Origin: Micromonospora tarapacensis
Lineage (GTDB): Bacteria; Actinomycetota; Actinomycetes; Mycobacteriales; Micromonosporaceae
Assembly: GCF_019697375.1 (NCBI RefSeq)
Contig: NZ_JAHCDI010000004.1
Span: forward strand, 4,823,324 to 4,887,323
DNA length: 64,000 nt
Direction: 5' to 3'
In this document: positions 1 through 64,000 of the stretch, piece by piece
Layout: each line of letters begins with the position of its first letter
Numbering within the stretch: position 1 is the first letter of the stretch
Position numbers and translations under genes: made by a program
The notes under the pieces: generated by a model
Database searches by the model: none
What the model saw: the letters and a program-made list of their open reading frames with translations, nothing else
Told to the model about the DNA's origin: nothing

Positions 1-10
1 CGAACTCGCA

Positions 11-1342
11 TCAGTGGGCTCCCACCAACTGCTTGTCGGACAGCTTCGGCGCGGTCCGTCCCTCGATGTAGTCGAGGTAGTCCTGCTTGAAGTACTTCAG
101 TGACGAGGTGACCGGGCTGGTGGCGCCGTCGCCCAGGCCGCAGAACGAACGACCGAGGATGTTGTCGCAGGTGTCGAGCAGGGTGTCCAGGTCGTCCTGG
201 GTGCCCTGGCCGGCGAGGATGCGCCGGTAGACCCGGACCATCCAGTAGTTGCCCTCCCGGCACGGGGTGCACTTGCCGCACGACTCGTGGTGGTAGAACT
301 CCAGCCACCGGTAGGTCGCGTAGACCGGGCAGTCCTGGTCGGAGAAGATCTGGGTGGCCGTGGTGCCGAGGATCGAGCCGGCGGCGGCCACTCCCTCGAA
401 ATCCAGCGGCACGTCCAGGTGCTCGGCGGTGAGCAGCGGCGTCGACGACCCACCCGGGGTCCAGAACTTCAGGTTGTGTCCCGGCTGCATCCCGCCCGCC
501 AGTTCGATCAGCTCGCGCAGCGTGATGCCGAGGCCGCACTCGTACTGTCCCGGGTTGGCGACCCGGCCGGAGAGCGAGTAGATCATCGGGCCGGCGGACT
601 TCTCGGTGCCCATCGACTTCCACCAGTCCGCACCACCGAGCACGATGTACGGCACGCTGGCGATGGTGCCGACGTTGTTGACCACGGTCGGGCTGGCGTA
701 CAGGCCGTGGGTGGCCGGGAACGGCGGGCGCAGCCGGGGCTGGCCCCGGAAACCCTCCAACGAGTCGAGCAGCGCCGTCTCCTCGCCGCAGATGTACGCC
801 CCGGCGCCCGAGTGCACCACCAGCTCCAGGTCGAAACCCGAGCCGAGGATGTCGCGCCCGAGGTAGCCCTTGGCGTACGCCTCGTTGACCGCGTTGCGCA
901 ACCGGCGGGCGGCGTGCACCGCCTCGCCGCGGATGTAGATGTACGCGCGGCTGGCCCGGATCGCGTACGACGCGATGATCACGCCCTCGACCAGCGAGTG
1001 CGGGTCGTGGGTCATCAGCGGCAGGTCCTTGCAGGTGCCCGGCTCGCCCTCGTCGGCGTTGACCACGAGATAATGAGGTCTTGCCGGCGGCTTTCCATCT
1101 GGCTCTTGCGGGATGAAGCCCCACTTCAGGCCGGTGGGGAAGCCGGCGCCGCCGCGACCGCGCAGTCCGGAGTCCTTGATCAGCTGGATCAGGTCGTCCG
1201 GGTGCGCCTTGATCGCCTTGCGCAGCGCCGCGTAGCCGTCCAGATTCTCGTAGGTGCCGATGCTCCAGGCGTCGGGCGACAGCCAGCGCTTGGTGAGCAC
1301 CGGCGTCAGCTTGGCCACGGTCTGCGGCGCGGGCGTGGTCAC
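11..1342 (-). CDS. nuoF: NADH-quinone oxidoreductase subunit F (NuoF)
   Basis: This is the 443-residue NADH-binding, FMN-carrying subunit of respiratory complex I, which takes hydride from NADH in the peripheral arm. A glycine-rich stretch GRGGAGFPTGLKW near residue 60 matches the family's NADH/FMN site. The 4Fe-4S ligands are visible as C355, C358, C361 (in SCGKCTPCREG) and C401. It starts at a GTG whose bases overlap the nuoE stop (GTGA), so translation is probably coupled. It is the leftmost gene of a minus-strand operon whose nuoG-N would lie outside the window. Length and motifs are normal. Confidence 0.98.
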   Translation of the reverse strand: MTTPAPQTVAKLTPVLTKRWLSPDAWSIGTYENLDGYAALRKAIKAHPDDLIQLIKDSGLRGRGGAGFPTGLKWGFIPQEPDGKPPARPHYLVVNADEGEPGTCKDLPLMTHDPHSLVEGVIIASYAIRASRAYIYIRGEAVHAARRLRNAVNEAYAKGYLGRDILGSGFDLELVVHSGAGAYICGEETALLDSLEGFRGQPRLRPPFPATHGLYASPTVVNNVGTIASVPYIVLGGADWWKSMGTEKSAGPMIYSLSGRVANPGQYECGLGITLRELIELAGGMQPGHNLKFWTPGGSSTPLLTAEHLDVPLDFEGVAAAGSILGTTATQIFSDQDCPVYATYRWLEFYHHESCGKCTPCREGNYWMVRVYRRILAGQGTQDDLDTLLDTCDNILGRSFCGLGDGATSPVTSSLKYFKQDYLDYIEGRTAPKLSDKQLVGAH

Positions 1343-2382
1343 TTCTGAGCCCCCTTGTCGTTCGCGGAACCCTCACCGCGGTTGGTCGACTCGGCTTCCC
1401 TGAGGTTGCGCTCCTGCGCCTGCGCGTCGTCGCCGGCCGGCTTGGCGTCACCGGACGGCCGGTTGGCCGCCGCACCGGCGGCCTCCGCCGCCTGGGCGTC
1501 ACGCGGGGCCGGCGGCGCGCCGTCGACCGGAACCTTGGTGCCCGGAGCGTCCGGCACGGCGGTCCTCGCGTCGGGCTGCCGGGTCTCGGCGGCCCGCACC
1601 TGCGGCGACTTGCGGTCCGGTGCCGGCACGTCGGGCGCGGTGCTGCCGGTCGGTGCCGCCTTCGCCGGGGTGGCCGGCGCCGGCTTGTCGCCGGCCTTTC
1701 CGCTGCGGATCGGGGTGCTCGGGTCGAAGCCGGGGGCCGAGATGCCGTGCTGCTGGGCCAGCCGCAGGCCACGCAGGCTCGGCTCGCCCGGCACGCCGTC
1801 GGCGACCGCGCCCTCCCGCTCGTCGGCGAAGCCGGCGAGCTGGACCGCCATCTCCTTCAGCGTGCACAGGCGGGCGCCGCGGCTCGACGTGGGCCGGCCA
1901 CCCGCGCGCAGCTCGTCGACCAGCCCCACCGCGGTCTGCGGGTCGACGCCGTCGAAGAAGTCGTAGTTGACGGTCAGCACCGGGCCGTAGTCGCAGGCGG
2001 CCAGGCACTCGGCGTGTTCCAGCGTCACCTTGCCGTCGGCGGTGGTCTCGTCGTGCCCGACGCCCAGGTGCTCGGCGAGGGTGTCGTAGACCTCCTGGCC
2101 GCCCAGCACGTTGCACATGGTGTTGGTGCAGACGCTGACCAGCCAGTCGCCGGTGGGCCGGCGCTTGTACATCGTGTAGAAGCTGGCGACCGCGCCGACC
2201 TGGGCCTTGTTCAGGCCGAGCACCTCGGCGCAGAACGCCACGCCGGCCGGGGAGACGTAGCCCTCCTCGGCCTGCACGAGGTGCAGCAGCGGCAGCAGCG
2301 CCGAGCGGGACCGGTCCGCCGGGTAGCGGGAGATGATCTCCCGTGCCCTGGTCCGCGTCTCGTCAGTGAAAACCGTGGTCAC
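1339..2382 (-). CDS. nuoE: NADH-quinone oxidoreductase subunit E (NuoE) with long C-terminal tail
   Basis: This is the 24-kDa-type subunit that holds the N1a 2Fe-2S cluster beside NuoF. Cysteines C85, C90, C126 and C130 have the family spacing. The thioredoxin-like fold ends around residue 165. A further 180 residues follow, the last ~120 being rich in Ala, Pro, Lys, Asp and Glu and predicted disordered by eye. Bacterial NuoE is usually 160-250 residues, so at 347 residues this one is extended. The GTG start overlaps the nuoD stop and its own stop overlaps the nuoF start, both as GTGA. Confidence 0.97.
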
Positions 2383-3704
2383 CGGTCACAACCTCCCATT
2401 ACCGGGTCCAGCGAGGCGCCGCCGGCGATCACGTCGGCGATCAGGCCACCCTCGGCCATCGCCGGCAGGGCCTGGAGGTTGACGAAGCTCGGCTCCCGGT
2501 AGTGCACCCGGTACGGCCGGGTCCCGCCGTCGGAGACGGCGTGCACGCCCAGCTCGCCGCGGGGCGACTCGATGCCGAGGTACACCTGGCCCGGCGGCAC
2601 CCGGAAGCCCTCCGTCACCAGCTTGAAGTGATGGATCAGGGACTCCATCGACTGCCCCATGATCTTGGCGATGTGCTCCAGTGAGTTGCCCATGCCGTCG
2701 ACGCCGATGGCCAGCTGCGCGGGCCAGGCGATCTTCTTGTCGGCGACCATCACCGGGCCGGGCCGGAGCCGGTCCAGCGCCTGCTCGACCAGCTTGAGCG
2801 ACTCCCGGATCTCGGCCAGCCGGACCAGGTAGCGGCCCCAGACATCGCCGTCGGTGTGGGTCGGCACGTCGAAGGTGTAGGTCTCGTAGCCGCAGTACGG
2901 CATGGTCTTGCGCAGGTCCCAGGCCAACCCCGCCGAGCGGAGCACCGGCCCGGTGATGCCGAGCGCCACGCAGGCGGTCACGTCCAGCACGGCCACGTTC
3001 TGCGTCCGCTCCAGCCAGATCGGCTGGCCGGAGAGCAGGTCCTCGTACTCCTTGAGCCGCTTCGGCATCACCTTGAGGAACTCGCGGATCTTGACGATCG
3101 CCTCGTCCGGCACGTCCTGGGCGACGCCGCCCGGCCGGACGTACGCGTGGTTCATCCGCAGGCCGGTGATCAGCTCGAAGATCTCCAGGATGTACTCGCG
3201 CTCGCGGAAGCCGTAGAGCATGATCGAGATCGCGCCCAGCTCCATGCCGGTGGTGGCCAGCCACACCAGGTGCGAGGAGATCCGGTTCAGCTCCATCATC
3301 AGCACCCGGATGGTGTTGGCCCGCTCGGTCACGTCGTCGGTGATGCCGAGCAGCTTCTCCACCGCGAGCGAGTAGGCCGTCTCGTTGAAGATCGGGGCGA
3401 GGTAGTCCATCCGGGTCACGAAGGTCGAACCCTGCACCCAGTTGCGGTATTCGAGGTTCTTCTCGATGCCCGTGTGCAGGTAGCCGACGACCGAACGGGC
3501 CTCCCGGACCGTCTCGCCCTCCAGCTCCAGGACCAGCCGGAGCACACCGTGCGTGGACGGGTGCTGCGGGCCCATGTTGACCACGATCCGACCCTCGTTG
3601 ATCGGGTCGACGCCGGAGACGACGTCGTCCCAGTCCCCGCCGGTGACGGTGAAGACCCGACCCTCGGTGGTCTCGCGCTCGGTGGCGTAGTTCGAGGTGC
3701 TCAC
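2379..3704 (-). CDS. nuoD: NADH-quinone oxidoreductase subunit D (NuoD)
   Basis: This 441-residue 49-kDa-type subunit lines the quinone pocket of complex I. The N-terminal part contains [14 protein letters not shown], the family signature with the quinone-binding His. The GTG start at 3704 is preferred over the longer open frame because it overlaps the nuoC stop as GTGA, as at the neighbouring junctions, and because the upstream in-frame residues look unlike NuoD. It functions with NuoB and NuoC at the quinone end of the peripheral arm. Confidence 0.97.
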
Positions 3705-4432
3705 TGGTACGACCTCCGCTTGTCGGGCGGCGGGATCTCGGCGCCCTTGTACTCCACGGGCACACCGCCGAGGGGGTAGTCCTTGCGCTGCGGGTGACCC
3801 TCCCAGTCGTCCGGCATGAGGATCCGGGTCAGCGCCGGGTGACCGTCGAAGATGACGCCGAACATGTCGTACGCCTCCCGCTCCTGCCAGTCGGCCGTCG
3901 GGTAGACGGAGGTGACGCTCGGCAGGTGCGGCTCCTCGGCGGAGACGGCGGCCTCCAGCCGGACCCGTCGCCGGTAGGTCATCGAGGTGAGCTGGTAGAC
4001 GACGTGCAGCCGGCGGGCGTCGGTGCCCAGGTAGTCCACCCCGGACACCGAGGAACACAGCTCGAAGCGCAGCGCCGGGTCGTCCCGCATCACCTGGCAG
4101 ACCTCGGCGATCCGCTCGGGGCGGATGTGCAGGGTCAACTCGTCCCGGTCGACCACCACGTGCTCGATCGCCTCGCCGAAGGCCGGATACGCCTCCTCCA
4201 GCGCGTCGCGGACCTCGTCGAAGTAGCTCCCGTACGGCCGCGCCGAGTCCTCGATCGTCGGGTGCTGCCGGGTCAGGCCACCGAAGCCGGAGACGTCCCC
4301 GGTGCCCTGGTTGCCGAACATGCCCCGGCCGGCCGGGCTGGCCGGCGGGAACTCGGCGGGCGCACCGCTGGTCGCGCCGGCCGGCGTCACCGGAACCGGT
4401 ACGCCGCCGGTGGTCGGCTTCTCGTCGGTCAC
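3701..4432 (-). CDS. nuoC: NADH-quinone oxidoreductase subunit C (NuoC)
   Basis: This 243-residue 30-kDa-type subunit is part of the hydrophilic arm of complex I. The conserved block [20 protein letters not shown], followed by [13 protein letters not shown] and [14 protein letters not shown], identifies it. The first ~55 residues are Pro/Gly/Ala-rich and poorly conserved, as is common in actinobacteria. The GTG start at 4432 overlaps the nuoB stop (GTGA). A longer frame to 4528 exists but would run through nuoB. Confidence 0.97.
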
Positions 4433-5106
4433 TTGATCCCCCCGTACGGGTGGAGGTGGTTCTGGGCCTTCATCCAGTTCTCGATCCGCAGTTGCTCCTC
4501 GCGGCCCTCGCGGACGGCCTTGGTCCACTCGGCGCGGCGGGCCTTGTCGCTGCGGTACGACGACGGCATCGAGCCGTACGGCACCACCGGCACGTCACCG
4601 CGCGCCTCGCGGGCCGCCAGCATCTTGCGCCCGTTCGGCCCGAGCGGCTCGTGGGCGATCTTCTCGCGCAGCTTGAGGATCGCGTCGATGAGCATCTCCG
4701 GCCGGGGCGGGCAGCCCGGGAGGTACATGTCGACCGGCACCACGTGGTCGACGCCCTGCACGATGGCGTAGTTGTTGAACATGCCGCCGCTGCTGGCGCA
4801 GACCCCCATGGAGAGCACCCAGCGGGGCTCGGCCATCTGGTCGTAGATCTGGCGCAGCACCGGGGCCATCTTCTGACTCACCCGACCGGCGACGATCATC
4901 AGGTCGGCCTGCCGCGGCGAGGCCCGGAAGACCTCCATGCCCCACCGGCCCATGTCGTAGTGCGGGCCACCGGCGGCCATCATCTCGATGGCGCAGCAGG
5001 CCAGGCCGAACGTGGCACCCCAGACCGACGACTTGCGCGACCAGTTGACCAGCTTCTCCACCGAGGTGAGCAGGACGCCGGCGGGAAGTTTCTCCTCGAT
5101 ACCCAT
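4429..5106 (-). CDS. nuoB: NADH-quinone oxidoreductase subunit B (NuoB)
   Basis: This 225-residue subunit holds the terminal 4Fe-4S cluster N2, which donates electrons to menaquinone. Ligands are the tandem cysteines C37-C38 (LACCAIEM), C103 and C132 (PGCPPRPE). The ATG at 5106 is chosen because it is preceded by GGGAGGAA at good spacing; the longer frame to 5178 has no supporting site. There is a short gap after nuoA. The C-terminal ~45 residues after [15 protein letters not shown] are a charged tail typical of actinobacterial NuoB. Confidence 0.97.
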
Positions 5107-5119
5107 TGCCGTTCCTCCC

Positions 5120-5485
5120 TCAGTCCCAGTCCAGGCCGCCGCGGCGCCACTCGTAGGCGTACGCGACGAAGACGGCACCGATGAACACCAACATGGCCAC
5201 GAACCCGAAGACCGGCAGCAGGTCGAAGGAGACCGCCCACGGGTACAGGAAGATCATTTCCACGTCGAAGACGATGAATAGCATCGCCGTCAGGTAGAAC
5301 TTGACCGGGAACCGGCTTCCGCCGATCGGTTGCGGGCTAGGCTCGATCCCACACTCGTAGGCTTCGAGCTTGGCCTTGTTGTAGCGGCGGGGGCCGGCGA
5401 ACCGGGCGGCGGCTATCGAGAACAGCGCAAATCCCGCGGCGAGGGCGAACAGCCCGATGATGGGTGCGTAAGGCGAGAGCGACAT
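5120..5485 (-). CDS. nuoA: NADH-quinone oxidoreductase subunit A (NuoA)
   Basis: This 121-residue membrane subunit sits at the junction of the complex I arms. Three hydrophobic helices are visible (about residues 7-28, 65-85 and 92-112). The conserved loop [13 protein letters not shown] lies between helices 1 and 2, with [10 protein letters not shown] later. It is the first gene of the nuo operon. An AGGAGAAG ribosome-binding sequence precedes the ATG. The promoter should lie in the 110 bases before it. Confidence 0.98.
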
Positions 5486-5595
5486 ATTCTTCTCCTGCTC
5501 GTCCTTCCCTGCCCTCGTTGGTTGGCGAATTTCACACTATTCACATCCCACCCGGCGACCGTCGGCGGGGGGTGGACCTTGCCCGTTCCGCCCCG
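5486..5595 (-). promoter_or_regulatory. Probable nuo operon promoter region with TGTGAA direct repeats
   Basis: This 110-base gap lies between the flavoprotein stop and nuoA and must hold the nuo promoter unless transcription reads through from upstream. On the minus strand, 5531-5545 reads TGTGAATAGTGTGAA, two direct copies of the half-site that Rex recognises as an inverted repeat in actinomycete respiratory promoters. The orientation is wrong for a classical Rex operator, so this is only a possible weak or degenerate site. Confidence 0.4.
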
Positions 5596-6870
5596 CTACA
5601 CCGCGGGGGCGGCCCGGGTCATCGCATTGATCACCCGGTCCATCGCGTCACCGCCGCGCGGGTCGGTGAGGTTGGCCAGCAGCTTGAGCACGAACCGCAT
5701 CAGGGTCGGATGGGGCATGCCGTGCTTCGTCGCCATGCGCATGACCTCCGGCCGGCCGATCAGCTTCACGAAGATCCCACCCAGCCGGTAGTAGCCGCCG
5801 AACCGGGCCTTCAACTCCTGCGGGTACGCCATCAGCGCCCGCTCCCGTTCGGCACCGCCGGGCCGGGCCAGCGCCTGGACCGCGACCTCCGCGGCCAGCT
5901 CACCGGACTCCATCGCGTACGCGATGCCCTCGCCGTTGAACGGGTTGACCATGCCGCCGGAGTCGCCGACCAGCATGACCCCCCGGGTGTAGTGCGGCAC
6001 CCGGTTGAAGCCCATCGGCAGCGCCGCACCGAGGATCGAACCCTCGGCGTTCGTCTCGTCGGTCATCCCCCACTCCGGCGGGGTGTTGGCCAGCCAGTCG
6101 GTGAGCAGCCGCCGGTAGTTGGTCTTTCCGAAGGCCGAGGACGAGTTGAGGATGCCGAGCCCGACGTTGACCCGGCCGTCACCGAGGCCGAAGATCCAGC
6201 CGTACCCGGGCAGCAGCGCGCCGGTGCTCTTGGCCCGCAGCTCCAGCCAGGACTCCAGGTAGTCGTCGTCGTGGCGGGCCGCGGAGCGGTAGTAGCGCCG
6301 CACCGCCACGCCGATCGGGCGGTCCTCCCGCTTGGCCAGGCCGAAAGCGAGCGGGAAGCGACCGGAGACGCCGTCCGCGGCGACCACCAGCGGGGCGTGG
6401 AAGGTCGCGGGGGCACCGTCCGGGCCGTCCTCGGCCTGCACCCCGATCACCCGGCCGTCACCGTCGAGCACCGGCCCGACAACGTTCACGCTGGTGCGCA
6501 GCTTGGCGCCGGCGGCCACGGCCCGCTGGGCGAGCAGGTCGTCGAAGTCGAGGCGGGTGCGCACCAGGCCGTAGTTCGGGAAGCTGGCCAGATCCGGCCA
6601 GTCCAGTTCCAGCCGGACGCCCCCGCCGATCACCCGCAGGCCCCGGTTGTGCAGCCAGCCGGCCTCGGGCGAGGTGTCCACACCCATCCGGATCAGCTGC
6701 CGCACCGCGCGAGGCGTCAGCCCGTCACCGCAGACCTTCTCCCGGGGGAACTCGGTCTTCTCCAGCAGCAGCACGCGTACGCCATGCCGAGCCAGGTGGT
6801 ACGCGGTCGCCGAGCCACCGGGACCGGCGCCCACGACGATCACGTCGGCGTCGTTCTCCACCGCGGTCAT
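5596..6870 (-). CDS. Geranylgeranyl-reductase-family flavoprotein, probable menaquinone isoprenoid reductase (MenJ-like)
   Basis: This 424-residue FAD-dependent oxidoreductase begins with VIVVGAGPGGSATAYHLARHG (Rossmann dinucleotide motif, residues ~10-31) and has the family blocks EKTEFPREKVCGDGLTPR and VGDSGGMVNPFNGEGIAYAM (FAD contact). The family saturates isoprenoid chains. In mycobacteria MenJ reduces one isoprene unit of menaquinone, and the nuo and menG neighbours support that role here. Geranylgeranyl reduction of other lipids cannot be excluded. A near-perfect Rex operator lies 23 bases before the ATG, suggesting control by the NADH/NAD+ ratio. Confidence 0.85.
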   Translation of the reverse strand: MTAVENDADVIVVGAGPGGSATAYHLARHGVRVLLLEKTEFPREKVCGDGLTPRAVRQLIRMGVDTSPEAGWLHNRGLRVIGGGVRLELDWPDLASFPNYGLVRTRLDFDDLLAQRAVAAGAKLRTSVNVVGPVLDGDGRVIGVQAEDGPDGAPATFHAPLVVAADGVSGRFPLAFGLAKREDRPIGVAVRRYYRSAARHDDDYLESWLELRAKSTGALLPGYGWIFGLGDGRVNVGLGILNSSSAFGKTNYRRLLTDWLANTPPEWGMTDETNAEGSILGAALPMGFNRVPHYTRGVMLVGDSGGMVNPFNGEGIAYAMESGELAAEVAVQALARPGGAERERALMAYPQELKARFGGYYRLGGIFVKLIGRPEVMRMATKHGMPHPTLMRFVLKLLANLTDPRGGDAMDRVINAMTRAAPAV

Positions 6871-6892
6871 CCGCGCCTCCTCCCCGCCATGC

Positions 6893-6910
6893 TCGTGAAA
6901 TGCTTCACAA
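6893..6910. promoter_or_regulatory. Candidate Rex operator
   Basis: TCGTGAAATGCTTCACAA matches the actinobacterial Rex consensus TTGTGAANNNNTTCACAA at 13 of 14 fixed positions. It lies 23-40 bases upstream of the ATG of the MenJ-like flavoprotein gene, where bound repressor would block initiation. Rex senses NADH/NAD+ and controls nuo, cyd and haem genes in Streptomyces, so the position fits the gene set. Not tested. Confidence 0.65.
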
Positions 6911-6954
6911 GCCAGCGAGGACGAGTCTATGACCGGCGCCGCAAGCTCGCCTTG

Positions 6955-6973
6955 TTAGGGCGGCCTAACCTGC
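6955..6973. promoter_or_regulatory. Possible IdeR/DtxR-like iron box
   Basis: TTAGGGCGGCCTAACCTGC matches 14 of 19 positions of the IdeR/DtxR consensus TTAGGTTAGSCTAACCTAA and contains the core palindrome TTAGG-GCGG-CCTAA. It lies between the small unknown gene and the flavoprotein gene, about 85 bases upstream of the latter. The central bases differ from the consensus, so the palindrome could serve another regulator. Confidence 0.35.
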
Positions 6974-7014
6974 TGGCGCCCGGATCGGGCGAGCGCCCGA
7001 GGGGCCGGGCTTGC

Positions 7015-7224
7015 TCAGCGCCGGGCCGGACCGGCACCGTCGAGGCCGGCCCGGATGGTCTCCGGCAGGTGCTCGCGCAGCGTGCCGCCGGCGGCCCGAT
7101 CCAGGGCCGCGAGCACCTCGGAGACCACCTGGCGCACGTCGGCAGGATCCGCGCCGGCCAGATCCCTGAGCTGTTCGACCAGCTCTGCGGCATCGTCGAT
7201 GGCCACGTCCTTCGGATCCGTCAT
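7015..7224 (-). CDS. Small acidic protein of unknown function
   Basis: This frame encodes about 69 residues from the ATG at 7224 (MTDPKDVAIDDAAELVEQLRD...), mostly amphipathic helix with many Asp, Glu and Ala. I do not recognise a family. A longer start at 7269 would add 15 residues, but the internal ATG gives a more ordinary N-terminus. It is codirectional with menG upstream and the flavoprotein downstream and may be cotranscribed. No strong ribosome-binding site is visible. Confidence 0.55.
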   Translation of the reverse strand: MTDPKDVAIDDAAELVEQLRDLAGADPADVRQVVSEVLAALDRAAGGTLREHLPETIRAGLDGAGPARR

Positions 7225-7282
7225 GCCGGCCAGCCTAAGCCGCAAAGCGGACAAAATCGCCGCATTCACCTAAATGACAGGC

Positions 7283-7993
7283 TCACTCGCGGGTCGCGCG
7301 GTGCAGGGCCACCACTCCGCCGGTCAGGTTGCGCCACGCCACCCGACCCCAGCCCGCGGCGGCCACCCGTGCCGCCAGCGCCGCCTGGTCCGGCCAGGCG
7401 CGGATCGACTCGGCAAGGTAGACGTACGCGTCGGGGTTGCTGGAGACCGTCCGCGCCACCGCCGGCAGCGACCGCATCAGGTACGACAGGTAGACGGTGC
7501 GGAAGGCCGGGTTGACCGGAGTGCTGAACTCGCAGACCACCAGCCGGCCACCCGGACGGGTCACCCGGGCCAACTCGCGCAGCGCGGCGTCCGTGTCGTT
7601 GACGTTGCGCAGCGCGAAGGAGATGGTCACCGCGTCGAAGCTGGCATCGGCGAACGGCAGCCGCAGGGCGTCCCCGGCCAGCAGCGGCACCTGCGGCCGG
7701 GTGCGCTTGCCGGCGTGCAGCATGCCGAGGGAGAGGTCGGCGCCGACCGCGTACGCCCCGGAGTGGGCCAGTTCCTCGGTGGAGACACCGGTGCCCGCAC
7801 CCACGTCGAGCACCCGGCTCCCGGGGCGCAGTTCGAGGGCGGCCCGGGTGGCACGCCGCCAGGACCGGTCCTGCCCGAAGGACAGGACGGTGTTCGTCAG
7901 GTCGTAGCGGGCCGCCACGCCGTCGAACATCGCGGCGACCTCGTGCGGCTGCTTGTCCAGGCTGGCGCGCTGGCCCTGCGGGGTACGGCTCAC
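7283..7993 (-). CDS. menG: Demethylmenaquinone methyltransferase (MenG/UbiE)
   Basis: This 236-residue SAM-dependent methyltransferase catalyses the last step of menaquinone synthesis, methylation of demethylmenaquinone. The sequence has the family N-terminus [27 protein letters not shown] motif [10 protein letters not shown], and the UbiE signature [20 protein letters not shown]. The GTG at 7993, preceded by GGAGG, is chosen. The longer open frame adds an Arg-rich segment unlike the family. It belongs with the mqn genes elsewhere in the window. Confidence 0.95.
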
Positions 7994-8049
7994 CCCTCCA
8001 CTCTGCCAGCCCGGCCCCCAACGGCCCGGCGTGGGTCGACCGACACAGT

Positions 8050-8079
8050 GCGGGCGGGATGGTCGCCCATCCCGCCCGC
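8050..8079. terminator. Strong stem-loop downstream of the LPXTG gene
   Basis: Perfect 13-base arms GCGGGCGGGATGG and CCATCCCGCCCGC are separated by TCGC. The stem lies about 50 bases after the stop of the surface-protein gene on the minus strand and before menG. There is no T-run, as is usual for actinobacterial terminators. Confidence 0.6.
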
Positions 8080-8129
8080 AATGCCGTGCGTTATATGAAC
8101 GGCCCGCGCGGGCCGATGGAGAACGAACG

Positions 8130-9317
8130 TCAGTCGTTCGTCTTCTCGTCACCGGGGGTCACCAGGACCACCCGGCGACGACGTGCGGCCATGACCAGCA
8201 CGCCGCCGGCGACCAGCACCGCGACGCCGACGCCGCCCATCAGGCCGGCCTGCGGGCCGGTGACCGGCAGACCGGGGCCGTCACCGTTGTCGCCGCCACC
8301 GGAGCCGCCCTTGGCTGCCACCACGACCGCGAAGTCGTCGGTGTTGTCGCTCGGGTCGACGTCGGCGCCCGAGACGCCCGTGACGTTCTCCGGCAGCGCC
8401 GACGTGGCGGCGGCCCGCATAATGCCGACGGACTCCGGCTCGACCGCCAGCGAGTGGATGGTGACCTCGCCACCGGTCAGGCTGCTCGGCTGCACCCCGT
8501 CGGCGACCTTGACCAGGTTGTAGAAGCGGGCCCCGGAGTAGAGGTCGTCGCCATCCGTGTCCTGCGCGGTCGGGATGAGGACGGCCTTGCTGTACTCGCA
8601 GGTCAGCGAGGTCATCTCGGCGTTGTAGGTGCAGTCCGGCTCCTGCTCGGCGAAGGTCGCGCCCTCCGGCAGCTGCACCTCGATGCGGAGACCGCTGGTG
8701 GCCTGGTCACCCTGGTTGAAGGCGGCGTAGAGGAGCTGGCCGGTGTTGCCCGCGTACAGGTCGCCGACCTCGGTGATCGTGCCACCGTCGACCTTGACGG
8801 CCGTGCGGACGTCGTCGGCGAGGACGGTCAGGTCCGGCCCGGTGCCCTCGACCTTGACGTCCACGGTCACGACGTTGTTGGACTCGTCCGGGTCCGTGCC
8901 GGCGTGCAGGATCATCGCGGTGATGGAGCCGGCCGGGCCGACCTCGGTGCCCTTGCGGGTCAGCGGGAAGAACCAGTCGACGTCCTCGCCGGCGCGGATG
9001 GTGTCGCCCTGGATGCCACAGAGGATCCAGCCGTCCTCGCGCGGGTCGCAGCCGCTCTCGTCGATGTCGACGAGAGCGGTCTTCAGCTGGCTGATGTCGA
9101 GGGCGACGAGCACGTTCTCGGCGTCGACGGCGCTCTTGTTCAGCAGTGAGACGCTGGCGTCCTTGCCCGGCGCGCCGACCGCGATCGTGGTGCCGGTCGC
9201 CTTGATGGCGAGGTCGACGGTGTCGTCCGCCAGGGCCGGCGCGGCGAAGGCGCCCGCCGCGAGGATGCCGGCAGCACCGGCGCCCAGATACGCGGCAGCC
9301 CGGTTACGGAAAATCAT
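8130..9317 (-). CDS. Secreted LPXTG-type cell-surface protein
   Basis: This 395-residue protein starts with a signal peptide (hydrophobic stretch ~10-28 ending APALA). It ends with a sorting signal: LPVTG at 350-354, a hydrophobic helix, and the basic cluster RRRR. The middle is Val/Thr/Asp-rich beta-type sequence with a few Cys and looks like repeated immunoglobulin-like or DUF11-like domains; I cannot assign a ligand. A sortase should attach it to peptidoglycan, but no sortase gene is in the window. The start is ATG at 9317. A GC-rich stem-loop follows the stop. Confidence 0.8.
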
Positions 9318-9603
9318 GTAGGTGTCTCCCCGTGGGGTGAAAGGAAACGTACGGGCCGGGACGTTAGCGGTCCGCGATCTTCCTCGCCAGCCCCGAGATG
9401 CGGCAAGTCAGCCTGGGGATCTAAGGGCGACTTAAGGATTGTCCGAATTGATGGCGGTTGTCATCACGAACCGGCTACCGACAGCGGCGCAATGTTCATC
9501 GAATCGATACCTCCGGACTGCCCCGAACGGCCGAACGACCCACCGGCGGCGATCACCGTGGGTGATCAGCCGCTGATGGGTCGTCAATTGTCCGGGTGGC
9601 CGG
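9318..9603. other. Intergenic region, no gene seen
   Basis: The 286 bases between mqnC and the surface-protein gene hold no convincing ORF. They should contain the promoter of the surface-protein gene. A small palindrome, GATCACC-GTG-GGTGATC (9551-9567), lies just after the mqnC stop and could end that transcript, though it has no T-run. Confidence 0.5.
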
Positions 9604-10788
9604 TCAGCGCGCGTCGACCAGCGGCAGCGAGCGGCCGGCTCCACCACCGGGCAGCGCGATCGACGAGAAGTGCGACATCACCCGGTCGTCGCTCGGGTCG
9701 TCGGCGGGCGTGGCGTGCACGGCCAGCCGGTTGTAGAGCGTGTCCCGCTGGGCCGGAATCCGGTCGGCGGAGCGGATCATCCCGATCAGCTCGTGCAGGT
9801 TGGAGCGGTGCCGGGCACCGGCCGAGGAGATGACGTTCTCCTCCAGCATGATCGAACCGAGGTCGTCGACACCCAGGTGCAACGCCAGCTGGCCGACGTC
9901 CTTGCCGGTGGTCAGCCAGGACGCCTGCAGGTGCGGCACGGTCTCGAAGAACAGCCGGGCCACCGCCACCAGCCGCAGGTATTCCAGGGACGTCGCCTGG
10001 GTACGGCCCTTGAGGTGGTTGTTCTCCGGCTGGTACGTCCACGGGATGAAGGCCCGGAAGCCGCGGGTGCGATCCTGCACGTCCCGGATCATCCGCAGGT
10101 GCTCGATCCGCTCGGCCGCGGTCTCGCCGGTGCCCATCATCATGGTCGCGGTCGACTCCACGCCCTGCCGGTGCGCCAGCTCCATGACCTCCAACCAGCG
10201 CTCGCCCGACTCCTTCAGCGGCGCGATCGCCCTGCGCGGCCGTTCCGGCAGCATCTCGGCGCCGGCACCGGCGATCGAGTCCAGGCCGGCGGTCTTGATC
10301 CGGGCGATCGCCTCGTCCAGGCTCACCCCGGACACCTTGGCCATGTGCAGGATCTCGCTCGGCCCGATCGAGTGGATGGCCAGCTGCGGGTACGCCTGCT
10401 TGACCGAGGAGAACAGCTCCTCGTAGTACTCCACGCCGTAGTCCGGGTGGTGGCCGCCCTGGAGCATGACCTGGGTGGCACCCAGCTCGACCGCCTCGCC
10501 GCAGCGACGCAGGATCTCCTCGGTCGGGTGGGTCCACCCTTCCTGGTGCTTGGGCGCCCGGTAGAAGGCGCAGAACTTGCACGCCGTCACGCAGACGTTT
10601 GTGTAGTTGATGTTGCGGTCGATCAGGTACGTGACGATGTTGTCCGGGTAACGCCGCCGGCGGACCGCGTCCGCCGCCTCGCCCAGGGCATGGAAGGGCG
10701 CCTCGGTGTAGAGCAGCAGGGCCTCCTCGGGCGTGATCCGCCCGCCGTCCGCGCCGCGCTGCAGGATGTCGTCGATCTCCCGGCTCAC
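9604..10788 (-). CDS. mqnC: Cyclic dehypoxanthinyl futalosine synthase (MqnC)
   Basis: This radical SAM enzyme of the futalosine pathway cyclises dehypoxanthine futalosine on the way to 1,4-dihydroxy-6-naphthoate. From the GTG at 10788 it has about 394 residues, with the radical-SAM cysteines C66, C70 and C73 (CVTACKFC). Family blocks include IDRNINYTNVC, MLQGGHHPDYGVEYYE, MMMGTGET and FIPWTYQPENNHLKG. GGGGG lies 7 bases before this GTG; another in-frame GTG at 10794 is possible. The paa operon lies upstream on the same strand with a 231-base gap, so it probably has its own promoter. Confidence 0.96.
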   Translation of the reverse strand: MSREIDDILQRGADGGRITPEEALLLYTEAPFHALGEAADAVRRRRYPDNIVTYLIDRNINYTNVCVTACKFCAFYRAPKHQEGWTHPTEEILRRCGEAVELGATQVMLQGGHHPDYGVEYYEELFSSVKQAYPQLAIHSIGPSEILHMAKVSGVSLDEAIARIKTAGLDSIAGAGAEMLPERPRRAIAPLKESGERWLEVMELAHRQGVESTATMMMGTGETAAERIEHLRMIRDVQDRTRGFRAFIPWTYQPENNHLKGRTQATSLEYLRLVAVARLFFETVPHLQASWLTTGKDVGQLALHLGVDDLGSIMLEENVISSAGARHRSNLHELIGMIRSADRIPAQRDTLYNRLAVHATPADDPSDDRVMSHFSSIALPGGGAGRSLPLVDAR

Positions 10789-11019
10789 CGTCACGCCCCC
10801 GAGGGTACGCCGACCACCCGCCCCGCTCCCCAGGGGTGTTCCGAGCCGTGACGCGTCCCGCACCCGCGTCACCCGCAGTCCGCGCTGGCAGAGAGCCCTG
10901 CACGGCCGGTGGCGCGTGGAGAGGGTGGCGAGGAAGGCAGATCAGTTGCACCTGCTGCCCGCCCGGCAGGTTGAAAACCTCGCCCGGTTCTCGTCACGGG
11001 AATCCGGACGCCCGACGAG

Positions 11020-12207
11020 TCACGCGTCGTAGTCGATGGCGAGGGTGTCGGTGAGCGGGCTGGACTGGCAGGTCAGCACATAGCCGGCGGCCACCTCGTC
11101 GGGCTCCAGCGCATAGTTGCGGGCCATCTCGACCTCGCCGGAGACCACCTTCGCCCGGCAGGTCGAGCAGACTCCACCCTTGCAGGCGTACGGCAGCTCA
11201 CCCCGGACCTTCAACGCGGAGTCCAGCACCCGCTCGTCGCGGCGCATGGTGAAGCTCGACGAGCGGCCGTCGAGCGTGATGGTGACGTCGGTGCCGGCGC
11301 CCGGCACGTCACCGGGGCGGCGCACCGGCTCGGGCGGCGCGTCGACGTGGAACAGCTCCGTGTGCACCGCCGACTCCGCGAGGCCCCGCCCGGCGAGCAC
11401 CGCCCTGGCGTCGACCACCATGCCGTACGGGCCGCAGAGGAACCACTCCTCGATCGAGTCACCGGGCACGATGGTGTCCAGCAGGCGTCCCAGCCGCTCC
11501 GCGTCGATCCGGCCGGAGAGCAGTGACGACTCGCCCCGCTCCCGGGAGAGCACGTGCACCAGGTGCAGCCGGGTCGGATACCGGTCCTTCAGGTCGGCCA
11601 GTTCCTCGGCGAACATCACCGAGTTGGCCGTGCGGTTGCCGTACACCACGGTGAAGGTGCTGACCGGCTCGACGGCCAGGGCGGTGGCGACCAGCGAGAG
11701 CACCGGGGTGATGCCGGAACCGGCGACGACCGCGCCGTAGTGCCGCGCCCGGTCCGGCGCGAACGCCGAGCCGAAATGCCCCAGCGGCGGCAACACCTCG
11801 ACGGTGTCCCCGTGCCGCAGCGCACCGCAGGCGTACGACGAGAACGCGCCACCGGGGATCTCCCGCACCCCGATCCGCAACCGTCCGTGCCGCGCCAGCT
11901 CGTCGGGCGTGGAGCAGATCGAGTACGACCGGCGAACGTCCCCGCCCCCGGCGCTCCCTCCGGTGCCGACCGGACCGGTGCCGGGAGCATCGGGCGGACC
12001 GGCGCCTTCCGGGACCTCGGCCGCCGGTGTGCCGGGCAGCCGCACGGTCAGGTGCTGGCCGGCGCGGAAGGCGAACGTCGCGCGCAGTTCCTCGGGCACC
12101 GCGAAGGTGATCGCGACGGCGTCGGCGGTGAGCCGGTCCACGGCGACAACGGGCAGCGGGTGGAACGCCGGCCGGCGGCGGACCGGGCGGGTGATGGTGA
12201 CAGTCAC
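11020..12207 (-). CDS. paaE: Phenylacetyl-CoA epoxidase reductase subunit (PaaE)
   Basis: This 395-residue reductase passes electrons from NAD(P)H through FAD and a 2Fe-2S cluster to the PaaAC di-iron oxygenase. The FAD site reads RRSYSICS. The plant-type ferredoxin domain at the C-terminus has C342, C347, C350 and C380 (CKGGVCSTC plus LTCQ). A Pro/Gly/Ala-rich insert of ~25 residues before the FAD motif is unusual for PaaE and looks like a flexible loop. The GTG start overlaps the paaD stop as GTGA. Confidence 0.95.
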   Translation of the reverse strand: MTVTITRPVRRRPAFHPLPVVAVDRLTADAVAITFAVPEELRATFAFRAGQHLTVRLPGTPAAEVPEGAGPPDAPGTGPVGTGGSAGGGDVRRSYSICSTPDELARHGRLRIGVREIPGGAFSSYACGALRHGDTVEVLPPLGHFGSAFAPDRARHYGAVVAGSGITPVLSLVATALAVEPVSTFTVVYGNRTANSVMFAEELADLKDRYPTRLHLVHVLSRERGESSLLSGRIDAERLGRLLDTIVPGDSIEEWFLCGPYGMVVDARAVLAGRGLAESAVHTELFHVDAPPEPVRRPGDVPGAGTDVTITLDGRSSSFTMRRDERVLDSALKVRGELPYACKGGVCSTCRAKVVSGEVEMARNYALEPDEVAAGYVLTCQSSPLTDTLAIDYDA

Positions 12208-12704
12208 AGCGCCTTCACGTGGTCGAAGGGTTCGGCGCAGGCGCGGCAGCGCCACAGCGCCTTGCAGGCGGTGGAACCGAAGCGGCTGAGCTGCTCGGTC
12301 TCCGGCGACCCGCAGCGCGGGCAGCGCACGCCCAGGGTCAGCGGTACGGCGCCGCCGCGCCGGACCGGGGCGGGTGGGGCGATGCCGGCGGCGGCCAGCT
12401 TGGCCCGCCCGGCGTCGCTGATCCAGTCGGTGCTCCACGCCGGGCTGTGCACCGTGCGAACCTCGGCATCCGGATGACCGGCCACGGCCAGCGCGCGGCG
12501 GATGTCGGCCCGGATGACGTCCATCGCCGGGCAGCCGGTGTAGGTCGGGGTGATGGTCACCACGACCCGGCCGGTGGCCGCGTCCACTTCCACCGACCGC
12601 AGGATGCCCAGGTCGTCGATGGTGACCACCCGGATCTCCGGGTCCACCACCGCCGCCACGGCCTGCGCTGCGGGGCTCCGCTGCGCTGCACTCCTCGCGC
12701 TCAC
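12204..12704 (-). CDS. paaD: Phenylacetyl-CoA epoxidase maturation protein (PaaD)
   Basis: This 166-residue DUF59/MIP18-type protein is needed for assembly of the epoxidase. It has the DUF59 block VVDPEIRVVTIDDLGILRSV and TPTYTGCPAMDVI, then a C-terminal zinc-ribbon-like part with CPRCGSPETE and CRACAEPF. The first 14 residues, VSARSAAQRSPAAQ, are not part of the family. They are encoded by a degenerate copy of the repeat found in the paaB-paaC junction, so the start codon itself comes from the repeat. GTGA overlaps join it to paaC and paaE. Confidence 0.94.
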   Translation of the reverse strand: MSARSAAQRSPAAQAVAAVVDPEIRVVTIDDLGILRSVEVDAATGRVVVTITPTYTGCPAMDVIRADIRRALAVAGHPDAEVRTVHSPAWSTDWISDAGRAKLAAAGIAPPAPVRRGGAVPLTLGVRCPRCGSPETEQLSRFGSTACKALWRCRACAEPFDHVKAL

Positions 12705-13435
12705 CAGCGCGCACCCGGATGGGCTCGGTGCAGCACCTGCATCTCCGCGAGCAGGTACGACAGGTGCTCGGTGTGCAGCCCGTCGCGCCCGCCCGCCGGC
12801 ATCCAGGCGGAGTCCGGCACGGTGAGCGTCGCCTCGGCGAGCACGGCGCCGACGGCGGCGTCGAAATCGGCCCGCAGGGCGGCCGGGTCGACCGGCGCGT
12901 CCGGCTGCGCGGTGAACAGCTCGTGGGCGTACGGCAATATCTGGTCGACGGCGGCCTGCACCCGCCGGTGCGACTCCTCGGTCCCGTCGCCCAGCCGCCT
13001 GACCCAGAGTGCGGCGTGGTCCAGGTGGTACGCGGACTCCTTGCGTGCCTTGGCGCCGATCGCGGCCAGCCGCTCGTCCCGGCACCCGGCCAGCGCGGTG
13101 TAGAGCGGCAGCTGGTAGGCCGACAGGACGAGCAGTTTCGCCATCGTCACCGCGAAGTCGCCGTCGGGCAGCTCGACCAGCAGGCAGTTGCGGAACTCCC
13201 GGTCGTCGCGCAGGTAGGCCAACGCGTCCTCGTCCCGGCCGGCACCCTCCAGCTCGCCGGCGTACGACAGCAGGAGCCGGGCCGCGCCGAGCTGGTCCAG
13301 GGCGATGTTGGCCAGCGCGATGTCCTCTTCCATCTCCGGCGCGCGGGTGGTCCACTCGGCCAGCCGCTGCGCCGCGATCAGCGCGTCGTCGCCGAGGGCG
13401 AGGGTGAAGGCGAAGGGCTCACTCCTCGCGCTCAC
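12701..13435 (-). CDS. paaC: Phenylacetyl-CoA epoxidase structural subunit (PaaC)
   Basis: This 244-residue ferritin-like protein lacks a full di-iron site and supports PaaA in the epoxidase. Family segments include ALGDDALIAAQRLAEW, EDIALANIALDQLGAARLLL, and RKESAYHLDHAALWVRRLGDGTEESHRR. The first seven codons (VSARSEP) derive from the end of a repeat element; the family-like sequence begins at FAFTLALGDD. Its GTG overlaps the stop of the preceding 20-codon linker ORF as GTGA. A GGAG eight bases upstream, also inside that element, can serve as its ribosome-binding site. Confidence 0.95.
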   Translation of the reverse strand: MSARSEPFAFTLALGDDALIAAQRLAEWTTRAPEMEEDIALANIALDQLGAARLLLSYAGELEGAGRDEDALAYLRDDREFRNCLLVELPDGDFAVTMAKLLVLSAYQLPLYTALAGCRDERLAAIGAKARKESAYHLDHAALWVRRLGDGTEESHRRVQAAVDQILPYAHELFTAQPDAPVDPAALRADFDAAVGAVLAEATLTVPDSAWMPAGGRDGLHTEHLSYLLAEMQVLHRAHPGARW

Positions 13436-13494
13436 AGGGCCGTCTCCGTTCGCGACTGCGGGGCTCGCAAACCCGGCTCACTCCTCGCGCTCAC
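13432..13494 (-). CDS. Linker mini-ORF between paaB and paaC (repeat element copy A)
   Basis: This 20-codon ORF encodes [20 protein letters not shown]. Its GTG overlaps the paaB stop and its TGA overlaps the paaC GTG, both as GTGA, so ribosomes can pass from paaB through it to paaC. It opens with GTGAGCGCGAGGAGTGAGCC and has GGAG near its 3' end at good distance to the paaC start. Two near-identical copies occur at 50940-51064. The peptide is probably unimportant; the coding register and end signals appear to be what is kept. That it is translated is inference. Confidence 0.6.
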   Translation of the reverse strand: MSARSEPGLRAPQSRTETAL

Positions 13495-13811
13495 AGGTGG
13501 GCCGTGCCTTCTGGCACCTCGTAGAAGGTGGGGTGGCGGTAGACCTTGTCAGCGGCCGGGTCGAAGAAGGCGTCCTTCTCGTCCGGGCTGGAGGCGGTGA
13601 TCACGCTCGCCGGCACCACCCAGATGGAGACGCCCTCCTGGCGGCGGGTGTAGAGGTCGCGGGCGTTGTGCAGGGCCAGCCTCGCGTCGGGCGCGTGCAG
13701 GCTGCCCACGTGGGTGTGCGCCAGCCCGCGCCGGGCGCGGACGAAGACCTCCCAGAGCGGCGAGGGATCCTCCCCGCCGAGCCGACCGGTTCGCTCGCCA
13801 CGCTCGCTCAC
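13491..13811 (-). CDS. paaB: Phenylacetyl-CoA epoxidase subunit B (PaaB)
   Basis: This 106-residue protein bridges the PaaAC units. It has the family blocks [25 protein letters not shown] and [19 protein letters not shown]. The N-terminal [17 protein letters not shown] lies before the conserved domain and looks like another repeat-derived start segment, similar to the short ORF VSERSGRT at 29168-29194. The GTG at 13811 overlaps the paaA stop (GTGA). The longer open frame upstream lies inside paaA. Confidence 0.94.
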
Positions 13812-14863
13812 GCCGCCACCCTTTCCTTGTTCCGCCGCTTCGCGGCGTAGGCCGCGGCGGCCTCGCGCACCCAGGCACCCTCGGTGTGGGCGCGGCGCCG
13901 GTGCGCCATCCGCTCCCGGTTGCACGGGCCGTCACCGGAGATGACCCGCATCAACTCGTCGTAGTCGGGCTGGGTGAAGTCGTACGCCTGGCGCTCGTCG
14001 TTCCAGCGCAGCTGCGGGTCGGGGATGGTCAGCCCGAGCACCTCCGCCTGGCCGACGCACATGTCCACGAAGCGCTGGCGCAGCTCGTCGTTGGTGAAAC
14101 GCTTGATCTTCCACGCCATGGACTGAGCGGAGTGTGTCGAGTCGCCGTCCGGCGGGCCGAACATGGCGAGCGACGGGTACCACCAGCGGTCCACCGAGTC
14201 CTGGGCCATCGCCTGTTGCGCCGGGGTGCCGTGCGCGAGGGTGTGCAGGATCTCGTAGCCCTGGCGCTGGTGGAACGACTCCTCCTTGCAGACGCGGATC
14301 ATGGCGCGGGCGTACGGGCCGTAGGAGCAGCGGCACAGCGGCACCTGGTTGACGATCGCCGCCCCGTCCACCAGCCAGCCGATCGCGCCGACGTCGGCCC
14401 AGTTCAGGGTGGGGTAGTTGAAGATCGAGCTGTACTTCTGCCGGCCGCCCAGCAGCAGGTCGACCAGTTCGTCCCGGCTGATGCCGAGAGTCTCGGCGGC
14501 GGCGTAGAGATAGAGGCCATGACCGGCCTCGTCCTGCACCTTGGCCAGCAGGATCGCCTTGCGTTTGAGCGACGGGGCGCGGCTGATCCAGTTGCCCTCC
14601 GGCTGCATGCCGATGATCTCGGAGTGGGCGTGCTGGGCGATCTGCCGGATCAACGTCCGCCGGTACGCCTCCGGCATCCAGTCGCGTGGCTCGATCTTCT
14701 GGTCGGCATCGACGACCTCCGCGAAGTACGCGGCGAGGTCCGCACCCGGCCCGGCGGTGCCCCGCTCGTGCTCCGCGGCCGCACGAAGCGCCGCCTCCGC
14801 CGCCTCGACCTCGCCGAGCAGGCCGCCGGGCGGGTCCTCGCCCGGGAAGTCATTGCCATACAT
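13808..14863 (-). CDS. paaA: Phenylacetyl-CoA epoxidase oxygenase subunit (PaaA)
   Basis: This is the catalytic di-iron subunit, about 351 residues from the ATG at 14863, which epoxidises the ring of phenylacetyl-CoA in aerobic phenylacetate breakdown. Di-iron ligand regions are visible as [37 protein letters not shown] and [14 protein letters not shown]. It is the first gene of paaABCDE. The other paa genes (CoA ligase, hydratase, ring-opening and thiolysis steps) are not in the window. A perfect inverted repeat about 30 bases upstream may be an operator. Confidence 0.97.
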
Positions 14864-15223
14864 GCACCAAGTGTTACAGCTTCGAATCCAAGACACCAGA
14901 GGGTGTCATACAAATCCGAGATCTCCCCCGTCACGGGCCGGCCGGCCGCCGCAGCCCGATCACTGTGAGTTGCGTCACGAATCAGGAGTAAACCCACCCA
15001 ACCGCCGCATAGCAGTTTGTTGTCCCACCCTTTGCGGCGAGTTGACCGGTGTCGGTTCCTGGCACTACGCCGATCCGGACGTAGACTTCCCCCGTCACCG
15101 CGATCGGCTCAAAAGGATCACCAGCCCAGCGGGGCCATCTCCCCCGGCCCCGGGCGATCCGCACCGGTCAGTCCTGGCAAGAAGCCGGTCCCCCCGGCCC
15201 CGACATCTGGAGTTCACCCGCTC
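14864..15223. promoter_or_regulatory. Divergent promoter region, paa operon and serine hydrolase genes
   Basis: These 360 bases separate paaA (leftward) from the first serine hydrolase (rightward) and hold no convincing gene. At 14892-14907, GACACC-AGAG-GGTGTC is a perfect palindrome 29 bases before the paaA ATG and a candidate operator for a phenylacetate-responsive repressor. No regulator gene is adjacent, so the partner is unknown. Confidence 0.5.
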
Positions 15224-16198
15224 ATGCGATCCCGCGTGATCATGGTGCTCGCCGTCACGGCGGTGCTGCTCGGCGGCGTCATGTTGGTTCCGGCCGCGTA
15301 CGCCCGGCTCGCCGCGGGCGGGACGACCGCCACCGAGAGCGTCGCCGCGCCGACGCCCACCCCGCCACCACCACCGACCCTCGCCGCCGGCAAGGTCTCG
15401 GTGAACTTCAAGGGCGAGTTCTTCTCGTGGGCCCTGCTGGACCGGGAGTCCGACAAGCTCTCCGGCTCGAAGAACATGGCCGCGACCAGCTCGACCGAGT
15501 CGATGCTCAAGGCGTGGATCGTTGCCGACTACCTGCGCCGGCTGGGCGACAAGGAGCCGACCGCGGCGATGAAGGAGGCCGCCAGGCTGGCCATCCGGGA
15601 CAGCAACGACGACGCGGCCAACAGGGTCTACGCCGCCGCAGGTGGGTCGTACCGCGTCCCGGCCGGCGGCCAGCCCGGTCCGGTGGTCAAGCGGGCGATC
15701 AGCGTCTGCGGCCTCACCGACACCAAGCGGGGCAACGTCGCGCCCTACGAGGGCTGGTGGAGCTTCACCCGGATGTCCCCCCGCGATGCCGTCCGGCTCG
15801 GCGACTGCATCGCCGACGGCACCGCCGCCGGCCCGAAGTGGACCAAGTGGCTGCTCACCGAGATGAGCAAGGTTCGTGGCAGCACCGCCGCCAAGGACCA
15901 GAAGGCCCGCTCGGGCGGCGGCAGGTGGGGCATCGTCGACGGACTCCCTGAGTCGATCACCAACCAAGGACCGGTCAGCATCAAGAACGGCTGGACGGCG
16001 CTCAACTACGACGGCAACTGGCACGTCAACTGCCTCGCCGTGACCAAGAAGTGGAGCCTCGCGGTGATGCTGCGCTACCCGCACAAGAGCGGTCTCGACT
16101 ACGGCGCCGACGTCTGTGCCAGCGTCGCCTCCCAGCTGGTCACCCCGCAGCCCGGTGGTGCGCTCAAGGTGCCGCAGCAGCCGGTCGGAAAGCTCTGA
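15224..16198 (+). CDS. Secreted class A beta-lactamase-like serine hydrolase, paralogue 1
   Basis: This 324-residue protein has an N-terminal signal or anchor helix (residues ~5-27), a Pro/Thr-rich linker, then a penicillin-recognising fold. SxxK is S-M-L-K in STESMLKAW and SxN is S-N-D in RDSNDDAAN. The usual KTG is replaced by K-N-G in SIKNGW. Four Cys in the domain (SVCGL, GDCIA, VNCLA, DVCAS) recur in the next gene and suggest two disulfides outside the membrane. The ATG at 15224 is chosen because a signal peptide follows. The substrate is unknown; beta-lactamase activity is not implied. Confidence 0.75.
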   Translation: MRSRVIMVLAVTAVLLGGVMLVPAAYARLAAGGTTATESVAAPTPTPPPPPTLAAGKVSVNFKGEFFSWALLDRESDKLSGSKNMAATSSTESMLKAWIVADYLRRLGDKEPTAAMKEAARLAIRDSNDDAANRVYAAAGGSYRVPAGGQPGPVVKRAISVCGLTDTKRGNVAPYEGWWSFTRMSPRDAVRLGDCIADGTAAGPKWTKWLLTEMSKVRGSTAAKDQKARSGGGRWGIVDGLPESITNQGPVSIKNGWTALNYDGNWHVNCLAVTKKWSLAVMLRYPHKSGLDYGADVCASVASQLVTPQPGGALKVPQQPVGKL

Positions 16199-17139
16199 TG
16201 GCCAGTCGCGGCCACAGCGGCGAGACGTCACCGCTGCGGCTCGTCGCCATCGCGGCCGTGCTGATCGGGCTGGTTCTGGTGTCGCTGCGCCTGCTGCCCG
16301 GTTCACCCTTCGAGTCCACCGCCGCCGCCCAGTGGGGCCGGGGAGAGTCGCCCGCGGCCCGCGGAGACGACCTCACCGACCGCGGCGCGCGGCCGTCGCC
16401 GTCGCCGTCGCCCAGCCCGTCTCCGGAGCCCGAACCGCTGCCGTTCGAGGCGAAGGAGCTCGACCTGGACATCGACGGCTGGTACGGGTGGAGCGTGCTG
16501 GACCGACGCTCGGGCGAGATCATCGGCTCGGACGACATGGCCGAGACGAGCACCACCGCGTCCCTGATCAAATCCTGGATCGTCGCCGACTACCTGCGCC
16601 GCACCGCCGACGCCGGGCAGACCCCGAGTGACGCGAAGCTGGACGACCTGACCAGGATCATTCGGGACAGCGACAACACCCGCACGGAGCAGCTCTACAC
16701 CCAGATCGGCCGGTCCGCCTCGATCAAGCGGCTGCTGTCGACCTGCGACCTGACCGACAGCAAGGTCTCCAGCGATCTCGGGTGGAGCCGGACCGAACTC
16801 TCGCCCCGCGACACCGCACGGCTCGGCAACTGCATCGCCGACGGCACGGCCGCCGGGCCCAAGTGGACGAAGTGGCTGCTCAACGAGATGCGCCAGGTAC
16901 GCGGTGCGGGCGACTTCGGCATCCGCAAGGCGTTCCCGGCCGCCGAGGCCAAGAAGATCGCCATCAAGAACGGCTGGGTCGACCGCACCCGGGAGCAGGA
17001 GATCCACGTCAACTGCCTGGCGATCGGTGACACCTGGACGATGGGTGTGATGCTCCAGTACCCGATCAACAAGGGCTACGAGTACGGCATGGACAACTGC
17101 CAGAAGATCACCGAAGCCCTGCTGACCTCCACCCCCTGA
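16198..17139 (+). CDS. Secreted class A beta-lactamase-like serine hydrolase, paralogue 2
   Basis: This 313-residue paralogue of the preceding gene shares its last base with that gene's stop (TGATG), so the pair is coupled. It has a membrane helix at ~14-31 and a PSPSPSPSPSPEPEP linker. The catalytic motifs are S-L-I-K, S-D-N and K-N-G. The same four Cys and the shared block IADGTAAGPKWTKWLL point to tandem duplication. Both proteins probably act on peptidoglycan or a cell-surface ester, which is inference from family and location. Confidence 0.75.
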   Translation: MASRGHSGETSPLRLVAIAAVLIGLVLVSLRLLPGSPFESTAAAQWGRGESPAARGDDLTDRGARPSPSPSPSPSPEPEPLPFEAKELDLDIDGWYGWSVLDRRSGEIIGSDDMAETSTTASLIKSWIVADYLRRTADAGQTPSDAKLDDLTRIIRDSDNTRTEQLYTQIGRSASIKRLLSTCDLTDSKVSSDLGWSRTELSPRDTARLGNCIADGTAAGPKWTKWLLNEMRQVRGAGDFGIRKAFPAAEAKKIAIKNGWVDRTREQEIHVNCLAIGDTWTMGVMLQYPINKGYEYGMDNCQKITEALLTSTP

Positions 17140-17143
17140 ACCC

Positions 17144-18063
<920 letters not shown>

Positions 18064-18574
18064 TCAGCGGGCCGCCACCGAAGTGGCCAACCCCGCACCC
18101 GGCGCCGACGCCGCACCCGCCGGCATCCGGGGGTCGCGGGCGCACTCGGCCCGGACGACCCGCCGGACGGGCCCGACGAAGCCGAGCAGCACCAGCAGCC
18201 CGGCCGCCCCGCAGCCGACGATCAACGGGCGCGGCTCGGTCACCTCCAGCAGCAGGCCGCCGAGCAGGTAGCCGAACATCGCCGCCCCTGCACCGCCGCC
18301 CCCATCGCGGCGAACGCCCGGCCGCGGGCCGTTCCCGGGCGTCTCCCCGGCTCGGTGCCTCCGCCACCAGCCCGAACCGGGCCAGCGCGCGAAGGTGGTA
18401 GCTGGTCGCGCTCGGGGACAGGCCCGCCGCCTCGGCGCACTCGGTGGCGGTCACCGCTCCCTCGGTCGACGCCAGGTGTTCCATGATCGCGAGCCGGGCC
18501 GGGTGGACGAGCGCCCGCAGCGTCCGTGGGTCGCTGATCGTCACCCGGGGCGGCTCGGGGTGCGCCTCCGTCAT
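18064..18574 (-). pseudogene. Chimeric remnant: ArsR-type regulator 5' end joined to MFS transporter 3' end
   Basis: From the ATG at 18574 the frame reads a good ArsR winged helix (TLRALVHPARLAIMEHLAS ... GLSPSATSYHLRALARFGLV) for about 75 residues. It then turns abruptly into MFS sequence spread over two other frames: RGRAFAAMGAAVQG, then MFGYLLGGLLLEVTEPRPLI to the stop at 18064. Actinobacterial genomes often pair such a regulator with an MFS exporter, so an internal deletion probably fused them. One base appears to be missing in the G-run before MFGYLL. Not expected to function as a transporter; a truncated DNA-binding protein could be made. Confidence 0.6.
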
Positions 18575-18655
18575 GCCCCTATGATCCCCCGACCGGGGCA
18601 AAACCGGTTGCCGCCCGTCCGCCGGGGAGTAGGCTTCCCGTCTCCGCCCGACGGC

Positions 18656-18730
18656 CGCGGTGAGTAGCACCGCAGCGGACGTCTCCGCGCCGACCGATGA
18701 GTCGGAAACGCGAGCGGCAGCCTTTTTCCC
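18656..18730 (+). promoter_or_regulatory. Structured leader with hairpins before the HelR-like gene
   Basis: Just before the helicase gene are a perfect hairpin GCGGTG-AGTAG-CACCGC (18658-18674) and a nested hairpin with CGCG outer and CCGAC/GTCGG inner pairing (about 18687-18713). A CTTTTTCC tract follows at 18722-18729. The arrangement of stem then T-run upstream of a start codon resembles a transcription attenuator. HelR-type genes are rifamycin-inducible in some actinomycetes, which makes attenuation plausible. No named RNA family was recognised. Confidence 0.3.
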
Positions 18731-18748
18731 GTGGCTAGGAGTACGCGG

Positions 18749-20811
18749 ATGAGCCTGCACGCCCGAAACACCCCGCAGCGGCGGCAGCCCGACCTGGCCG
18801 ACGAGCTGGCCGCCGAGCGGGCGCACCTGTCCAGTTCCCGGGAGGCACTGCACCGGATGCGGCAGCGCGCCGAGGCGCTCTTCGCCACCGGTGACAAGGT
18901 CGCCGGTGACGCGTACACCGCCGAGCAACTCGGGCGTCACCTGGCCCGGCGGGTGGCCGAACTGGCCGACGACCCGCGCACTCCGCTGTTCTTCGGCCGG
19001 CTCGACTTCGGCGACACGGACACCGAACACGCCGGGCGGCGCTACCACGTCGGCCGCCGGCACGTCACCGACGAACAGGGCGAACCGCTGGTGCTGGACT
19101 GGCGGGCCCCGGTCTCCCGCTCGTTCTACCGGGCCAGTGCCCGCGACCCGCAGGGCCTCGCCGTGCGGCGCCGGTTCGGCTTCGGCAACGGCGTGCTGAC
19201 CAGCTTCGAGGACGAGCACCTGGACCGGGGCGAGGAACTCGGTACGGCCAGCCGGATCCTCACCGCCGAGATCGAGCGCCCGCGGGTCGGGCCGATGCGC
19301 GACATCGTCGCCACCATTCAGCCCGAGCAGGACGAGCTGGTCCGGGCCGATCTGGCCGCCTCGATCTGCGTGCAGGGGGCACCGGGGACCGGGAAGACCG
19401 CGGTCGGGCTGCACCGCGCTGCGTACCTGCTCTACCTGCACCGCGAGCGGCTACGGCGGTCGAAGGTGCTGATCGTGGGGCCGAACCGGGCGTTCCTGGG
19501 CTACATCGCGGCGGTGCTGCCCGCGCTCGGTGAGGTGGAGGTCGAGCAGGCCACCGTGGAGGATCTGGTCGATCACGTCACGGTTCGGGCGGTGGACCCG
19601 CCGGGCGTGGCCATCGTCAAGCACGACCCGAGGATGGCCGAGGTGCTGAGCCGGGCGGTCGACGCGTACGTCGGTGAGCCGACCGAACCGATCGTCGTCT
19701 CCGACGGCTCGTTCCGCTGGCGGATCGGGCTGGAGCCGCTGCGCCGGCTGGTCCACCAGACCCGCGCCGAGCAGTTGCCGTACGCCATCGGCCGGGAGCG
19801 GATCCGCGCCCGGGTGGTCGGGCTGCTGCAACGGCAGGCCGAGGCCCGGCGGGCCGAGTCGCCGAGCGACGCGTGGCTGCGCCGGGTCGGCCGATCGAAG
19901 CAGGTGACCACGTTGCTGGACGGGGTCTGGCCGGCGCTCACCCCGGACGGGCTGCTGCACGCGCTGCTCGCCGACCCCGACCGCCTCGCGGCAGCCGCCG
20001 ACGGTCTGCTCTCCTCCGGCGAGCAGGCCCTGCTCACCGGCCCGGCCGGCACGAAGCTGGGGCGGACCCCGAAGGCCACCCGGTGGACGGCCGCCGACGC
20101 GGTGCTGATCGACGAGGCGGCGGGGTTGATCGAGCGGCCGGCCGGCTACGGGCACGTCGTGGTGGACGAGGCCCAGGACCTCTCCCCGATGCAGTGCCGG
20201 GTGATCGCCCGGCGCAGCGAGCACGGATCGCTCACCCTCCTCGGCGACCTGGCGCAGGGGACCGCGCCGTGGGCCGCCACCGACTGGCGGGAGACCCTGC
20301 GCCACCTGGGCAAGCCGGACGCCTCGGTGGTGCCGCTGACCGTCGGCTTCCGGGTGCCCGCCGCCGTGCTCGCCTTCGCCAACCGGCTGCTGCCGGCGCT
20401 GGCCGTCGACGTGCCGCCGGCCGAGTCGCTGCGCGGTGACGGCACGCTGGACGTGCGTACCGTGACCGATCTCGTCGGGGCGACCGTGGCCGAGGTGCGG
20501 GCGGCGCTCGGGCACGAGGGGTCCGTCGGGGTGATCGCCGACGACGACGCGGTGGACCGGCTGTGCGCGGCGCTGGCGGCGGCGGGGTCGGGTGCGCCAC
20601 CCACGACGACGCGGCGGCCGGGGCGCGGGTCACGGTGATGCCCGCCACCCTGGTCAAGGGCCTGGAGTACGACCAGGTCATCGTCGTGGAGCCGGCCGCC
20701 ATCGTGGCCGCCGAGCCGCGCGGACTGCACCGGTTGTACGTGGTGCTCACCCGGGCGGTCTCCCGGCTGTCGGTGCTGCACGCCGCCCCGCTGCCCACCC
20801 CGCTGCGCTGA
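18749..20811 (+). pseudogene. HelR/HelD-like UvrD-family helicase, interrupted by one frameshift
   Basis: From the ATG at 18749 (AGGAG seven bases upstream) the frame reads a HelD/HelR-type protein. It has a coiled-coil N-terminus, then Walker A CVQGAPGTGKTAVGLHRAAY, Walker B VVVDEAQDLSPMQ, and later GDLAQGTAPWAATDW. Near 20585-20592 the frame is lost and the reading continues one base off as VGCATHDDAAAGARVT, then VMPATLVKGLEYDQVIVVEP and LHRLYVVLTRAVSRLSVLH, the last helicase motifs, ending at 20811. One G seems missing from a G-run. Repaired length is about 687 residues. HelR proteins free RNA polymerase of rifamycins; HelD recycles it. If the shift is real the C-terminal motifs are lost. 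Confidence 0.7.
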
Positions 20812-20917
20812 GCGACCCACCGCACCGCACGCCCACGCGCAGGTGACCCCGTCGAACCTGGTCCCTTGCGTCCACCGACTAGACCGGTAGACGAGCACCG
20901 CCTGAAGGGAGCATCTC

Positions 20918-21805
20918 GTGATCCTCGCCCGAGCCGACCGGGCCAGCCGCCGCTACGGCAGCGTTCTCGCGCTGGATCAGGTGAACCTGGAGGTGCACGG
21001 GGGCGAACTGGTCGGCCTGCTGGGGCCGAACGGCGCCGGCAAGAGCACCCTGCTCAACCTGCTGGTCGGGCTGCGCAAGCCGACGTCGGGCCGGGTGGAG
21101 CTGTACGGCGGCGACCCGCGTGAACCGGCCAGCCGCCGGCAGGTCGGGGTCACCCCGCAGGAGACCGGGCTGCCCGCCACGCTGCGGGTCGGTGAGGTGG
21201 TGGACTTCGTCTCGGCCCACTACCCGGACCCGATCCCACGCGGCGAGTTGCTCGACCGGTTCGGCCTGAGCGAGCAGGTCCGGCGACAGACCGGCGGGTT
21301 GTCCGGCGGGCAGAAGCGCCGGCTCGCGGTCGCGCTGGCCTTCGTCGGCCGGCCCCGGCTGGTCCTGCTCGACGAGCCGACCACCGGGCTGGACGTGGAG
21401 GCCCGGCACACGCTGTGGGAGGCGATCCGCGCGTTCCACGCCGATGGTGGCACCGTGCTGCTGAGCAGCCACTACCTGGAGGAGGTGGAGGCGCTGGCCC
21501 ACCGGGTGGTGGTGATCGGCCGGGGCCGAGTGCTCGCCGACGACAGCGTCGACGCGATCCGCGCCGTCGTCGGCGTACGCCGGGTGAGCCTGACCGCGGA
21601 CGTGCTGCCGGCGCTGCCCGGCGTGGTCCGCACCGAGCAGGTCGACGGCCGGACCCACCTGCTCACCGCCGACGCCGACCAGCTGGTCCGGGATCTGGTC
21701 GCCAGCGGGGTCGCGTTCCGGGATCTGGAGGTACGCCCGACCTCGCTGGAGGAGGCGTTCCTCACCATCACGACCACCGCCGAAGCCGAGCCGGCGCCCG
21801 CCTGA
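20918..21805 (+). CDS. ABC transporter ATP-binding protein (ABC-2 exporter type)
   Basis: This 295-residue ATPase has Walker A GPNGAGKST, a signature LSGGQKRRLAVALAF, Walker B LVLLDEPTTGLD and the switch region LLSSHYLEE. A ~70-residue C-terminal extension is typical of drug-export (DrrA-like) subunits. GTG start at 20918, with AAGGGAG upstream. It pairs with the permease 12 bases downstream. The substrate is unknown; proximity to the HelR-like gene might hint at antibiotic export but does not show it. Confidence 0.9.
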   Translation: MILARADRASRRYGSVLALDQVNLEVHGGELVGLLGPNGAGKSTLLNLLVGLRKPTSGRVELYGGDPREPASRRQVGVTPQETGLPATLRVGEVVDFVSAHYPDPIPRGELLDRFGLSEQVRRQTGGLSGGQKRRLAVALAFVGRPRLVLLDEPTTGLDVEARHTLWEAIRAFHADGGTVLLSSHYLEEVEALAHRVVVIGRGRVLADDSVDAIRAVVGVRRVSLTADVLPALPGVVRTEQVDGRTHLLTADADQLVRDLVASGVAFRDLEVRPTSLEEAFLTITTTAEAEPAPA

Positions 21806-21817
21806 GGAGACCCTGCC

Positions 21818-22554
21818 GTGCAACTCGTCCTGACCCATGCGCGCTACCAACTGCTGGAGACGATCCGCATCCCGATCGCGATCTTCGGCAGCGCGTTCTT
21901 CCCGGCCGTCGCGATGCTCTTCTTCGTGGTGCCGTTCGCGGGGAAGGACCCGGTGGCCGCCACCTTCGCCACCGGGGCGATGGTCACCTTCTCGGTGATG
22001 AGCGCCAACATATTCCAGTACGGCGTCGGCGTCGCCGAGGATCGGGCACAGCCCTGGGATCCGTTCACCCGGACGCTGCCGGCCGGGCCGGCCCGCGCTT
22101 CGCCGGCCGGATCGCGGCCGGGCTGATCGTCACCTATCTGTCGCTGATTCCTTTGGGGGTCATCGCGGCGACGCTCACCGCGGCCCGGATCGGCCCGGGG
22201 GCGTTCCTGCTGGCGCTGGTCACCGTGGGGGTGATCTCGGTGCCGTTCACGCTGATGGGGTTGAGCATCGGGTATTCGCTGCCGAGCAAGGCGGCGATCG
22301 TGGTGGCCCAGCTCGTCTTCTTCCCGCTCGCCTTCGGCGGCGGGCTGCTCTCCGCCCCCGGCAGCGCGCCCGGTTTCATCGAGGCGATCGCGCCCTATCT
22401 GCCCACCCGAGGCGCCGTGGAGTTGATGTGGGCGGCCGTCGGCGACTACTCGATCAACCCGTTGTCGCTGGTCATGCTCGGTGTGTGGGTGGTGGTGCTG
22501 GCCGCGCTCGCCGGGTGGGCGTACCGGCGGGACGAGGGTCGCCGGTTCAGCTGA
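21818..22554 (+). pseudogene. ABC-2 type permease, interrupted by one frameshift
   Basis: From GTG 21818 (AGGAG upstream) the frame reads MQLVLTHARYQLLETIRIPI and several membrane helices to PWDPFTRTLPAGP. It then switches to another frame around 22090-22100, continuing RFAGRIAAGLIVTYLSLIPL through further helices to the C-terminus YRRDEGRRFS at 22554. The two parts together make an ordinary ABC-2 permease of about 245 residues with six helices, partner of the ATPase upstream. One base appears missing in a GGCC-rich stretch. Confidence 0.75.
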
Positions 22555-22651
22555 CGTTCGCCCCGTTTCCGCCCCGGGCGGCCACCGGACGGTGCCACGA
22601 TGCCGGGGAGGGCGGTCGGTCGGCGGTCGCCTGAGGTCGAGAGGGGTGGCC

Positions 22652-23425
22652 GTGGCCAGCGTCCCACCGGGTACGCCCTGCTGGGCCGACCTGGCGACGC
22701 CCGAACTCGACGCGGCCCGACGGTTCTATCCGGAACTCTTCGGCTGGACCGGCCGGGTGGATGCCGAGCCGGAGGCCGGCGGGTACACGACATTCCTGCT
22801 GGGCGGCCGGGCGGTGGCCGGCGCGGGCCAGCCGGCCGTACCGGATCAGGTGCCGATCTGGTCGACGTACGTCGCCACCGACGAGGCCGACCTGGTCGCC
22901 GGCCGGGTGCAGCGGGCCGGCGGGCAGGTGGTGGTGCCGCCGTTCGAGGTCTTCGACCGGGGCCGGATGGCGGTCTTCACCGATCCGGCCGGTGCCGCGT
23001 TCAGCGTCTGGCAGCCGATGGCCTTCCCGGGGGCCGAGGTCTTCGACGTTCCCGGTGCGATGAGCTGGACCGAGTTGGTCACGCCCGACCCGGACGGGGC
23101 GAGGACCTTCTACGAGCTGGTCTTCGGGTGGCAGCCCGAGGAGGAGCCGATGGGGCAGGCCGCCTACACCGGATGGCGGCTGGGCGACCGGATGGTGGCC
23201 GGGATGATGCCGCCCCGGGGCGCCGACTTCCCGGCGGATTCGCCGGCCTACTGGTCGGTGTACTTCTCGGTGGCCGACGCGGACGCCACGGCGGCGCACG
23301 CCGCCGAGCTGGGCGGCTCGATACTGGTCCCACCCCGCGACATCCCGGCCGGCCGCACCGCCGCCCTCCGCGACCCGCACGGCGCCCTCTTCTCCGTCAT
23401 CACCCTCACCCCCCCACCACCCTGA
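22652..23425 (+). CDS. Two-domain VOC (glyoxalase-fold) protein
   Basis: This protein of about 257 residues has two tandem vicinal-oxygen-chelate domains (1-~125 and ~130-257). Each has the pattern of ARRFYPELFGWTG or ARTFYELVFGWQP followed by a late DPAGAAFSVWQP or DPHGALFSVITL block. It resembles the actinobacterial Cfp30B/27-kDa antigen family, whose reaction is not established. GTG 22652 is preferred, with GAGAGGGG just upstream; GTG 22646 is also in frame. It converges with the btuD-like gene across a palindromic element. Confidence 0.8.
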   Translation: MASVPPGTPCWADLATPELDAARRFYPELFGWTGRVDAEPEAGGYTTFLLGGRAVAGAGQPAVPDQVPIWSTYVATDEADLVAGRVQRAGGQVVVPPFEVFDRGRMAVFTDPAGAAFSVWQPMAFPGAEVFDVPGAMSWTELVTPDPDGARTFYELVFGWQPEEEPMGQAAYTGWRLGDRMVAGMMPPRGADFPADSPAYWSVYFSVADADATAAHAAELGGSILVPPRDIPAGRTAALRDPHGALFSVITLTPPPP

Positions 23426-23432
23426 CCCCCAA

Positions 23433-23515
23433 GCGCGTCGATCATGGAGTTGTGGTTGTCAGTTTGTGGCTATTCGTCGCTTTGAAAAGGCGCCACAACT
23501 CCATGATCGACGCGC
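23433..23515. repeat. Palindromic repeat element with 23-base perfect arms
   Basis: The arms at 23433-23455 and 23493-23515 are perfect inverted repeats of 23 bases beginning GCGCGTCGATCATGG, with a 37-base spacer. It lies between convergent genes and could end both transcripts. The right arm and spacer are inside the reading frame of the btuD-like gene and encode its last residues (MRVDHGVVAPFQSDE), so it looks like an insertion into the gene's 3' end. The symmetry suggests a mobile palindromic element or the relic of one. Confidence 0.7.
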
Positions 23516-24318
23516 ATGGGGGTGGGGTGGGTGGGGCGGGTGGGGAGGACTAGGGGGCCGTGGGGGCCGGGGATGATCCGGACGTGGGCGCGGTAGTGGT
23601 GGGCGAGGAGGTCCTCGGTGAGGACTTCGGTGGGGGTGCCGGTGGCGGCGATCCGGCCGCCGGCGAGCAGCACCAGGCGGTCGGCGTACTCGCCGGCGAT
23701 CGACAGGTCGTGCATGGTGGCCAGCACGGTCAACCCGTGCGTGCGGCGCAGCTGGTCAACCAGTTCCAGGACCTCCTGCTGGTGGCCAATGTCGAGCGCG
23801 CTCGTCGGTTCGTCGAGCAGCAGCAGGGTGGCGCCCTGGGCCAACGCCCGGGCCAGGAAGACCCGCTGCCGCTCGCCGCCGGAGAGGGTGGCCAACTCGC
23901 GGGCCTGGAAGCCGGCGAGGTCGAGCCGGTCGAGCACCTCGTGCACCACGGCGAGGTCGGCACCGGACTCCCGGCCCAGCGGCGGGATGTACGGGTTGCG
24001 GCCGAGCAGCACGTAGTCCAGCACCGCCATGCCGGGCGGTACGACCGGGGACTGGGCGACCGTGGCCACCACCCGGGCCCGTTCCCGCCGGCCCAGCGCG
24101 CCCAGCGGCGTACCGAAGAGCCGGACGGCGTCCGGCGCGGGGAGCAGGCCGCCGACGGCGCGCAGCAGCGTCGACTTGCCGGCGCCGTTGGGCCCGATCA
24201 CGGTGACCCACTCGCCGACCGCCACGGTCAGGTCGATGCCGGCGAGGATCGGCACCCCGTCCAGCCGGACCCGCAGGTCCCGTACCTCGACGGCGGGGTC
24301 GGCCGGGGGTGCGGTCAC
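23470..24318 (-). CDS. btuD: Cobalamin ABC transporter ATP-binding protein (BtuD-like)
   Basis: This 282-residue FecE/BtuD-family ATPase has Walker A IGPNGAGKST, signature LSGGERQRVFLARAL, Walker B LLLLDEPTSALD and the H-switch TMHD. Its GTG overlaps the permease stop (GTGA). The B12 riboswitch at the head of the operon assigns cobalamin or a corrinoid as substrate; the family alone would also fit iron-siderophores. The last ~15 residues come from the palindromic repeat and are not part of the normal domain. Confidence 0.85.
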   Translation of the reverse strand: MTAPPADPAVEVRDLRVRLDGVPILAGIDLTVAVGEWVTVIGPNGAGKSTLLRAVGGLLPAPDAVRLFGTPLGALGRRERARVVATVAQSPVVPPGMAVLDYVLLGRNPYIPPLGRESGADLAVVHEVLDRLDLAGFQARELATLSGGERQRVFLARALAQGATLLLLDEPTSALDIGHQQEVLELVDQLRRTHGLTVLATMHDLSIAGEYADRLVLLAGGRIAATGTPTEVLTEDLLAHHYRAHVRIIPGPHGPLVLPTRPTHPTPMRVDHGVVAPFQSDE

Positions 24319-25409
24319 GTCAGCACCCGCCGGGCGGAACGCAGCACCAGGACGAAGAACGGGCCGCCCAGCAGCGCGGTGACCACCCCGATCGGGATCT
24401 CCTGCGGTGCGGAGGCGGTCCGCGCCACCACGTCGGTCAGGGCCAGGAAGGCGCCACCGAACAGCAGCGACAGCGGCAGGATGACCCGGTAGCTCGACCC
24501 GGCGAGCAGTCGTACGGTGTGCGGCACGATGATGCCGACGAAGCCGATCAGGCCGGACGCGGAGACCGCGGCGGCGGTGCCCAGCGAGGCGGCGGCGATC
24601 AGCAGGTACCGGGACCGCTGCGGGTGAAGGCCGAGGCTGGCCGCCTCGTCGTCACCGACCGAGAGCACGTCCAGCTCGCGCCGGAGCAGCAGGATGACCA
24701 GACTGGTGAGCAGGAAGTACGGCAGGACCAGCCGGACGTCCTGCCAGCCGGCGGTGGCCAGCCGCCCGAGCAGCCAGGAGTACACCTGCTGGATGCTGTC
24801 CGCGTGGCGTTGCAGCAGGTACGTCTGCCCGGCGCTGAGGAACGCGGAGACGGCCACCCCGGCGAGGATCAACGCGGCCGGCGAGCGGCTGCGTCCCCCG
24901 GCGGCGCCGAGCAGGTACGTCATCGTGACCGCGCCGAGCGAGCCGACGAAGGCCGCCAGCGGAATCGTGACCGGCAGCCCGCTCAGTGACCCGCCCGCCC
25001 CCACCCCGAGGGTCAGCACCACGGTGACCGCCAGCCCCGCCCCGGCGGCGACGCCGAGCAGGTACGGGTCGGCCAGCGGATTGCGGAACACCCCCTGGTA
25101 CGCCCCACCGGCCAGGGCGAGCAGCCCGCCGACCAGCAGGCCCAGCACCGCGCGGGGCAGCCGCAGCTCGGTGACGATGGCGACCTCGCGCTCGGTCAGC
25201 CCGCTGTCCAGGCGTACCCCCGGGAGCAGGTTGAGCAGTTCGATCGCGACGCTGCCGGGCGGCAGGCTGACCGGGCCGAGCGAGACGCCGGCGACCAGGG
25301 CGACGAGCACGGCGAGCACACCGGCGGCGAGCCAGCGTTTCCGCAGGCCCCCCGGTCGGGGCGGCGTGGCCACCCCGACCGGTCCGACCTTTTTCAGCGT
25401 TCGCGGCAT
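24315..25409 (-). CDS. btuC: Cobalamin ABC transporter permease (BtuC-like)
   Basis: This 364-residue FecCD-family permease has about ten hydrophobic helices. Family blocks include RLPRAVLGLLVGGLLALAGG, FRNPLADPYLLGVAAGAGL and GLIGFVGIIVPHTVRLLAG. Start ATG at 25409, 29 bases after the binding-protein stop. It forms the membrane channel with the ATPase encoded downstream and receives substrate from the lipoprotein encoded upstream. Substrate assignment rests on the riboswitch. Confidence 0.88.
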   Translation of the reverse strand: MPRTLKKVGPVGVATPPRPGGLRKRWLAAGVLAVLVALVAGVSLGPVSLPPGSVAIELLNLLPGVRLDSGLTEREVAIVTELRLPRAVLGLLVGGLLALAGGAYQGVFRNPLADPYLLGVAAGAGLAVTVVLTLGVGAGGSLSGLPVTIPLAAFVGSLGAVTMTYLLGAAGGRSRSPAALILAGVAVSAFLSAGQTYLLQRHADSIQQVYSWLLGRLATAGWQDVRLVLPYFLLTSLVILLLRRELDVLSVGDDEAASLGLHPQRSRYLLIAAASLGTAAAVSASGLIGFVGIIVPHTVRLLAGSSYRVILPLSLLFGGAFLALTDVVARTASAPQEIPIGVVTALLGGPFFVLVLRSARRVLT

Positions 25410-25438
25410 GGCCGGCCCTCGCTACCGCTGGCCCTCCG

Positions 25439-26377
25439 TCACGATGCGGGCAGTTCGGCGGTGGCGTCCACGATGGTGCGCAGCAGGTCCACCACGCGCG
25501 GCCCCCAGCGGGAGGCGATGTCGTCGTCGAGCTCCACGATCTGGTCGTTGCGCACCGCGTTGATGCTGGACCAGCCGCTGCGGGCCTTGACCGTTTCGGC
25601 GCTCTGCTGGCAGCACGTGACGTCGGAGAGGAAGACGAAGTCCGGGTTGGCCTTGACGATCACTTCCTGGGACAGCTGCGGGTAGCCGGCGCTTTTGCCG
25701 TCGGCGTCGGCCGCGTCGGCGATGTTCTCCAGGCCGGCGAGGGTGTAGACCGAGCCGATGAAGGTCTTGCTGGTCGCGGTGTAGAGCTCCGGGCCCAGCT
25801 CGTGGAAGTAGGTGGGCGCCGTCGCCCGCTGCGGCACCTCGGCCACGATCTTCGTGATGTCGTCCTTCATCCGCTGCACCACGTCGGCCGCCGCGTCGGT
25901 GTTGCCGGTGAGCGTGCCCAGCTCGGTGAGCTGCCGGTACGAGTCGTCCAGGGTCTGCGCCGCCGGGGTCAGGTAGACCGGGATCCTCAGCGCGGTGAGC
26001 TGGTCGACGATCTTGTTGCGGTCGTCGCTGAGTACCACCAGATCGGGGTCCTTCGCGGCGATCGCCTCGGCGTTCGGCTGATAGCCGGACAGGTCCGTCT
26101 TCGGCGCGTCGGCGGGGAAGTTGGACTGGTCGTCGACGGCGGTGACCTGCGGGCCGGCCCCGACCGCGAAGAGCATCTCGGTGGCCGTCGCCGACAGCGA
26201 GACGATCTTCTCGGGCCGCTGTTCCAGGGTCAGTCCGCCGACGGTGACGGGGAAGGCGGCGGCGGTCGGGCTGCCGCTGGGGGCGGGTGTCTCGGTGGTC
26301 TTCTCGGCGCAGGCACCGAGCGCGAGCGCGGCCACCGCAAGGGTGGCGGCGAAGACCCGGGGGGTACGTCTGAACAT
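25439..26377 (-). CDS. btuF: Cobalamin-binding lipoprotein (BtuF-like)
   Basis: This 312-residue substrate-binding protein has a lipoprotein signal (LALGAC, lipid-modified C23) and the helical-backbone TroA/BtuF fold: RPEKIVSLSATATEMLFAVG, DPDLVVLSDD, and NPDFVFLSDVTCCQQSA with an unusual Cys pair. The ATG at 26377 follows a strong AGGAGG and supersedes a longer frame that runs into the riboswitch. That AGGAGG is partly inside the 3' arm of a hairpin controlled by the riboswitch, so translation should fall when cobalamin is abundant. Confidence 0.88.
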   Translation of the reverse strand: MFRRTPRVFAATLAVAALALGACAEKTTETPAPSGSPTAAAFPVTVGGLTLEQRPEKIVSLSATATEMLFAVGAGPQVTAVDDQSNFPADAPKTDLSGYQPNAEAIAAKDPDLVVLSDDRNKIVDQLTALRIPVYLTPAAQTLDDSYRQLTELGTLTGNTDAAADVVQRMKDDITKIVAEVPQRATAPTYFHELGPELYTATSKTFIGSVYTLAGLENIADAADADGKSAGYPQLSQEVIVKANPDFVFLSDVTCCQQSAETVKARSGWSSINAVRNDQIVELDDDIASRWGPRVVDLLRTIVDATAELPAS

Positions 26378-26384
26378 CGGTCCT

Positions 26385-26578
26385 CCTGTCGGTCGAGGAT
26401 TGCGGTGCTTCGCCGACAGGGAGCCTGAGCGCCCGTCCGCGAGGCGCCCTTCCTCGAGAGCGCGAATCGCGACCGCGCCACAGGCGACCTGGCTCGTCCC
26501 CGGTTTCGGGGCATCACAGTTGCGGGACAGCGCCGGTGTCGCACCGGCTTCGCTGCGGCGGGTCGGTAAGACCGTAGC
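26385..26578 (-). ncRNA. Cobalamin (B12) riboswitch with translational expression platform
   Basis: Reading the minus strand, the leader contains the B12-riboswitch landmarks in order: GAAGCCGGTGCGACACCGGC (26551-26532), GTCCCGCAACTGTGATG (26528-26511 region) and GAGCCAGGTCGCCTG (26494-26480, the B12 box). Downstream, arms CCTGTCGG (26420-26413) and CCGACAGG (26392-26385) form a hairpin whose 3' arm overlaps the AGGAGG of btuF. This implies that ligand binding favours sequestration of the ribosome site. Boundaries are approximate. Confidence 0.93.
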
Positions 26579-26677
26579 GCACGCCCGGGCTACGGCCCGT
26601 CGAGCGGGCCGGCGGCGCTTGCGGGCGGCCCGCCGGGACAACGACCACTCGCCGGCCTTTGTCCGTTTGGTCCTTGA

Positions 26678-26715
26678 GACGGGGCCCCGGCGCGAGGGGA
26701 TGCCGGGGCCCCGTC
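26678..26715. terminator. Strong terminator hairpin after the M14 carboxypeptidase gene
   Basis: Perfect 14-base arms GACGGGGCCCCGGC and GCCGGGGCCCCGTC with a 10-base loop begin a few bases after the carboxypeptidase stop on the minus strand. It separates that gene from the btu riboswitch transcript. Confidence 0.8.
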
Positions 26716-26719
26716 CCGC

Positions 26720-28600
26720 TCAGGAGGCGGTGATGGTGACGTTGTCCACGGCCGCCTCGACCAGGCTGGCCGTCGAGGCGTCCGCGGCCTCCACCAGGAT
26801 CCGGATCGACTGTCCGGCGTACGGGCTGAGGTTGAGGTTCGACACCGCCCAGGCACCGTTGCGGTTGCTGGCGGCACCGGCCTGGGTGAGCAGCGCCGTG
26901 GTGCCGCCGTTGTGCACCACGCTGACCCGGAGGTAGTCCGCCGAGGACGCGTTCGAGCCGTGCGCCAGGTACCAGGCCAGCGACAGCGTCAACGTGCCGC
27001 TGGACGGCAACGTGACGGCCGGGGACCGGGCGCTGGTGACGCCGCTGTCGATGTCGTAGCTGCCCGCGCCACTGCCGGCGAGCCGGCCGGTGACCAGGTC
27101 GTTGCTGCCCGCGTACGGGTTGAGTTGCTTGGCCCCGCTGGAGCTGGTGGCCTGCGCGGCGCCCCGCTCCCACTGGCCGGTGGCCGCGGTGTCGGTGCCG
27201 TTCGGGTTGATCGTCCAGCCGGTCGCGGTCTCGAAGGTGTCGGACCAGACCGTGGTCCCGCCGCCACCGCTGCCGCAGTACTGGGCCTGCTTGCCGATCG
27301 CCCGGTACGGGCAGTCGGCGTACTCGGAGAGGATCAGCACCGCCTCACGGTTGCGCGAGGTCTGCTGCGGGATCACCTCGTCGGGCGGGTAGAAGCCGCC
27401 ACCGGAGGCCGATCCCGGATACAGCTCGAAGGTGTACGCCCAGATGCCGTGCGCGGCCCACATCCAGTCGATGCTGCTGCCGTCGGTGATGTACAGGTCG
27501 CTCGACTGCTGCGGGGTGAAACCGTTTGTCGCCGCCATCTGCTGGCCGATGGTGGCGAAGGTGTTGTACTGGTCGGCACTCATCCCCGGGGCGGTGTTGT
27601 TGTACGTGTAGCCGTACGGCCAGAGCACCAGTTGCGAGTAGGTGTGGAAGTCGATGTTGGCCTTGATCTGCTGCACGCCGCCGACCACCCGGCTGTTGAC
27701 GAAGTTGCGCAGCGCCTGCGTCTCGGGTGCGGAGAACGCCGACGGACCCCGGTAGGTGTCCGAGGAGGTCGAGCCGGACGAGCCGCCGCAGCAGCCCCAG
27801 TTGTAGCTCCAGTTCCGGTTCAGGTCGGTCCCGACGTACGACGATCCGCTGTTGGGCTGGCGGTTCTTGCGCCAGGACCGGTAGGAGCCGGTGGCGATGT
27901 CGTACTCGCTGCCGTCCGGGTTGACCGACGGCACGACCCAGATCTCCCGGCCGTTGACCAGACTGGTGATCCGGGAGTCGGAGCCGTAGCCGTCGGTGAA
28001 CTGGTTGAGCAGGTAGATCGCCATCTCGACGGTCAGGTGCTCGCGGGCGTGCTGCTGCGAGTTGAACAGGATCTCCGGCTCGTCCTCGTCGGTGGCGACG
28101 TTGTCGGAGATCTTCACCGCGACCAGGTCACGACCCTCGTACGAGGTGCCGATGCTGACCTTCCGCGCGATGGTCGGGTGGTCGGCGACCACCTTGTTGA
28201 CCGCCGCGATCATCTCCGGGTAGTCGTGGTAGTTGGCGTCGGCCGACGGGAAGCCGAAGATGCCGACGTCCCCCTCGGCCTGTCCGCGGTCGGTCGGCAG
28301 GGCGGCGATCGCCTCCAGCCGGAACCCGAGCCGGGTGATGGCGGCAGCCTCGGCACGGGTTGCCGAGATGTGCAGCACTCCGTGCTCCGAGTAGTCGATC
28401 GCGGCACCCGTACGGGCGACCGCGTTGCGGTCGGCGAGCGTCTTCGGGCCGAGCACCCGGTAGGGCACGGCGGCCGGCTGTTCGTCCCGGTTGGGTGCCG
28501 GTTCGGCGGAGACCGGCGGCGTGGCGATGGTGAGCAGGCCGAGCCCGGCGGCGACGATGAGCGCCAGGGTGCGGCGGACGGGGATAGAACGGAAGGCCAT
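26720..28600 (-). CDS. Secreted zinc carboxypeptidase, M14 family
   Basis: This 626-residue exoenzyme has a signal peptide (to about PPVSAEP). A ~75-residue propeptide-like part leads to the M14 catalytic domain. Zinc ligands H and E lie in [14 protein letters not shown] and the third H in [15 protein letters not shown]; the catalytic Glu region is [17 protein letters not shown] and [10 protein letters not shown] are family blocks. After CGSGGGG a C-terminal ~155-residue beta-sandwich-like domain ([20 protein letters not shown]...) resembles convertase-P or carbohydrate-binding modules. ATG 28600 follows GAGGAGG. It should trim C-terminal residues from extracellular peptides. Confidence 0.92.
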
Positions 28601-28832
28601 GGAGACAACCTCCTCGAGGCGCGGGGATCCCCCGCTCGGTAGCAGACAGCCCACCACCGGTCACATGGTCATATCAATATTCATCGTTTTATGGACCATC
28701 CCAGCCGGATCGTCACACCGGCAACATCCTTCTTCCGACCCGGACGCGGCGAAGCCCGGCACCGGCCCACGGGTCGGCGCCGGGACGGCTCGGACCGACA
28801 GGTCGTCGCTCAGCCGATGGGTTCGGTGCCGC

Positions 28833-29171
28833 TCAGGCCGACGGGCCGCGGCCCGGCTCCGAGGTGTCGCCCGGCTGGCCGGCGGCGGAATCGTCCTGGC
28901 CACCGGCCGGCGCGTCGCCGTCGGCCTGGTCGTCGCCGGCCAGTGCGGCCCGCAGCCGCTCCTTCTCGGAGCGGCGACGCTCGGCGGCGGCGGCCATCTC
29001 CTCGGCCATCTCGTCACGCCACCCCTTGAGCAGGAAGAACGAGAGGGCGGCGGAGAACAGCAGCGCCAGAATCAGCTTCAGGAAGATATCCAGGTCGACC
29101 GGCCAGAGGGCCGCCAGCACGCCCACGAACAGGCCGATCCGGCCGAGCGTGTACTTGACCGCCGCACTCAC
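28833..29171 (-). CDS. DUF4229 family small membrane protein
   Basis: This 112-residue protein has two hydrophobic helices (about 9-25 and 30-48), then a charged Ala/Glu/Arg helix (WRDEMAEEMAAAAERRRSEKERLRAAL) and an acidic disordered tail. The layout fits the actinobacterial DUF4229 family; function unknown. Its GTG overlaps the TGA of an eight-codon ORF (VSERSGRT) immediately upstream. Confidence 0.75.
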   Translation of the reverse strand: MSAAVKYTLGRIGLFVGVLAALWPVDLDIFLKLILALLFSAALSFFLLKGWRDEMAEEMAAAAERRRSEKERLRAALAGDDQADGDAPAGGQDDSAAGQPGDTSEPGRGPSA

Positions 29172-29194
29172 GTTCGTCCGCTCCGCTCGCTCAC
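29168..29194 (-). CDS. Eight-codon leader ORF, short relative of the linker element
   Basis: GTG AGC GAG CGG AGC GGA CGA ACG TGA encodes VSERSGRT and its TGA overlaps the GTG of the DUF4229 gene as GTGA. The start GTGAGCGAGCG resembles the beginning of paaB ([10 protein letters not shown]) and of the linker ORFs (GTGAGCGCGAGG). It may help load ribosomes for the next gene. Translation is inferred. Confidence 0.35.
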   Translation of the reverse strand: MSERSGRT

Positions 29195-29299
29195 GTCGCC
29201 CCTCCGTCTCTGCGCCGTCCGGCCGACGGCGTTCGCAGTCCCGGGTTGCCGGTCACCCGGCCGGCCCGGCCTCAGCCCGATCACCTGGCAAGCCCCGCC

Positions 29300-29722
29300 T
29301 CAGCTCGTCCGGTCGGCCAGCCAACGGACGCCGGGGAACCAGACCAACGCATAGACCACGGTGAACGCCGTCGCGGCCAGCACACCGGACAGCAGCGGCG
29401 GCAGCCCGGCCGCCACCCCAGCCAACAGCATCCCGGAAACCACTGCCATCGCGACGGCCACCAGCGCGGCCACCACCCGGGGTGCGCCGAACTCCCAGGC
29501 CCGGAAGTCCTCCCAGAACAGCCAGGCGGGCAGGATCACGGCCAGCCAGCCGTTGGCCTGGCCGAAGTCGCCGGCACCGAACCAGGCGAAGGCCCCGTCG
29601 AAGAGCACCAGCACCAACAGCCCGATGACCACCCCGGCCAGGCCGATCCCGACCAGGTCGCCCAAGGTCCGGATGCGGCCCTCGGCGTCCCGGCGGGGAA
29701 ACGCGCTCTGCTGCTCGGTCAT
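29300..29722 (-). CDS. Small integral membrane protein of unknown function
   Basis: From the ATG at 29722 this frame encodes 140 residues with four hydrophobic helices (about 25-47, 57-72, 84-102 and 108-128) and a short charged N-terminus (MTEQQSAFPRRDAEGRIRTL). I recognise no family beyond general actinobacterial membrane proteins. It starts 23 bases after the mqnE stop and is likely cotranscribed with it. The longer open frame to 30022 overlaps mqnE and is not used. Confidence 0.65.
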   Translation of the reverse strand: MTEQQSAFPRRDAEGRIRTLGDLVGIGLAGVVIGLLVLVLFDGAFAWFGAGDFGQANGWLAVILPAWLFWEDFRAWEFGAPRVVAALVAVAMAVVSGMLLAGVAAGLPPLLSGVLAATAFTVVYALVWFPGVRWLADRTS

Positions 29723-29745
29723 CGTCGTGTCAGGGTACGCGCGGG

Positions 29746-30915
29746 TCAGGCCCAGACCTGCTGCGGCTCGGCGCGCCGGTCGGCCAGCGTCGGCGCGGCA
29801 TCGTACTCGCGGACCACCTCGTAGCGGGTGTTCCGCTCGACGGGGCGGAATCCGGCGTCCCAGATCAGGTGCAGCAGGTCGTCGCGGTGCATGGTGTTCG
29901 GCGTGCCGTACGAGTCGGCGTCGTGGGTGATCTTGTATTCGACGACCGAGCCGTCCAGGTCGTCCACGCCGAAGTTGAGCGAGAGCTGCGCCACCGAGAG
30001 CCCGTGCATCACCCAGAAGCACTTGACGTGCGGCACGTTGTCGAACAGCAGCCGGGAGACCGCGAAGGTCTTCAGCGACTCGGCCGGCGAGGCCATCGTC
30101 GTCCGCGCCTGGATCCGGTTACGGATCTTGCCGTCCGCCGAGTCGACGAAGTCGTGCTGGTAGCGCAGCGGAATGAAGACCTGGAAGCCGCCGGTCTCGT
30201 CCTGCAACTCGCGCAGCCGCAACACATGGTCGACCCGGTGCCGGGGCTCCTCGATGTGGCCGTAGAGCATGGTCGACGGGGTCTTCATGCCCTTGGCGTG
30301 CGCCAGCCGGTGGATCCGCGACCAGTCCTCCCAGTGGCAGGCGTGGTCGACGATGTGCTGGCGGATTTCCCAGTCGAAGATCTCGGCGCCGCCGCCGGTC
30401 AACGACTCCAGGCCGGCGTCCATCAGCTCGTCCAGGATCTCGTCGGCGCCGAGCCCGCTGATCTTCTCGAACCACTGCACCTCGGTCGCGGTGAACGCCT
30501 TGAGCTTGATGTTCGGCAGCGCCGCCTTCAGCTCGCGCAGCACCTTGGGGTAGTAGCGCCAGGGCAGCGTCGGGTGCAGGCCGTTGACGATGTGCAGCTC
30601 GGTGAGCTGCTCGTCCTGCATCTCCTTGGCCTTGCGGACCGCCTCGTCGATGCGCATCGTGTACGCGTCCTTCTCGCCCGGCTTGCGCTGGAACGAGCAG
30701 TACGCGCAGCTCGCGCTGCACACGTTGGTCAGGTTCAGATGCCGGTTGACGTTGAACATCACCCGGTCGCCGTTCATCTCGGTGCGCCTGTGGTGGGCCA
30801 GCCGGCCCAACCAGGTCAGGTCGTCGCTGGAGTAGAGGGCGACCCCGTCCTCACGGGTCAGCCGCTCCCCCGCGTACACCTTCGCTTCCAGCTCACGCTT
30901 GAGTCCGGCGTCCAT
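29746..30915 (-). CDS. mqnE: Aminofutalosine synthase (MqnE)
   Basis: This radical SAM enzyme joins the MqnA product to SAM-derived adenosine to give aminofutalosine. It has 389 residues from ATG 30915. The radical-SAM cysteines are C66, C70 and C73 (CSASCAYC), and HIVNGLHPTLPWRYYPKVLR, TGGGAEIFDWEIR and TMLYGHIEEPRHRVDH are family blocks. It shares overall layout with MqnC in this window. GGAAGGGGAC lies upstream. It is transcribed divergently from the NlpC/P60 gene, with the promoter in 30916-31172. Confidence 0.96.
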   Translation of the reverse strand: MDAGLKRELEAKVYAGERLTREDGVALYSSDDLTWLGRLAHHRRTEMNGDRVMFNVNRHLNLTNVCSASCAYCSFQRKPGEKDAYTMRIDEAVRKAKEMQDEQLTELHIVNGLHPTLPWRYYPKVLRELKAALPNIKLKAFTATEVQWFEKISGLGADEILDELMDAGLESLTGGGAEIFDWEIRQHIVDHACHWEDWSRIHRLAHAKGMKTPSTMLYGHIEEPRHRVDHVLRLRELQDETGGFQVFIPLRYQHDFVDSADGKIRNRIQARTTMASPAESLKTFAVSRLLFDNVPHVKCFWVMHGLSVAQLSLNFGVDDLDGSVVEYKITHDADSYGTPNTMHRDDLLHLIWDAGFRPVERNTRYEVVREYDAAPTLADRRAEPQQVWA

Positions 30916-31172
30916 CGAAAGCCCGTCCCCTTCCACCTGCGACCGCGACCCGATTCTGGTCGCGACCCGAGCCTACGTCGACCGCACGCGCAGCTCACAC
31001 CGTGGTCCGCGGGTGGCGTGGACGACAGCGGCTCTCAGCCTCCTGTTACCCGCGCAGACATCGACACCACTGCACTCGATGAGGTAAGACAGGGTGGGAC
31101 ACGACACATCTTGGTAATGTCCCGAGCCGCCGCGCGACCCGGCGCGGCAGAGCAAGCCGGACGGGGAGCGGA

Positions 31173-32764
31173 ATGGTCGACAGCGCGAACGGGCGGCGAC
31201 AGCAGCGACGACGGAGTCCGGTGGTCTCGCCGGTGCTGCGGCCGATGCTCTGGTCCGCACTGCTCGGTGCCGTCGCCAGCGCCGTCCTCGCCACCCCCGC
31301 CTACGCCGAGCCGGGCGTACCCGTCACGGTGCCCGACACCGGCTCCCGCCCGGCCATCACCGGCCTGCTCCAGTTGCCCGGCGGCGCGCCCGCCGGTACG
31401 CCGGGCCTGGGCGTCCCGCCGGTCGGCACCCCGCTGCCAGTGCCCTCGAGACGCAGATCGACGCCGCCGAGGCCCGCGTCGCCGAGTTGGGCACCCGGCT
31501 GCTCGAACTGGAACAGCAGCGCGCCGAGGTCGAAGCCCAGTTCCTCGCCGCGGAACGCGACCTCGAGTTCGCCCAGGCCTCGCTCCAGCAGGCGCAGCAG
31601 CGCGCCGACCATGCCGCAGCCGAGGCGATCAAGGCTGCCGCCGCGCTGCCGCCCGGTGGTTTCGCCACCGATCTGCACGACCTGGACCTGCTCAGCCGGG
31701 CGAACCGGGGCGAGAAGGTCGAGCACGCCACCGGCCGGGCGAACGGCGAGTTGGCCCGCACCCGTGCCGACGAGCAGGTGGCCACGCAGGCGTACACGGC
31801 GGCCCAGTCCCGGCTGCGCGGCGTCCAGGAGCAGTACACCGCCACCCAGCAGGCACTGCGTGCCGAGGAGGCCAAGCTGCTCCAGCTGCGCGAGGACAAC
31901 GCCGCGCAGTTGATCGAGCTGGCCCGCCAGCAGGAGGCCACCGAGCAGCAACTCGGCGCCGACTACGTCGACCAGACGGCCGGCGGGCTGGCCGCGCATC
32001 CGACCGCGCTGGCCGCCGTCGCGTACGCCCGCAAGCAGCTCGGCGACCCGTACGTCTGGGCGGCCGAAGGGCCGAACTCGTTCGACTGCTCTGGTCTGAT
32101 GTGGGCGGCGTACCGGTCGGCGGGCCACTACAAGCTGCCCCGGGTCTCTCGGGACCAGTACCGCGCGACCAGCTCGCGCACCGTGCCGCGCAGCGCGCTG
32201 CTCCCCGGCGACCTGCTCTTCTTCGCCTCCGGCAGCAGCTGGACGAGCATCCACCACGTGGGGATGTACCTCGGCGGCGGCAAAATGATCCACGCACCGA
32301 CCACCGGCGACGTGGTGAAGATCGCGACCGTCCGCTGGTCCCGGCTCTACGCGGCGACCCGGGTGGTCGGTGCGATCCCGGCGCCCACGTCCTCGCCCAC
32401 CCCGACGCCGAAACCGACCAAGACGCCTAAGCCCACACCCAAGCCCACCCCGACGAAGACGCCGAAGCCCACGCCGGAGCCGACGAAGACGCCGAAGCCC
32501 ACGCCGACGGGCAGCACCTCGCCGTCGCCGACGCCGACGGGCAGCACCTCGCCGTCACCCACGCCGACGGGCACCTCGTCGCCGAGCGCGGAGGCCAGCA
32601 GCGCCAGCCCGACCACGGAGGCCAGCAGCGCCGACCCCACCACGGAGGCCAGCAGCGCCGACCCCACCACGGAGGCCAGCAGCGCCAGCCCCACCACGGA
32701 GGCCAGCAGCGCCGCGGCGGAGGCGAGCAGCTCGGCCAGCCCGTCCACCCTGGGCGGACGCTGA
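31173..32764 (+). pseudogene. NlpC/P60 peptidoglycan hydrolase, interrupted by one frameshift
   Basis: From ATG 31173 (GGGGAG upstream) the frame gives a signal peptide (VLATPAYAEP) to GTPLPVP. At the C-run 31443-31445 one base seems missing, and the next frame continues LETQIDAAEARVAELGTRLL. That part is a long coiled coil (~31450-31950), then an NlpC/P60 domain with catalytic C in FDCSGLMW and H in IHHVGMYLGG. The C-terminal tail is KPTPTKTPKPTP-type repeats and five TEASSA(D/S)PT units. It would be a RipA-like secreted cell-wall endopeptidase of about 530 residues with a wall-spanning tail. Confidence 0.8.
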
Positions 32765-32965
32765 CCGGGGGAGCCCCCACCTCCGACGGCTCGACCTGGC
32801 CCGGATGATCCGGGGCCCCGGTTCCGCCACGTCGACGACCACAACACCCCGGAGTGCCGTAGCCGCTCCGGGTGTGCCGCGCGGGCGGAATGTGGCACGG
32901 TGTCACTCAGGCACTCCCGGTCCGTCGGTCCGGGTCCGGGTGCGAGCGTGGCGCGGAGGGCGACG
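32765..32965. other. Intergenic region with terminator-like hairpin
   Basis: The 201 bases after the NlpC/P60 gene hold an imperfect hairpin CACCCCGGAG ... CTCCGGGTGTG (about 32846-32878) that could terminate it, and the promoter for the proline-rich gene. No gene was recognised. Confidence 0.4.
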
Positions 32966-34323
32966 ATGAGCGAACACGAGGTTCCGGTCGACCCTGGATC
33001 CACTCCCGCCCCGCCCACCAGCGCGGCCGACGCCCGCCCGCCGGGCGGTACGACCGGCTCCGGCGGCGGCACCACGTACCGGGCGACGGCCACCGCCGGA
33101 GCGGTGGGGACGAACGGCGCCACCGGTCCGGCCGCGACTGGGACCGCGGGCTCTGCCGGCGTTCCTGAGCAGCGGGAGGCGGCGCCACCGAGACCGGTGC
33201 GGGCCAGCGTCCGGATGCCGGGCCAGAGCCGGGTGAGCATGGACGAGGCACAATCCGCTCGCAGCGGCGGCAAGGCGTCCGGCGTCTACCGGTCCGCACC
33301 GGCCGACCCGGAGCCCGTCAAGCCACCGGAACCCGCCCCGGCACCGGAGCCGGCAGGGCCACCCACGCCGCCCGTACCCGAGCCCAAGCCGACGCCGGTG
33401 CCCGCGCCGGAGCCCGCGCCCCACCCACCCGCGCCGGTGCCCGGCCCGACCCCGCCCGTCCCGGCACCACCGGGGCCGTACCCGCCGGGGCCGGTGCCCG
33501 CTCCGCCACCCGGCCCCCACCCGTCGCCACCTGCGCCGAGGCCGGTGCCCCCGCCGCCACCGGGTCCCCGCCCGTCGCCACCGGTGCCGGGGCCGCCGAC
33601 GCCGCCCCCGGCCCGCCCGTGCCGGCTCCGCCACCGCCGCCCGGCCCGATGCCCGCACCACCGTTCCCGCCCCGCCGGCCACCACCGGCGCTCCCACGCC
33701 CGCCGCAGCGACTCCGGTGGCAGCCCGGTGGCCGGCCGCGCCGGCCGGAGCGGCCGGCGTCGTATCCGGGACGGAGACGCCGACCGAGGCGCGGACCGCC
33801 GCACCGGACGTCCCGGTCGTGCCGGCCCCGGCGCTGCCGGTCTGGCCGCCACCGACCAATCCGGGCGGGCGCCGGGACGAGCCCTCCCCGGCTCGCCGGG
33901 CGTGGCACCCGGCGGTCATCCCGTCCGGGCCTGCTCCCCGCCGGGTGGATCGCCGGCCGGCAACGGACCGGACCTCCTCGGACCGGCCGACCGGACCCGA
34001 CCGGCCGGCGCGAGGCCCCCGCCGACGGGCGCGAGCGGCACCCGCACCGTCCCGGAGGGCCGGGCCTGAGCGCCTACTACTCCGGCGCGGACGGCTCGGC
34101 GACCGTGGCCTTCCCGGCGGGTGAGCAGGAGAACTCCGGCTCGTTGACCGGGCACATCCTGGGCCAGGGTTGGGCGGAGACGTCCGCCGAGAGGTCCAGC
34201 AGCAACGTCCGGGTCGTGCTCGTGCTGGCGGTCGCGCTGAGCCTGCTGGTGGCGATCAGCGTGCTGGTCGTGCTGGTCGCCAACGACGCGCTGAGTGGCG
34301 CGATCAACGGCCTGCTCAAGTGA
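32966..34323 (+). pseudogene. Proline-rich single-pass membrane protein, multiple frameshifts
   Basis: ATG 32966, with GGAGG seven bases before, opens MSEHEVPVDPGSTPAPP. A long low-complexity Pro/Ala/Gly region follows. Around 33620 proline-rich coding (PAPPPPPGPMPAPPFPP) moves to a second frame, then near 33700 to a third (VAARWPAAPAGAAGVVSGTE). Two more changes are needed to reach the final frame, which ends SSNVRVVLVLAVALSLLVAI, a membrane helix, and LSGAINGLLK. All the shifts are consistent with single missing bases in C/G runs. The intact protein would be a wall-spanning or cytoplasmic Pro-rich protein anchored by a C-terminal helix; function unknown. Confidence 0.5.
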
Positions 34324-34509
34324 CGGGCGAGGTGAGTCCGCCCACTACCCCCGTACGGCCCGGGTGGGTTCGCGGCGACCGCCGTACACTTGTCGCTGAT
34401 CACTGACCCGGCGCGTCACCACGCGCCCATGGGCGTTCTTGCGGACGATCCGGCGGCAACCTGCCGCGGCGGGACATCGCAGAGGTGCGCCCCGCTCGAA
34501 AGGCATTAC
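34324..34509. promoter_or_regulatory. Leader of the DEAD-box helicase gene
   Basis: This 186-base region contains no gene. Helicase genes of this type often carry long cold-responsive leaders. A GAAAGG at 34498-34503 precedes a TTG that I take as the helicase start. Confidence 0.35.
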
Positions 34510-36017
34510 TTGACCACCTCCGCTGTCCCCGGCATGTTCCCGATCTCCGTCGACCTTTCCGCCGAGCCGCAGCCGGCCGGCACCACCGCGCCGGACGCCT
34601 CGATCACCTTCGAATCGCTCGGCCTCCCCCGGCCGTTGGTCCGCACCCTCGCCCAGCAGGGGATCACCACTCCGTTCGAGATCCAGCGCGCCACCGTGCC
34701 GGACGCGCTGGCCGGACGAGACGTGCTGGGCCGCGGGCAGACCGGCTCCGGCAAGACCCTCGCCTTCGGCCTGCCGCTGCTGGCCCGCATCGCCGCCGGC
34801 GGGCGGGCCGGCCACGGCATCCGCGGGCCCTCGTCCTGGTCCCCACCCGGGAACTCGCCATGCAGGTCAACGACGCACTGCTGCCGCTGGGCAGGGCCGT
34901 CGGCGTTTTCCTGAAGACCGCCGTCGGCGGAGTGCCCTACGACCGTCAGATCGATGCCCTGCGGCGCGGGGTGGAGGTCGTGGTGGCCACCCCGGGCCGG
35001 CTCGCCGACCTGATCGACCGGGGCATCTGCCACCTTGACGATGTCGAGATCACCGTGCTCGACGAGGCGGACCAGATGGCCGACATGGGCTTCCTGCCCG
35101 AGGTCACCGACCTGTTGGCGAAGACACCGGCGCGCGGGCAGCGGCTGCTCTTCTCGGCCACGCTGGACGGTGACGTGGACGCGCTGGTGCGGCGGTTCAT
35201 GACCGATCCGGTCACCCACTCCACCGCACCGGCGACCGCGGCCGTGTCCACCATGGACCATCACCTGCTGCTCGTCCCGCCGCAGGACAAGTTCCCGGTG
35301 ACGGCCTCGATCGCGGCACGGTCCGGGCGGACCATCGTCTTCGCCCGTACCCAGCTGGGGGTGGACCGGCTCGTCACGCAACTCGCGGCCGTCGGCGTAC
35401 GCGCCGGTGGGCTGCACGGCGGCAAGACCCAGCGGATGCGTACCCGCGTCCTCGCCGAGTTCCGCGAAGGCCGGACCAACGTCCTGGTCGCGACCGACGT
35501 GGCGGCCCGTGGCATCCACGTCGACGGGGTCTCGCTCGTGCTGCACGTCGACCCGCCGAAGGATTCGAAGGACTACCTGCACCGTGCGGGGCGCACCGCC
35601 CGGGCCGGTGAGGCGGGTGCGGTGGCCACCCTGGTGCTGCCGAAGCAGCGCCGCACCACCCTGGCGATGCTGGAGAAGGCCGGTGTGGAGCCGGCCCAGG
35701 CACGGGTTCGCGCCGGTGACCCCGCCCTGGCCGAGCTGACCGGGGCACGGGAGCCGAGCGGGGTGCCGGTGCGGGACGAGCCGGAGCAGGGCCGTCGCAA
35801 CGGTCGGCCGGGTGGTCCACGGCGGTTCGGCGACCGCCCCGCGAGCGAGCGCCGGTTCGGTGACCGCGCCGGCGACCGCCGCTACGGGGACCGCCCCGCC
35901 GGCGAGCGCCGCTTCGGCGGTGATCGGGGCGGCCGGTCGGAGGGCCGGAGCACGCACGACCGGCCACGGGAGGAACTGCGTGGGGCGGCTGGGCGCCCAC
36001 GGGCGCGCAGTTACTGA
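34510..36017 (+). pseudogene. DEAD-box RNA helicase, interrupted by one frameshift
   Basis: Start is taken as TTG 34510 (GAAAGG six bases before); ATG 34534 is the alternative. The first frame gives the Q motif ([20 protein letters not shown]), Walker [11 protein letters not shown] and ends after RAGHGI. One base seems missing near 34815, and the next frame continues [19 protein letters not shown]-type VLDEADQM, SAT (LLFSATL), and motif VI HRAGRTARAG. The C-terminal ~100 residues are basic, with RRFGDRPASERRFGDR-type repeats, an RNA-binding tail. Repaired length is about 502 residues. It probably remodels structured RNA or ribosome intermediates, especially in the cold. Confidence 0.85.
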
Positions 36018-36030
36018 TCGAAGTCACCCG

Positions 36031-36077
36031 CCCGGCGGGACCGGTCTTCGGCGCATGCGCTGCCCGGTCCCGCCGGG
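36031..36077. terminator. Terminator hairpin after the DEAD-box helicase gene
   Basis: Perfect 13-base arms CCCGGCGGGACCG and CGGTCCCGCCGGG with a 21-base loop lie 14 bases after the helicase stop and just before the next start codon. Confidence 0.65.
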
Positions 36078-36095
36078 TGGCGTAACGTCCCGTTC

Positions 36096-36725
36096 ATGCC
36101 GACCACGCCGAAAACGCTGCTGTGGACCCGGACCGACACCGCTGGCGCCGAGCATGCCCTGGTCGACGACGGCCAGGGCATGCTCGCGCACGGCACGCAG
36201 GTCGCCGTCGATCCGATTCCCTACACGTGTCGTTACCAGGTGGCCACCGACGCCGACTGGTCCAGCGTCCGGCTGGAGGTCGAGGTCGAGGGCGCCGGCT
36301 GGCGGCGCAGCGTACGGCTGGAGCGGGCGACGCAGCGGTGGCGGGTGACCGCCGCGGAGCAGGGCGACCTGGACGCGGTCCTGGCCGCCGGCGGGCACGC
36401 CCCGGCCGGGCTGCCCGGCGTCGAGGATCCGGACCGACTGGCCGACGCCCTCGACGTGGATCTTGGCGGCTCGCCGCTGTTCAACACGCTGCCGCTGCGC
36501 CGGCTCGGCCTGACCACCAGGCCCGCCGACACCAGCCACCGGATCGACGTGGCCTGGGTGCTGGTGCCGAGCCTGGCGGTGTTACCCACCGAGCAGGTCT
36601 ACACCGGGCTCGGGCCGGAGCGGTTCCGGTACGCCAGCGAGGGCTTCAGCGCCGAGGTCGAGGTGGATCGGGACGGCTACGTCCGGCGCTATCCCGGCCT
36701 GGCGGAGCGCCAGGCGCCCCGCTGA
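36096..36725 (+). CDS. Putative glycolipid-binding family protein
   Basis: This 209-residue protein reads WTRTDTAGAEHALVDDG, PYTCRYQVATDADWSSVRLEVEV and PLRRLGL. This is the beta-barrel pattern of the putative glycolipid-binding family (PF06475/DUF1089). Members are cytosolic, and a true ligand has not been generally shown. ATG start at 36096, just after the helicase terminator. It converges with the Cds1-like gene, six bases apart. Identification is by pattern recall. Confidence 0.6.
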   Translation: MPTTPKTLLWTRTDTAGAEHALVDDGQGMLAHGTQVAVDPIPYTCRYQVATDADWSSVRLEVEVEGAGWRRSVRLERATQRWRVTAAEQGDLDAVLAAGGHAPAGLPGVEDPDRLADALDVDLGGSPLFNTLPLRRLGLTTRPADTSHRIDVAWVLVPSLAVLPTEQVYTGLGPERFRYASEGFSAEVEVDRDGYVRRYPGLAERQAPR

Positions 36726-36731
36726 CCGGGA

Positions 36732-37823
36732 TCAGGCCGGCCAGCTGCCGTCGGCCAGGAAACGTTCGACCGTGGCCAGGTGCGGTGCCAGGTCGAGGGC
36801 CTGTCCCGCCACCCACTCGTCGGCGTAGTACGTGTCGGCGTACCGGTCGCCCGCGTCGCAGATCAGGGTGACCACCGAGCCGGTCCGCCCGGCGGCCAGC
36901 ATCTCGGCGATCAGGCCGAAGGCACCCCACAGGTTGGTGCCGGTCGACCCGCCCACCCGCCGGCCCAGCACCGCCGAGGCGGCCCGCATGGCGGCCAGGG
37001 AGGCGGCGTCGGGCACCTGCATCATCCGGTCCACCACCGAGGGCAGGAACGACGCCTCGACGGTCGGCCGGCCGATCCCCTCGATGCGGGAGCCGCGCCC
37101 GGTGTCCACCAACCAGTCCGCCGCCTGCCAGGCGGGATAGAACGCGGAGTTCTCCGGGTCGACCACGCAGAGCTTGGTGGGCAGCCGCCGGTAGCGGGCG
37201 TACCGGCCGATGGTGGCGCTGGTGCCGCCGGTGCCCGCGCCGACCACGACCCAGGCCGGTACGGGGTGCCGCTCCAGGGCGAGCTGAGCGTAGATCGACT
37301 CGGCGATGTTGTTGTTGCCGCGCCAGTCGGTGGCCCGCTCCGCGTAGGTGAACTGATCCATGTAGTGCCCGCCGGAGTCCTCGGCGAGCCAGCGCGCCTC
37401 GATGACCACCTTCGCCGGGTCCTGGACCAGATGGCACCGCCCGCCCTGGAACTCGATCTGGGCGATCTTCTCGGGCGAGGTGGCGGCGGGCATCACCGCG
37501 ATGAAGGGCAGCCCCAGCATCCGGGCGAAGTACGCCTCGGAGACCGCGGTGGAGCCCGACGACGCCTCGATGACCGTGGTGTCCGGCCCGATCCAGCCGT
37601 TGCAGAGCCCGTACAGGAACAGCGAGCGGGCCAGCCGGTGCTTCAGTGACCCGGTCGGATGAACCGACTCGTCCTTGAGGTAGAGGTCGATCCCCCACCC
37701 CCGGGGCAGCGGGAAGGGCAGCAGGTGGGTGTCGGCGGACCGGTTGGCGTCCGCCTCCACCGCCGCGATCGCCTCGGTCACCCACCGCCGGCTGGCCTCG
37801 TCGCACCGGTCGAGATGAGTCAC
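36732..37823 (-). CDS. cds1: PLP-dependent cysteine synthase-family enzyme, Cds1-like cysteine desulfhydrase
   Basis: This 363-residue fold-type II PLP enzyme has the PLP lysine in [14 protein letters not shown], the phosphate loop [14 protein letters not shown] and the substrate loop [16 protein letters not shown]. These features and [12 protein letters not shown] match the mycobacterial Cds1 (Rv3684) group, which degrades L-cysteine to H2S, pyruvate and ammonia. A synthase role cannot be excluded. GTG start at 37823. The Lrp regulator upstream is codirectional with a 49-base gap and may control it in response to cysteine (inference). Confidence 0.72.
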
Positions 37824-37872
37824 GCCCGGAAACGTAGCAAGCCGGCCCGGCGGGCCGGGCGCCGCACCGGGA

Positions 37873-38331
37873 TCAGGTCGGCGGCGAAGCCACCGACTGC
37901 GGCCGGTTCTCCCACTTGGTCGAGAGCGCGATGCCGGTGCGGGTGGAGGCGACCCCGGGTGTCCGGTTCAGCCGCACGATCAACTGCTCCAACTCGGCGA
38001 TGGTGCCCACCCGGGCCTTGAGCAGGAACGACTCGACTCCCGCCATGAAGTAGCAGGACTCGATCTCGGGCATGACCCGGAACGCCTCCAGCACGTCGTC
38101 GGTGTCCGCGCCGGAGTCCTCCATGATGCCGATCAGGGCGGTCACCCCCAGCCCGATGGTCTCCGGCTCGACCTCTGCGCGGTACGCCCGGATGACGCCG
38201 CCGGACTCCAGCTTGCCGACCCGTTCGTGCACCGCCGGAGCGGAAAGTCCGACCTGACGGGCCAGCTCGGCGTACGACAGGCGGGCATTGTTCCGGAGCA
38301 GGTCCACGAGGTTGAGGTCGATGGCGTCCAC
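37873..38331 (-). CDS. Lrp/AsnC-family transcriptional regulator
   Basis: This 152-residue regulator has an N-terminal winged HTH (residues 3-60; [25 protein letters not shown]) and a C-terminal RAM ligand-binding domain ([11 protein letters not shown] ... [15 protein letters not shown]). GTG start at 38331 lies close to a TAGGGT-like -10, so the message may be leaderless. It sits directly upstream of the Cds1-like gene on the same strand and diverges from bldC. Confidence 0.88.
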
Positions 38332-38600
38332 GGACTGTAGACCCTAGCCGGCAGGGCGTGACAGCCGGACTCCGGCATCCGTTTGACCTGGCAGCGGGTG
38401 ACAGTTCGCATACCCGGGGTTCGGAGGGCGCGACGCCGGTACCATTTACTAACTTCCCACTCAGTGCGTTTTTCGCGTTTGGCGGACAGGCCAGGTCGCT
38501 GGTGCTGTAATTGCCATACGTCCCTCATGACGGCTCTGGGCTCGCACCGGCCGGGGGCAGTGTGTTCAGCCGGGGGCTTCGTCGATGCGAGGAGGGGGCT
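38332..38600. promoter_or_regulatory. Divergent promoter region, lrp and bldC
   Basis: These 269 bases hold no convincing gene. They should contain the lrp promoter (TAGGGT just before the GTG) and the bldC promoter with a long leader; an AT-richer stretch near 38442-38460 is a possible core promoter. No clear operator was found. Confidence 0.4.
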
Positions 38601-38867
38601 GTGGACACTGGAGATCGCCTGCTGACACCGGGTGAAGTCGCCGCGCTGTTTCGGGTGGACCCGAAGACTGTGACGCGATGGGCGGCGGCGGGCCGGATCG
38701 GCAGCATCCGGACTCCAGGAGGGCATCGCCGGTTTCGGGAATCCGAGGTGCGGGCCCTGCTTGAAGGGGAGGGCATGCTGGACGAGGCGGACGAGATGGG
38801 TAGACCGCGCAACGCGGGCCCGACGGCCTCGACCGGTCCTGGCCCGGCAAACGCCGGCATGTACTGA
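38601..38867 (+). CDS. bldC: Developmental regulator BldC (MerR-like)
   Basis: This 88-residue single-domain DNA-binding protein contains LLTPGEVAALFRVDPKTVTRWAAAGRIGSIRTPGGHRRF, the conserved BldC winged HTH. In Streptomyces BldC binds direct repeats cooperatively and delays development. GTG 38601 follows GGAGGGGG. The C-terminal ~30 residues are Gly/Pro-rich and not conserved. It is a single gene between lrp and the mqnM-type gene. Confidence 0.95.
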   Translation: MDTGDRLLTPGEVAALFRVDPKTVTRWAAAGRIGSIRTPGGHRRFRESEVRALLEGEGMLDEADEMGRPRNAGPTASTGPGPANAGMY

Positions 38868-38896
38868 GTGGTGCGGATCGGGACGCGGACCGGTTG

Positions 38897-39526
38897 TCAG
38901 GTTCGGTCCGCGTTCAACCTTCCGGCCCAGCGCTGGGACAGGGTGTGCGGCACGCCCAGGGCGTCGAGCACCTTGCCGGCCACGAAGTCGATGAGTTGCG
39001 CCGCGGAGGCGTTGGCTCCGGCACCGTAGAAGCCGGGACTGGCCGGCAGCACCACCGCTCCGGCATCGTGCAACGCGATCAGGTGTTCCAGGTGGCTGCG
39101 GGTCACCGGCGTCTCGCGGGGCACGACGACCACCCGGCGGCGTTCCTTGAGGTTCACCTCGGCGGCGCGCTGCAGGAGGTCCTTCGAGAGCCCGATGGCT
39201 ATTCCGGCACAGGCCGCCGTGCTGGCCGGCACCACCGCCATACCGCGGACCGGATAGGAGCCGCTGCTCGGCCCGGCGGCCAGGTCACCGGCGGGCCAGT
39301 GCCGGACGTCCGCTTCGCCGAGGTCCCGCCCGAGCCAGGCCGCCAGGTCCTCCGCCCAGTGCGCGTCGCGGAACGGCCGCCCGGTCTCGTCGAGGACGGT
39401 CAGCCGGGCGGCCCGGGAGACGATCAGATCCACCGGTTCTCCCGCGTCGAGCAGCCCGCGTACGACCGCGATCGCGTACGGCGTGCCGGAGGCACCGGAG
39501 ACGCCGACCACCCATGGTTCGCGCAT
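38897..39526 (-). CDS. mqnM: UbiX-type flavin prenyltransferase of menaquinone synthesis (MqnM)
   Basis: This 209-residue protein starts VVGVSGASGTPYAIAVVRGL and has DLIVSRAARLTVLDE, VPASTAACAGIAIGLSKDLLQRAAEV and PRETPVTRSHLEHL, the UbiX/Pad1 blocks. UbiX makes prenylated FMN for a UbiD decarboxylase, here most likely the MqnL-type gene nearby. ATG 39526 is used; the longer frame to 39724 runs into the divergent terpene synthase promoter. It is separated from mqnP-mqnL by the terpene synthase gene. Confidence 0.88.
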   Translation of the reverse strand: MREPWVVGVSGASGTPYAIAVVRGLLDAGEPVDLIVSRAARLTVLDETGRPFRDAHWAEDLAAWLGRDLGEADVRHWPAGDLAAGPSSGSYPVRGMAVVPASTAACAGIAIGLSKDLLQRAAEVNLKERRRVVVVPRETPVTRSHLEHLIALHDAGAVVLPASPGFYGAGANASAAQLIDFVAGKVLDALGVPHTLSQRWAGRLNADRT

Positions 39527-39677
39527 TCCCTCAGCCTGCCTGGTCGTCGCCGGGGAGGATCGGGCACCCCGTCGAACCGTTACCCCACCGATGTCCGGCG
39601 GGAATGCGGTGACCACGGCGACCTGGCATGCTGCCGATGGCAGAGCGCCAGCGGGGGCGGACTGGGGAGGATCCGGG

Positions 39678-40676
39678 ATGACCGACAAGATCATCCCCGC
39701 GCCGGCCACCCGCGTCGAGGACATCCTGCCGTCCCTTCGCGCCGCCTGCCCCGTCCCGCCCAGGCTCTCGCCCCACGCCGACCAGGTGCAGGGCTGGCTG
39801 GTGTCCTGGCTGCCACAGACCGGGTTGCCGTTGGACGCGCCGAGTCGCGAACGGCTCGGCCGGGCCGGCTTCGCCCGCTACGCGGGACGGCTCTACCCGG
39901 ACGCCGCCGAGCCCGACCTGCGCGCGCTCGCCGCCCTGTTCACCTGGTTCTTCCTCGTCGACGACGCCTGCGACAAGCCCGGCCGGCTCGGGCTGCACGA
40001 GATCCGTGGCCTGCGCGACGGGGCGGTGGCCCTGTTGCGCGGCAATCCCCGGCAGCGGCAGGTGGGGCTGGGCGGCCCGCTGCGCCGGCTGCTGGTGCAC
40101 GCGTGGCGCGAGCCGCGGCGCCGGATGCCCGCCCGCTGGCGGTTGCGCTTCGCCGACGCGGTCGCCCACCACCTCGACGGGACCTGGCAGGAGGCGGTCA
40201 ACAAGGCCACCGGCCACACCCCCGGCGTCGACGAGTACGTCGGGCTGCGCCGGGCCACGTCGGCGGCTTACGTGTCGTACCCGCTTGTGGAATTCGTCAC
40301 CGGCCGGCCACTGCCGGACCCGGTCTACCACCATCCATTCCTGGGCCGGATCCGCGACGTCGGCAACGACCTGCTCTCCTGGTACAACGACATCGCCTCG
40401 CTGGAGCGGGACGAGGTCACCTCCGGCGGGCACAACCTGGTGCTGGTGCTGGCCGCGGAGCGCCGGGTGCCGCTGCCCGCCGCCGTCGAGCTGGCGGCGG
40501 AGCGCTGGCACGAGTCGATGCGTCGGTTCGTCGCCCTGACTGCCACGGTGCCGTCGTTCGGCCCGGCGCTGGACGGTGCCGTCACCGCTCACCTCGACGG
40601 GGTGGCCCGGGCCGTGCGCGGCACCATCGACTGGACCCTGGAGAGCGCCCGCTACGCGGTGCCGGGCCGCGGCTGA
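39678..40676 (+). CDS. Class I terpene synthase
   Basis: This 332-residue terpene cyclase has an Asp-rich metal motif D95-D96-A-C-D99 (FFLVDDACD), an NSE-type triad N230/S234/D238 (NDLLSWYND) and a C-terminal R325-Y326 pair, the three Mg/diphosphate signatures of bacterial sesqui- or diterpene synthases. ATG 39678 follows GGGGAGG. No tailoring P450 or prenyl synthase is adjacent. It lies between mqnM and mqnP on the opposite strand, so it interrupts an otherwise mqn segment. Product unknown. Confidence 0.88.
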   Translation: MTDKIIPAPATRVEDILPSLRAACPVPPRLSPHADQVQGWLVSWLPQTGLPLDAPSRERLGRAGFARYAGRLYPDAAEPDLRALAALFTWFFLVDDACDKPGRLGLHEIRGLRDGAVALLRGNPRQRQVGLGGPLRRLLVHAWREPRRRMPARWRLRFADAVAHHLDGTWQEAVNKATGHTPGVDEYVGLRRATSAAYVSYPLVEFVTGRPLPDPVYHHPFLGRIRDVGNDLLSWYNDIASLERDEVTSGGHNLVLVLAAERRVPLPAAVELAAERWHESMRRFVALTATVPSFGPALDGAVTAHLDGVARAVRGTIDWTLESARYAVPGRG

Positions 40677-41594
40677 TCAGGGCCGCAGGCCGAGCCGGAT
40701 CACCAGGTCGAGCAGGGCGAAGGCGAACAGCGCGATGCCGACGAAGCCGTTCGCGGTGAAGAACGCCCGGTTGACCCGGCTCAGGTCGCCCGGCGTGACC
40801 ACCAGGTGCTGATAGCCGAAGGCGACCGCGGTCAGCGCCACCCCGATCCACCAGAGCCAGCCGAAGCCGACAAGCACGCCGAACCACAGGAACAGCCCGA
40901 AGGTCACCACGTGCGCGACCGTGGAGGCGTGCAGCGCGAAGCGCAGCCCGTAGCGGGCCGGCACGCTGTGTACGCCGATCTTCCGGTCCACCTCGGCGTC
41001 CTGGCAGGCGTAGATCAGGTCGAAGCCGCCGATCCACAGCCCGACCGCGGCACCGAGCAGCCAGGCCGGCCAGGAGCCGGCGAAGGTGCCGGTCACCGCG
41101 AGCCAGGCGCCGACCGGGCCGACCGCCTGGGCGGCGGCCAGGATGGCGTGCGGCCAGTTGGTGAACCGCTTGCCGTACGGGTAGACCACCAGCGGGACCA
41201 CGGCCAGTGGGGCGAGCGCCAGGCAAAGCGGGTTGAGCAGGGCGGCGGCGGCGAGGAAGACCACCAGGGCGACGCCCGCGCCGGTCCAGGCCGTCCGCAG
41301 GCTCACCGCCCCGGTCACCAGCTCCCGATTTGCGGTACGCGGATTCCGCGCGTCGATCCGGCGATCCAGGATTCGGTTGGCGGCCATCGCGAACGTCCGC
41401 GCCCCGACCATCGCCACAGTGATCAGCAGCAGGTCGAGCCAGCGCACCCGCCCGCCGTTCACCTGCATCGCGGCCAGCGCCGACAGGTACGCGAACGGCA
41501 GCGCGAACACCGAGTGCTCGATCGCCACGAGATTGAGGAAGGACTTCACGCGCCCGGGGCGCTCGGTCGGCTGCACAGCGGCGGCGGTGGCCAT
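40677..41594 (-). CDS. mqnP: UbiA-family prenyltransferase of menaquinone synthesis (MqnP)
   Basis: This 305-residue integral membrane enzyme, with about nine helices, attaches the polyprenyl chain to the naphthoate-type acceptor in the futalosine route. The first Asp motif lies in NRILDRRIDARNPRTANRE and the second in YACQDAEVDRKIGVHS. ATG 41594 shares a base with the mqnL stop (TGATG), so the two are coupled. It converges tightly with the terpene synthase, which ends at the adjacent base. Confidence 0.92.
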   Translation of the reverse strand: MATAAAVQPTERPGRVKSFLNLVAIEHSVFALPFAYLSALAAMQVNGGRVRWLDLLLITVAMVGARTFAMAANRILDRRIDARNPRTANRELVTGAVSLRTAWTGAGVALVVFLAAAALLNPLCLALAPLAVVPLVVYPYGKRFTNWPHAILAAAQAVGPVGAWLAVTGTFAGSWPAWLLGAAVGLWIGGFDLIYACQDAEVDRKIGVHSVPARYGLRFALHASTVAHVVTFGLFLWFGVLVGFGWLWWIGVALTAVAFGYQHLVVTPGDLSRVNRAFFTANGFVGIALFAFALLDLVIRLGLRP

Positions 41595-43054
41595 CAGATG
41601 TCGTACTCCTTCCAGCGCTTGTCGACCAGGGAGACGACCTCGGGGGCCATGGTCATCTCCTCGGGCCAGCCCCGGTGGTAACCCTCCTCGGGAAGCTTGC
41701 GGGTGGCGTCGATGCCGGCCTTGCCACCCCAGAACTGCTGGTAGGACGAGTGATCCAGATGGTCCACCGGGCCCTCGGTGAGCAGCAGGTCCCGGGCGTA
41801 GTCGACGTTGCCGAACGCGCGGAAGGCGACCTCGCGGTAGTCGTGCACGTCGCAGTCCTCGTCCACGATCACGATCAGCTTGGTGAGCGACATCATGTGC
41901 GCGCCCCAGATCGCGTTCATCACTTTCTGGGCGTGCTTCGGGTAGCGCTTGCGGATCGACACGATCGCGCAGTTGTGGAAGACACCGGCGGCCGGCAGGT
42001 CGTAGTCGACGATGTCCGGAATCAGGAAACGCAGCAGCGGCGCGAAGATCCGCTCCGTGGCCTTGCCCAGACCGTGATCCTCCTGCGGCGGCTTCGAGGT
42101 GACGATCGAGTGGTAGACCGGGTCGCGTTGCATGGTCATCGCCTCGACGTGCAGCACCGGGAACGGTTCGACCGGGGTGTAGAAGCCGGTGTGGTCGCCG
42201 AACGGCCCCTCCGGCAGCCGCTCACCCGGCTCCAGGTAGCCCTCCAGCACCACCTGGGCGTGCGCCGGCACCTGCAACGGCACGGTCAGGCAGTCGACCA
42301 TCTCCACCCGCTCGCCGCGCAGGAAGCCGGCGAACAGGTACTCGTCGATGTCGGCCGGCAGCGGCGCACTCGACGCGTAACTGACCACCGGGTCGCAGCC
42401 GATGGCGATGGCGACCGGCAGCCGCTGGCCGAGCTGTTCGGCGACGGCGTGGTGCGCGGTGGAGTTCTTGTGGATCTGCCAGTGCATGCCGAGGGTGTTG
42501 TGGCTGTGCTGCTGGAGCCGGTAGAGGCCCAGGTTCCGCTTGCCGGTCTCCGGGTGCTTGGTGTGGGTCAGCCCGAAGTTGTGGAAGATCCCCCCGTCGC
42601 CGGGCCACACCTGGAGCCCGGGCAGCCGGTTGAGGTCGACGTCGTCACCCCGGTAGACCACCTGCTGGCAGGGGGCGGTCTTGACCTTCTTGGGCGGCAT
42701 CGACTTGAGCTGCATGACCTTGCCGAGGCCGCCCATCATGCCGGAGAAGCCCACCGGCAACTCCGGCTTGAGCATCTCGCCGATCCGGTTGCCGATCTCG
42801 TCCAGCGACTCGACGCCGAGCGCCATCGCGGTGCGCTTCTCGGTGCCGAACAGGTTGATCGCCACCGGCATCTCACCCCGGGTGGGTTGCTCGAACAGCA
42901 GCGCCGGCCCGTCGGCCCGCACCGTCCGGGTGACGATCTCGCTGATCTCCAGGGTCGGGTCGACCGGGACGCCGACGCGCCGCAGTTCGCCCGCGCGCTC
43001 CAGCGCCGCGAGGAAGTCCTTGAGATCGGTGTACGGGAAGCCACGAGCCGCCAT
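41594..43054 (-). CDS. mqnL: UbiD-family decarboxylase of menaquinone synthesis (MqnL)
   Basis: This 486-residue prenyl-FMN-dependent decarboxylase has the UbiD blocks YRGDDVDLNRLPGLQVWPGD, GLYRLQQHSHNTLGMHWQIHK, EGPFGDHTGFYTP and FHNCAIVSIRKRYPKHAQKV. In the futalosine route it removes the carboxyl group of the prenylated naphthoate before MenG methylation. ATG 43054. It is upstream of and coupled to mqnP, and its cofactor should come from the UbiX-type gene 2 kb away. Confidence 0.92.
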   Translation of the reverse strand: MAARGFPYTDLKDFLAALERAGELRRVGVPVDPTLEISEIVTRTVRADGPALLFEQPTRGEMPVAINLFGTEKRTAMALGVESLDEIGNRIGEMLKPELPVGFSGMMGGLGKVMQLKSMPPKKVKTAPCQQVVYRGDDVDLNRLPGLQVWPGDGGIFHNFGLTHTKHPETGKRNLGLYRLQQHSHNTLGMHWQIHKNSTAHHAVAEQLGQRLPVAIAIGCDPVVSYASSAPLPADIDEYLFAGFLRGERVEMVDCLTVPLQVPAHAQVVLEGYLEPGERLPEGPFGDHTGFYTPVEPFPVLHVEAMTMQRDPVYHSIVTSKPPQEDHGLGKATERIFAPLLRFLIPDIVDYDLPAAGVFHNCAIVSIRKRYPKHAQKVMNAIWGAHMMSLTKLIVIVDEDCDVHDYREVAFRAFGNVDYARDLLLTEGPVDHLDHSSYQQFWGGKAGIDATRKLPEEGYHRGWPEEMTMAPEVVSLVDKRWKEYDI

Positions 43055-43391
43055 GCCCGCAAGTCTCCCGCACCGCCCGACCGGGCTGCCAAGCGCGGGC
43101 GGACTTTCGGTCGGGGATCACCTCTCACGGGGGCGTCGGGTGTCGCACCCAGATCCAAGCTCATCACTCCCGACCGGCCCGGCGCGCAGGGCGCCGGTGT
43201 GCCGTCGGGTCTCGGGTCCGGTCGGGGCGAGCCTCGCCTGGGCTGGGTCCGAGCCTGTCGAGCTGAGAGCGCGAACGGATCGCAGGGACACCGCCATCCG
43301 GCAGATCCTGCGATGCTTGCCCCGCCCAGCCGGGCGCACCCCCGCGCGCCGCTCCTACCCGAGCAGAACGACGACTCCGAGGAGTGACACG
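43055..43391. other. Divergent intergenic region, no gene seen
   Basis: These 337 bases separate mqnL (leftward) from the transglutaminase-like gene (rightward). Open frames here lack family resemblance. Promoters for both genes should be present; no clear operator or RNA structure was recognised. Confidence 0.4.
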
Positions 43392-44279
43392 ATGGACCAG
43401 GGCAGGACGAACCTCTCCCGGTACGCCCGGCCGGGCCGGCTGACCTCCGCCGGATCGTTCACCCCGCTGCTCGAAGCCGTGCCGTCGGACCCGGCGGGGA
43501 TCGTCCGGACGATCCAGGGGTTGCTGATCCACGAGCACGTCGCCGGCGCGTACGGGGTCAGCCTGACCGACGCCGATCGGCAGACCGTGCACCTGCGGCC
43601 CGCCGACGAGATCCTCGCCCGCATCGCCGGTGGGCCGGATGACCTGCCGCTGACCACCTCCCGTGCCCCCGAGCAACGGGTGGCCGGTAACTGCCGGCAC
43701 TACTCGCTGCTGCTGGTCACGGCGCTGCGGGCCCGGGGCGTGGCGGCTCGTGCCCGCTGTGGCTTCGGCGACTATTTCGTCGACGGCTGGTACGAGGACC
43801 ACTGGGTAGCGGAGTACTGGCATCCCGAGCAACTGCGCTGGGTCATGGTCGACGCCCAGCTCGACGGGCGCCAGCGTGAGCTGTTCGGCATCGACTTCGA
43901 CGTCATGGACGTGCCGCGAGGCCGGTTCCTGGTGGCCGGTGAGGCCTGGGCCCGCTGCCGGGCCGGCGAGGCTGACCCGGACACCTTCGGGCTGCGCGTG
44001 ATCAACGAAGGCGGTTGGTGGTGGATCGCCGGCAACCTGATGCGCGACGCCGCCGCCCTGCACGCGGTGGAACTGCTGCCGTGGGACGTCTGGGGCGCGA
44101 TGCCCGTCCCCTTCGAGAAGATCGACGATGAGCGGATGACCCTCTTCGACGAACTGGCCCGACTCACCCGCGCGCCCGACGAGCACGCGGAAGAGCTGCG
44201 CCTGCTGTACGCCGACGAGCGGCTGCTGGTCCCCGCCACCGTCCGCAACGAACTGCGCGACCGCGACGAACCGGTGTGA
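43392..44279 (+). CDS. Transglutaminase-like domain protein
   Basis: This 295-residue cytosolic protein has a transglutaminase/protease-like core with a probable catalytic triad C101 (GNCRHYSLLL), H137 (EDHWVAEYW) and D154 (WVMVDAQ). The C-terminal half (INEGGWWWIAGNLMRDAAAL, LLPWDVWGAM) is conserved in actinobacterial homologues, but its role is unknown. ATG 43392 follows GGAG. The domain type can cleave or cross-link peptides; no signal peptide is present. Confidence 0.72.
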   Translation: MDQGRTNLSRYARPGRLTSAGSFTPLLEAVPSDPAGIVRTIQGLLIHEHVAGAYGVSLTDADRQTVHLRPADEILARIAGGPDDLPLTTSRAPEQRVAGNCRHYSLLLVTALRARGVAARARCGFGDYFVDGWYEDHWVAEYWHPEQLRWVMVDAQLDGRQRELFGIDFDVMDVPRGRFLVAGEAWARCRAGEADPDTFGLRVINEGGWWWIAGNLMRDAAALHAVELLPWDVWGAMPVPFEKIDDERMTLFDELARLTRAPDEHAEELRLLYADERLLVPATVRNELRDRDEPV

Positions 44280-44297
44280 GGACCAGTCCCGCCACCG

Positions 44298-44858
44298 TCA
44301 GGCAGCCGGCTGCCAGGCGTACGCAGCCAAGGGCGGGTCGATCGGCGCTCGGGTGAGTCGGTTGGCGAATGTGGAGAGGGTGTAGGTACCGACGCCGAGC
44401 ACCACGTCCAGAGCGTGCCGGGGCTGGTAGCCGGCGGCCAGGAAGGCGGACAACTCCTCGTCGGGCACCGCACCCCGATTGTCGAGCACGGCCAGGGTGA
44501 AGCGCCGCAACGTCTCCAGCCGCTCGTCGGGCAGATTCGTGCCGGCGCGCAGCGCGTCGATCAGCTCGGCGGCAGCGCCGTGCCGGACGAGAGTGGCGGT
44601 GTGCATGGCGACGCAGAGGTGGCATTCGTTTCGGCGGGCGATCGTGAGCACCACGACCTCCCGCTGGATCGGGTCCAGTCCACAGCTCTCGAAGCTGGCG
44701 TTGGCGGTCAGGAAGCCCTTGAGCAGTTCAGGAGACTCGGCCATCAGGCCGACCGCGCCGGGCAGGTAGCCGATCTTGCGGTGTACGCCGGTCATGGTGG
44801 CGCGGATGGCCTCCGGCGCGGTGTCGATGGTGTGGGTGGTGAAGACGTGCGTGGACAT
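44298..44858 (-). CDS. Carboxymuconolactone decarboxylase/AhpD-family protein
   Basis: This 186-residue all-helical protein has the redox motif C79-H-L-C82 with H86 (ECHLCVAMH), as in AhpD-like peroxidase reductants and CMD-fold enzymes. It is divergent from the MarR regulator 55 bases away and likely controlled by it. The pairing suggests an oxidative or electrophile stress response, which is inference. ATG start at 44858. Confidence 0.82.
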   Translation of the reverse strand: MSTHVFTTHTIDTAPEAIRATMTGVHRKIGYLPGAVGLMAESPELLKGFLTANASFESCGLDPIQREVVVLTIARRNECHLCVAMHTATLVRHGAAAELIDALRAGTNLPDERLETLRRFTLAVLDNRGAVPDEELSAFLAAGYQPRHALDVVLGVGTYTLSTFANRLTRAPIDPPLAAYAWQPAA

Positions 44859-44882
44859 GGCAGCACCCCTTGGCGTACGTTA

Positions 44883-44897
44883 GTCAACGTGGTTGAC
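44883..44897. promoter_or_regulatory. Candidate MarR operator
   Basis: GTCAAC-GTG-GTTGAC is a perfect inverted repeat in the 55-base gap between the divergent CMD-family and MarR genes. It is placed to control both. MarR proteins usually repress their own gene and a divergent neighbour through such a site. Confidence 0.6.
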
Positions 44898-44913
44898 CAA
44901 ACCGTAAACCAGG

Positions 44914-45399
44914 TTGTCGAAATTGCCAACACCTGATCCGCAGCGCCCCGGCTTCGTACTGCCACTGCTGCTGCTTGCCGGCTTCCGGACGCTCATCGAC
45001 GACCTGCACGCCGAGTTGGCCCGACAGGGCCACGCGGAGCTGCGCCCACTGCACGGCTTCGTGCTCCAGGCCGTCGGCGCCGACGGCACCACCGCCTCCG
45101 AGCTGGGCAACCGGCTTGGCGTCTCCAAGCAGGCCGCCGGCAAGACCGTCGACCGGCTGGTCGCCCTCGGCTACCTGGAACGCGCCGACGACCCCCGCGA
45201 CGCCCGCCGCAAGCGGGTCCGACTGACCCCGTACGGGCTCGACGGGCTAGGCCGGTCGGCCGTCATCTTCGACGAGCTGCGACAGCGCTGGACGGAAACG
45301 CTCGGTGCGGACCGGGTGGCAGCCATCGAGGACGACCTGCGCACCGTCACCCCGGCCAACTGGTTCCGGCTCGACATCCCCGGCTGGTTCACCGGCTGA
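44914..45399 (+). CDS. MarR-family transcriptional regulator
   Basis: This 161-residue regulator has a winged HTH, with TTASELGNRLGVSKQAAGKTVDRLVALGYLERADDPRDARRKRVRL as recognition helix and wing. It starts at TTG 44914, a weak start that would keep levels low; no better start is visible. It probably represses the divergent CMD-family gene through the palindrome between them. Its 3' end overlaps a DUF397 remnant on the other strand by 11 bases. Confidence 0.82.
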   Translation: MSKLPTPDPQRPGFVLPLLLLAGFRTLIDDLHAELARQGHAELRPLHGFVLQAVGADGTTASELGNRLGVSKQAAGKTVDRLVALGYLERADDPRDARRKRVRLTPYGLDGLGRSAVIFDELRQRWTETLGADRVAAIEDDLRTVTPANWFRLDIPGWFTG

Positions 45400-45584
45400 C
45401 CGGGAGCGCCTCCAGGAACGCCCGCCAGGCCGCCGGGCCGAAGACCAGCACCGCGCCGTCGCGGTCCTTGCTGTCCCGGACCGCGACCAGGCCGGGCAGG
45501 TTGTCGGCCACCTCGACGCAGTTGCCGCCGTTGGTGCTGCTCCGGGTGCTGGTCCGCCACCGGGCGGCCGGTCAACTCCGCCAC
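45389..45584 (-). pseudogene. DUF397 gene with frame disruption near its start
   Basis: From 45562 to the stop at 45389 the minus strand reads RWRTSTRSSTNGGNCVEVAD and continues to FGPAAWRAFLEALPVSR, a full DUF397 domain. In frame, a TGA lies four codons upstream and there is no start. The natural start VAELTG (GTG 45584) is out of frame by one extra or two missing bases in the stretch CGCCCGG. DUF397 genes in actinobacteria follow XRE regulators and act as their small partners, as the fragment upstream suggests. Confidence 0.65.
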
Positions 45585-45700
45585 CTCCGTCAACAACTCG
45601 ATCGACTGCCAGGACGGCAACGCCTCGCCCTGGATCGCCTCCCAGGAGGCCCGGATCGCCAGCACATCCTCGGTCGGCCACTGCACCAGCCTCGACAGGC
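45585..45700 (-). pseudogene. C-terminal fragment of an XRE-family (DUF5753) regulator
   Basis: The minus strand here reads VQWPTEDVLAIRASWEAIQG then EALPSWQSIELLTEVAEL. This matches the end of the Scr1/DUF5753 domain found in XRE regulators paired with DUF397 proteins. The N-terminal HTH and most of the domain are missing. The plus strand at 45702-45791 carries another short frame ending LRPRYRLPEVIRRADF and LSREPLR, possibly the tail of a different lost gene that I cannot name. The area looks like a deletion junction. Confidence 0.5.
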
Positions 45701-45819
45701 GACCACGATCACGCTCGACCTGCGCCCACGCTACCGCCTACCCGAGGTGATCCGCCGAGCCGACTTCCTCTCCCGCGAGCCCCTCCGCTGACCGCCGGCA
45801 CTCATGATTTCGAGTGATT

Positions 45820-45860
45820 CTTGGACAGTTCCCGTCAGCGAATAACGGAAACTGTCCAAG
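45820..45860. repeat. Palindromic element with 15-base arms
   Basis: Arms CTTGGACAGTTCCCG and CGGAAACTGTCCAAG differ from perfect symmetry at one base, with an 11-base spacer. It lies in a gene-poor stretch between the XRE/DUF397 debris and a small gene. It is probably one copy of a dispersed palindromic family; there is no T-run. Confidence 0.6.
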
Positions 45861-45930
45861 ATCTCGACGCACCTTGGGGGAATCTCACCAGCCGTGGACC
45901 GGGACGCCGGGCGACGACAGTATTGAGGGC

Positions 45931-46146
45931 ATGTCGGATGCGTACGTCGTCGGCCAACCGGACGGGCTGTCGCCGCTACAGGTCGAGCTGCGCGACGCCA
46001 TCGCCCGTGAGTTGCACGCACAGCTCGGGTTGCGGTCCGAGCGGATCGAGCTGGCCGATGTGCCGGAGGTCGCCTACCAGGTTGCCCTCCGGGTCAGCGA
46101 GACGCTGCGGCGGCACCGGCCGCTGTCGGCCCGGCCTCGGAGCTGA
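45931..46146 (+). CDS. Small conserved-looking protein of unknown function
   Basis: ATG 45931 begins a 71-residue frame (MSDAYVVGQPDGLSPLQVEL ... HRPLSARPRS) with two amphipathic helices and a basic C-terminus. GAGGG is very close before the ATG. I recognise no domain. It converges with resC, 32 bases from that gene's stop. Confidence 0.55.
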   Translation: MSDAYVVGQPDGLSPLQVELRDAIARELHAQLGLRSERIELADVPEVAYQVALRVSETLRRHRPLSARPRS

Positions 46147-46178
46147 GGTCGACACCTTCCCGGAGATCGCGTTGCGGG

Positions 46179-47207
46179 TCAGAGGCCGCCGTAGGAGTGC
46201 AGGCCCTCGAAGAAGATGTTCACGCCGAAGAGGTTCATCAGCACCGTCAGGAAGCCGAGGATGGCCAGCCAGGTGGCCACGTTCCGCTTCACGCTCGGTG
46301 TGGCCCGGGCGTGCAGGTAGCCCGCGTACACCACCCAGGAGATGAACGCCCAGGTCTCCTTCGGGTCCCAGCCCCACGGCCGGCCCCAGGCCGCCTCGGC
46401 CCAGATCGCCCCGGCGATCACCGCGAAGGTGAAGATCGGGAACGAGAAGGCGTGCAGCACGAAGGTGAGTCGCTCCAGGCCGGCCGCCGCGGGCAGCCGC
46501 TTCGCCAGGGTGTACGGGAAGCTGCGCTTGCCACTCTCGTACCCGGCCCGCATCAGGTACGCCGCCGCCGGGATCACGCCCAGCAGGAACAGACCCGAGG
46601 CGAAGACGATTGTCGACACGTGCACGATGAACCAGTACGAGTTGAGCGCCGGCACCAGCGGCACGATCGGGGTGTAGAGCACCAGCTCGGCGGTGGCCAC
46701 CAGCAGCACCATCACCAGCGTCAGGAACAGCCCGAGGCGGCGCAGGAACGGCCACTTCACCAGCACCACCAGCCAGGCGGCGACCCCGATGAACGAGACC
46801 GTGAGCACGAACTCGTACATGTTGCCCCAGGGCATCCGGTCCGCCGCGAGGCCGCGGGTAACCAGGCCGGCCAGGTGCAGCGCCGCGCCCAGGACGGTCA
46901 GTCCGACCGCGACCCGCCCGGCCAGCCCGGCCCGCCGCGCGATGCGCTCGGCCCGGTCGGGTACGGCGATCGCCGCACCGCCGCCCGCCGCACCGCCGCC
47001 CGCCAGCGCACCACTCCCCGCAGCCAGGCCGCCGCCGGCCGACACGCCGCCCGGGGCGGCAGCGGCGCCGACCAGTTCGCGCGTGGGTGCCGCGACGGCC
47101 CGAGCGCGCCCGTTGCCGAGGGCGTACTCGACCGCATGGCTGATCATCGCCAACAGGTACACCAGGGTGGCGATCGACACCACCTGGTCGGAGAGTGCGG
47201 ACATCAC
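46179..47207 (-). CDS. resC: Cytochrome c synthase subunit ResC/CcsA
   Basis: This 342-residue haem-handling membrane protein of System II cytochrome c maturation has the WWD haem-binding domain WGRPWGWDPKETWAFISW, plus WGNMYEFVLTVS and His residues in membrane helices. A Gly/Ala-rich loop of ~35 residues (APGGVSAGGGLAAGSGALAG...) follows the first helix and looks like a species-specific insert. The GTG start at 47207 overlaps the resB stop (GTGA); ATG 47204 is in frame. It acts with ResB to attach haem to apocytochrome c outside the membrane. Confidence 0.94.
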   Translation of the reverse strand: MMSALSDQVVSIATLVYLLAMISHAVEYALGNGRARAVAAPTRELVGAAAAPGGVSAGGGLAAGSGALAGGGAAGGGAAIAVPDRAERIARRAGLAGRVAVGLTVLGAALHLAGLVTRGLAADRMPWGNMYEFVLTVSFIGVAAWLVVLVKWPFLRRLGLFLTLVMVLLVATAELVLYTPIVPLVPALNSYWFIVHVSTIVFASGLFLLGVIPAAAYLMRAGYESGKRSFPYTLAKRLPAAAGLERLTFVLHAFSFPIFTFAVIAGAIWAEAAWGRPWGWDPKETWAFISWVVYAGYLHARATPSVKRNVATWLAILGFLTVLMNLFGVNIFFEGLHSYGGL

Positions 47208-48856
47208 TGGGCTCCTTCCCGCGCTCCGGCCGGCGTGCCCGGGTCGGTGCCGGCGTCGCCGGACCGACCGGCGTCACCGATCGCGGCAACCAGCTGGGCG
47301 AACTCGGCGACGAACCCGGGATGCTCGGTACGCGGCAGGCCAGCCACCTCGACCAAACTACTACCGCCCGTCGGAGATCCACTGCCGGGGGCACCGGAAC
47401 GCGCCGGCAGCACCCGGGCGAAGACCCGTCGACGCCGGACGAACAGCGAGCCCATCAGCCCCAGCACCAGCCCGATCGAGCTGACCAGCAGCAGCGTGGT
47501 GCCCGGGTCGTGGCGTACGGACAGGGTGATGAACGGGCGGGTGCCCAGGAACTCGACCTTGGTGCCGTCGTCCAGCGTCCAGCTCTCGCCCATCCGCAGC
47601 TGCTTCGCGCCGATCTCGGTGAGCCGGCCATTGCTCACCTGACGCTGGTCGAGCTGGTAGACCGAGCCGGGGATGCCGGCGTCCAGGCCCAGGTTGCCCC
47701 GGTAGGCCACCAGGCCGAGCAGCGGGTTCTCCTCGGTCGGGTGTTCCGAGCGGACGAACGGCGGCTCCTGCGGCGCGGTCGGCAGGTACAGGCCGGAGAA
47801 GGCGACCTGGAGGTCCGGGTTCCGCTCGCCGGTGTCCGGGTCGACGTTGGCGTCCGGGAAGGCGGCCAGCCCCTCGCTGGTCAGCCCGACGTCGCCGGTG
47901 CCGATGAACGGCACCGCGCTGGTCTGGCTGCGGCCGAACCGGTCGGTGTAGCGGATCACCGGCGCGTACCCGTGCCCGAGCAGGTAGACGTTCGCACCGT
48001 CCAGGCGCAGCGGCGAGTTGACCGAGAACTCGGCCGGCCGCGCCGGGCCACCGCCGGAGTCGACGCTCACCCTCGCGTTGTAGGACACCGGCTGGCCGGT
48101 CGGCAGGAACCGGGCCTCGAAGTCGTCCAGTTGCAGGCAGAAGCGAGGCAGGTTGTCGTCCACGCGCGGCCCCAGCTTCGCCTCGGCGTACTGCTGGCGG
48201 GTGTTGCAGAAGACCTGGTCCGCGCCGGCGACGAGCAACCGGTTGCCGTGCCAGCCGTACCAGGAGCCGAGCGCGACGCCGACCAGCACCAGCATCATCG
48301 AGGTGTGGAAGATCAGGTTGCCGGTCTCCTTGAGGTAGCCCTTCTCGGCGGAGACCTCGTCACCCCGCACCACCACCCGCCACCGCCGCCGACGCAGCGC
48401 CTCGGCGACCGCGGCGGCGCCGCCGGCCGGCGCGGGCACCACCGCGTGCTGCGGTAACCGCTCCAGCCGTCTCGGCACGCCGGGCGGCCTGGCGCGCAGC
48501 GCCCGGACATGGTCGCGCAGCCGGGGGGTGAGGCATCCGATCAGCGAGGTGAACAGCAGCAGGTAGATCGCGGAGAACCAGACCGAGCTGAACGCCTCGA
48601 ACGCGCCCGCCCGGTCGAGCAGCGGGGCCAGGTCGGGGTGGGCGGTGAAGAAGTCGCGCACGTCTTCCGGGTTGACGCCGCGCTGCGGCAGCACCGAGCC
48701 GGGGATCGCCGCGACCGCGAGCAGGAACAGCAGCACCAGCGCGGTACGCATGCTGGTGAGCTGCCGCCACGAGTTGCGCAACAGGGCGAGCACCGGGTTG
48801 GGGCGGCGCCGAGGTGCCGCGGCCGGCGCGGTCGGCCGGTCGTCCACGGCGGTCAT
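47204..48856 (-). CDS. resB: Cytochrome c biogenesis protein ResB
   Basis: This 550-residue partner of ResC has membrane helices near residues 36-52, ~92-110, ~185-205 and ~455-475. A large extracytoplasmic domain lies before the last helix, and ETGNLIFHTSMMLVLVGVALGS is a family block. ATG 48856 shares a base with the ccdA stop (TGATG). The C-terminal ~60 residues are Gly/Ser/Pro/Ala-rich. The genes resA-ccdA-resB-resC form one coupled operon read leftward. Confidence 0.93.
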   Translation of the reverse strand: MTAVDDRPTAPAAAPRRRPNPVLALLRNSWRQLTSMRTALVLLFLLAVAAIPGSVLPQRGVNPEDVRDFFTAHPDLAPLLDRAGAFEAFSSVWFSAIYLLLFTSLIGCLTPRLRDHVRALRARPPGVPRRLERLPQHAVVPAPAGGAAAVAEALRRRRWRVVVRGDEVSAEKGYLKETGNLIFHTSMMLVLVGVALGSWYGWHGNRLLVAGADQVFCNTRQQYAEAKLGPRVDDNLPRFCLQLDDFEARFLPTGQPVSYNARVSVDSGGGPARPAEFSVNSPLRLDGANVYLLGHGYAPVIRYTDRFGRSQTSAVPFIGTGDVGLTSEGLAAFPDANVDPDTGERNPDLQVAFSGLYLPTAPQEPPFVRSEHPTEENPLLGLVAYRGNLGLDAGIPGSVYQLDQRQVSNGRLTEIGAKQLRMGESWTLDDGTKVEFLGTRPFITLSVRHDPGTTLLLVSSIGLVLGLMGSLFVRRRRVFARVLPARSGAPGSGSPTGGSSLVEVAGLPRTEHPGFVAEFAQLVAAIGDAGRSGDAGTDPGTPAGAREGAQ

Positions 48857-49719
48857 CAGATGCTCACCTCGCCGGTCCCGACGGTGGTCTGCAACCAGAT
48901 CACCACGTTGGTCCAGCCGCCGGTGACCAGTGCCACGCCGATCAGGATCAGCAGCACCCCGCCAACCCGGGTGACCCAACGGCTGTTGCGCCGCACGGCC
49001 TGGAAGACGCCGAGCAGGCGCTCGAAGCCGAGCCCGAAGACGATGAAGGGAATGCCCAGCCCGAGGCAGTACGCCACGGCGAGCACCACCGCCCGGTCGG
49101 TCTGGCCGCTGGTGGTGGCCATGCCGAGCACCGCCGCCAGGGTGGGCCCGGTGCACGGCACCCAGCTCAGCGCGAACACCGCGCCGAGCACCGGCGCGCC
49201 GAGCAGGCCGGCGGCGGGCAGCCGGTTGATCCGGAACTCACGCTGGAAGCCGGGCAGCACCCCGAGGTAGCCCAGCCCGAGGACGACGACGAGCCCGCCG
49301 ACGACGATCTCCAACGCCCGCTCGTAGTCGAAGAAGACCCGGCCGATGCTGCTGAACAGGATCGCGGTGGCGGTGAAGACGACGGTGAAGCCGGCGATGA
49401 AGAGCAGCGTCCCGGCGAGCACCCGACCCTTCACCGCCGGGCTGACCCGGGTGCCCTGCCGCGTGGCGGTGCCGACGCCAGCACCGGAACCACCCGCGCC
49501 GGCCACCGGGTCGACGGCGCCGGCCGCCACCGGAGGCGCGATCCGTCCGCCCCGGCCTTCGAGGTCGGCGCCGGCGAGGCCGGTGACGTACGAGAGGTAG
49601 CCCGGCATCAGCGGCAGCACGCACGGCGACAAGAAGCTGACCAGGCCGGCCAGGGCCGCCGCGCCCAACGCCAGCAGCAGCGGACCGGACTCGGCGAGGC
49701 GGCCGAAGGTCTCGCCCAT
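48856..49719 (-). CDS. ccdA: Thiol-disulfide transfer membrane protein CcdA
   Basis: This 287-residue protein has six helices and carries reducing power across the membrane to ResA. Its redox Cys lie in LSPCVLPLMPGYLSYVTG and SWVPCTGPTLAAVL. A Gly/Ala-rich loop of ~35 residues after the first helix is unusual. ATG 49719 shares a base with the resA stop (TGATG). The longer open frame upstream overlaps resA and is not used. Confidence 0.94.
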   Translation of the reverse strand: MGETFGRLAESGPLLLALGAAALAGLVSFLSPCVLPLMPGYLSYVTGLAGADLEGRGGRIAPPVAAGAVDPVAGAGGSGAGVGTATRQGTRVSPAVKGRVLAGTLLFIAGFTVVFTATAILFSSIGRVFFDYERALEIVVGGLVVVLGLGYLGVLPGFQREFRINRLPAAGLLGAPVLGAVFALSWVPCTGPTLAAVLGMATTSGQTDRAVVLAVAYCLGLGIPFIVFGLGFERLLGVFQAVRRNSRWVTRVGGVLLILIGVALVTGGWTNVVIWLQTTVGTGEVSI

Positions 49720-50294
49720 CAGCGCTGGCCGGCCGGCGCGGGCGACTCCGCGACGATCCGCTCGACGATCGGTCGCAGGCCGTCCTGGGTGACCGCGGCC
49801 CGGATCACGGTGGCGATCCGGCCTTCCCGGTCGAGCACGACGGTGGCCGGGATGGTGTTCGGGGGAATCTCCATGGCGAGGGCCAACCGGCTGCCCGGGT
49901 CGAAGATGCTCGGGTAGCTGACCCGGCCCTCCTCGAAGGCGATGGCCTTGTCCCGGCTGTCCTGCACGTTGATGCCGAGGAAGGTGACGCCGGAGTCCCT
50001 GGTCGCCTGGTAGGTGTCCTCCAGGTCGTCGGCCTCGGCGCGGCACGGCGCGCACCAGGAGCCCCAGAAGTTGACCACGACGACCTGGCCACGCTGTTCC
50101 GCCACGTCGTACGATCCGCCGCCGAGCAACTCCCCGACGATCCTGGGAGCGGCGGACCGCTGCTCCGGTGCGCACTCGACGATGCCGCCGGCGCTGGCGC
50201 ACTCCGGCTCCCGGCCGTCGGATGTGCAGGCGACCAGGGCCACCGTGGCGGTCACGGCGACGAGCAGACCGGCGGCCGGCCTCCGGGGGCCCAC
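49719..50294 (-). CDS. resA: Thioredoxin-like lipoprotein ResA
   Basis: This 191-residue membrane-anchored thioredoxin has a lipobox VALVAC (C23) and the active site W-C81-A-P-C84 in NFWGSWCAPC. The conserved cis-Pro region is NTIPATVVLDREGRI. It reduces the CXXCH cysteines of apocytochrome c so haem can be attached by ResBC, drawing electrons from CcdA. GTG 50294 begins one base after the histidine phosphatase stop region. Two further Cys (ECASAGGIVEC) lie before the domain. Confidence 0.92.
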   Translation of the reverse strand: MGPRRPAAGLLVAVTATVALVACTSDGREPECASAGGIVECAPEQRSAAPRIVGELLGGGSYDVAEQRGQVVVVNFWGSWCAPCRAEADDLEDTYQATRDSGVTFLGINVQDSRDKAIAFEEGRVSYPSIFDPGSRLALAMEIPPNTIPATVVLDREGRIATVIRAAVTQDGLRPIVERIVAESPAPAGQR

Positions 50295-50295
50295 G

Positions 50296-50943
50296 TCAGG
50301 CTCCCTTGGCCGTCCGCGCGGTCGGCGACATCGCCACCAGGTGCGCGGCCGGTTCGGAGTAGCCGATGCCGACGACCTTGGCGCCGTCGAAGTGGAACGT
50401 GGTGAGCGAGGCCAACGAGCACTGGCGGCGACGCGGGTCGTGCCAGAGCCGCTTGCGCTCGACGTGTCGACGCAGCGTCCAGATCGGCAGTTGGTGCGAG
50501 ACCAGGACGGCCTCACGGCCCTCGGCGGCGATCCGGGCGGCGTGCAGTGCGGCGAACATCCGCTCGGCGATCATCCGGTACGCCTCCCCCCAGGAGGGGG
50601 TGACCGGGTCGCGGAGCACCCACCAGTTGCGCGGATCGCGGAAGGAACCGTCACCGGGCGAGACCTTCTTGCCCTCGAACCAGTTGGCGCTCTCGATCAG
50701 CCGTTCGTCCACCCCGACCGGCAGTCCGAACTGGGCGGCGATCGGCTCCGCCGTCTGCTGGGCGCGTTCGAGCGGGCTGGCCACCACGTGGACGACCTCG
50801 CGTTCGGCGAGCCCCTGCGCGGCGGCCTTGGCCATCTGGACACCCAGTTCGCTGAGGCGGAACCCGGGCAGCCGGCCGTAGAGGATGCCGCCCGGGTTGT
50901 ACACCTCACCGTGCCGAAGCACGTGGACCACCGTCTTGCTCAC
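50296..50943 (-). CDS. Histidine phosphatase (phosphoglycerate mutase-like) family protein
   Basis: This 215-residue phosphatase has the catalytic LRHGEVYNP near the N-terminus and the second catalytic His in LVSHQLPIWTLR. It is a broad-specificity branch; the substrate is unknown. It lies between hemL and resA. The GTG at 50943 overlaps the TGA of a 21-codon linker ORF, whose AGGGGG about eight bases upstream can serve as ribosome-binding site. Confidence 0.88.
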   Translation of the reverse strand: MSKTVVHVLRHGEVYNPGGILYGRLPGFRLSELGVQMAKAAAQGLAEREVVHVVASPLERAQQTAEPIAAQFGLPVGVDERLIESANWFEGKKVSPGDGSFRDPRNWWVLRDPVTPSWGEAYRMIAERMFAALHAARIAAEGREAVLVSHQLPIWTLRRHVERKRLWHDPRRRQCSLASLTTFHFDGAKVVGIGYSEPAAHLVAMSPTARTAKGA

Positions 50944-51005
50944 CGCTGTGTCCCCCTTGTTCGCGACTGCGGGGCTCGCAAGACCGGCTCACTCCTCGCG
51001 CTCAC
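50940..51005 (-). CDS. Linker mini-ORF, repeat element copy C
   Basis: This 21-codon ORF encodes VSARSEPVLRAPQSRTR followed by GTQR. Its GTG overlaps the TGA of copy B and its TGA overlaps the GTG of the histidine phosphatase, both as GTGA. It begins with GTGAGCGCGAGGAGTGAGCC and carries AAGGGGG shortly before its stop, a Shine-Dalgarno-like sequence for the next gene. Over its first 47 bases it is identical to copy B and differs from copy A (13432-13494) at two positions. Confidence 0.6.
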   Translation of the reverse strand: MSARSEPVLRAPQSRTRGTQR

Positions 51006-51064
51006 CGCAGCCCCCTTGTTCGCGACTGCGGGGCTCGCAAGACCGGCTCACTCCTCGCGCTCAC
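51002..51064 (-). CDS. Linker mini-ORF, repeat element copy B
   Basis: This 20-codon ORF encodes VSARSEPVLRAPQSRTR then GLR, starting two bases after the hemL stop codon TAG. Its TGA overlaps the GTG of copy C. It and copy C stand head to tail between hemL and the histidine phosphatase gene. It also ends with an AAGGGGG ribosome-site-like tract before the next GTG. Translation is inferred from register and signals. Confidence 0.6.
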   Translation of the reverse strand: MSARSEPVLRAPQSRTRGLR

Positions 51065-51066
51065 CG

Positions 51067-52404
51067 CTACCCCCCGTGACCTGCCGCTGCCGCCGCGTTG
51101 GCCGCCGCGGGCAGCGCGGCGGCGATCTGTTCCAGGGCGGCGGCGTCGATCGCCGCCGAGACGAACCAGGACTCGAACGCACTCGGCGGCAGGTAGACCC
51201 CGGCGGCGAGCATCGCGTGGAAGAACGCCTTGAACGCGGGCACCTGCTGGGTGCGTGCGCTGTCGTAGTCGACCACGTCGGCATCGGTGAAGAAGATCGA
51301 GAACATGCTGCCCGCGTACGACAGCCGGTGCGGAACCCCGGCGACGGCCAGCGCGTCGGTGGCGAGCTTGCCCACGACGGCGGCGGTGGCGTCCAGCCGA
51401 CGGTAGAGCGCGTCGTCGGCCAGCCGCAGGGTGGTCAGGCCGGCCGCGCAGGCGAGGGGATTTCCGGAGAGGGTGCCGGCCTGGTAGACGGGACCGGCCG
51501 GGGCCAACCGCGACATGATCTCCGCGCGCCCGCCGAACGCCGCGGCGGGCAGGCCGCCCCCCATGACCTTGCCGTACGTGAGGAGGTCGGCGTCGACCGG
51601 ATCGAGGCCGTGCCACCCGGATCGGGAGACCCGGAACCCGGTCATCACCTCGTCGACGACGAGCAGCGCACCGTGCGCGTGCGCGATCCTCGCCAACTGT
51701 CCGTTGAAGCCGTCGCGGGGTGCCACCACGCCCATGTTGCCCGGAGCGGCCTCGGTGATCACCGCGGCGATGTGCGGCCCCTCCGCGGCGAACGCCTCCT
51801 CGACGGCGGCGACGTCGTTGTAGGGAAGCACGATCGTCTCGCCGGCCGCCGCGCCGGTGACCCCCGGCGAGTCGGGCAGGCCCAGGGTGGCCACGCCCGA
51901 GCCGGCGGCGGCCAGCAGGGCGTCGACGTGCCCGTGGTAGCAACCGGCAAACTTGATGATCTTCGAGCGGCCGGTGTACCCCCGGGCCAGCCGGATCGCC
52001 GACATGGTCGCCTCGGTGCCGGAGTTGACCAGCCGGACCTGCTCGACCGGGGTGCGGGCGACGATCTCGGCGGCCAGCTCGACCTCACCGGGAGTGGGGG
52101 TGCCGAAGCTGGTCCCCTTCGCGGCGGCGGCCTGCACGGCCGCGACCACCTCGGGGTGGGCGTGCCCGAGGATCAGCGGCCCCCAGGAGCAGACCAGGTC
52201 GACGTAGCGTCGGCCATCGGCGTCGTGAAGCCAGGGCCCCTCGCCCCGGACCATGAAGCGTGGTGTGCCGCCGACCGCCCGAAAGGCGCGCACGGGGGAG
52301 TTCACCCCGCCCGGCACGAGGGCTCGGGCGCGGTCGAACAGGGCCTCTGAGGCCGGCGCGTCGACCGGGTAGCGGTCGGATCCGGCGGGGAACACCTCGG
52401 TCAC
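51067..52404 (-). CDS. hemL: Glutamate-1-semialdehyde 2,1-aminomutase (HemL)
   Basis: This 445-residue PLP enzyme makes 5-aminolevulinate, the committed precursor of haem and corrinoids. The PLP lysine is K279 in [45 protein letters not shown] and [12 protein letters not shown] are family blocks. GTG start at 52404, in a divergent region shared with the STAS gene. Downstream come the linker ORFs, the phosphatase and the cytochrome c genes, so haem synthesis and use are grouped. Confidence 0.97.
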
Positions 52405-52543
52405 GATGCCGCCATTGTGTCAGCGCCCGACGGTGGATCGGCAGGCACCCCGGATCGGGGTTACCGGGCTCACCCCCGGCACGCTGCACGGAGGCGGCTC
52501 GCCTCGACAGGCCGGGCGCCCGAGATCGCGATAGGCTGACCCA

Positions 52544-52879
52544 GTGGATCGTGCCGAACTGTCCATCACCGTGCACCGAACGGGCGACGAAGCAGTGTTG
52601 CGCCTCGCCGGTGAGATCGACATGCTCACGGCCGCCCAGCTGTCGACCGTTGTCAATGAAATCCTGACCGAGCCGCCGCCCCGGATCGTGCTCGATCTCG
52701 GCGGAGTCAGCTTCTGCGACTCGCAGGGGCTCGGCACGCTTGTGGTCCTCAGCCGCAAGGCCAGCCACGCGCAGAGCCTGCTCATCCTGACCAACGTGGG
52801 CGACTTCCTGCTCCGCGTCCTCGACATCACCGGCCTGCGCAGCGCCCTGATGATCCGCAACGACGCACCCGCCAGCTGA
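52544..52879 (+). CDS. STAS-domain anti-sigma factor antagonist
   Basis: This 111-residue single-domain STAS protein has the switch loop FCDSQGLGTLV; S60 is the probable phosphorylation site. Such proteins bind anti-sigma kinases when dephosphorylated and so release a sigma factor. The nearby HATPase-GAF-PP2C protein could act as both kinase and phosphatase for it, though that is inference. GTG start. It converges with the response regulator 12 bases away. Confidence 0.9.
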   Translation: MDRAELSITVHRTGDEAVLRLAGEIDMLTAAQLSTVVNEILTEPPPRIVLDLGGVSFCDSQGLGTLVVLSRKASHAQSLLILTNVGDFLLRVLDITGLRSALMIRNDAPAS

Positions 52880-52891
52880 CTCGCCGGCGGG

Positions 52892-53449
52892 TCAGGACGT
52901 GGCGCCCCAGCGGGCCTGCTCCAGGACGGCTACGGTGCGAGCGACGGTCTCCGGGTCGTCGCCGCCCCGCAGCATGGTCGTGGCCTCGTCCACCGCATCG
53001 GTCAACAGCCGCCACTGTGCGTCGCGCTCACGCACCATCTCCGACTGCGTCGTCAACTGGCGGGTCTTGGTCCACAACTCCACGAAGACGGACACCTTGG
53101 CCCGTAGCACCCAGGGATCGAACGGCTTGGTGAGGTAGTCCACCGCACCGGCCGCGTAGCCGCGCAGGGCCAGCTGGGCGTCCCGGTCGGCGGCGGTCAG
53201 GAAGATGATCGGGACGTGCCGGGTACGCTCCCGCCGCTTGATGTGGCTGGCCGTCTCGAAGCCGTCCATGTCGGGCATCTGGGCGTCCAGCAGGATCACC
53301 GCGAAGTCGTCCACCAGCAACTGCTTGAGCGCCGCCTCACCGCTCTCCACCGCGACCGACTGCACCGGCAACCCCTGGAGGATCGCCTCCAGCGCCATCA
53401 GGTTCTCCCGGCGGTCATCGACCAGCAGCGCCTTCGCCACCTGCGTCAC
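52892..53449 (-). CDS. Response regulator, receiver domain with short C-terminal helix
   Basis: This 185-residue protein has a receiver domain (residues ~6-122; D11-D12 pocket, D55 acceptor in LLDAQMPDMDG, K in YLTKPFDP). A ~60-residue helical tail without a DNA-binding domain follows. It is coupled to the hybrid kinase through a GTGA overlap, so it is the likely phosphotransfer partner. Output is probably protein-protein, for example to the phosphatase/STAS switch nearby. Confidence 0.9.
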   Translation of the reverse strand: MTQVAKALLVDDRRENLMALEAILQGLPVQSVAVESGEAALKQLLVDDFAVILLDAQMPDMDGFETASHIKRRERTRHVPIIFLTAADRDAQLALRGYAAGAVDYLTKPFDPWVLRAKVSVFVELWTKTRQLTTQSEMVRERDAQWRLLTDAVDEATTMLRGGDDPETVARTVAVLEQARWGATS

Positions 53450-56400
53450 GAGCCCTCCTCGGTACGGCTGCCACTGATCCAGGACCCCATCAGCTCGATC
53501 AACTCGTCGAGGTCGACCGGCTTGGTGATGTAGTCGCTGGCCCCGGCCACGATCGCCGACTCCCGGTCACCCGGCATCGCCTTGGCGGTCAGGAAGACGA
53601 TCGGCAGGTCCGCGAAACGGTGGTTACGCCGGATCTGCCGGGTCGTCTCGTACCCGTCCTGGTCGGGCATCATGGCATCCATCAGGACGATGTCGACCTC
53701 CGGGTGTTCGGCCAGCAGGCGCACCCCGTCGTTGCCGTTGTCGGCGTAGAGCACGGTCATGCCGTGCAGTTCGAGCGCGCTGGTCAGGGCGAACACGTTC
53801 CGCACGTCGTCGTCGACGATCAGCACGGTGGCACCGTCCAGTTGGCGGGTCTGCGGGGCCTCCGGCGGCACCGGCAGGAACTCCATCGGCGGCATCAGCA
53901 GCGACGACGGCAGTCCGGCCCGCTGCGGCGACGGTGGCGCCGGCGACACCACCGCGTCCGGCGCCAGCACGTCGGGCAGGTAGAGCGTGAACGTCGAGCC
54001 CTGACCGGGCGCCGAGGCGACGGTGATCGTGCCGCCGATCAGGCGGGCCAGATCCCGGCTGATCGACAGGCCCAGCCCGGTGCCGCCGTAGCGGCGGCTG
54101 GTCGTGCCGTCCGCCTGCTGGAACGCCTCGAAGATCAGCGACAGCTTGTCGTCGGAGATGCCGATGCCCGTGTCAATCACCGTGAAGGCGATCACCTGCC
54201 GCGCGTTGGTCAGCGCCGGCACATCGAAGACCGCGTGCTCCGGGGCGCGGGAGATGCGCAGCGTCACCGCGCCGCTGTCGGTGAACTTGACCGCGTTGGA
54301 CAGCAGGTTGCGCAGGATCTGCTGGAGCCGCTGGGCGTCGGTGACCACCGCAGCCGGCATGTCCTTGCCGATGCGCACCTGGAAGTCCAGGCCCTTGTCG
54401 TCGGCCTGCGGGGCGAACGCCTGCTCGACGTAGTTGCAGATCTCGGTGAACTGCACCTCGGCCGGCTCGACGTCCATCCGCCCCGCCTCGATCTTGGACA
54501 GGTCGAGGATGTCGTCGATCAGGCGCAGCAGGTCCGACCCGGAACCGTGGATGGTCCGGGCGAACTCGATCTGCTTCGGCGTGAGGTTCTGCTCGGAGTT
54601 CTCCATGAGCAGCCGGGCCAGCAGCAGCAGGGAGTTCAGCGGCGTACGCAGCTCGTGGCTCATGTTCGCCAGGAACTCCGACTTGTACGCCGAGGCCCGG
54701 GTGAGCTGCTGCGCCTTGTCCTCCAGGCCGAGCCGGGCCAGTTCGATCTCCCGGTTCTGGGTCTCGATGTTCGCCTTCTGCGCGGAGAGCAGTTTGGCCT
54801 TGTCCTGTAGTTCGGCGTTGGTCCGCTGCAACTCCGCCGATTGCTCCTGCAACTCGTGCGCCAGCCGCTGCGACTGGGCCAGCAGCTCCTCGGTACGACG
54901 GTTGGCCTGAATGGTGTTGACCGCGATGCCGATGGTGGAGACCAGCCGTTCCAGGAACGACAGGTGCAGCTCGGAGAAGGGCGTGACGGTGGCGAACTCG
55001 ATCACGCCGAGCAGTTCGCCCTCGAAGAGGACGGGCAGCACGACCAGGTCGGCCGGTGGCGTGTCGGCCAGTCCGGAACGCAGTGTGATCCGCGCGTCCG
55101 GCACCGCACCGACCCGGATGGTGCGCCGGGAGAGTGCGGCCTGACCGACCAGCCCCTCGCCCGGTCCGAAGGTCACGTCGTGGCCCCGGGAGACGTAGCC
55201 GTACGAGGCGGTGAGGCGCAGCCGCATCACCCCTTCGGAGTTGTCCACCAGGAAGAACGCGCCGAGCTGCGCATCCACCAGCGGTGTCACCTCCTGCATG
55301 ATCATCCGGCACACCTCGCCGAGGTCACGCTGGCCCTGCAACAGACCACCGATGCGGGCCAGGTTGGAGTCCAGCCAACCCTGCTCGGCGTTCTTGTGGG
55401 TCGTCTCCCGCAGGGTGACGATCATCTGGTTGATGTTGTCCTTCAGCTCGGCGACCTCGCCCTGCGCCTTCACCGCGACCCGTTGGGTGAGGTCGCCCCG
55501 GGTCACCGACGTCGAGACCTGGGCGATCGCCCGCAGCTGGGTGGTCAGCGTCGAGGCGAGCTGGTTGACGTTCTCGGTGAGATCCCGCCAGGTTCCGGAG
55601 ACACCCTTGACCTGTGCCTGACCGCCCAGCTTGCCCTCGGTGCCCACCTCGCGGGCCACCCGGGTCACCTCGTCGGCGAACGACGACAACTGGTCCACCA
55701 TCGTGTTGACGGTGTTCTTCAGCTCCAGGATCTCGCCCTGCGCGTCGACGGTGATCTTCTGCGACAGGTCGCCGTTGGCGACCGCCGTGGTGACCGAGGC
55801 GATGTTCCGCACCTGGCTGGTCAGGTTCGACGCCATCGAGTTCACGTTGCCGGTCAGATCCCGCCAGGTGCCCGAGACGCCCTTGACCTCGGCCTGGCCA
55901 CCCAGCTTGCCCTCGGTGCCCACCTCACGGGCCACCCGGGTCACCTCGTCGGCGAACGACGACAACTGGTCCACCATCGTGTTCACCGTCGACTTCAACT
56001 CCAGGATCTCACCCCGCGCGTCGACCGTGATCTTCTGCGACAGGTCACCCTTCGCCACCGCGGTGGAGACCTGGGCGATGTTGCGCACCTGGGCGGTCAG
56101 GTTCGACGCCATCGAGTTCACGTTGTCGGTCAGATCCCGCCAGGTGCCGGCGACGCCGCGCACCTGGGCCTGACCGCCGAGGTTGCCCTCGGTGCCCACC
56201 TCACGGGCCACCCGGGTCACCTCGTCGGCGAACGACGACAACTGGTCCACCATCGTGTTCACCGTCGACTTCAACTCCAGGATCTCACCCCGGGCGTCGA
56301 CCGTGATCTTCTGCGACAGGTCACCCTTCGCCACCGCCGTGGTGACCGAGGCGATGTTCCGCACCTGGCTGGTCAGGTTCGACGCCATCGAGTTCACGTT

Positions 56401-57816
56401 GTCGGTCAGATCCCGCCAGGTGCCCGAGACGCCCTTGACCTGGGCCTGACCGCCCAGGTTGCCCTCGGTGCCCACCTCGCGCGCCACCCGGGTCACCTCG
56501 TCGGCGAACGACGACAACTGGTCCACCATCGTGTTCACCGTCGACTTCAACTCCAGGATCTCACCCCGGGCGTCAACGGTTATCTTCTGGCTCAGGTCGC
56601 CCCTGGCGACGGCGGTGGAGACCTGGGAGATGTTGCGGACCTGGCTGGTCAGGTTCCCGGCCAGTTGGTTGACGTTCTCGGTGAGGTCCCGCCAGGTGCC
56701 GGAGACGCCGCGCACCTGGGCCTGGCCGCCGAGCTTGCCCTCGGTGCCCACCTCGCGGGCCACCCGGGTCACCTCGTCGGCGAACGACGACAGCTGATCC
56801 ACCATCGTGTTGACGGTGTCCTTGAGTTCCAGGATCTCGCCCTGCGCGGCCACGGTTATCTTCTGCGACAGGTCACCCCGGGCCACCGCCGTGGAGACCT
56901 GCGCGATGTTGCGCACCTGGGCGGTCAGGTTCGACGCCATCGAGTTGACGCTGTCGGTGAGGTCCTTCCAGGTGCCGGCGACGCCCGGCACGTCGGCCTG
57001 GCCGCCGAGCTTGCCCTCGGTGCCCACCTCGCGCGCCACCCGGGTGACCTGCTCGGCGAAGAGCCGCAGCGTGTCGGTGAGCGAGTTCATCGTGTCGGCC
57101 AGTTCGGCGACCTCGCCGCGAGCGCTGACGGTGATCTTCTGGGACAGGTCGCCCTTCGCCACCGCGGTGGCCACCTGGGAGATCGACCGCACCTGGCCCG
57201 TCAGGTTCGACGCCATGGTGTTCACCGAGTCGGTGAGGTCCTTCCAGGTGCCGGCGACGCCGCGCACGTCGGCCTGGCCGCCGAGCTTGCCCTCGGTGCC
57301 CACCTCACGGGCCACCCGGGTCACCTCGTTGGAGAAGGACGAGAGCTGGTCGACCATCGTGTTGACGGTGCGACCGATCCGCAGGTACTCACCGCGCAGC
57401 GGCCGGCCGTCGATCTCCAGCGCCATGTGCTGGGTGAGGTCACCGTCGGCGACCGCGACGATGACCCGGGCGATCTCCGTCGTGGGTCGGCCCAGATCGT
57501 CGATCAGGGAGTTGACCGCCCGCTGGCCCTCCGCCCAGGAGCCGTCCAGCCCTTCCTCGTCGAGCCGCTCGGTCAGCCGACCGTCGCGGCCGACGATCCG
57601 GCTGATCCGGCGCAGGTCCAGATGTTGCCGCTCCTGGAGCGACACCACGTCGTTGAAGGCGTCCGCCACCTCGCCGGCCACGCCCGACCGGCGGGGCAGC
57701 CGCGCCTTGAGGTCGCCGCGACGGATCCGCCGCAGCGCCTCCGCCAGCTCGGTGAGGACCGCCTCGTGGTCGGCGGCAGAGGTATCCGCGGTCACCGACT
57801 GTCTCGCCGTGGTCAT
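53446..57816 (-). CDS. Hybrid sensor histidine kinase with seven tandem HAMP-type repeats
   Basis: This large soluble-looking kinase is about 1456 residues from ATG 57816 (GAGCGAGGA upstream). Order: an N-terminal HAMP-like part, then seven 92-residue repeats at residues 165-808, a GAF domain (~850-1000), a coiled coil, and HisKA with H1054 in [11 protein letters not shown] HATPase with GTGLGLSIS and a C-terminal receiver with acceptor D1380 complete it. No membrane helix is visible, so it should sense a cytoplasmic signal. Repeat-rich HAMP kinases of this plan resemble fungal group III (Nik1-type) osmosensor kinases. The next gene downstream is its likely partner. Confidence 0.93.
55393..57324 (-). 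repeat. Seven tandem 276-base coding repeats (HAMP-type units)
   Basis: The sequence encoding [12 protein letters not shown](K/N)LGGQA recurs seven times at exactly 276-base intervals inside the hybrid kinase gene. Units 3-6 are the most alike at the DNA level. The high identity implies recent duplication or gene conversion and makes the copy number prone to change and to misassembly. Confidence 0.9.
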
Positions 57817-57970
57817 CATTCCTCGCTCACCTCGGGGTCCACCGGCTCGCGCCGGCCACCCCATCATTGTCCCCGTGACCTCGAAACCGCCACGGCACAC
57901 CACCGTCCAGTACCAGAGACCTGGCGGTGATCAGCTTGGCAGCGGACGGGTGTCGGTGGAGGATACGAGG
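57817..57970. promoter_or_regulatory. Divergent promoter region, hybrid kinase and PP2C phosphatase
   Basis: These 154 bases separate the leftward kinase gene from the rightward phosphatase gene, so shared control is likely. GGAGG at 57958-57962 serves the GTG at 57971. No operator palindrome was identified. Confidence 0.45.
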
Positions 57971-60106
57971 GTGTCAGCGGAGGCGGGGCCCGCGACTGAC
58001 GGAGGCCCAGACGAGCATGTGCGGCGGGTCCGGCTTCCCGCCGACCGCCGCACGCCGGCCGCCGCCCGGGCCGTCGTCCGGTCCGTGCTCTCCGAGGCGA
58101 ACCTGGACGAACTTCTCAACGAGGCGCTTCTGTTGACCACAGAGCTCTCCACGAACGCCGTCGAGCACGCCCGCACCGAACTGGACATCGAGGTCACCGC
58201 CGACCAGGTGGGGCTGACCGTCACCGTGTCCGACTTCGCCTCCGGCCCGGTGGACGAGCTGACCGTCGGCGTACGCAACCTGTCCACCGACATCGCCGAG
58301 GTGGCCGAACGGGGCCGGGGACTGCTGCTGGTGGACCACTTCGCCAGCCGTTGGGGCACCACGTATCTGCCCAGCGGCAAGGGCGTGTGGTTCCGGCTGG
58401 ACCGTCCGGGCCGCGACCGGACGGGACCCGTTTCGCCCGCACCACCGGTGGCCGGCGATCCGGACGGCAGCGGACACACGGTGGTACCAAGCGCCGGTGC
58501 GATGAGCGCGCTGATGCAGACCACCCCCGATTCGTACGCCGACGACCCGCTGCCGGACTTCGCCGCCAGCCTGCTCAGCCGGCTGGCGGAGATGGTCGGC
58601 GCGGCCGGCGGCGTGGTGCGGCTGGACCGGGGCGACGGCCAGGGTTCCCAGGTGCTCGCCCGACACGGGCGGCAGCCCCGACCCGGCAACGACCTGCTCC
58701 GGGTGCCGCTGGCGGTGCACCGCCCGTACGCCGGTGAGCTGGAACTGGACGCCGCGCCGACCGCGTACGCCCAGCCGCTGGCCGTGCTGACCGCCGAACG
58801 GCTCTCGCTGCACCTGGAGAACGACCGGCTGCGCCGCGCCGACGTCCGCCGGCAGGCGTGGTTGACCTTCCTCGCCGAGGCCAGCGAGTTGCTCGCCCAG
58901 TCGCTGGACGTGGAACTGACCATGGCGCTGATCCCGCAGTTGGTGGTGCCGCGGCTCGGCCAGTGGTGCGCGGTGCACACCACCGACGAGTGGGGCCGGC
59001 TCCGGCTCTCGGCGGCCAGCCACGCGGAGGAGTCGATGCTGCCGCAACTGCACGCCATCCTCCGCGAGGCGGGCAGCGACTCGGTCCAGGCCCGCCTGCG
59101 CGAGGCCAGTCGCAACGGCACCCGGACGCCGCTGGGCGCTCCGATGGAGGGTTTCGCCGTGCCGCTGATCGCCCGGGGCCAGCGCCTCGGCACCCTGGCG
59201 GTCGGGCGGCACCAGCGGCACCGGCAGGATCCCGACGAGATCGCGGTGCTGGAGGACGTGGCCCGGCGGGCGGCCCTGGCGATCGAGAACGCCCGCATCC
59301 ACGCCGAGCGCCGCCGGGTGGCGCAGACGCTGCAACAGTCGCTGCTGCCGCCGGTCCTGCCGGTCGTGGAGGGCATCGGGCTCGCGGCCGAGTACGTCCC
59401 GACCGGCGGGGACGCCGAGGTCGGTGGTGACTTCTACGACGTGGTGCCGCTGCCGGACGGACGCTGGCTGGTGGTGATCGGCGACGTCTCCGGCAAGGGG
59501 GTGCAGGCCGCGGCGGTGACCGGGCTGGTCCGGGACGTGATCCGGGTGCTGGCCGGGGACGGCAAGCCGCTCACCGAGGTGCTGGCCCGGCTCAACGAGA
59601 CGCTGGTCGAGCGGGGTGCCGGCCGCTACTGCACGCTGGCGCTGGCCGCGGTCGGGCCGGGTGAGGGCGACCAACTCGACGTCGGGCTGCACCTGGCCGG
59701 GCACGACCGGCCGGTGCTGCTGCGTGCCGGCGGCGGCCTGGCCGCCTTCGTCGGCACCGGCGGCACCGCGCTCGGCCTGCTCGACAAGATCGCCTCGCCG
59801 ACCTCACGGATCGTCCTCGGCCAGGGCGACTGCCTGGTGTTCTACACCGACGGGGTGACCGAGCGCCGCCGGGGTCGGGAGTTGTTCGGCACGGGCCGGC
59901 TGCGGGACGCCGCCGCGCCGCTGGCCGGCTACTCGGCGGACGTGGTGGCCGCGCGACTACGCGCCACGGCGATAAACTTTTCGGTCGAGGAGCCCCGCGA
60001 CGACATCGCCATCCTCGTCCTCCGCAACGAGCTCGCCCCGACCTCCCCGCGCGGTCCGTCGGTGCGCGAGGTCGAAGGTTTGCCCGGCCCGCGCGGCTCG
60101 GGTTGA
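57971..60106 (+). CDS. HATPase-GAF-PP2C (SpoIIE-type) serine phosphatase
   Basis: This 711-residue switch protein has an N-terminal RsbW-like HATPase (N-box [21 protein letters not shown]), a central GAF domain and a C-terminal SpoIIE/PP2C phosphatase. Metal-site motifs are [24 protein letters not shown] and the late [10 protein letters not shown] and [13 protein letters not shown]. It can in principle phosphorylate and dephosphorylate a STAS protein, such as the one at 52544. GTG 57971 with GGAGG eight bases upstream is chosen; GTG 57950 is an alternative. Confidence 0.92.
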
Positions 60107-60129
60107 GCAGAGTTCGACCGGCGGGGCGC

Positions 60130-61475
60130 TCAGAGGCCGCCGGGAAGACGGCCGGGGGCCAGCCGGTGGTCGGGGTCGAGATGCTGCTTCACGGCGCGTA
60201 GCCGGGCCAGGTCGACCAGGTCGCCCCAGAGGTCGACGGCTCGCCGGACCGCGGGCGGCGCGGCGAGCACGACGCACCGCCCCTGCCTGGCGAGCAGCAC
60301 GCCCCGGACCGCGGCCAGGATCGAGGCCACCCGCCCGGGCGGCATCGTGCCGGGCAGGGCGGCGTGCACCACGCCGAGACCGGCCGAGCCGCGAACCGGC
60401 ACCGGGCCGCCGGCCGCGTCGCGCAGCGCGTACACGGCGGCGTGCAGATCGGGGATCGGCACCTCCAGCCGCAGCGCGGTGTCGCCGGGGGCGAACGGGT
60501 AGCTGCGCCACCACGGCGGGGCCGACCGGGCGATGGTCGACCGGGAGCCGAACAGGTTCACCAGCCGGTCGGTGCGCTCCGCCACCTCGGCGGGCCCACC
60601 CTCCAGCAGCACCACCAGCGAGCCGGCACCCACCGGATGGGCCGGCGCACGTCCGGTCATCGACGGGTGGCACGCCATCGACTCGGCCCGCCGGTCCCAC
60701 CGCGGCCTCGACCCCGTGCCGGCCGGGAGGTCGAGCTCGACCGCGGCGGGGTCGAGCCGGGCGGCGAGCACCGCCCGGATCAGGTCGTGCACCTCCAGCG
60801 GAGTCCACACCGGCCGGATCACCCAGACCCGCGCGGCCGGCACCACCTGCACCCGCAGGGTCGCGCTGACCAGCACGCCGAGCGCGCCCTCCGAGCCGCA
60901 CAGCAGCCGCGCCCGGGCCAACCCGGCCGCGCCACCGCCGGCCTCGGTCAGCTCGCCGTCGGCGGCCAGGTAGCGCAGGCCGACCAGTTGGTCGCAGGCC
61001 GTGCCGTGGCGGTGCCGCAGCGGGCCGGCCTCGTCGGCGGCGAGCACCCCACCGAGGGTCGCGCCGGGCGAGGGCGCGTCCAGGGCGAGACGCTGCCCGG
61101 TGCGTTCCAGGGTGGCCTGCACGGCGCGCAGCGGGTGCCGGCCCCCACCTCCGCCGTGCCCCGGCCCGCCGGCTGGTGGCCGATGCCGGCCAGCCGCCCG
61201 GTGTCGAGCATGATGTCGACCCGCTCGGGCGCCGCTCCCCAGTCGATCTTCGTGCCCGCTCCCCGTGGCACCACTGTCAGGTCGTGCCGGGCGGCCAGCC
61301 GCAGCACCTGCGCCGCGGCGTACGGGCCGCCCGGCACCGCCACCCAGTGGGCCGGACGCCCGGCCACCTCGTCGGCCGGGCCGGCGGGGCGGGCGAAGCG
61401 CGGACCGCAGATCTCGGTCAGCCGGCGGGCGATGTCGAGGGCACCGGACGCGCCGGTGGAACGGGCTGGCACCAT
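60130..61475 (-). pseudogene. GlcE-like FAD-binding oxidase, interrupted by one frameshift
   Basis: From ATG 61475 the minus strand reads an FAD-binding (PCMH) domain: YAAAQVLRLAARHDLTVVPRGAGTKIDWG and MLDTGRLAGI, to RGTAEVGAGT. Near 61133-61138 one C seems missing and the next frame continues PLRAVQATLERTGQRLALD, SPGATLGGVLAADEAGPLRH, and GSEGALGVLVSATLRV to the stop at 60130. The repaired protein is about 448 residues and resembles glycolate oxidase subunit GlcE, but the partner subunits GlcD and GlcF are not nearby. It is probably a 2-hydroxyacid oxidase component. Confidence 0.75.
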
Positions 61476-61557
61476 GACGGCGATCGTACATGTGTTCGAA
61501 CGATCGGGTAGGGATTTGCTCCGCACCGGAGGCCGGGAAGGCCGGTAACGTGGCGCC

Positions 61558-63654
61558 GTGACCACCGAGACTCCCGTTCCCGCAGCGGGGCGGAGACCGA
61601 CCGAACGCGTCCACCACGGCGACACTGTCGTCGACGAGTACGCCTGGCTGGCCACCAAGGCCGACCCGGAAACGACCAAATACCTCAACGCCGAGAACGC
61701 CTGGACCGGGGCCCGGACGGCGCACCTGTCCGGACTGCGTGCGGAGTTGTTCGAGGAGATCCGGCGGCGTACCCAGGAGACCGACCTGTCGGTGCCGACC
61801 CGCAAGGGCGGGCACTGGTACTACACCCGCACCGTCGAGGGTCAGCAGTACGGCGTGCACTGCCGCCGGGCGGTCCGCGACGGCGAGGACGCGCCACCGA
61901 TCAGCTCCGACGGCGCACCACTCGACGGGGAGCACGTGCTGCTCGACGGCAACCTGCTCGCCGCGGGGCACGACTTCTTCTCCCTGGGCGCCTTCGACGT
62001 CAGCCCGGACGGGCGCTTCCTGGCCTACTCCACGGACTACTCCGGCGACGAGCGGTTCACCCTGCGGATCAAGGATCTCGGCACCGGGGAACTGCTGCCC
62101 GACGAGATCCCCGGCACCTTCTACGGCACCGCCTGGTCCGCCGACGCCTCGGTGCTGTTCTACGTCACCGTGGACGAGGCGTGGCGACCCAACCGCGTCT
62201 GGCGGCACGTGATGGGTACGCCGACGGCCGACGACGTGGTGGTGCACGCCGAGGACGACGAGCGGTTCTGGGTCGGGGTCGAGCTGACCCGCTCGGAGCG
62301 GTTCGTCCTCATCGACGTCGCCAGCAAGCTGACCAGCGAGGTGCTTGTCATCCCGGCCGGCAATCCGACCGGCGAGCCGGCGGCGATCGCGCCGCGCCGG
62401 CAGGGCGTCGAGTACTCGGTGGAGCACCACGGGCACCGGTTCCTGATCCTGCACAACGACGGCGCCGAGGACTTCGCGCTGGCGTACACGTCGGCGGACA
62501 CCCCGGGCGACTGGGTGCCGCTCATCGAGCACTCACCCGGGACCCGGCTGGAGTCGGTCGACGCCTTCGCCGACCACCTGGTCGTCACGGTACGCAGCAA
62601 CGGCCTGACCGGGCTGCGGGTGCTGCCGGTCGGCGGCGGCGACGCCCACGACATCGAGTTCCCGGAGCCGCTGCACACCGTCGGCCTGGACGCCAACCCC
62701 GAGTACCGCACCGGGCGGCTGCGGCTGCGGTACACCTCGCTGGTCACCCCCGACTCGGTGTACGACTACGACCTGGTGACCCGGGAGATGACGCTGCTGC
62801 GCCGCCGGCCGGTGCTGCCCGGGCCGGACGGTCGGGCGTACCAGCCGGAGGACTACGAGCAGCATCGGGACTGGGCGTTGGCCGACGACGGCACGAGGGT
62901 GCCGATCTCCCTGGTCTACCGCCGGGACACGCCCCGCGACGGTTCCGCCCCCTGCGTCATCTACGGCTACGGCTCGTACGAGGCGAGCATGGACCCGTGG
63001 TTCTCGGTCGGCCGGCTGTCCCTGCTGGACCGTGGGGTGATCTTCGCGGTGGCCCACGTGCGCGGCGGCGGCGAACTGGGCCGCCGCTGGTACGACCAGG
63101 GCAAGATGCTGGCCAAGAAGAACACCTTCACCGACTTCGTCGCCTGTGCCCGGCATCTGGCGAAGGCCGGCTGGACGGCACCGGACCGGCTGGTCGCCCG
63201 GGGCGGCTCGGCCGGCGGGCTGTTGATGGGCGCGGTGGCCAACCTCGCGCCGGACGCCTTCGCCGGCATCGTCGCGCAGGTGCCGTTCGTGGACGCGCTC
63301 AACACGATCCTCGACCCGTCGCTGCCACTGACCGTCACCGAGTGGGAGGAGTGGGGCAACCCGCTGGCCGACCCCGAGGTGTACGCCTACATGAAGTCGT
63401 ACACGCCGTACGAGAACGTCGCGGCGCTGGACTACCCGGCGATCCTGGCGATGACCAGCCTCAACGACACCCGAGTTCTCTACCACGAGCCGGCGAAGTG
63501 GATCGCCCGGCTGCGGGCCGTCGCGCCGCAGGGCGACTACCTGCTCAAGACCGAGATGGAGGCGGGCCACGGCGGGCCGAGCGGGCGCTACGACGCCTGG
63601 CGGGAGGAGGCGTTCGTCAACGCCTGGACCCTGGACCGGTTCGACCGGGCCTGA
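61558..63654 (+). CDS. ptrB: Oligopeptidase B, S9 prolyl oligopeptidase family
   Basis: This 698-residue cytosolic serine peptidase has an N-terminal seven-bladed propeller and a C-terminal alpha/beta hydrolase with S551 (GGSAGG), D637 (SLNDTRV) and H671 (AGHGGPSGR). The segment VAHVRGGGELGRRWYDQGKML is typical of oligopeptidase B, which cuts short peptides after basic residues. GTG start at 61558, divergent from the FAD oxidase gene with an 82-base gap containing the small palindrome GATCGT...ACGATC. Confidence 0.92.
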   Translation: MTTETPVPAAGRRPTERVHHGDTVVDEYAWLATKADPETTKYLNAENAWTGARTAHLSGLRAELFEEIRRRTQETDLSVPTRKGGHWYYTRTVEGQQYGVHCRRAVRDGEDAPPISSDGAPLDGEHVLLDGNLLAAGHDFFSLGAFDVSPDGRFLAYSTDYSGDERFTLRIKDLGTGELLPDEIPGTFYGTAWSADASVLFYVTVDEAWRPNRVWRHVMGTPTADDVVVHAEDDERFWVGVELTRSERFVLIDVASKLTSEVLVIPAGNPTGEPAAIAPRRQGVEYSVEHHGHRFLILHNDGAEDFALAYTSADTPGDWVPLIEHSPGTRLESVDAFADHLVVTVRSNGLTGLRVLPVGGGDAHDIEFPEPLHTVGLDANPEYRTGRLRLRYTSLVTPDSVYDYDLVTREMTLLRRRPVLPGPDGRAYQPEDYEQHRDWALADDGTRVPISLVYRRDTPRDGSAPCVIYGYGSYEASMDPWFSVGRLSLLDRGVIFAVAHVRGGGELGRRWYDQGKMLAKKNTFTDFVACARHLAKAGWTAPDRLVARGGSAGGLLMGAVANLAPDAFAGIVAQVPFVDALNTILDPSLPLTVTEWEEWGNPLADPEVYAYMKSYTPYENVAALDYPAILAMTSLNDTRVLYHEPAKWIARLRAVAPQGDYLLKTEMEAGHGGPSGRYDAWREEAFVNAWTLDRFDRA

Positions 63655-63709
63655 CCGCCACCTGCTGCCCGCCCGCCTCGCCCGGCCCGACGAGCCAGAT
63701 GTCCCGACT

Positions 63710-63755
63710 GGCCTGATGTCACAGTGACATATCTATGTCGCTGTGACATCAGGCC
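63710..63755. repeat. 46-base near-perfect palindrome
   Basis: Two 22-base arms beginning GGCCTGATGTCACAG, with a two-base centre, match at 21 positions. It lies 55 bases after the oligopeptidase stop and could fold as a terminator cruciform or be a dispersed palindromic repeat. There is no T-run. Confidence 0.65.
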
Positions 63756-63812
63756 GGGAAGGGATGACACTCCTCCGCTCGGTTACTTGGTGTGACTTCC
63801 ACGGTCACGCCG

Positions 63813-64000
63813 GTGCTGCCCGGGTGGGCGGCGCCGACTACGCCGAGGGCACGGGGCAGCGGCCTCACCGGGCTCGCCGACCGGGTCGCCGCCGACGGCC
63901 GGCGGGTCGGTTACCTGCTCAAGGACCGGGTCGCCGAGGTCACCGAGTTCGTCGACAACCTGCGTAGCGTCGTCGCCGGCGGCACCCTCGTCGATCCCGA
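63813..64000 (+). pseudogene. Fragment of a response-regulator receiver domain, running off the window
   Basis: The open frame at the right edge reads VGYLLKDRVAEVTEFVDNLR then SVVAGGTLVDP. This is the end of a NarL/LuxR-type receiver domain, with the conserved Lys in YLLKD. The upstream part of this frame (VLPGWAAPTTPRARGS...) is not receiver sequence and the acceptor Asp region is missing, so the gene is 5' truncated here. A DNA-binding domain may follow beyond the window. Confidence 0.45.

Follow-up and report, generated by a model that had tools for sequence, protein, structure and literature searches.

Two short repeats stand head to tail between hemL and a histidine phosphatase gene of Micromonospora tarapacensis, and a third lies between paaB and paaC in the same window, by which is meant the whole stretch of 64,000 nucleotides (64 kb) that was analyzed. 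The locus raises the question of how such a sequence came to lie between neighboring genes, and in what manner the genes on either side of it may remain connected in translation. The answer that we consider very probable is a short, non-autonomous mobile repeat of the Micromonosporaceae, which inserts at RTGA start codons and carries a coupled mini-ORF together with a Shine-Dalgarno (SD) site.

All units of the window lie on the minus strand. Unit 1 (59 bp, 51006..51064), which has a DNA match in its own genome, begins with the exact 5' half of the repeat (51045-51064), its first GTGA standing 2 bases past the TAG of hemL (51067..52404, minus strand; Pfam Aminotran_3), and its mini-ORF of 20 codons extends from 51064 to the TGA at 51004-51002. 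An SD-like AAGGGGG (51011..51017, minus strand) precedes the next GTG, at 51005, from which unit 2 (62 bp, 50944..51005; exact 5' half at 50986-51005) follows head to tail. The mini-ORF of unit 2 has 21 codons and extends from 51005 to the TGA at 50942-50940, where its stop overlaps the GTG of the downstream phosphatase gene (50296..50943, minus strand; Pfam His_Phos_1); here again AAGGGGG (50952..50958, minus strand) stands before the phosphatase GTG, at 50943. Unit 3 (59 bp, 13436..13494) occupies the junction of paaB (13491..13925, minus strand; Pfam PaaB) and paaC (12701..13435, minus strand; Pfam PaaA_PaaC). Its GTGA overlaps the paaB stop, its 20 codons end in the GTGA of the paaC start, and GGAG is found at 13444-13447. 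The first-pass annotation had thus described correctly the places and strand of the three copies, the 20, 21 and 20 codons with each stop in the TGA of the next GTGA, the candidate ribosome sites and the distance from the hemL TAG. It had also assigned a two-position difference within the first 47 bases to the two hemL-side copies; these are in fact identical there, and the two differences set the paaB/paaC copy apart from either of them.

The count of three copies stands, yet two further pieces had been overlooked. One is a fourth exact 5' half (13416..13435, minus strand), which forms the start codon and N-terminus of PaaC (MSARSEP); orthologous paaC genes without it begin at the same GTGA. 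The other, at the paaC/paaD junction (12668..12704, minus strand), is the remnant of a sister subfamily with GCAGCGCAGCGG in its middle, and supplies, in frame, the N-terminus of PaaD (VSARSAAQRSP). Pfam supports a PaaD domain for the gene that follows, and fuller versions of this sister subfamily stand at paaC/paaD in loci L232, L235, L238, L239 and L244. Within the window, the 20-base 5' end has 4 exact occurrences and one more with 3 mismatches, against a chance expectation of 0.01 at up to 3 mismatches. The usual unit, of about 56-62 bases, consists of GTGAGCGCGAGGAGTGAGC, a short variable spacer, TGCGAGCCCCGCAGTCGCGAAC, a G/A-rich tail and RTGA. A scan of positions 50000-52000 against Rfam at E 1 gave no match. 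The window also codes, at 53446-57903 on the minus strand, for a sensor-like protein of 1485 aa with many near-identical repeats, which are perhaps, as we presume, HAMP repeats.

The comparison of orthologous junctions, some empty and some bearing one to three units, establishes that the repeat inserts, as the first-pass annotation had proposed for a unit placed between cistrons. The hemL/phosphatase junction was compared in the 30 genomes of the genus that matched best out of 121: 17 loci are filled, with 1, 2 or 3 units, and 13 are empty, as in L195, where the site reads ...GGGGGGTAGCGGTGAGTAAG. When 26 of these loci are placed on a tree, the pattern of filled and empty junctions requires at least nine changes, five of them forced by well-supported (starred) branches; the four loci outside the tree (L189, L190, L193 and L205), which have no hemL anchor, all carry units. 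At paaB/paaC, parsing succeeded in 28 of 30 loci: 12 are empty, 9 have a unit, 6 carry an insert of a different kind at that GTGA, and a deletion derivative of 41 bases (2 mod 3) is present in 1. Outside these 28 are L221, which is cut by a contig end, and L224, with one 60-base unit. Single units of the first family at this junction measure 59 bases in four loci and 60 in two. A junction of M16-peptidase-like genes, parsed in 7 of 30 loci, has units in 4 (one of which, L255, is a variant that the pattern scored as none) and is empty in 3.

In the genome of the window this last junction (G000:C3:725504-725613; L009, L250) holds two units between two genes which we take to code for M16 peptidases, and the second unit forms the N-terminus of the downstream M16-like protein, from a TTG start. 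Tandem arrays would grow and shrink, and partial copies would turn into the N-termini of proteins. For annotation this is a warning, as several N-termini, those of PaaC, PaaD and the M16 peptidase, derive from a repeat.

The repeat is dispersed well beyond these junctions. In its own genome (6.9 Mb, 4 contigs), window included, 15 places match the 5' pattern and 25 the 3' core with up to 2 mismatches, and the backwards controls gave 0 in both cases. A scan of the genomes of named species returned at least 120 stretches; among the 80 titles listed, 73 were of Micromonospora, 3 of Plantactinospora, 3 of Phytohabitans and 1 of Micromonosporaceae. The exact 3' core occurs in 54 of 150 genomes of the family, which represent 16 of the 44 genera sampled; within the window's genus every one of the 16 genomes has it, in 6 to 34 copies each. 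At the level of the class it was present in 3 of 197 genomes, all three of the window's genus, and in 0 of the 194 genomes outside the genus, a sample that presumably includes mycobacteria. When the whole unit was searched at E 0.001 in a sample of the order, again probably with mycobacteria in it, 16 of 150 genomes matched, of which 15 share the window's genus and the remaining one its family. In the samples searched, the repeat is found only in the Micromonosporaceae, the family across which the first-pass annotation had recommended a search. Variants with a longer G/C-rich spacer were noticed in L100, L109, L111 (Phytohabitans), L134 and at G000:C3:951610 (L033); three parsed 89-base units among such variants are still 2 mod 3.

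The position of the units relative to genes was counted in 104 of 123 arrays, the other 19 having too little flank. By frame calling, the next gene lies on the same strand in 97 of the 104, and in 71 the TGA of the first GTGA is the stop of the upstream gene. By comparison, 4.4% of random positions lie between two different same-strand genes, and of 510 other GTGAGC sites only 29 coincide with an upstream stop. In 22 arrays, some of which follow another unit, frame calling gave no gene of the same strand directly upstream, and in 4 the upstream frame runs 14 bases into the unit before it stops. At the other end, 126 junctions that differ in their flanks were read, with orthologues from different species counted one by one; in 117 of them an open gene downstream shares the frame of the final DTGA. 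Copies scattered without relation to start codons, which the first-pass annotation had named as speaking against its proposal, are not what these counts show. Its placement of the unit at stop/start junctions agrees with the 71 arrays; the target proper, however, is the start codon, since no same-strand upstream gene was called in those 22 arrays and since hosts such as hemL, whose TAG ends before the GTGA, have no stop/start overlap.

Part of the sampling relied on a pattern with GTGA in it: of the 218 units parsed below, 149 come from named loci found by the exact 5' half, and as this half includes GTGA, copies lacking it are under-sampled in those loci. In the own genome, where the 3' core was searched as well, 27 places were read, the second units of arrays included, and in 14 of them the upstream gene stops at the TGA of the unit. 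The exceptions there include two in-frame intragenic copies, one copy upstream of a start and one without a downstream gene called (C4:4219588). The two intragenic copies, at G000:C4:34944-34981 (L028) and G000:C4:4284363-4284406 (L027), lie inside open genes and are read as an internal peptide.

Insertion also leaves a trace in the bases that precede the first and the last GTGA. From 170 arrays, 126 pairs with distinct flank and tail were obtained, orthologous junctions of different species again counting separately. At position -1 the identity between flank and tail is 0.63, against 0.31 in shuffled pairs (z 8.3, with shuffles that do not keep the relatedness of the copies); the z values are 3.8 at -2, 7.0 at -3, 2.9 at -4 and 2.1 at -5, and identity is not clearly raised farther upstream. 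Identical runs of at least 3 bases are found in 41 of the 126 pairs, where about 8 are expected, and the 71 single-unit arrays alone give z 6.4 at -1 and 4.1 at -3. The first bases of the tail are much alike from site to site, mostly A-C-G followed by purines that include A-G-G or G-G, while positions -1 and -3 vary by site. The identity at -1 to -5 therefore indicates a duplication of about 7-8 bases ending in GTGA. The first-pass annotation had suspected a target duplication, and rightly so, but its four-base length, GTGA only, is rejected by the signal upstream of GTGA; the duplicated stretch is made of about 3-5 bases plus GTGA. Target-site duplication, a criterion for MITEs, is in this statistical sense present.

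The length of the units follows a rule of phase. There were 289 hits apart from the own-genome loci, to which the window belongs; 272 of them began near the 5' end and had enough flank, and 268 of these started with DTGA; removal of 44 without the 3' core pattern and 6 without a tail start left 218 parsed units. Their lengths are 2, 0 and 1 mod 3 in 164, 48 and 6 cases, and frame 0 is open in all 218. A length of 2 mod 3 places the stop of the ORF inside the next GTGA, and one of 0 mod 3 lets the ORF run on into the host gene. The ratio is 161:47:6 among the 214 units that are distinct when 60 bases of context are included, and 49:15:2 among 66 units whose loci were fetched only through a host protein, so that the bias is not an effect of the search pattern. 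As the copies are related, descent from a small number of founder lengths (59, 62, 56) could explain part of it.

How the end of the unit is held in phase can be read from its two variable parts. Where the 3' core is offset by 1 mod 3, the tails are 2, 0 and 1 mod 3 in 128, 41 and 4 units; where the offset is 2 mod 3, they are 1, 2 and 0 mod 3 in 36, 7 and 2. Spacer and tail lengths thus compensate for one another, keeping the unit end mostly in phase. The 3' half is consequently read in two frames, giving different peptides in different subfamilies, and a functional peptide is rejected on this ground; the peptide is a by-product, as had been supposed at first pass. Judged from the sequence, the rule of length would preserve the -4 overlap and with it the coupling of the cistrons, in line with the first-pass proposal. 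The 48 fusion-phase units of the 218 fit an N-terminal extension as well as they fit coupling, which counts against our explanation.

The tails carry, in addition, the ribosome site that had been ascribed to the unit. In 182 of 218 tails an SD core is found at a distance of 4-12 bases from the start that follows, compared with a mean of 60 and a maximum of 79 in 200 shuffles. A native SD core ahead of the first unit is present in only 66 of 124 junctions, which again counts against the preferred explanation.

The following course of events is proposed on this basis. The repeat would target mostly the RTGA of overlapping stop/start pairs within operons, and its insertion would duplicate about 7-8 bases ending in GTGA, such that the upstream gene would keep its stop codon and the displaced downstream gene its start codon. 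The copied GTG would open the unit, and ribosomes destined for the host gene would start instead on an ORF of usually 18-21 codons. An SD site brought along by the unit, usually 7-9 bases ahead of the restored start, would then come into play; as the length of the unit puts the end of the ORF in the TGA of the restored GTGA, ribosomes could restart there on the host gene. Translation of the mini-ORF, its coupling to the next cistron and a near-neutral effect on the host gene are what the arrangement of signals in the DNA suggests.

Other readings of these observations deserve to be weighed. The element may have had little target preference, selection having removed those insertions that broke operons. 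In gene-dense genomes an insert of phase 1, or one within a gene, would be costly; in-frame intragenic copies exist, as a filter of this kind would leave them; and the named sample, drawn by a GTGA-containing pattern, is blind to copies elsewhere. Partly compatible as it is with insertion at start codons, this alternative appears rather unlikely, since the duplicated flank ends at GTGA even without an upstream overlap (hemL/phosphatase) and since many harmless intergenic copies away from starts would be predicted, whereas few of the 27 places in the own genome are of that sort. Positive selection for a regulatory cassette, whose copy number and SD site would tune or uncouple the downstream gene, is compatible with mobility and agrees with the 0-3 copies at one junction among relatives, with the two unrelated families at the same paaB/paaC GTGA, and with the report that a MIRU-bearing senX3-regX3 intergenic region drives senX3-independent expression of regX3 (PMC4213456). 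The host genes are, however, diverse, and presence at hemL/phosphatase is not clustered on the tree beyond shuffled labels (308 of 500 shuffles were as low), which fits units that are often gained and lost and not a switch that is maintained; a cassette maintained in this way is distinctly unlikely.

A REP-like element mobilized by a Y1 (RAYT/IS200-type) transposase would likewise be a short dispersed repeat behind a fixed tetranucleotide, and a Y1_Tnp protein occurs in 5 of 12 other genomes of the genus. The search for Y1_Tnp gave 0 matches in the window's own genome, which nevertheless carries the repeat. Single strands fold no better than shuffles (z -0.34 as RNA, +0.77 to +1.04 as DNA), by which the hairpin of REP/RAYT systems is rejected for this unit. 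Duplication of the flank, moreover, is not expected of Y1 transposase chemistry, and the involvement of such an enzyme is very improbable. If, with no insertion at all, every gene had simply duplicated its own start region in tandem, this would account for the bases that tails share with upstream flanks and for the common tails of units in one array; it is barely credible, as the core is nearly identical at unrelated junctions and in different species, is absent from empty orthologous junctions, and resembles other cores more than it does its own host genes. A mobile repeat directed to start codons hence remains the preferred reading. No transposase was linked to the repeat, which counts against this reading, and among 31 isolated 5' halves, several of which are full units with a differing core, none has a matching 3' core within 6 kb downstream in loci of up to about 8 kb. 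The only possible terminal inverted repeats, seen by eye, are CGCGA/TCGCG.

The different insert at paaB/paaC represents a second family of the same genus, here called F2, which starts with RTGAGCGAGC, ends near GAGCGNAGCGAGGTGGCGGC-RTGA and has an SD-like GAGGTGG tail. It occupies the paaB/paaC GTGA in 6 of 28 loci (L225, L226, L238, L241, L242 and L244), with lengths of 80, 71 and 68, all 2 mod 3. Its 3' end has 26 matches in one relative (G005), compared with 0 to 4 in each of 15 other genomes, and the family has apparently undergone a recent burst there. Sixteen of the 26 matches were fetched (L320-L335), and the first unit was parsed in 13 of the 15 listed; the lengths are 80, 77, 71, 65 and 50, and 12 of the 13 are 2 mod 3, the exception being a stretch of 127 bases that appears to span an older remnant. 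Of the parsed loci, 11 have an upstream gene on the same strand, and in 10 of these the RTGA of F2 overlaps the stop of that gene. F2 therefore resembles the first family in its RTGA start on an upstream stop, its SD-like tail, its 2 mod 3 lengths and its use of the same paaB/paaC GTGA, and differs from it in having usually an 80-bp unit and no similarity beyond chance (894 of 1000 shuffles align as well).

A third group of units was retrieved with what we presume to be the core pattern of the mycobacterial MIRU. This MIRU-like pattern is present in 173 of 396 genomes of a genus of the same order, probably Mycobacterium, with a period that is often 53 bases and otherwise 46 to 57. This occurrence of the pattern (L336-L365) is wider than a statement of the type 'only in M. 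...' would have it. In 36 of 40 units parsed by a nearest-DTGA rule, which can choose a wrong start, the lengths are 2, 0 and 1 mod 3 in 28, 5 and 3 cases, and in L338, which is among these 36, a stop interrupts the frame. In alignments of one unit each, with the MIRU identity taken from the presumed pattern and the 53-base periods, 659 of 1000 dinucleotide shuffles did as well as the first family with the MIRU-like unit, and 139 of 1000 as well as F2 with the MIRU-like unit. This last similarity is not significant and at most suggestive, and sequence homology among the three families is rejected, as no pair exceeds its shuffles to significance. We may tentatively suppose, without expecting it, that linkers targeting start codons form a general class, of which at least three families of no significant similarity in sequence (the first, the 80-bp one and the MIRU-like one) share RTGA ends, mostly 2 mod 3 lengths and a built-in SD site, and which might be served by one insertion machinery that recognizes start-codon regions.

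Among the known systems, REP/BIME elements are likewise short, dispersed, extragenic and clustered, but the Micromonospora repeat has no stable hairpin, stands at start codons with an open frame, and is found in a genome in which no Y1 transposase was detected. Rickettsia palindromic elements are small repeats able to sit in frame in proteins. The two in-frame intragenic copies and the N-termini of PaaC and PaaD recall them, although the present repeat is not palindromic and lies mainly at cistron junctions.

The closest likeness is that to MIRU, whose insertion target is worded as 'DTGA'. An open-access search found, among the papers listed by title and abstract opening, no description of the repeat in Micromonospora, and the first-pass annotation had known of no described element of this kind. 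The passages on MIRU in a 2025 review that cites Supply et al. 1997 nevertheless use the same terms, stating that MIRU appear mobile, insert at start codons, couple an internal ORF at a spacing of -4 and likely do little harm to the host gene (PMC12548453). MIRU lengths of 77 and 53 bp have been reported (PMC4213456), both 2 mod 3, like the 56, 59, 62 and 80 of the Micromonospora families. A junction that measures 279-358 bp in the M. tuberculosis complex is reported to be only 6-20 bp long in species without MIRU-VNTR (PMC2734929), and these short junctions resemble the empty sites described above. In Micromonospora we find the same insertion at start codons inside operons (71 of 104 stop overlaps, 117 of 126 in-frame starts), a predicted internal ORF with the -4 overlap (phase 2 in 164 and an open frame in all of 218 units), and tandem copy-number variation with 0, 1, 2 or 3 units at one junction. 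The differences lie in the sequence, which has no detectable homology to the MIRU-like unit, in the distribution, which in the samples searched covers only the Micromonosporaceae, and in the duplication, which reaches 3-5 bases upstream of GTGA. The kind of element is thus already known, since MIRU have been described likewise, and it is the Micromonospora family that is new, with no detectable kinship in sequence. With its filled and empty sites, its duplicated target and its rule of frame, it is a family of repeats outside the mycobacteria that inserts at start codons, and by which MIRU-like movement and ORF translation become testable in soil bacteria.
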